A stretch of DNA of 19,241 bases, taken from NCBI GenBank assembly GCA_016281295.1, contig JAEEII010000144.1, positions 1 to 19,241 on the forward strand. The letters run 5' to 3'. The notes beneath the pieces are model-generated. The model was not told the DNA's origin and ran no database searches. It worked only from the letters and a program-made list of their open reading frames with translations. The DNA comes from Bacteroidales bacterium (lineage in GTDB: Bacteria > Bacteroidota > Bacteroidia > Bacteroidales > F082). Of the stretch, positions 1 to 19,241 are shown piece by piece (position 1 is the stretch's first letter; every line of letters begins with the position of its first letter). A program made the position numbers and the translations under genes.

Positions 1-1
1 A

Positions 2-604
2 TGGCTCCTCAGTGAGCCCGTCGATGAGTTGGAAATGATGCCAAGAGAAACGTTGGAGAATTTGATGTTTGATGCCTTGAGCAACAACTTCGTCTCGTTC
101 GACAAAGCAGCCGAAAACATTTTTTCAAACAACCTTGAAACATGGAAAAACTTGGGTAATTTCCAGTTTATTAACAATGTCGGTGACTGTTTTACAAGAA
201 TGCACAGCATCGAGGATTACTGGAACGACAGAGTGAAAGAGGAGGAAAAGACCATTGATGATATCAGCGGGCATCCGGATCAATATCCCGGGAAATACAC
301 TTGTACAAAATGGTTGCGAAACACCAATGTGCGTCAAGCGATGGCCATGAAGCACAACTGGCTTTGCTGGCTGCATTATCAGGCAGAATACATGCGTTTC
401 ACCAACAAGCAGAATATGAGTGTGATCGGTATTTCCGAGAAGGATTTGAGGGAGTTTATGGAGGAATATCACAGGGAAATCGTCATTGAGGAGCAGCCTC
501 CTGTCAGTGATGAGTTCTACACTCCGATGCTCAAGTCCGACGACCTATACACTATGGATGCCTATAAAAAACAGCTTGATAGCTTAAGAGTGGGTTTAGA
601 ATAG
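2..604 (+). CDS. Hypothetical protein, 5' end outside the window
   Basis: The reading frame is open from base 2 to the TAG stop at 602-604, so the gene probably starts upstream. The first in-window ATG (29) is only a fallback start and would give 191 residues. The product is soluble and rich in charged and aromatic residues, with no signal peptide or membrane segment. It contains a basic, Trp-rich stretch (KWLRNTNVRQAMAMKHNW) and an acidic C-terminal half. I do not recognise a family. It converges on the reverse-strand AAA-ATPase gene that ends 45 bp further on. The length and codon pattern support a real gene, but the function is unknown. Confidence 0.6.
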   Translation, partial: WLLSEPVDELEMMPRETLENLMFDALSNNFVSFDKAAENIFSNNLETWKNLGNFQFINNVGDCFTRMHSIEDYWNDRVKEEEKTIDDISGHPDQYPGKYTCTKWLRNTNVRQAMAMKHNWLCWLHYQAEYMRFTNKQNMSVIGISEKDLREFMEEYHREIVIEEQPPVSDEFYTPMLKSDDLYTMDAYKKQLDSLRVGLE

Positions 605-649
605 TCAATGAGGGATGGCGAAGACTCTTGACGCTCGTCCCTATGATAC

Positions 650-2233
650 TCAATCCTTTTCAATCATCCAATCCGAAAGGGTCTTGGTCTCTTGCGAGAA
701 GGCGATGCCTATCTTAATGACAGGCTTACCCTCGGCTTGGTAAGGAATCGCATAATCTTTCGAGTTGATTTGGTCGAGAGCCTCTTGCGCTGTGCCGCGC
801 ATCTTCAGTTCCATCACATAGACCGCATCGCGCATAAAGACCACCACATCCGTGCGGCCACGCGCCACCTTCACCTGCGTGAAGGTGCGACAATTGAAGA
901 TGGAGAACACCACGTAGGTCAGCACCTCGTAGTAGGCCTCGTATTTGGTGATGTCGTCCAACTTCTTTCCGCCGAAGTCGAGGTAGGGAATCGAGGCGAA
1001 ATAGGCTTGCATGGCTTTCAATGCGGCTTCGAGGTCGTGCTTGAGAAGCGATGCGTAGAAATTGCCGGCAAATCCACGCGCGTCTTGGTTGAGGTTCATC
1101 ATGCGGCTCATAAAGTTCTCCATGAACCCCACTTTCACCTCGGCATTGGGGAAGTCGAGCGTGTAGTTCCTGCTGTAGAAATCGTAGCCCTTGATGGTGA
1201 GATAACCCGCCTGATAGAGCAAGGGCAAGGCGGAGGTCATCGTCTCGGTGGGCACGTCGAATTGTGAGGAAGACACCTTGAGTTGCTCCAATTCAAGCAA
1301 GTTCGTGTTGAAGCGTTTCATTGCCTCGAAGAGGAAGGTGGGCGTGCCGCTGCCGAACCAGTAATAATCAACATCCTTGTTAGTAAAGGCATACATGAGG
1401 CTGAAAGGATTGAAAATGTCGTCCGATTTTTTCCCAAAATGGTAGCCATCGTATTGCAGTTTCAGCATGTCGAGCATGACTTCTTTGGAGCAGCCGTATT
1501 CATCGGCCAAAAGTTGGATATCCTCGTCGAACACCGTCACCAACTCGTTCTTGGTGATGCCGCAAAGGGCAGAATAGGAGGGCTCCATAGAGATATTGCG
1601 CAAATTGTTCAAAGTGGAGAAGTTGCTGAGTTGGCTGAACTTCGTGATGCCCGTGATGAACACGAACTGCTCGTCGGCGTCGCACACCTTTACCATTTGG
1701 TAGAACTCCTGCATGATGCGTCGCACCTCGGTCAGTTGTTCTGGTTTGTGGAGATAGTCGAGCAAAGGCGCGTCGTATTCGTCAAGGATGACCACGGCTT
1801 TCAGACCGGTTTTCTCGTGTACTTGTTGAATCAGTTTCTTGAGGCGTTCGCCGGGAGTGCCTTCGGTCTTATCCCATTTGTAGCGTCGCTCGTGCATATC
1901 CAACTGGCTGTGAAGTTCTTCGATAATCTGTTTCATTTCCCACTTGTTCTTGCAGGCACTGATGTCGAAATGCAGCACCGGGTATTGCTTCCAGTCCTTT
2001 TCCAATTCGGCGATGGCAAGACCCTCGAACAAGTCTTTGCGGCCTTGGAAGTAGTATTTCAAGGTGCTGCAAAGCAACGACTTCCCGAATCTTCGAGGAC
2101 GGCTGAGGAATACGAATTGCGATTCGCGCGTCAGTTTAAAGATAAGGTCTGTCTTGTCAATGTAGATGCGTCCGTCTTGACGGATGCGTTCAAAATCGGC
2201 GATGCCGGCGGTGTAGAGTCTCATTGGTAGCAT
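650..2233 (-). CDS. AAA-ATPase-like protein with C-terminal PD-(D/E)XK nuclease domain
   Basis: A 527-residue protein of the family pairing an AAA-ATPase-like domain (PF09820 type) with a PD-(D/E)XK nuclease-like domain (PF08011 type), very common in Bacteroidales. Visible signatures: the N-terminal IYIDKTDLI motif, a Walker-A-like RPRRFGKS loop (residues 45-52), a Walker B VVILDEYD (about 147-154), and near the C-terminus GRTDVVV followed by MELK (Asp462, Glu475, Lys477), matching the nuclease core. The cellular role is unestablished; defence or mobile-element functions are often suspected. The ATG at 2233 is chosen because a longer TTG start at 2257 lies inside the -7 promoter box. An ATG at 2224 is also possible. 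The gene appears intact and monocistronic. Confidence 0.9.
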   Translation of the reverse strand: MLPMRLYTAGIADFERIRQDGRIYIDKTDLIFKLTRESQFVFLSRPRRFGKSLLCSTLKYYFQGRKDLFEGLAIAELEKDWKQYPVLHFDISACKNKWEMKQIIEELHSQLDMHERRYKWDKTEGTPGERLKKLIQQVHEKTGLKAVVILDEYDAPLLDYLHKPEQLTEVRRIMQEFYQMVKVCDADEQFVFITGITKFSQLSNFSTLNNLRNISMEPSYSALCGITKNELVTVFDEDIQLLADEYGCSKEVMLDMLKLQYDGYHFGKKSDDIFNPFSLMYAFTNKDVDYYWFGSGTPTFLFEAMKRFNTNLLELEQLKVSSSQFDVPTETMTSALPLLYQAGYLTIKGYDFYSRNYTLDFPNAEVKVGFMENFMSRMMNLNQDARGFAGNFYASLLKHDLEAALKAMQAYFASIPYLDFGGKKLDDITKYEAYYEVLTYVVFSIFNCRTFTQVKVARGRTDVVVFMRDAVYVMELKMRGTAQEALDQINSKDYAIPYQAEGKPVIKIGIAFSQETKTLSDWMIEKD

Positions 2234-2254
2234 GGCGAAACAGTTTTTCCGTTG

Positions 2255-2262
2255 CAAAGTTA
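2255..2262 (-). promoter_or_regulatory. Bacteroidetes -7 box for the AAA-ATPase gene
   Basis: Read on the reverse strand this is TAACTTTG, matching the Bacteroidetes TAnnTTTG -7 consensus. It lies about 22 bp before the ATG at 2233, giving a short leader. It rules out the upstream TTG start. Confidence 0.6.
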
Positions 2263-2331
2263 ATATTTTTCTTTTTATCCCATCTGAGATAGAAGAAGTT
2301 GCCGACAGAAGTTATCGAAAACCTCATTTAT

Positions 2332-2462
2332 TTTAGACGAAGAAGATGAGCTCATTCAAGTTGTTGAAGAAATGCCTGATTTTCCAGGAGGGACAAAAGA
2401 ATTGTCATTGTTTCTTGAAAACAATCTGAACTATCCTTCCTGTTAAATTCAAATTGAATTGA
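2332..2462 (+). pseudogene. Remnant of a TonB C-terminal-domain gene with internal deletion
   Basis: This stretch is clearly homologous to the intact TonB-domain gene at 6941-7363. It reads VEEMPDFPGG, then LFLENNLNYP, then jumps directly to the gene's last codons (AAATTCAAATTG then TGA). The join lies in a short shared ATCC/CTTCCT sequence, so about 200 bp corresponding to the domain core has been lost and the frame is broken (premature TAA at 2444). The 5' end with the signal peptide is missing as well. It cannot encode a functional TonB domain. Confidence 0.75.
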
Positions 2463-2572
2463 CATTCGTCTTTTTCATCCAATCGGTTTCGTTCAATCCA
2501 ACCAAAATCCGACTGTTTTTGATTCATCCGGTTGGAATCCGACCTTTTTAATGGTATCCACCAGTCCATCCA

Positions 2573-2671
2573 GCCTCGTAAATATAGTTGCTGAACAGAC
2601 GGGCTTTACTCTGTTCGTGGGCTTCGATTTCGATGCTCTGGAGTGGCGAGAAAGCTATTCGATTGTTAGAA
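2573..2671 (-). pseudogene. 3' fragment of a DUF3037 gene
   Basis: These 99 bp align without gaps to 7507-7605, the last third of the DUF3037 gene, and on the reverse strand encode a near-identical tail (FSPLQSIEIEAHEQSKAR, then LFSNYIYEA). Homology stops at about 2671, where M15 peptidase sequence begins in the opposite orientation. No start or upstream part remains. TonB remnant followed by inverted DUF3037 tail is the same order as at 6941-7605, so 2332-2671 looks like a shrunken copy of that segment. Confidence 0.75.
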
Positions 2672-2910
2672 CTTTGTCGAAACATGCTTTCGGCATGGCT
2701 ATCGACATCAATCCTTTGCAAAACCCTTGCATCAGAGGTTCTTCTGTTCAACCGGCAACGGCCACCGACTGCGTGGATCGCTCCAAAGCCTTTCCCCACA
2801 AAATCGACGAAACCGACTTCTGTAAGCAGGTTTTCGAGTCATTCGGCTTCCGTTGGGGAGGACACTGGCGCAGCGTGAAAGACTATCAGCATTTCGAGAA
2901 AAATAACTAA
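2668..2910 (+). pseudogene. C-terminal fragment of an M15-family peptidase (copy 1)
   Basis: It encodes the C-terminal half of a zinc D-Ala-D-Ala carboxypeptidase/endolysin-like M15 domain. Visible are LSKHAFGMAIDINPLQNP with the first His and Asp zinc ligands, the FPHKIDETDFCKQ segment, and WGGHW followed by KDYQHFE with the final His ligand. The N-terminal half is absent: in frame, the sequence upstream is the antisense of a DUF3037 gene tail, making a chimeric reading frame from 2551. The same fragment recurs at 12848-13141 with slightly more N-terminus. Not expected to be an active enzyme. Confidence 0.75.
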
Positions 2911-2922
2911 CATACATTGCCC

Positions 2923-2975
2923 GCCAAAAACCGGTGAAATGACAAAATAGAAGACGGATGTTGCTGGTTTTTGGC
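2923..2975. repeat. Inverted repeat after the M15 remnant (copy 1)
   Basis: Arms GCCAAAAACC (2923-2932) and GGTTTTTGGC (2966-2975) pair perfectly. The element begins 12 bp after the M15 stop and is duplicated at 13154-13206. Its sequence resembles the perfect palindrome at 19001-19067 (shared A3-4 ACC-R-GYGAAAT). No T-tract follows, so it is not a standard intrinsic terminator. Confidence 0.6.
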
Positions 2976-3053
2976 ATATTATTTCGCTGTATGGTCCAAA
3001 ATACATATTAAATAGAGTGTTGGAATAAGTGCTTCGAAAGGAAATAATTTTCC

Positions 3054-3138
3054 GTCCAAATCCATGGTTTTTGATATACATTTGGACAAAATTCGTTTGA
3101 TTTCCGTCCAAATCTCACTTTTTTTAGTTGATTTGGAC
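3054..3138. repeat. Two tandem GTCCAAAT/ATTTGGAC palindromes (copy 1)
   Basis: GTCCAAAT at 3054-3061 pairs with ATTTGGAC at 3080-3087, and the same arms recur at 3106-3113 and 3131-3138. The second loop contains a T7 run (A7 on the other strand). The pair sits where the 5' half of the ATPase pseudogene should be. An almost identical copy lies at 14149-14232. The arm layout parallels the TAGTCGG elements elsewhere in the window. Confidence 0.6.
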
Positions 3139-3152
3139 AAGAATGTGGGAGT

Positions 3153-3729
3153 GAATTCGTTGATGAGTTAGAATATTTTTGGGCCAACTGGGTGCAGGAT
3201 CGTGACGACATCGTGTTTGTGGTCTGCGGCAGTGCCACCAGCTGGATGAAGGAAAAACTGGAGGATAAGCAACCGCTCTCGTGATGAGCATTATTGGCAA
3301 CATCATTTTGCGGATCGGGGTGTGGCTTCATGGGAGGGCTTCACTTTCGAGGAAGTCTGTCTGCGTCATCTTCCGCATATCAAGAAAGGTTTGGGCATCT
3401 CAGGCATGGCGACGGCAGCTTCCTCATGGCGTTTTATCCCCAAACAAGACGACTTGCGGAAAGGCGCACAAATTGATTTGGTCATCCAACGGGCGGATAA
3501 AATCATCCATTTAGTGGAAATGAAGTTTTCGGAGACCCCATTTGTCATCACTAAGAATTATGAGCAGCGTCTATTGGAGCGAAAAACGCTGTTTATGGAG
3601 ATTACAGGTATTACAAGAGGTGTAGTTCTCACTTTCGTCACCCCAAGAGGACTGTCCAAGGGCTCACGATCCTCCTGGGTTCATAGTGAAATCACCGCCA
3701 AAGACCTGTTTGCTGAAGTTGACGAATAG
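3153..3729 (+). pseudogene. Broken DUF234-type ATPase (copy 1)
   Basis: Remnant of a Bacteroidales ATPase of the archaeal-ATPase/DUF234 kind (PF01637 + PF03008). The first part reads EFVDELEYFWANWVQDR and CGSATSWMKEKLED in one frame. Then a deletion relative to the copy at 14247-15144 (joined at a shared CAA, about 3270) removes some 320 bp and shifts the frame. From NRSRDEHYW to the stop, the C-terminal domain is intact, including the nuclease-like IDLVI and HLVEMKF signatures. The Walker A half is absent. The gene ends 4 bp before a TAGTCGG palindrome. Start codons inside it (GTG 3322) are incidental. Confidence 0.75.
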
Positions 3730-3733
3730 ATGG

Positions 3734-3766
3734 TAGTCGGAATCGCCGAAAAAAAATCGAGATTCT
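3734..3766. repeat. TAGTCGG palindromic element, copy A (right arm partly lost)
   Basis: The left arm TAGTCGGAATCGCC is followed by an A8 loop and TCGAGATT, after which the right arm diverges (CTCAC instead of CCGAC). It begins 4 bp after the ATPase pseudogene stop and precedes the promoter of the BspA-like gene. Confidence 0.65.
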
Positions 3767-3777
3767 CACAAAATGAT

Positions 3778-3785
3778 TATATTTG
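3778..3785 (+). promoter_or_regulatory. -7 box of the BspA-like gene
   Basis: TATATTTG matches TAnnTTTG and is followed by GCAAAAC, with the ATG at 3814, giving a leader of roughly 20 nt. It lies directly beside the decayed right arm of palindrome copy A. Confidence 0.55.
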
Positions 3786-3813
3786 CAAAACAAGCAGATG
3801 AACAATCCCTTTT

Positions 3814-5796
3814 ATGAAAAATAACATCCATTTTTACCTCATCATTCTATTCCTTCTCCTGATGTCGTGTGAGATGTCGGCGCAACGTTATTTTGAGGCA
3901 GATAATATCCGTTACCGCGTTGTCGTAGAAGCCGACGATGCCCCGACCTACGGAACGGTTTCAGTCGCCAAGCCTGAATTTGGGGAATATGAAGATGATA
4001 TCGTCATTCCCAAATACGTTAGCGAATACGTCAATGAATCGGAAGATGATGATTTTGACACCTATCAAGTCGTTGGAATCGATGATGAAGCGTTTTATAA
4101 CGCGAAGCATTTGGGATCTGTAACACTTCCCGAATCCATCAAAACCATAGGCGTGGACGCATTCAGGTACTCTTCGTTGTCGTCCATCACCATCCCTATG
4201 GGGAGCTTGACCGCCATCAGCGATGGTGCGTTTGGCTCCACGCAGCTTATCACCGTGGAGATACCCTCTTCGGTAAAGATGATCGGCGACCAGGCGTTCC
4301 AAAACTGTTACCAATTGGAATCTGTTTCGTTCGGCAAGGGGGTCGAAAGCATTGGCAAAGGTGCTTTTACCCATAGTAGTATAACGACCTTGGTTTTCCC
4401 CGAATCACTCAGAACCATTGGGAACAATGCCTTTAGCGACTGCATCCTGCTCCATAGCGTGACGTTAAGCAAGAATTTGAAATACATAGGAGACGAGGCT
4501 TTCTCGTGTTGTTTCCGTTTGCGTAGTCTTGATTTGCCCAAGGGTTTGAAAATGATTGGGGAAAAAGCCTTTGCCGCTTCAGGCATTATCGACATCACCA
4601 TTCCAGAGACCGTCAAAGAGATAAAGAAATACTGTTTTGCGGGTTCCTTGATCAGAACCATCCGCCTGCATGACAAGCAGTTGTCCATCGACCAATCCGC
4701 TTTCGACAATTGTGATATGGATACCCTGATTATCCCTTCTACTGCCACAATAACCAACATCAATTACGGAGAAGGATTCTATGAACTTTTCAGTGAAAAT
4801 CAGAAAACAGCCATTGAAGAGGAGTTTGACCGTTTAGACGATGAATCGAAATACTCACATATTCAATATGTCACCGGAACAGAAACCAACTTTGGCGCTA
4901 ACAGGAAGCAAGCCATCCGCGAGAAGTATGTTGCGAACAACCATTCAAAACTCACCAAGAAATCCGTCAAATACATCGACTTGGATTTTTTCAAACCCTG
5001 GAATGGAAGGATCCAATTCAAGATTGACGGCATTTCGTATTCCCCCATTCAATACCCCAGCGGAAAAGAGCAATATGGACTTCTGCTTGTGAGCGAAGGA
5101 AAAGATGCGAGAGGCAATATCATCATTTCCGACATTATCGAGATCACCGATGGACCTTATGATGAAAAATACATCGTCACCATTATCAATGCAGGAGCTT
5201 TTGATCAATGTGCAGAGATTAAAGGTGTAAACCTGCCCACTACCATTGAAGAAGTCGGCATCTCTGCGTTCCGTAATTCAGGACTCACCAGCATCACTTT
5301 TCCCCCGTCGCTTACCACAATTCCCAGTGGACTTTTTTGCGGTTGCAAAGATCTTATATCCATTTCAATACCCAATACCATCACCAAGATAGGAACTTTT
5401 GCCTTTGATAAGTCTGGGCTGTTCAGCATCTCCCTGCCTTCCAGTATCGACACCATTGAAAACAATGCGTTTTCAAGCTGCGAGAATTTGACTTCCGTAG
5501 CGTTACCCTCTTCATTGCTTGTGTTGGGAGCAAGATGCTTCTTTGACTGTCCCCTCACCAACATCACGCTTCCCGATTCATTGCTAAGCATCGGACCTTC
5601 CTGTTTTGAGAGATGTCCCTTGACACACGTCACCATTCCCCAAAATGTTCAATTAATCGACGATGATGCCTTCCAATGCGACTCATTGACCCGTGTAGAG
5701 ATTTTTGGAGATCCATCCAGATTATGGGTGGGAGATCGAATTTTTGGAAACAACAAAGACCTTAAAATCAATGTAGTCCCAACAATCACGGAGTGA
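3814..5796 (+). CDS. BspA-like leucine-rich repeat (LRR_5) secreted protein
   Basis: A 660-residue exported protein. The N-terminus has a basic start and a hydrophobic core ending MSCEMSAQ, compatible with signal peptidase I cleavage or with lipidation at Cys19. The body is made of Treponema/BspA-type LRRs with the pattern AFxxCxxLxxVxLPxSxxxIG. Two LRR blocks occur (about residues 88-310 and 455-640), separated by a non-repeat stretch (about 315-450). The second block is preceded by a segment resembling the region before the first, suggesting duplication of a cap-plus-LRR module. No type IX secretion C-terminal signal is evident. Such proteins are surface adhesins or binders; the ligand is unknown. 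It has its own promoter and stands alone. Confidence 0.88.
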   Translation: MKNNIHFYLIILFLLLMSCEMSAQRYFEADNIRYRVVVEADDAPTYGTVSVAKPEFGEYEDDIVIPKYVSEYVNESEDDDFDTYQVVGIDDEAFYNAKHLGSVTLPESIKTIGVDAFRYSSLSSITIPMGSLTAISDGAFGSTQLITVEIPSSVKMIGDQAFQNCYQLESVSFGKGVESIGKGAFTHSSITTLVFPESLRTIGNNAFSDCILLHSVTLSKNLKYIGDEAFSCCFRLRSLDLPKGLKMIGEKAFAASGIIDITIPETVKEIKKYCFAGSLIRTIRLHDKQLSIDQSAFDNCDMDTLIIPSTATITNINYGEGFYELFSENQKTAIEEEFDRLDDESKYSHIQYVTGTETNFGANRKQAIREKYVANNHSKLTKKSVKYIDLDFFKPWNGRIQFKIDGISYSPIQYPSGKEQYGLLLVSEGKDARGNIIISDIIEITDGPYDEKYIVTIINAGAFDQCAEIKGVNLPTTIEEVGISAFRNSGLTSITFPPSLTTIPSGLFCGCKDLISISIPNTITKIGTFAFDKSGLFSISLPSSIDTIENNAFSSCENLTSVALPSSLLVLGARCFFDCPLTNITLPDSLLSIGPSCFERCPLTHVTIPQNVQLIDDDAFQCDSLTRVEIFGDPSRLWVGDRIFGNNKDLKINVVPTITE

Positions 5797-5831
5797 TTAT
5801 TTTTTATGATGATCACTTCGTTCTTTCATTA

Positions 5832-5868
5832 TAGTCGGAATCGCCAAAAAAAATCGAGATTCCGACCA
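5832..5868. repeat. TAGTCGG palindromic element, copy B
   Basis: The left arm TAGTCGGAATCGCC, an A8 loop and the right arm GAGATTCCGACCA form a hairpin 35 bp after the BspA-like stop. Flanking CAT and ATG/ATC bases extend the pairing a little. Confidence 0.75.
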
Positions 5869-5952
5869 TGATCGTTGTTTTTACCTATAATCAATCAACC
5901 GGTTTTTGATTCAGATTCTCATAAAATGATTATTATTTTATGATTATCACTT

Positions 5953-6363
5953 TATGGTAATGTCGGTGAGCTATATGCTCGATTTGAAGCAGTTACCAGT
6001 TATATGCATCGGGTGTTGAACGTGTTGTTTTCCAAGACTCAACCTGTCGAACGCTGTACTGTTGACATGGTTGACTTGGCGATTGAATATATCTTGAGGA
6101 TGTCATCCGATACCTACGAGGCGTTGCTTTTTCGGATGCCCGAGAAACAACGTGCGGTTTTTATCGCCATTGCAGCGGAAGGCAAGGCAAAAGAAGTGAC
6201 CAGTGCCGCTTTTTTAAAGAAACACCGACTTCCTTCAGCTAGCAGTGTTTCTTCGGCGGTTAAGGGCCTGTTGGAAAAGGATTTTATCACATTGGATAAG
6301 GGCATGTATATGGCATACGACCAATTTTTTGTTTTGTGGATGAAATACAAAGGGGTGCTGTAA
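5953..6363 (+). pseudogene. C-terminal remnant of an AAA-family ATPase
   Basis: The frame reads YGNVGELYARFEAV, then HRVLNVLFSKTQP, and continues as a winged-helix-like domain (EKQRAVFIAIAAEGKA, then SASSVSSAVKGLLEK) to a stop at 6361-6363. This is the usual C-terminal third of a Bacteroidales ATP-binding protein. No Walker motifs or start region precede it; the upstream 150 bp are repeat and A/T-rich sequence. An ATG at 6004 could start a 119-residue product, but the family context says the gene is 5'-truncated. Confidence 0.6.
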
Positions 6364-6379
6364 CCGGACGTGTTTGATT

Positions 6380-6499
6380 TCATTTTTTCATCATAGTCGG
6401 AATCTCCAAAAAATCGAGATCCGACCAGGTATCCAGCGTATAAATCCAGATATCACGAAGATCTTCCAGTAACTTCTTGGAGATGATATATTCAGACAT
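6380..6499 (-). pseudogene. Truncated ParE-family toxin (copy 1)
   Basis: It starts with ATG at 6499, overlapping the 3' end of the parD gene by 8 bp as in real parDE operons. It encodes MSEYIISKK then LLEDLRDIWIYTLDTW, the first helix of a RelE/ParE-like toxin. After about 25 residues the frame runs into palindrome copy C and stops at 39 residues, against about 95-100 for the family. The catalytic or gyrase-binding part is missing. Confidence 0.75.
6394..6427. repeat. TAGTCGG palindromic element, copy C
   Basis: The left arm TAGTCGGAATCTCC is followed by an A6 loop and the right arm GAGATCCGACCA, one base shorter than the consensus GAGATTCCGACTA. It forms the breakpoint of the truncated parE. 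Copy E (8830-8865) shares the same one-base deletion. Confidence 0.75.
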
Positions 6500-6743
6500 T
6501 GCCTTGGTGTTTGGCTTTCAGTTCCTGAAGAAAACGCTTTGAATCAAAATCAGTGACATCGGGACTGGCTTCACCCTCTTCAAGGGCGGCTCTGAGCACT
6601 TCCAAATGTGCTTCATCTTCCTCCAAACGTCGTAGTCCAGCGCGGATCACCTCACTGGCATTATTGTATCTGCCCCCGGGGATGCATTTTTTGATGAATT
6701 CCTCATAATGGGGACCTAACGAAGCGGTAACAGTTCTATTCAT
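6492..6743 (-). CDS. parD: ParD-family antitoxin (copy 1)
   Basis: An 83-residue protein of the CopG/Arc/MetJ-type ParD family. The N-terminal MNRTVTASLGPHYEEF is the ribbon-helix-helix strand and first helix, then RYNNASEVIRAGLRRLEE, the highly conserved ParD motif. The acidic C-terminal half would normally wrap the toxin. The ATG at 6743 is chosen over an upstream in-frame ATG at 6815 because the family begins here and the -7 box at 6766-6773 lies between them. Its partner ParE is truncated, so this is an orphan antitoxin that may still bind its operator. It differs from the copy at 8930-9181 at four residues. Confidence 0.88.
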   Translation of the reverse strand: MNRTVTASLGPHYEEFIKKCIPGGRYNNASEVIRAGLRRLEEDEAHLEVLRAALEEGEASPDVTDFDSKRFLQELKAKHQGNV

Positions 6744-6765
6744 GATACTTGTGGTTTTAACCTTG

Positions 6766-6773
6766 CAAATGTA
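6766..6773 (-). promoter_or_regulatory. -7 box of parD copy 1
   Basis: Read on the reverse strand this is TACATTTG (TAnnTTTG), 22 bp before the ATG. ParD families usually autorepress here. The second parD copy has no such box at the equivalent place. Confidence 0.5.
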
Positions 6774-6800
6774 AGAATATTTCTTATAACTGAATTTTTT

Positions 6801-6917
6801 TTCATCCATTTTCAAGCTGAATTATCTAAAATAGATAAAGATTTTATATCTGTTCTGTATAATTTTATAAAAATTTTAAAAATTTAATCAAACTATAACC
6901 ATTATTTTGTATTTTTG
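6801..6917 (+). promoter_or_regulatory. Recurrent promoter module upstream of the TonB-domain gene
   Basis: It starts with TCATCCATTTTCAAGCTG. The palindrome TTATCTA-AAA-TAGATAA lies at 6822-6838, and the -7 box TATTTTTG at 6910-6917. The same order and partly the same sequence occur at 9203-9331 and 17085-17201, each between divergent genes. The palindrome ends 71 bp before the -7 box. Confidence 0.55.
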
Positions 6918-6940
6918 ACACCTTACAAATTTTTAGAATC

Positions 6941-7363
6941 ATGAAATTAAAACTATTTCTCTTACTTCTTGTAAGTTTACTTTTTTCCTTCAGCGGTGTT
7001 GCTCAGGATGTCTCTGGTCAAGATGGTTCTTCTTCAAACGAAGAAGGCGAAATCTTTCAAATTGTGGAAGAAATGCCTGATTTTCCCGGAGGAACATCAG
7101 AATTGGTGTTGTTTCTTGAAAACAATCTAAACTATCCCCCCGAAGCTCTCGAGAGCGGTGTCCAGGGGAGTGTGTTCGTGAACTTTATTGTGGAACCGGA
7201 TGGTCATCTTTCAAACGTTAAAGTCTTGCGTTCCCTTGGGAGCGGCTGTGATGAGGAAGCTATCCGACTCGTGACTTCCATGCCAAATTGGAAACCGGGT
7301 AAACAAAGGGGAACTGCTGTGAGGGTCAGTTACATCCTTCCTATTAAATTCAAATTGAAATGA
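6941..7363 (+). CDS. Stand-alone TonB C-terminal-domain protein with signal peptide
   Basis: A 140-residue exported protein. The signal peptide is MKLKLFLLLLVSLLFSFSG then VAQ, followed by a short acidic, Ser/Gly-rich linker. A TonB C-terminal domain occupies about residues 45-140 (FPGG, YPPEALESGVQGSVFVNFIV, then GSGCDEEAIR and WKPGKQRG). It lacks the N-terminal membrane anchor and Pro-rich linker of true energy transducers, so it is a periplasmic TonB-like protein, a type common in Bacteroidetes. It has its own promoter and is divergent from parD copy 1. A deleted relative lies at 2332-2462. Confidence 0.85.
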   Translation: MKLKLFLLLLVSLLFSFSGVAQDVSGQDGSSSNEEGEIFQIVEEMPDFPGGTSELVLFLENNLNYPPEALESGVQGSVFVNFIVEPDGHLSNVKVLRSLGSGCDEEAIRLVTSMPNWKPGKQRGTAVRVSYILPIKFKLK

Positions 7364-7428
7364 CAATTTTATTCTTTTGTGTACCTGATGAATTTGAAAT
7401 TTTAGAGTTCTAATAATAAAATAGATCG

Positions 7429-7465
7429 TAGTCGGAATCTCCAAAAAAAATTAAGATTCCGACTA
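7429..7465. repeat. TAGTCGG palindromic element, copy D
   Basis: The left arm TAGTCGGAATCTCC is followed by an A8 loop and the right arm AAGATTCCGACTA. Outside the arms GATCG and CTATC extend pairing to about 16 bp per arm. It lies between the convergent TonB-domain and DUF3037 genes, 65 bp after the former's stop. Confidence 0.8.
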
Positions 7466-7499
7466 CTATCGTCTTCGTGGTCATGTTTTGACTGGCGAA

Positions 7500-7841
7500 T
7501 TATGCGGCCTCATAAATATAGTTGCTGAACAGACGGGCTTTACTCTGTTCGGTGGCTTCGATGTCGATGCTCTGGAGGGGTGAGAAGGCTATTAGGTTGT
7601 TGGAATAGCGCGAGAGATAGTTGATGGCCTCAACGCTGTTGACGCTGCCATCGGTGGGCATGGAACGAACCACCTGCGAAAGGAATTCGTATTCTTTTGG
7701 AGAAAAAAGCCCCCGCACTGCTTCAAGTTTTTGCTGTGAGTAGCGCACGTCCACCTCATCGCCATCGACGAATATCAATCCGAGGCTGACACGCTCGGCA
7801 ATTTCAGGGCGGATAACCGCATATATGATACTGTATTTCAT
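7500..7841 (-). CDS. DUF3037 domain protein
   Basis: A 113-residue protein starting MKYSIIYAVIRPEIAERV and GLIFVDGDEVDVRY, the beginning of the DUF3037 family. Its ATG lies one base after the TAA of the HipA-like kinase gene (stop 7845-7843, ATG 7841), so translation is almost certainly coupled. An upstream in-frame start at 8021 is rejected because it would run through the kinase gene. HipA-like kinase/DUF3037 pairs are a recurring gene neighbourhood and may form a two-component module. Function is unproven. The 3' third is duplicated as a fragment at 2573-2671. Confidence 0.85.
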   Translation of the reverse strand: MKYSIIYAVIRPEIAERVSLGLIFVDGDEVDVRYSQQKLEAVRGLFSPKEYEFLSQVVRSMPTDGSVNSVEAINYLSRYSNNLIAFSPLQSIDIEATEQSKARLFSNYIYEAA

Positions 7842-7842
7842 A

Positions 7843-8640
7843 TTATCCAATATTTTCGTTAAGACAATTTGTGAAATTATTCCATACCTCAGCCGTCCAA
7901 TGCTCATCAAATAACTGACGCAACTTCTCGCTGACAGTTTCGGTTGTGACTTTCCATTCTGGTGGCATTTCGGCCAACACCTCCGTGATGATGTCTTTAC
8001 TTTGGCGGAGGCATTCTTCATAATCAGCCTTTAGGCTGTTGGCAAGGGCAAAAACGGTCTTGCGGTCGATGTTTTGGATGAGATGCTTAAATAGATCTGA
8101 CCACAGAATGGTGTCGGTTGAAGTGAGTTGCGAGATTGGGGAATCGAAGGTTGCCGTGTTGAAGATACAGCCGTAGTCGATTGATACCAACTGCGCGCGA
8201 GCCACATCGTACATCAGATTAGCATTATTCGCATTGCGGTCTTCATTAGCTATCCAAAAGTCGAACAAGGCGATTTTCAACAGTTGATCTAACGTTTTTT
8301 TCGTGGCAGGAACTTTGGCATAAGTGGAGGGTGTAATGTCAACGACGCCATCGAGCCATCGGAAGCCAATTGACGGGGCAGAAAGACTATGCGAAAGATT
8401 CATTCTTTCCCAATGAGCAGGACGAATGTTAACCAAGGCAATATCAGGGGTAAATAGGTGCCATGCCATTGCCAGCTTTGCTCCTATGAACTCACATGCA
8501 AGCTTATAAGCAGAAGCCATTGAGCGCATGTATTTGCAGACGTATATGTTTACGTCAGAACACATTACAATAACGGGTTCCTCGCCTGTGTGGAACTGTT
8601 GCTTGATGGGTTGTGCGCTATATAGTGTGGATATGGCCAT
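7843..8640 (-). CDS. HipA-like kinase (HipA_2 type)
   Basis: A 265-residue protein with a HipA-type kinase fold. Signatures are a candidate ATP-contacting Lys36 in the strand NIYVCKYM, a conserved Glu50, the catalytic loop FDFWIANEDRNANNANL (Asp134, Asn139) and the metal-binding SIDYG (Asp155). It is shorter than HipA of E. coli (about 440 residues) and lacks the HipB-interacting N-terminal subdomain, as usual for HipA_2 proteins. It is the first gene of a two-gene operon with DUF3037. No HipB-like regulator is adjacent. Key residues are present, so it may be active; the target is unknown. Confidence 0.85.
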   Translation of the reverse strand: MAISTLYSAQPIKQQFHTGEEPVIVMCSDVNIYVCKYMRSMASAYKLACEFIGAKLAMAWHLFTPDIALVNIRPAHWERMNLSHSLSAPSIGFRWLDGVVDITPSTYAKVPATKKTLDQLLKIALFDFWIANEDRNANNANLMYDVARAQLVSIDYGCIFNTATFDSPISQLTSTDTILWSDLFKHLIQNIDRKTVFALANSLKADYEECLRQSKDIITEVLAEMPPEWKVTTETVSEKLRQLFDEHWTAEVWNNFTNCLNENIG

Positions 8641-8659
8641 GCTCGTATGTATTTGAGTG

Positions 8660-8667
8660 CAAAAGTA
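8660..8667 (-). promoter_or_regulatory. -7 box of the HipA-like/DUF3037 operon
   Basis: Reverse-strand TACTTTTG matches TAnnTTTG, about 20 bp before the ATG at 8640. Confidence 0.55.
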
Positions 8668-8829
8668 AACATTTTAAATGAAATTGACGGGTTATGAGTA
8701 ATTTTGCTATAATCATCTTTTGTGGTTTATGCCGTAGGCATTCAATCTCGGTAGAACCCGGAATGAAGCCCTCCAAGATAATATCCATCTCTGGATAACA
8801 GTCTTTTCCACCGTCTCAAATCAATGGTA

Positions 8830-8865
8830 TAGTCGGAATCGCCCTAAAAAATAGAGATCCGACTA
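8830..8865. repeat. TAGTCGG palindromic element, copy E
   Basis: The left arm TAGTCGGAATCGCC is followed by a CTAAAAAATA loop and the right arm GAGATCCGACTA. It abuts and terminates the second parE fragment: the element's own TAG supplies the stop codon. Homology with the parD copy 1 locus ends at the outer edge of this element. Confidence 0.75.
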
Positions 8866-8937
8866 GGTATCCAGCGTATTAATCCAAATGTCACGAAGAT
8901 CTTCCAGTACCTTCTTGGAGATGATGTATTCAGACAT
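8863..8937 (-). pseudogene. Truncated ParE-family toxin (copy 2)
   Basis: It starts at 8937, overlapping the parD stop by 8 bp, and encodes MSEYIISKK then VLEDLRDIWINTLDT, 24 residues. It stops at a TAG contributed by palindrome copy E. It is truncated at the same codon (LDT) as the copy at 6380-6499. The rest of the toxin is absent. Confidence 0.78.
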
Positions 8938-9181
8938 TGGCTTGATGTTTGGCTTTCAGTTCCTGAAGAAAACACTTTGAATCAAAATCAGTGACATCGG
9001 GACTGGCTTCACCTTCTTCAAGGGCGGCTTTGAGCACTTCCAAATGTGCTTCATCTTCCTCCAAACGTCGTAGTCCAGCGCGGATCACCTCACTGGCATT
9101 ATTGTATCTGCCCCCGAGGATGCATTTTTTGATGAATTCCTCATAATGGGGACCTAACGAAGCGGTAACAGTTCTATTCAT
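8930..9181 (-). CDS. parD: ParD-family antitoxin (copy 2)
   Basis: An 83-residue ribbon-helix-helix antitoxin nearly identical to the product of 6492-6743 (four substitutions: Pro/Leu, Arg/Lys, Arg/Cys and Gly/Ala). It keeps the NNASEVIRAGLRRLEEDE motif. The ATG at 9181 is chosen by homology; an in-frame ATG at 9220 would add MDEMDEKSS. Its ParE is truncated, so the antitoxin is an orphan. No TAnnTTTG box precedes it, unlike copy 1, so expression is doubtful. It is divergent from the radical SAM operon, whose control region it shares. Confidence 0.85.
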   Translation of the reverse strand: MNRTVTASLGPHYEEFIKKCILGGRYNNASEVIRAGLRRLEEDEAHLEVLKAALEEGEASPDVTDFDSKCFLQELKAKHQANV

Positions 9182-9202
9182 GATGCTTTTGGTGCTGCTT
9201 TT

Positions 9203-9331
9203 TTCATCCATTTCATCCATTTTTATCTCAGATTATCCATTTTGGATATAGTTTCGTATCTTATTTGGATAATTAAAATACTGATAGTCAGTAAATTAAC
9301 TTGTTTGTTTTTTGATTTTTTTGTATTTTTG
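9203..9331 (+). promoter_or_regulatory. Promoter module of the radical SAM operon with TATCC palindrome
   Basis: It begins with TTCATCCATTTCATCCATTT. The palindrome TATCCA-TTT-TGGATA is at 9234-9248 and the -7 box TATTTTTG at 9324-9331. It is alignable with 17085-17201 along most of its length (ATAATTAAAATACTGAT versus CAATTAAAATATTGAT). Transcription would start near 9338, so a start codon at 9312 is excluded. Confidence 0.6.
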
Positions 9332-9407
9332 CAATTCAAAACAAGAGGACTTGCCAAAAGAAATGAGGCAACAAATAAAGAATAGGAAAAACATTGGGAT
9401 CATTATT

Positions 9408-10979
9408 ATGAGCAACACGAAGTATAGGCCTGTTTGGACCTGCGGACGCTACAATGCAGAAAAGCACGTGGCACTGATGTACAACCTTTTGGCTGGCTAC
9501 AGCTATTTCTTTGAATCGTATTCGGCGGATGTCATCGGACATTTGCTTGCCGTACCGCGCAATGGCAAGGTTGAAGTGGGAAAGATAGCATCTGCAACAG
9601 GCATTGCAGAGGAGTCCATCAAAATGTTTTTCGATACCTTAATTAATGTAGGTCTGTTGACGGATTTTGTTCCAACAGCAGACGACATCAAAAGGCTGCG
9701 CACGCAATTGGCCGAAGCCAAACGCAACACTTCGATGACCAAAGTGAAAACCACCAAGGAAAAACTGCCTTTCGACACCTCCTCGGCGGAGCAGGATTAT
9801 TACAATGCCGTTGACGATGGCATGACGGTGACTTCCGTTATGTTTGAGTTGACCTACAACTGTAGCGAGCAATGCATCCATTGCTACAATCCTGGTGCCA
9901 CCCGCAATGACAATGAAATCAGCCACCGAGCCGACCGCGAAGAACTCGATTTAAACGATTACAAACGCATCATCGACGACCTTTGCGAACATGGTTTGGT
10001 GAAAGTCTGCCTTTCGGGTGGTGACCCATTTTCAAAGCCTATTGTATGGGACATTATTGATTATCTTTACGAAAAGGAAATCGCTTTTGATGTCTTCACC
10101 AACGGGCAGCGCATAGTGGATAAGGTGGAACGCCTGGCCAACTACTTCCCCCGCTTGGTGGGTGTGAGCATCTACAGCGGCATTGCCGAAGACCACGATG
10201 CCATCACCCGTGTGAAAGGCTCTTGGGAACGCTCAATGAAAGTGGTGGAGCAACTTGCCAACCTTGCCGTTCCCATGAACCTGAAATGCTGCATCATGCA
10301 GCCTAACCTGCATAGTTATTATATGGTGGCAGACTTGGCAAAGAAATATGGTGCTGAGCCTCAGTTTGAAATTAACATCAACGATTCCATTGACGGCGAC
10401 TTGTGTTCCAGACAATTAAGGTTGACTGAAGAACAATTGCAGGTGGTACTCAGAGATGATCATATTGCATACCATGTTGACAAAGACACGCCTATCTATG
10501 AAGGCAATTCTATTTCAGATGTAGTAAATGGATGCAGTGCGGCGGCTACTACCTTTTCAATTACACCCGACGGAGAGCTTCAGCCATGTTGTGCTTTCCC
10601 TATGTCTTTTGGCAATTTAAAGAAACAATCCATCGGTAGCGTTTTTAATGAGAGTCAATTGCTAAAGGAATGGCGTTCAGTTACTTTAAAACAATATGAA
10701 GAGTGTGGGAAACATGACTATTGTGGTTATTGTAACCTATGCGCTGGAAACAATTATGGTGAACATGGCAATTATCTTAAACCAGCAGAGACCAATTGCT
10801 ATATGGCAAAAATTCGTGCGGGTTTGGCGAGAAAACTTAAGCAAGGCTTGGATTCCTTGCAAGATCAAGATTTTGTAACCGCGTTGAAAGCCCTACCGAA
10901 GACCAAGGTGGACTTGCGACGCATTTTTGATACAAAAGGGATAAATGGTGTCTCCCGCAGTACACCTATAACCGACTAA
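9408..10979 (+). CDS. Radical SAM/SPASM peptide maturase
   Basis: A 523-residue enzyme. Residues 1-100 form a helical, winged-helix-like N-terminal region consistent with a peptide-binding (RRE/PqqD-like) domain. The radical SAM cluster motif is C152-x3-C156-x2-C159 within YNCSEQCIHCYNP, followed by LSGGDPF. A SPASM region follows with Cys376, Cys394/395, then Cys433, 439, 442, 445 and 464 (ECGKHDYCGYCNLCAG), enough for two auxiliary Fe-S clusters. Such proteins modify ribosomally made peptides, for example by thioether or C-C crosslinks. The adjacent 34-residue peptide is the obvious substrate. The ATG at 9408 fits the conserved start; an ATG at 9363 is possible. No exporter or leader protease is seen in the window. 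Confidence 0.88.
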   Translation: MSNTKYRPVWTCGRYNAEKHVALMYNLLAGYSYFFESYSADVIGHLLAVPRNGKVEVGKIASATGIAEESIKMFFDTLINVGLLTDFVPTADDIKRLRTQLAEAKRNTSMTKVKTTKEKLPFDTSSAEQDYYNAVDDGMTVTSVMFELTYNCSEQCIHCYNPGATRNDNEISHRADREELDLNDYKRIIDDLCEHGLVKVCLSGGDPFSKPIVWDIIDYLYEKEIAFDVFTNGQRIVDKVERLANYFPRLVGVSIYSGIAEDHDAITRVKGSWERSMKVVEQLANLAVPMNLKCCIMQPNLHSYYMVADLAKKYGAEPQFEININDSIDGDLCSRQLRLTEEQLQVVLRDDHIAYHVDKDTPIYEGNSISDVVNGCSAAATTFSITPDGELQPCCAFPMSFGNLKKQSIGSVFNESQLLKEWRSVTLKQYEECGKHDYCGYCNLCAGNNYGEHGNYLKPAETNCYMAKIRAGLARKLKQGLDSLQDQDFVTALKALPKTKVDLRRIFDTKGINGVSRSTPITD

Positions 10980-10990
10980 ATCATACGACG

Positions 10991-11095
10991 ATGAAAGTAG
11001 AATTAGTTATCAGCAACGTCTCCAACGTCATGACCCCTGGTCACTGCGCTAATAATAGCAACGGCGTTTGCGGTATTAACGTGAGACAAATTTAA
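10991..11095 (+). CDS. Candidate RiPP precursor peptide, 34 residues
   Basis: An ATG 11 bp after the maturase stop opens a 34-residue frame. The first half is MKVELVISNVSNVMT, the second PGHCANNSNGVCG then INVRQI, ending at TAA 11093-11095. Two cysteines (Cys19, Cys27) sit eight residues apart in an Asn/Ser/Gly-rich loop, a plausible core for thioether or other radical-SAM crosslinks. The hydrophobic beta-prone start could be the leader bound by the maturase. No double-Gly site is seen. Position, size and composition argue for a precursor; no homologous precursor family is recognised. Confidence 0.72.
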   Translation: MKVELVISNVSNVMTPGHCANNSNGVCGINVRQI

Positions 11096-11106
11096 AATGC
11101 TATGTC

Positions 11107-11137
11107 AAGGGGGGGGCTTTATCCGCACTCCCCTTTT
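11107..11137 (+). terminator. Candidate attenuator/terminator hairpin after the precursor
   Basis: AAGGGG (within an eight-G run, 11109-11116) can pair with CCCCTT (11130-11135), immediately followed by TTCTT. It lies 12 bp after the precursor stop and before the next gene of the same strand. A partial terminator here would leave more precursor mRNA than downstream mRNA. The loop is loose, so confidence is limited. Confidence 0.5.
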
Positions 11138-11174
11138 CTTAACAACTAATGTTTAACAATCAAACAATAGAAAA

Positions 11175-11366
11175 ATGGAAATGATATTTGAATTAGGTCC
11201 TATATATAGAGTAACTTATGAGGATGGAAAAATTCTCAACTTTAAACTAATCGGAGGCAAAGATTTGACTTATGAGGTTACTGATGAAAACGACGAACGG
11301 AAGTTTGTCAATGGAAGCCAATGGATGAATGGGTTTATTAAAATTGAGAAAGTTTTGAATCAGTAA
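11175..11366 (+). CDS. Small hypothetical protein in the radical SAM operon
   Basis: A 63-residue protein, MEMIFELGPIYRVTYEDGKI at the start and NGSQWMNGFIKIEKVL at the end. It is beta-strand-rich and acidic, with no cysteine, signal peptide or membrane segment. An A-rich AATAGAAAA precedes the ATG. It is unrecognised. It lies 79 bp after the precursor and 20 bp before the next gene, all same-strand. Possible roles are a peptide-binding chaperone, an immunity protein, or a second substrate, though the lack of Cys weakens the last. Confidence 0.65.
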   Translation: MEMIFELGPIYRVTYEDGKILNFKLIGGKDLTYEVTDENDERKFVNGSQWMNGFIKIEKVLNQ

Positions 11367-11386
11367 TAATTAATCATATTGTAAAA

Positions 11387-11611
11387 ATGCCAAATAAAGA
11401 ATTTCAAGAATTAAAAAGACAGTGGTCTTGTCTCAAAAAAGACGAAGCAGATATCATCGGTAAGATGCGCGAAAACCTGTTGAGAAGAAATAACATGCAA
11501 GAAGAATACGCTTTAAAATATACCGAGCAAGGCATTACTTATAACATTAATTCTGCAAGTGTAGAAGAGTTGTTCTCAATTGATGGCGATATGTGCCCAC
11601 AAGGAAAATAA
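11387..11611 (+). CDS. Small helical hypothetical protein in the radical SAM operon
   Basis: A 74-residue protein. The first 50 residues are highly charged and likely one long helix or coiled coil (KNEF-like start, KKDEADIIGKMRENLLRR). The tail is NINSASVEELFSI then DGDMCPQGK with one late Cys. No family is recognised. Its TAA overlaps the ATG of the next gene (TAATG, 11609-11613), so the two are translationally coupled and probably function together. A C-terminal core peptide cannot be excluded but is not favoured. Confidence 0.65.
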   Translation: MPNKEFQELKRQWSCLKKDEADIIGKMRENLLRRNNMQEEYALKYTEQGITYNINSASVEELFSIDGDMCPQGK

Positions 11612-12453
11612 TGCTAATGATACCCGTTTTATCCAGAACAATAGACTATACCATTCTTGCATGGTGTGAAAATGCTATCCCTTTTCCTTATCTCCGCTCT
11701 GAGTACGGCGACAAAACCATGTGGCAAGTCAGTCCTATCCATGGCCGCAGTTTTGTGGTGGACAGGACTGACGAAGGCCGCTATGTGGTGAGCAAGGGTA
11801 ATGGTTTGGGCTATACGCAATACAATTTCGTTTATACACCCGAAATGCCATCGGATGTCTGGGGATTATTGCTCAAGGAAGATGCCTTGCGCGATTTCCA
11901 TTGTGGACAAGAAGTGCAAGCGTTGGGAATCAAGACGAACCAAATGGAGTGTGTGCTGGAACTGGATTATCCCATCCATATCGCCAAAACCAATGTGGAC
12001 AGAAACCCCGTTCTGCTGCAATACAATGTGGAAAGTCCCTATCGTATCAGCGATGCGCCGTTTATGACACGGGAACAAATCTCTTACGAAGTCAGCAAAT
12101 GGGAACGGATGAACGACAAAGGTTTTGACAAGGATTATCTCATTGCAGCTAATGTACTCATCCACAATCTGCGCATCATGCACGACCACGAGGTTCTGCA
12201 CAATGCCATCCACGAACAAAATTATACTTGGGCACTGGAACTTCTTGACTTTGAATTGTGCCGCACGCCGAATTATCCTTACACCCAAGCCGACTATGAG
12301 CGGCATGTGTGCAACCTATATGATAGGGAAGTGATACAAACTTATCAGATTATCAACTATATCGCAGGTTGCCTCAATGAGCCTGTCGATTTCAAACAAC
12401 TCGACAATCTTTTCTTTGAATACGGCTTTGACATTGAGAAATTTAAAATTTGA
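11611..12453 (+). CDS. Kinase-like protein of the radical SAM operon, catalytic Asp missing
   Basis: A 280-residue soluble protein. The middle has LHNAIHEQNYTWALELLDFE (residues 196-215). This lines up with the catalytic loop and metal site of aminoglycoside-phosphotransferase-like kinases (HGDxHxxN, then xLxDFE). His197, His201, Asn204 and Asp213 fit, but the catalytic Asp position is Ala199. It could be a pseudokinase, an AMPylase-like or peptide-modifying enzyme, or an unrelated fold. The assignment rests on motif resemblance only. The start is the ATG of the TAATG overlap with the previous gene; a GTG at 11593 is disfavoured. It lies 27 bp before the repeat-protein gene. Confidence 0.72.
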   Translation: MLMIPVLSRTIDYTILAWCENAIPFPYLRSEYGDKTMWQVSPIHGRSFVVDRTDEGRYVVSKGNGLGYTQYNFVYTPEMPSDVWGLLLKEDALRDFHCGQEVQALGIKTNQMECVLELDYPIHIAKTNVDRNPVLLQYNVESPYRISDAPFMTREQISYEVSKWERMNDKGFDKDYLIAANVLIHNLRIMHDHEVLHNAIHEQNYTWALELLDFELCRTPNYPYTQADYERHVCNLYDREVIQTYQIINYIAGCLNEPVDFKQLDNLFFEYGFDIEKFKI

Positions 12454-12480
12454 AATTAATCAGACAAAAAACCAATAAAA

Positions 12481-12774
12481 ATGCGCTATAAATACATTCG
12501 CGAAGGCCAAGCAAGCTACGGAAGAATCCTTTATAACATCGATGGGCGATTTATCAGAGAAGGCATACCCTCATACGGCACCATTTGCTATAATATTGAT
12601 GGCAATTGGATCCGTCGCGGCCATACCTCGTACGGTGAAATCGTTTACAATATCGACGGCAACTTTATCCGCAAGGGTCAAGCCAATTATGGCGAAATCC
12701 TTTATAACATCGATGGTTGCTATATCAGAAGAGGACCACTGAAGATAGGAACGATTGTGTGCCATTTGGAATAA
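12481..12774 (+). CDS. 19-residue-repeat beta protein, last gene of the radical SAM operon
   Basis: A 97-residue protein made almost wholly of tandem repeats with consensus I-R-x-G-xxx-YG-x-I-x-YNIDG-xx. Units are at 6-24, 25-43, 44-62 and 63-81, plus a degenerate 82-97. The alternation suggests a small closed beta structure in which each repeat gives a beta hairpin, reminiscent of beta-flower or propeller-like repeat proteins. There is no signal peptide. Nucleotide identity among repeats is high enough to suggest recent expansion. In the context of the operon it may be a scaffold or binding partner; nothing shows which. Confidence 0.8.
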   Translation: MRYKYIREGQASYGRILYNIDGRFIREGIPSYGTICYNIDGNWIRRGHTSYGEIVYNIDGNFIRKGQANYGEILYNIDGCYIRRGPLKIGTIVCHLE

Positions 12775-12847
12775 TTGTCTGAAATAAACTCAATATAAAT
12801 ATTAATAAAAAAATAATCATAGGGTTATTGCCCCAAAATAGGCCTCC

Positions 12848-13141
12848 ATGCAGGCTAACAACACCTCATGCTTCAATTACCGCACCATTGCGGGATCCAG
12901 AACCTTGTCGAGACACGCCTTCGGCATGGCTATCGACATCAACCCCTTGCAAAACCCCTGCGTCAGAGGTTCCTCCGTTCAACCAGCAACTGCCACCGAC
13001 TATGTGGACCGAACTAAAGATTTCCCCCACAAAATCGACGAAACCGACTTCTGCAAGCAGGTTTTCGAGTCCTTCGGCTTCCATTGGGGCGGCCACTGGC
13101 GCAGTGTGAAGGACTATCAGCATTTCGAGAAAAATAACTAA
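12848..13141 (+). pseudogene. C-terminal fragment of an M15-family peptidase (copy 2)
   Basis: It encodes NNTSCFNYRTIAGSRTLSR, then HAFGMAIDINPLQNP, and WGGHW and KDYQHFEK at the end. This is the zinc-binding half of a VanY-like M15 domain, with both His ligands and the Asp kept. A TAG lies three codons before the ATG at 12848, and about 130 residues present in normal relatives are missing. From 12910 on it is nearly identical to 2678-2910, and the similarity continues past the stop to about 13236. A short catalytic fragment could be translated, but I regard it as decayed. Confidence 0.7.
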
Positions 13142-13153
13142 CATACATTGCCC

Positions 13154-13206
13154 GCCAAAAACCGGTGAAATGACAAAATAGAAGACGGATGTTGCTGGTT
13201 TTTGGC
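13154..13206. repeat. Inverted repeat after the M15 remnant (copy 2)
   Basis: GCCAAAAACC (13154-13163) pairs with GGTTTTTGGC (13197-13206). It matches 2923-2975 base for base. Confidence 0.6.
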
Positions 13207-13241
13207 ATATTATTTCGCTGTATGGTCCAAAATACGTATTT

Positions 13242-13918
13242 TTACAAGGCGCCATCGTCTGTCTTTAGTTGCTTTGCTGAGGTTGAAGAATAAAGATTGG
13301 AAATCGCAAACAGTGGACAAATCTGGACATGACGCACGGCATCATTATCCTTCTTGTCTATGTATTCTAACTCGGCAAAGTTCTCCAACGAACAACGGGT
13401 GGCATCCGTCAGGTGCTTCTGGCGCATAAACTCATACAAACTCTTCATCTTGCCGCTTACACCCGCCTTGCATTCGATGGGCAACACCTTCAGGTCTCGA
13501 GTAATGATGTAATCCATTTCTGACCGTGTGCCCTCGGCGGTGTTTTCCCAATAGTATAACTCGTGCTGCGAACGCGGATTGTTGTACTTCACCAATTCCC
13601 AGCCCAGCATCATCTCTGCCAAACCACCTTTATTCACCAAATCCTCGGCGGTGCCGGCTAATATCTGCTCGGTCAGCTGTCGTGCTCCGCCTAAGTCCAT
13701 GTCGAGAATCCGTAGCAACAAACCGCTGTCAAGATAGATGTATTTGTTGAATTTATTGTTGACTACACTTTGCAACGTGTTGCGAAGCAACGTCGGATCA
13801 ACTTTGTCGGCGTATTTTGGGAAGTCGTCGTAATAGGTCAGCTGGATGTCGTCAAGTTCAGCTTGACACTTGCGGTAATCATGAGTTGTTATCCAGGCAG
13901 CTGTTCTTCCATTCTAGA
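13242..13918 (-). pseudogene. DUF4143-domain ATPase remnant
   Basis: On the reverse strand the frame is open from a TAG at about 13919. It reads DYRKCQAELDDIQLTYYDDF and PKYADKVDPTLLRNTLQSVV, then NNKFNKYIYLDSGLLLRIL, and on through the C-terminal nuclease-like part (EMDYIITRDLKVLPIECKAG) to a stop at 13242. This is the middle and C-terminus of an AAA_14/DUF4143 ATPase. The AAA domain is missing, and the usual 45-50 residues between NNKF and the DxGLL strand are deleted. An internal ATG/TTG could give 182 residues but the family says the gene is broken. It sits in the insertion that separates the M15 and ATPase remnants here but not at 2911-3152. Confidence 0.7.
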
Positions 13919-13994
13919 AGCAATGTGTCTATTGGTCTTTCTATATACATTTCAACGGTTTAAATGGATGTTTTCACGAGCGAATATAATACAT

Positions 13995-14080
13995 TTTGAT
14001 AAAACCGAGACGAAAAAAGTATCGTTTTTTGATAAAACCGAGACGAAAAAGACCTTGTTATTTGATAAAACCGAGACGAA
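13995..14080 (+). repeat. Three tandem copies of a 33-bp unit
   Basis: The 20-bp sequence TTTGATAAAACCGAGACGAA occurs at 13995, 14028 and 14061, exactly 33 bp apart, with 13-bp intervals that are themselves similar. In one frame it encodes FDKTETKK-type 11-residue repeats (FDKTETKKVSF, FDKTETKKTLL, FDKTETNYTSL). No gene function is evident. Confidence 0.75.
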
Positions 14081-14148
14081 TTATACCAGCTTGGAAAAAT
14101 TGCAATTGTACCAGCTTAAATACGTGCCTCAAAAATCAATGTTTTTCC

Positions 14149-14232
14149 GTCCAAATCCATGGTTTTTGATATACATTTGGACAAAATTCGTTTGATTTCC
14201 GTCCAAATCTCACTTTTTTTGTTGATTTGGAC
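14149..14232. repeat. Two tandem GTCCAAAT/ATTTGGAC palindromes (copy 2)
   Basis: Arms lie at 14149-14156/14175-14182 and 14201-14208/14225-14232. The block is nearly identical to 3054-3138 and again lies where the ATPase pseudogene loses its 5' half. Confidence 0.6.
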
Positions 14233-14246
14233 AAGAATTTGGGAGT

Positions 14247-15144
14247 GAATTCGTTGATGAGTTAGAATATTTTTGGGCTAACTGGGTGCAGGATCGTGAC
14301 GACATCGTGTTTGTGGCCCGCGGCTGTGCCACCAGCTGGATGAAGGAAAAACTGGAGGATAATCAAGGAAAATGTCGATTTTTTGGTTTTCCGTCGAGGA
14401 GGTGATTTGGCCGATGAATTCAATGAGCTATACAATGCTCTTTTCAACAAGGCCGACCGTTATATTGCCATTGTAAAATTTCTTTCTACCAGAAGGGAAG
14501 GTTTCATACGTGAAGAAATAGAAAAAGGAACAGGTTATAGTGGTGGCGGATTGTCGAAAATACTTGAAAACCTTGAGCGTTGTGACTTCATTGTCTCATA
14601 CGCCCAGTTTGGCAATAAGACTAAATTGACCCTTTATCGCTTGTCTGATTTCTATACCTTGTTTTATTTTCGTTATGTGGAGGGCAACCGCTCTCGTGAT
14701 GAGCATTATTGGCAACATCATTTTGCGGATCGGGGTGTGGCTTCATGGGAGGGCTTCACTTTCGAGGAAGTCTGTCTGCGTCATCTTCCGCATATCAAGA
14801 AAGGTTTGGGAATCTCAGGCATGGCGACTGCAGCTTCCTCGTGGCGTTTTATCCCTAAACAAGACGACTTGCGGAAAGGCGCACAAATTGATCTGGTCAT
14901 CCAACGGGCGGATAAAATCATCCATTTAGTGGAAATGAAGTTTTCGGAGACCCCATTTGTCATCACTAAGAATTATGAGCAGCGTCTATTGGAGCGAAAA
15001 ACGCTGTTTATGGAGATTACAGGTGTCACAAGAGGTGTAGTTCTCACTTTCGTCACCCCAAGAGGACTGTCCAAGGGCTCACGATCCTCCTGGGTTCATA
15101 GTGAAATCACCGCCAAAGATCTGCTTGCTGAAGTTAACGAATAG
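14247..15144 (+). pseudogene. Broken DUF234-type ATPase (copy 2)
   Basis: The less decayed relative of 3153-3729. The first part (EFVDELEYFWANWVQDR, then CATSWMKEKLEDN) lies in one frame. A shift at about 14365 leads to KENVDFLVFRRGGDLADEF, a winged-helix segment (EEIEKGTGYSGGGLSKILEN), and the C-terminal nuclease-like domain (GAQIDLVIQRADKIIHLVEM). The Walker A/B half and roughly 130 central residues of a normal 450-480-residue protein are missing. A TTG at 14383 could start 253 residues, but family length and frame break indicate a pseudogene. Confidence 0.72.
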
Positions 15145-15148
15145 ATGG

Positions 15149-15162
15149 TAGTCGGAATCGCT
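15149..15162. repeat. TAGTCGG palindromic element, copy F (left arm only)
   Basis: TAGTCGGAATCGCT begins 4 bp after the ATPase pseudogene stop, in the same AATAGATGG context as copy A. Homology with the copy 1 locus ends inside this arm; no A-loop or right arm follows. Confidence 0.6.
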
Positions 15163-15236
15163 GAAAAGCAGTGCTGAAGGCACGGCATCTTCGTAGCCCC
15201 ACACAATAAACCCTTGTGTCGTTTCAAAAAGAATAT

Positions 15237-15244
15237 TATCTTTG
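15237..15244 (+). promoter_or_regulatory. -7 box of the DUF4160/DUF2442 pair
   Basis: TATCTTTG is a perfect TAnnTTTG match, followed by an A-rich leader and ATG at 15259. Confidence 0.6.
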
Positions 15245-15258
15245 CAAAAAAAACTGCC

Positions 15259-15528
15259 ATGGCCGTATTGACAATGTTTTATGGAATCATCATCTCCATG
15301 TATTATTATGACAACAGATAACATCATTTCCCTCACATTCATGTCAAATGCCAAGAAAAAGAGGCTGTGATAAGAATACCAGGTGGTGAATTGATAGAAG
15401 GTGAGCTTCCGGTAGGAAAAAACAAACTTGTTCAGGCTTGGCTGGAAATTCATAAAGAGGAGTTGATGGCTGATTGGGAGCTGGCTTCTAATGGGATTAA
15501 TGTCTTCCAAATCGACCCTTTAAAATAA
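15259..15528 (+). pseudogene. DUF4160 gene interrupted by one in-frame stop
   Basis: From ATG 15259 the frame reads MAVLTMFYGIIISMYYYDNR, then TAA at 15319-15321, then HHFPHIHVKCQEKEAVIRI, and continues openly to TAA 15526-15528 (about 89 residues, normal length). The expected DUF4160 pattern (short strand, YYxDxxxHxPPHIHV, C-terminal ALI-like WLEIHKEELMADWELA) is intact apart from this stop, probably GAA or AAA changed to TAA. DUF4160 genes are commonly paired with DUF2442, as here 6 bp downstream; the pair resembles toxin-antitoxin-like modules, but its function is unproven. It is either a recent pseudogene or a sequencing or assembly error. Confidence 0.78.
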
Positions 15529-15534
15529 AATGAC

Positions 15535-15771
15535 ATGAACCCACGAGTTAAATCAGTGAAAGTGGAAAGCAATTACATTTTGCTGTTGGAGTTTTCCAAT
15601 GGAGAGAAAAAACGTTTCGACGTTTCGCCTTATATTGGTAAAGGTATTTTTGCCCCTTTGTCAGATGAGTTGTTTTTCAGAAGGGTAAAAGTCTTTTTGG
15701 GAAGCATACAATGGCCCAACGGTGCCGATTTGTGTCCAGACACTTTGTATTTAGACTCGGTAAGTGTTTAG
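15535..15771 (+). CDS. DUF2442 domain protein
   Basis: A 78-residue protein, NPRVKSVKVESNYILLLEF then NGEKKRFDVSPYI, ending WPNGADLCPDTLYLDSV. This is the standard DUF2442 (PF10387) layout with the FxxGexxxfDxxp and WpnGaDlspDxLY motifs. It starts 6 bp after the interrupted DUF4160 gene and probably shares its promoter at 15237. It appears intact. In family knowledge the two are partners, with the DUF2442 part perhaps modulating the other. Confidence 0.85.
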   Translation: MNPRVKSVKVESNYILLLEFSNGEKKRFDVSPYIGKGIFAPLSDELFFRRVKVFLGSIQWPNGADLCPDTLYLDSVSV

Positions 15772-15818
15772 TGCACAATTGGTTATTTACCTCGGCCATA
15801 ATTAAACAGCTTGTGATC

Positions 15819-16955
15819 TTAGATTCCTTTTGACCACAAGGTTTTAAAGAAATCGAGTACATACATGCACTCTGTGTCGCCGATGCGTCGGTTGATGGGA
15901 TCAAGGGAGACGATGATTTTGCGGCTCTGTGGGTGTTCCTCACCGAAGGCTTTCAAGCCTTTCAGGTGTTTCGGCATCACTTCTTCAACCGACTTGATCT
16001 CTATAGCTGCCCTTGCGTCCCCGATGACGGCATCAACCTCCAAGCCCGTATAGGTGCGCCAATAGGAAAGCTCCTCCTCGGAATGCGTGTAATGTAGCCA
16101 GGCATACAGCTCTTGGATGACCAGATGCTCGAAGGCGTGGCCATATTCCGGCGTGCCTCTGACGAGGTCCTTGCGATGCAACAAATGGTTGGCCACCCCA
16201 ACATCGAAATAGTAGAAGCGTGGCGCTTGAACTAAACGCCGTTTCATCACTTTTTGGAATGCTGGAATGCGGTAGCCTATGAGCGTGTCTTCCAGAATGT
16301 CGAAATAGGCGCTGACTGTGGTGGCGCTCACTCCGCAATCGGTAGCGATATTGTTATTGTTGACCATCTCCCCATCGGTGAGTGCGGCCACCTCGAGAAA
16401 TCGTTGGAAAGCTTTGAGATTACGCACCAAGGCCTCTTCCTTGACCTCCTCTTTCAGATATACTTCGATGTAGGCAGCCAATAGTCGTGAAGGGTTCTTT
16501 GCCAGATAGTGGGGTGGTATCATGCCGTAGTTGACGGCGCGGTCGATGTCGAACTCCGGGATTTCAGCACTGACAAAAGGATAGAAGTAAACGGGGAAGG
16601 CTCTTCCTCCCAAGGTGTTTTTGCCTTTGCGTTTTAGCTTGCGTGCGCTTGATCCGCAGAGAATAAACACCAGCCCCTGCTTCACGATCAGCCGATGTGC
16701 CTCGTTGAGCAGTTCGGGCACCTCGGGTATCTCATCGATGATGACCAAAGTGCCTTCTTCCTTGTCTTGCAGCATTTCGTAAAGCAATGCGGGTCTGCGA
16801 CTGAAACGTTCTCTGAGAGTTGAATCAAGCAAGTCGATGTAGATAGAGTTTGGGAATTGTTGTTGCAAAACAGTTGACTTTCCTGTTTGACGTGCGCCAA
16901 AAAGGAATATGCTGCTATCTAATTCTTTTTTAATCTGTAAGATACGTTCTATCAT
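15819..16955 (-). CDS. AAA_14/DUF4143 ATPase, intact
   Basis: A 378-residue protein. The N-terminal AAA_14 domain has Walker A GARQTGKST (20-28, Lys26), Walker B LVIIDE (70-75) and the FILCGSSARKLKRKG segment (97-111). The middle is helical with a winged-helix turn (NNNNIATDCGVSATTVSAYF). The C-terminal DUF4143 part has FYYFDVGVANHLL and the nuclease-like LEVDAVIGDARAAIEIK (Asp308, Glu319, Lys321). All key residues are present. The family is widespread in Bacteroidales, of uncertain role. The ATG at 16955 fits the family. The leader contains a 21-bp direct repeat; a -7 box lies at 17039-17046. Confidence 0.9.
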   Translation of the reverse strand: MIERILQIKKELDSSIFLFGARQTGKSTVLQQQFPNSIYIDLLDSTLRERFSRRPALLYEMLQDKEEGTLVIIDEIPEVPELLNEAHRLIVKQGLVFILCGSSARKLKRKGKNTLGGRAFPVYFYPFVSAEIPEFDIDRAVNYGMIPPHYLAKNPSRLLAAYIEVYLKEEVKEEALVRNLKAFQRFLEVAALTDGEMVNNNNIATDCGVSATTVSAYFDILEDTLIGYRIPAFQKVMKRRLVQAPRFYYFDVGVANHLLHRKDLVRGTPEYGHAFEHLVIQELYAWLHYTHSEEELSYWRTYTGLEVDAVIGDARAAIEIKSVEEVMPKHLKGLKAFGEEHPQSRKIIVSLDPINRRIGDTECMYVLDFFKTLWSKGI

Positions 16956-16965
16956 AGCTTTGTTT

Positions 16966-17018
16966 AATCACTGATTCTACTTTGGAAATTCCTTTAAAAT
17001 CACAAGTACTACTTTGGA
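16966..17018 (-). repeat. 21-bp direct repeat in the leader of the DUF4143 ATPase
   Basis: AATCAC-N5-CTACTTTGGA occurs at 16966-16986 and 16998-17018, 32 bp apart. Both copies lie between the -7 box and the start codon, so they are transcribed and could be operator or RNA-level control sites. Confidence 0.55.
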
Positions 17019-17038
17019 TTTTCAATCAAAATCAAGCG

Positions 17039-17046
17039 CAAAGATA
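17039..17046 (-). promoter_or_regulatory. -7 box of the DUF4143 ATPase gene
   Basis: Reverse-strand TATCTTTG is a perfect TAnnTTTG match, leaving a leader of roughly 75 nt before the ATG at 16955. Confidence 0.55.
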
Positions 17047-17084
17047 CAAATATATCTTTATATTGTAAGTAAATGTTCAAAATT

Positions 17085-17201
17085 CATCCATTTCATCCAT
17101 TTTCAAGCTGAATTATCCGAAATGGATATGGTTTTTGTATATATTTTGTACAATTAAAATATTGATAATCAAACTGTTAATAAATAATTCTTGTATTTTT
17201 G
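17085..17201 (+). promoter_or_regulatory. Recurrent promoter module upstream of a lipoprotein gene
   Basis: Tandem CATCCATTT is followed by TCAAGCTGAATTATCC, the palindrome TATCC-GAAAT-GGATA at 17114-17128, and the -7 box TATTTTTG at 17194-17201. It is alignable with 6801-6917 and 9203-9331. Confidence 0.6.
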
Positions 17202-17234
17202 CAGCCAAATGATTTAACCCTAAATTACATTATT

Positions 17235-17930
17235 ATGAAAACAGTAAAATTATTAGCAGCAGTCATTGCTTTGTTTGTGTTGGGCTCCTGTTCGCATACG
17301 GTGTACCCAACGATGTCATTGTACAACAATTATAACTCTCAAATGAGAAGTAAGGAAGAGTTGTCGATCAAATCAAAGGTAAACGTTTATTTTTCAGAGA
17401 AACAAATCAAAGGTGATTTTGAAATCCTCTCCGTAAACACTTACAAACCATTTACCTTGATACCATTGAATTATTTCTTCGTTAAGAAGATGAACAAAAA
17501 ATTCTTGTCAAAGGCGGTGAAGAAAGCCTACGAAGAAGGCGGTAATGCCGTATTAGTTCAAGGTCCAGGTAGCTTCTTTGTGCTTAATTTAAAAGACTGG
17601 GTGGCAGATGACGCAATGGCCTCGTCTTTTGTTAATCCTATATTTGACAAAACCTTGTCCGACTTGATTAAGAGCGGAACATTATCTTCAATGAAACGCA
17701 GTGAAAGGGTTAGAAAAGAGAATGCCTTCGTTGACGAGATCGAATCAAACTTGGACAATATGGTGACAAGAGAAGAGGTGGAGGCGGTTCGTGAAAAAAT
17801 CAAAGTCCTTTCGGATTATAATCTCACCTTGAAATCCCCCAAGAAATCTTTTAATAAGCTAATTAAGAAAGGAATGAAGAAATGCAACAGTGTTGAAAAA
17901 CGAATAAAGAGAGCCGAAACCAAAAAATAA
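17235..17930 (+). CDS. Hypothetical lipoprotein
   Basis: A 231-residue protein. The N-terminus MKTVKLLAAVIALFVLGSC is a lipoprotein signal with lipobox LGSC (Cys19). The mature part has a beta-rich section (VNVYFSEKQIKGDFEIL, then a Gly-rich EEGGNAVLVQGPGSFFVLNL) and a long, basic, helical C-terminus (KKSFNKLIKKGMKK). No family is recognised. The ATG at 17235 is chosen for the signal peptide; the in-frame start at 17199 overlaps the -7 box. It is likely tethered in the inner or outer membrane. It is divergent from the DUF4143 ATPase. Confidence 0.8.
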   Translation: MKTVKLLAAVIALFVLGSCSHTVYPTMSLYNNYNSQMRSKEELSIKSKVNVYFSEKQIKGDFEILSVNTYKPFTLIPLNYFFVKKMNKKFLSKAVKKAYEEGGNAVLVQGPGSFFVLNLKDWVADDAMASSFVNPIFDKTLSDLIKSGTLSSMKRSERVRKENAFVDEIESNLDNMVTREEVEAVREKIKVLSDYNLTLKSPKKSFNKLIKKGMKKCNSVEKRIKRAETKK

Positions 17931-17984
17931 ATATACTTTTTTTCATCAAGCCTGCCCTTCTTGACGAGGTTGGTGAATCGATAG

Positions 17985-18021
17985 TAGTCGGAATCTCCCA
18001 AAAAAATCGAGATTCCGACTA
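17985..18021. repeat. TAGTCGG palindromic element, copy G (perfect arms)
   Basis: TAGTCGGAATCTC (17985-17997) and GAGATTCCGACTA (18009-18021) are perfect 13-bp inverted arms around a CCAAAAAAATC loop. The outer GATAG and TAATC bases extend them. The left flank GACGAGGTTGGTGAATCGAT resembles the ATPase 3' end found beside copies A and F. Confidence 0.85.
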
Positions 18022-18037
18022 TAATCATTTTTTTGCG

Positions 18038-18045
18038 TATCTTTG
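18038..18045 (+). promoter_or_regulatory. -7 box of the SH3-domain lipoprotein gene
   Basis: TATCTTTG is followed by CCACCC, with the ATG at 18078. It lies only 16 bp after palindrome copy G. Confidence 0.6.
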
Positions 18046-18077
18046 CCACCCTTCAATTTTTTAAAAACATTTCAACC

Positions 18078-18983
18078 ATGAAAAGAATTCTATTTGCGGC
18101 AATTTTTCTGCTTGGTGTGAGTATGTCGCTGGCCTCTTGCGCCGGAAACCAAAACCAAAACGACAAAAACAATAGCGTGAACAATGGGACGTCTGGAGTG
18201 GAGTCGCGTGCCCTCATCCCCGAGGAGTCTTGTAAATCCATCCTGAGTCGATTATATAATGACTATGTGTTTGGCGACCATTATGACGAATTCGATCAGG
18301 CAGTGAGCGAGTTTTTCACCCCAAAAGCCCAACAGAAGTTGATCGATGCCTACGAATATGATTGCGACGGCGTTTGCTATGCCATCTGGGCGCTGAGAAC
18401 CAATGCCCAGGATAGCAAAGAAAACGGAGGTAAAAGCGGTGTCGAAGACATCTGGCACGTGGTGGGTAACGCTTACGAGGTTCATTATTCTGACGGGGGC
18501 TGGAGCGGCTCTACCTTATTCCTGTTTGCCTCTGAAAAAGGTGAGGTAAAAATCGACGATTTTCTTAGGAGACATGACGAAAGTGCCGCTGACTTTGGCC
18601 CCTGGAATGTTGACACTCAGGATGTGGTGGTGGACGACCAGAATGCTATCGTAGGTCAATATCTCTTTACTGATGGCGACCATTATATTATCGAAGTGCA
18701 GGACTATGCTGAGGTGCCTGTTGCTGGCCATCGCAAGGTGACTTATAGCGCGGAAAACGGCCAAGGCGTGATTTATACCCTTCGCTCCAAGGTGAATGTC
18801 AGAGAGTCGCCAACGACGCAAAGTGCTGTCGTGGCCGTCATGCCCACCCCGGGCGACGGCATGGCCCCCGAGACATTCCCCTGCCTCGGAAAAACCGAAG
18901 AGTGGTATAAAATCCGCATCAACGGAAAAGAAGGTTTTGTGAGGGAAGACCTCGTGGAATGGGATTTCCAGAATAGGTTTTAA
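18078..18983 (+). CDS. Lipoprotein with C-terminal bacterial SH3-like domain
   Basis: A 301-residue protein. Signal MKRILFAAIFLLGVSMSLAS with lipobox LASC (Cys21) is followed by an Asn/Gln-rich linker (about 22-42). An alpha/beta domain (about 48-160; CKSILSRLYNDYVFG, then CYAIWALRT and DIWHVVGNAYEVHYSDG) resembles the DUF3828-like lipoproteins of Bacteroidales, though only loosely. A C-terminal SH3-type domain (about 230-295) has LRSKVNVRESPTTQSAVV and WYKIRINGKEGFVREDLVEW, typical of peptidoglycan- or ligand-binding bacterial SH3. It is probably envelope-located. It has its own promoter and is followed by a perfect palindrome. Confidence 0.85.
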   Translation: MKRILFAAIFLLGVSMSLASCAGNQNQNDKNNSVNNGTSGVESRALIPEESCKSILSRLYNDYVFGDHYDEFDQAVSEFFTPKAQQKLIDAYEYDCDGVCYAIWALRTNAQDSKENGGKSGVEDIWHVVGNAYEVHYSDGGWSGSTLFLFASEKGEVKIDDFLRRHDESAADFGPWNVDTQDVVVDDQNAIVGQYLFTDGDHYIIEVQDYAEVPVAGHRKVTYSAENGQGVIYTLRSKVNVRESPTTQSAVVAVMPTPGDGMAPETFPCLGKTEEWYKIRINGKEGFVREDLVEWDFQNRF

Positions 18984-19000
18984 ACAACGCTTCCTCTTGT

Positions 19001-19067
19001 TTTTTATGTCAGAAACCAGCGAAATCTCGAAAAAAATGATAGATTTCGCTGGTTTCTGACATAAAAA
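19001..19067. repeat. Perfect 27-bp inverted repeat after the SH3 lipoprotein gene
   Basis: The arm at 19001-19027 (TTTTTATGTCAGAAACCAGC, then GAAATCT) is exactly complementary to 19041-19067, with a 13-base loop CGAAAAAAATGAT. The A5/T5 ends make it usable as a bidirectional terminator for either strand. Its A7 loop and AAATCT/AGATTT inner stem resemble the TAGTCGG elements. Confidence 0.85.
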
Positions 19068-19110
19068 CACTCCATAATTCCCCAATCCTCCGTTTTTTTT
19101 ACATCTTTCC

Positions 19111-19140
19111 TATCCGTTTTGGATATTTTCCGTATCTTTG
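19111..19140 (+). promoter_or_regulatory. TATCC palindrome and -7 box of the next gene
   Basis: TATCC-GTTTT-GGATA (19111-19125) is followed closely by TATCTTTG (19133-19140). No start codon with an open frame is visible before the window ends, so the leader exceeds 95 nt. The palindrome matches those at 9234 and 17114 but lies much closer to its -7 box. Confidence 0.55.
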
Positions 19141-19241
19141 AAGCCTAAATCTTAAAGATAAAAACAGAAAAGAAACAAACATTAGAAAATACTAACTGAG
19201 CTTTTGCTCTTATTCCTTCCGTAGTAAATCTGGAAAATTTC

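Follow-up and report, generated by a model that had tools for sequence, protein, structure and literature searches.

Among the SPASM radical SAM maturases fused to an RRE, AlbA, SkfB and SuiB act in the formation of subtilosin, SKF and streptide, respectively. Recognizing bacterial relatives of SelO, a protein AMPylase also known as YdiU, from sequence is difficult, as is predicting what they act on; one distant relative, MceJ, has reportedly been proposed to activate the C-terminus of a microcin. In the available parts of PMC3281104, MchC and MceJ of the siderophore microcins are described as a distant SelO subfamily; MceJ has a HlyC-like acyltransferase as its partner there, and a siderophore is attached to the peptide. 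For Bacteroidales, the accessible portion of PMC10352776 describes RiPP clusters in which the leaders bear a GG motif and which include peptidase-containing transporters along with a histidine kinase, and states that class I bacteriocins remain elusive there. A search of titles and abstracts returned no pairing of a radical SAM peptide system with either SelO or AMPylation; as most subscription journals and preprints lay outside its scope, absence of such a pairing in print is not established.

The window analyzed here is a 19,241-nucleotide stretch of DNA from a Bacteroidales bacterium, and it carries a compact gene set found in gut and rumen Bacteroidales. On balance, we favor its interpretation as a RiPP-type maturation locus, whose SelO-fold partner then acts by nucleotide transfer. 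The features are as follows:

9301..9331, + strand, promoter-like site TTG-N20-TAnnTTTG (pattern match to the Bacteroidetes consensus)
9408..10979, + strand, SPASM radical SAM maturase, 523 aa (PF04055, PF13186); N-terminal region putatively leader-binding (RRE/PqqD-like) from structural comparison
10991..11095, + strand, precursor peptide, 34 aa, core C19-x7-C27-G28 (alignment; strict pattern in 50/68 loci)
11096..11681, + strand, cassette that shares no DNA similarity with the closest relative, spanning the two small genes plus some 24 codons of the gene for the SelO-fold protein
11107..11140, + strand, terminator-like hairpin with a T-rich tail directly 3' of the peptide gene (counts over loci, RNA fold)
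11175..11366, + strand, small protein, 63 aa, variable slot, without family
11387..11611, + strand, small protein, 74 aa, variable slot, two relatives
11611..12453, + strand, compact SelO/YdiU-fold protein, 280 aa (predicted fold)
12481..12774, + strand, 6-fold beta flower protein (Bflower_3), 97 aa, accessory (PF21786)

The six ORFs all lie on the + strand, and the spacing given in the first-pass annotation was reproduced: 11 nt between the maturase and peptide genes, 79 nt from the latter to the 63-aa gene, 20 nt to the 74-aa gene, a TAATG overlap at 11611 that ends this gene and starts the SelO-fold gene, and 27 nt before the repeat-protein gene. The maturase start, initially placed at 9324, was moved to the ATG at 9408, since aligned homologues start at the same position. 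The gene families and motifs, their linkage and the predicted fold were established computationally; the comparison of loci covered 68, the window and 67 related loci (L-numbers), 64 of them evaluable for the peptide. The locus is more than a chance arrangement, because the maturase exceeds the Pfam cut-offs for PF04055 and PF13186, a search with the 280-aa protein gave 1063 homologues (E<=0.001), and the strict peptide pattern recurs in 49/67 related loci.

The cluster-binding motif CxxxCxxC (C152, C156, C159) and seven SPASM cysteines of the maturase are invariant in 53 sequences. SuiB and SkfB align with it structurally, N-terminal domains included (the domain was compared as part of the maturase), and the Pfam profile search gave no PqqD-type match. 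The proposal that the gene set belongs to no named class is supported by the 25 NCBIfam families listed of the 60 matching the maturase, all of which scored under their cut-offs: the best among them was AhbD (102.8 bits vs 500), and the values for AlbA, PapB and SkfB were 90.1 vs 850, 51.5 vs 340 and 48.2 vs 300 bits, respectively.

A conserved precursor gene adjoins the maturase in 50/64 evaluable loci by the strict pattern and in 59/64 by reading the ORF lists; maturases consistently lacking the peptide, which the first-pass annotation had named as counter-evidence, are thus not what is found. The initial reading of a SPASM maturase that has a Cys-containing precursor of its own is supported, and in 40/68 loci the "kinase-like" gene stays linked to the two. 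The strict pattern itself fixes both Cys and the Gly; positions that it leaves free are conserved as well, namely Tyr/Trp (47/50), the initial Lys (42/50), Glu (37/50) and Pro (35/50), and a looser pattern occurred once per locus in 49 loci and nowhere else on the scanned strand. The usual aromatic residue before Arg is missing from the peptides of the window and L001, those of L006 and L007 have one Cys only, and Cys-Gly is absent from those of L049, L050, L054 and L059. Two core cysteines would allow a thioether of the sactipeptide or ranthipeptide kind (Cys to carbon). That the maturase acts on the neighboring peptide is, in our judgment, very probable. The two Cys, the SPASM maturase and the hairpin 3' of the precursor gene would also suit an ordinary exported sactipeptide-like bacteriocin with its exporter encoded elsewhere, which we regard as very unlikely: the core is conserved rather than diversified in the alignment, no double-Gly-type leader was seen in it by eye, and the ABC-type ATPase family that recurs in 7 loci is never closer than 4 kb to the maturase.

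The 280-aa protein has the SelO fold in its predicted structure, and homology to ordinary Ser/Thr kinases was rejected, their fold scores being clearly below those for SelO; for the product of the gene called kinase-like at first, compact SelO-fold protein is the better description. Residues K62, R145, N204 and D213 are present in 64/64 sequences with the N-to-D spacing of 9 found in E. coli SelO, and the HRD aspartate is absent, as in SelO. With the ATP-site roles assigned in the available parts of PMC8097203 and PMC3281104, the equivalents of SelO Lys113, Arg183, the metal-binding Asn and Asp262 are invariant in a register set by hand, of which hhalign covered a part. In the same register Glu136, in helix C, is shifted by one residue, Tyr occupies the position of Arg176, and Gln/Glu that of the catalytic-loop Asp. 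Profile-profile support for SelO homology was weak (P 0.02-0.03, probability 1.6-2.4%, 39 columns), two further hhalign runs gave no sensible alignment, Pfam SelO (PF02696) had no match to the protein at E<=1, and its best PDB sequence match was an unrelated glucosyltransferase (E 0.0047). In six host genomes, the search for canonical SelO gave one match at E 0.063 and none above the cut-off. The protein is probably a nucleotidyltransferase. The missing HRD Asp and the altered Arg176 and catalytic-loop positions could alternatively indicate a catalytically dead scaffold or an immunity-like binder of the modified peptide, an improbable role given the four residues that are invariant throughout.

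The six genes were initially taken for a single pathway; their distribution does not support one conserved six-gene unit. At E<=1e-3, the 63-aa protein, which has no Pfam or NCBIfam match, found no relative among the 67 loci, and the 74-aa protein found two (L011 and L059, 49%); 6 other loci hold a 108-aa family that resembles the 74-aa protein by eye only. The 97-aa protein is a genuine beta flower (PF21786, E 4.7e-24, 85.1 bits vs a cut-off of 34), with relatives in 4/67 loci, of which one is a weak match at a greater distance; it adjoins the SelO-fold gene in the window, L002, L009 and L057 (4/68 loci). Moreover, the hairpin sets the peptide gene apart from the downstream genes. Hairpins above threshold follow the peptide gene in 37/50 loci (0-1/50 in five shuffles, 0 in the in-gene control) and 125/879 of all ORFs of at least 150 aa; for the SelO-fold gene they occur after it in 1/39 and just before it in 6/39. 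The window hairpin folds at -15.5 kcal/mol (z -1.98). The promoter-like site at 9301..9331, which matches the Bacteroidetes consensus, is weak, being found within 250 nt upstream in just 5/66 loci (in-gene control 0/66).

Comparison by blastn with the closest relative, L001, gave 89% identity over 9408-11095, a gap without match, and 87% over 11682-12450. Similarity resumes at 11682-11685 in L002, L003, L008 and L052 and at 11691 in L009; it ends at 11095 in L001-L003 and within the peptide gene, at 11004-11016, in L008, L009 and L052, the last having one 78-nt match inside the cassette (11108-11181). We do not claim that the N-terminus of the SelO-fold protein strictly co-varies with the family of the small proteins, as L001 and L008 share the N-terminus and have unlike slot proteins; L009 and L057 share both slot family and N-terminus, which is suggestive, and L010 shares neither.

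Among the 50 maturase genomes (those for 50 of the 67 related loci), 33 contain one SelO-fold gene, each less than 1 kb from the maturase, and 49 have a single maturase copy. The 295 genomes of the order hold 3 SelO-fold genes, all adjoining a maturase; in the 342 different genomes searched (the 50 chosen for the maturase plus the 295, three shared) the gene was seen only beside a maturase. The trees of the two proteins agree (r 0.91, 38 loci; maximum of 1000 permutations 0.26), as joint vertical descent would also produce. The statement that no protease is included is correct for the six genes, but an M42 peptidase lies downstream on the same strand in 13/68 loci; in 11 of these it takes the position of the SelO-fold gene, and the maturase tree shows this at what appear to be five places (judged without support values). 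Neither gene was present in 13 loci with room. Among 120 maturases listed, 11 bear an N-terminal HAWN domain and 5 an HExxH domain, and that of L012 bears an ADP-ribosyltransferase domain (PF03496, 23.7 bits vs 23.4). By clustering, a Ser/Thr kinase and regulator pair lies near the maturase in 23/68 loci, and L037 also has one; 17 genomes, 13 of them chosen for a kinase near the maturase, have 0-4 regulator copies each. The kinase label that the clustering gave to the window came from a spurious chain to an LRR protein and was discarded; the window is without the pair.

These exchanges, the kinase pair and the extension of the cassette into the SelO-fold gene could mean that maturase and peptide form a fixed module with an interchangeable effector (SelO fold, M42, ADP-ribosyltransferase, HExxH or HAWN), the modified peptide controlling or targeting it in conflict or a stress response. 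We consider this rather unlikely in view of the conserved peptide core, the single maturase copy and the PADLOC scan of 7 proteins, in which only the maturase matched, to viperin models; a known defence system was rejected on the same result. Plasmid origin was likewise rejected (no DNA match in plasmids), as was phage origin (in 7 phage records, only radical SAM proteins matched, at 22-30% identity), and 35 pattern matches in viral contigs included no confirmed relative.

PQQ and mycofactocin are peptide-derived cofactors. By analogy, the product could be an intracellular cofactor or signal freed by M42, HExxH or HAWN as interchangeable peptidases; the SelO-fold protein would then be an enzyme of tailoring or regulation. 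Three peptidase-looking domains across homologous systems, the conserved, mostly single-copy character and the lack of a recognized exporter among the scanned window proteins fit this explanation; the system is, however, sporadic (5/295 genomes of the order, centre genome counted), and no client enzyme was recognized among the recurring neighbors, which include several families of unknown function. We give it the same weight as the interchangeable-effector explanation.

Returning to RiPP-type maturation followed by nucleotide transfer, we infer which reactions take place, what the SelO-fold protein acts on and what the product does. The N-terminal domain of the maturase would bind the conserved N-terminal half (leader) of the 34-residue peptide, and SAM radical chemistry with auxiliary Fe-S clusters would modify the C-terminal half, most likely by thioether links from the two conserved Cys; a Cys-based crosslink appears rather likely. 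The SelO-fold partner would then move a nucleotide, most likely AMP, from a flipped ATP, and nucleotide transfer by this protein appears slightly more likely than the crosslink. The acceptor would most likely be the modified peptide, a possibility to which we give somewhat less than even weight; alternatively, the protein may activate the peptide C-terminus. Accessory roles would fall to the beta flower and to the small proteins of the variable slots. Only tentatively do we suggest a new modified-peptide class, with a radical SAM-crosslinked two-Cys core nucleotidylated by a dedicated miniature SelO-type enzyme, exchangeable for peptidases or an ADP-ribosyltransferase. For a 280-residue SelO-fold protein, the genetic partner is now defined and a short peptide stands as the candidate substrate, which makes its chemistry directly testable; if the proposal is true, a nucleotidyl-transfer step joins radical SAM peptide biology in Bacteroidales.

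Compared with the known systems, the locus shares with AlbA, SkfB and SuiB the cluster cysteines and a short precursor adjoining the maturase, and with SkfB and SuiB a structural match that takes in the N-terminal domain; it differs in scoring far under the AlbA and SkfB equivalog cut-offs, in its precursor family, in its SelO-fold or M42 partner and in having no exporter recognized alongside. The likeness to MchC/MceJ, drawn from what PMC3281104 describes in the parts available, lies in a SelO-related protein taking part in ribosomal-peptide maturation; unlike there, a Pfam scan of the 6 locus proteins plus 10 of the window's flanking ORFs found no HlyC-type acyltransferase. The clusters of PMC10352776 are likewise from Bacteroidales and combine radical SAM with SPASM, whereas the accessible portion of that paper mentions no SelO-type partner. 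The 97-aa protein conforms to the 6-fold beta flower family in score and repeat pattern, its role here being accessory. With SelO/YdiU itself, the window protein has in common the predicted fold, the Lys/Arg/Asn/Asp positions, the N-to-D spacing and the missing HRD Asp, but it is 280 aa long against 478, lacks the C-terminal region and the PF02696 match, has changed active-site positions, and resides, in the genomes searched, solely beside a peptide maturase.

The best-supported reading of this locus is a RiPP-type pathway with maturase and peptide at its core, in which the maturase would form Cys-based crosslinks in the peptide and the SelO-fold protein would act as a nucleotidyltransferase. 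The six open reading frames and their intergenic gaps are as the first-pass annotation had described them, except for the maturase start, which had been put at 9324; since aligned homologues begin at ATG 9408, this codon is most likely the true start.

9408..10979, plus strand, maturase
10991..11095, plus strand, 34-aa peptide
11175..11366, plus strand, 63-aa protein
11387..11611, plus strand, 74-aa protein
11611..12453, plus strand, SelO-fold protein
12481..12774, plus strand, beta flower protein

Scanning a single genome for each species gave 67 related loci (L001-L067; 68 with the window), many from rumen or gut, labelled as Bacteroidales, families and genera of Bacteroidales, unspecified Bacteroidetes/Bacteroidia and two Candidatus genera. 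The closest relative is L001, from an uncultured Bacteroidales MAG (maturase protein identity 92%).

The strict pattern matched a peptide in 50 loci, the window counted, and reading of ORF lists added nine (L006, L007, L044, L049, L050, L051, L053, L054, L059), giving 59 of 64 evaluable loci, as L016, L062, L065 and L066 stop too soon 3' of the maturase for a call. The peptide of L041 is cut at 20 residues, and no convincing copy was found in the ORF lists of L058, L060, L063 and L067. When aligned, the 50 strict-pattern peptides all share C19, C27 and G28 and nearly all share L5, S11 and R32, the very positions that the pattern itself fixes or restricts. Pattern-free positions are also kept, namely Tyr/Trp before Arg (47/50), the first Lys (42/50), Glu (37/50) and Pro (35/50), counted in a 50-row set differing by one row from the alignment. 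Among the ORF-list additions, L051 matches Cys-x7-Cys-Gly, L044 and L053 have Cys-Gly at a different spacing, and the other six lack the motif wholly. On the scanned strand a looser pattern occurred once per locus in 49 loci. Divergence at codon positions 1, 2 and 3 of the peptide gene is 0.43, 0.34 and 0.63, the kind of profile expected of constrained coding DNA. Window and L001 encode the same peptide, their genes differing by a single silent base. Beside more distant maturases of two further genomes, the peptide of L158 fits and that of L159 is unlike.

By a simple in-house scoring rule, a terminator-like hairpin follows the peptide gene in 37 of 50 loci. Five mononucleotide shuffles gave 0-1 of 50 each, the in-gene control gave none, and scoring downstream of every ORF of at least 150 aa gave 125 of 879. 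Around the SelO-fold gene hairpins were scored after it in 1/39, in the 110 nt before it in 6/39 and inside it in 1/39. The window hairpin folds as RNA at -15.5 kcal/mol (z -1.98). Maturase and peptide may therefore form one unit, with reduced read-through into the remaining genes.

The SelO-fold gene is the commonest third member, present in 40 of the 68 loci (one partial, L031). In the 50 genomes available for the 67 loci, picked for having the maturase (one copy in 49, two in one), 33 hold exactly one SelO-fold gene (E<=1e-10), all on the maturase contig and less than 1 kb from the maturase; one of the 33 matches has two internal stops. In the order to which G001, a carrier genome, belongs, five of the 295 genomes searched hold the maturase (G001, G206 and G211 being already known) and three the SelO-fold gene, each time adjoining the maturase; none has a SelO-fold gene elsewhere. 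Tree distances of the two proteins correlate at 0.91 over 38 loci, where 1000 permutations reached 0.26 at most, an agreement also expected from joint vertical descent.

Between peptide and SelO-fold genes the loci carry differing small proteins or none. Window DNA similarity to six relatives breaks off downstream of the peptide and resumes near codon 24 of the SelO-fold gene (11682-11685 in five, 11691 in L009), with flanks 70-89% alike. Against L001, L002 and L003 the break begins at the peptide stop; against L008, L009 and L052 it begins within the peptide gene, and L052 has a further 78-nt match (11108-11181). In 30 close pairs SelO-fold identity is 41-49% over residues 1-20, 62-71% over 21-40 and 80-97% per ten residues thereafter, except 51-60 (78%) and 71-80 (71%). 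The beta flower protein is a solid PF21786 match, and L002, L009 and L057 likewise encode it directly 3' of the SelO-fold gene.

Within the window, the DNA around the locus carries several repeats and a HipA-like kinase gene.

2668-2967 / 12899-13198 and 3024-3568 / 14119-14983, direct repeats (91-98%) on either side of the locus, including M15 peptidase and DUF234-type parts
6408-6707 / 8846-9145, minus strand, ParD-type antitoxin region present twice at 96% identity
7843-8640, HipA-like kinase gene
5823-5891, 7420-7488 and 17976-18044, palindrome-like repeat (GTCGGAATC...GATTCCGAC)

In 13 of the 68 loci an M42 peptidase is encoded downstream in the same orientation, no more than 3.5 kb away, and two of these also have the SelO-fold gene; 13 with room for either have neither, and four allow no call. 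The M42 type is scattered over apparently five separate places of the maturase tree. Among 120 maturases listed, 11 bear a HAWN-motif and five an HExxH N-terminal domain, of about 138-164 extra residues.

HExxH: P0053, P0054, P0056, P0061, P0117
HAWN: P0067, P0068, P0075, P0076, P0078, P0099-P0101, P0106, P0118, P0123
L012:9458-11521, maturase with N-terminal ADP-ribosyltransferase domain (PF03496, 23.7 bits, barely above the 23.4 cut-off), followed by M42 (strong PF05343 match, 279 bits)

By eye, the HExxH extension resembles a metallopeptidase and the HAWN one a transglutaminase- or papain-like domain of the Cys/His/Asn kind. No significant Pfam match came from the seven examples scanned (one metallopeptidase family, once, at E 0.25). 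SelO-fold protein, M42, HAWN, HExxH and ADP-ribosyltransferase look like interchangeable protein-acting enzymes.

Other genes were observed near related maturases.

L001:5731-7949, L003:14104-16328, L026:7461-9228, examples of a Ser/Thr kinase gene paired with a roughly 190-aa protein (23/68 loci, either orientation; no Pfam match for the partner in the one member scanned)
L001:1523-2539, L003:9055-10020, L052:9004-10020, 321-338 aa protein overlapping the maturase start by 20 nt, which by eye seems to include a zinc-ribbon-like part and, probably, membrane segments; absent from the window
L026:12775-13734 and five further loci, 320-aa Cys-containing family, in several loci near M42, recalling U32-type proteins by eye (no significant Pfam match in the one member scanned)
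L063:1911-2615, WHH/colicin-DNase-like nuclease gene (PF14414, PF12639) downstream in this divergent locus

Our open-access literature search found no report of SelO joined to a radical SAM peptide system. The Bacteroidales RiPP clusters mined in PMC10352776 differ in architecture from the window locus, as far as the accessible part of that study goes. For a SelO relative taking part in peptide maturation, the single precedent that turned up is MchC/MceJ of the siderophore microcins, as described in PMC3281104.
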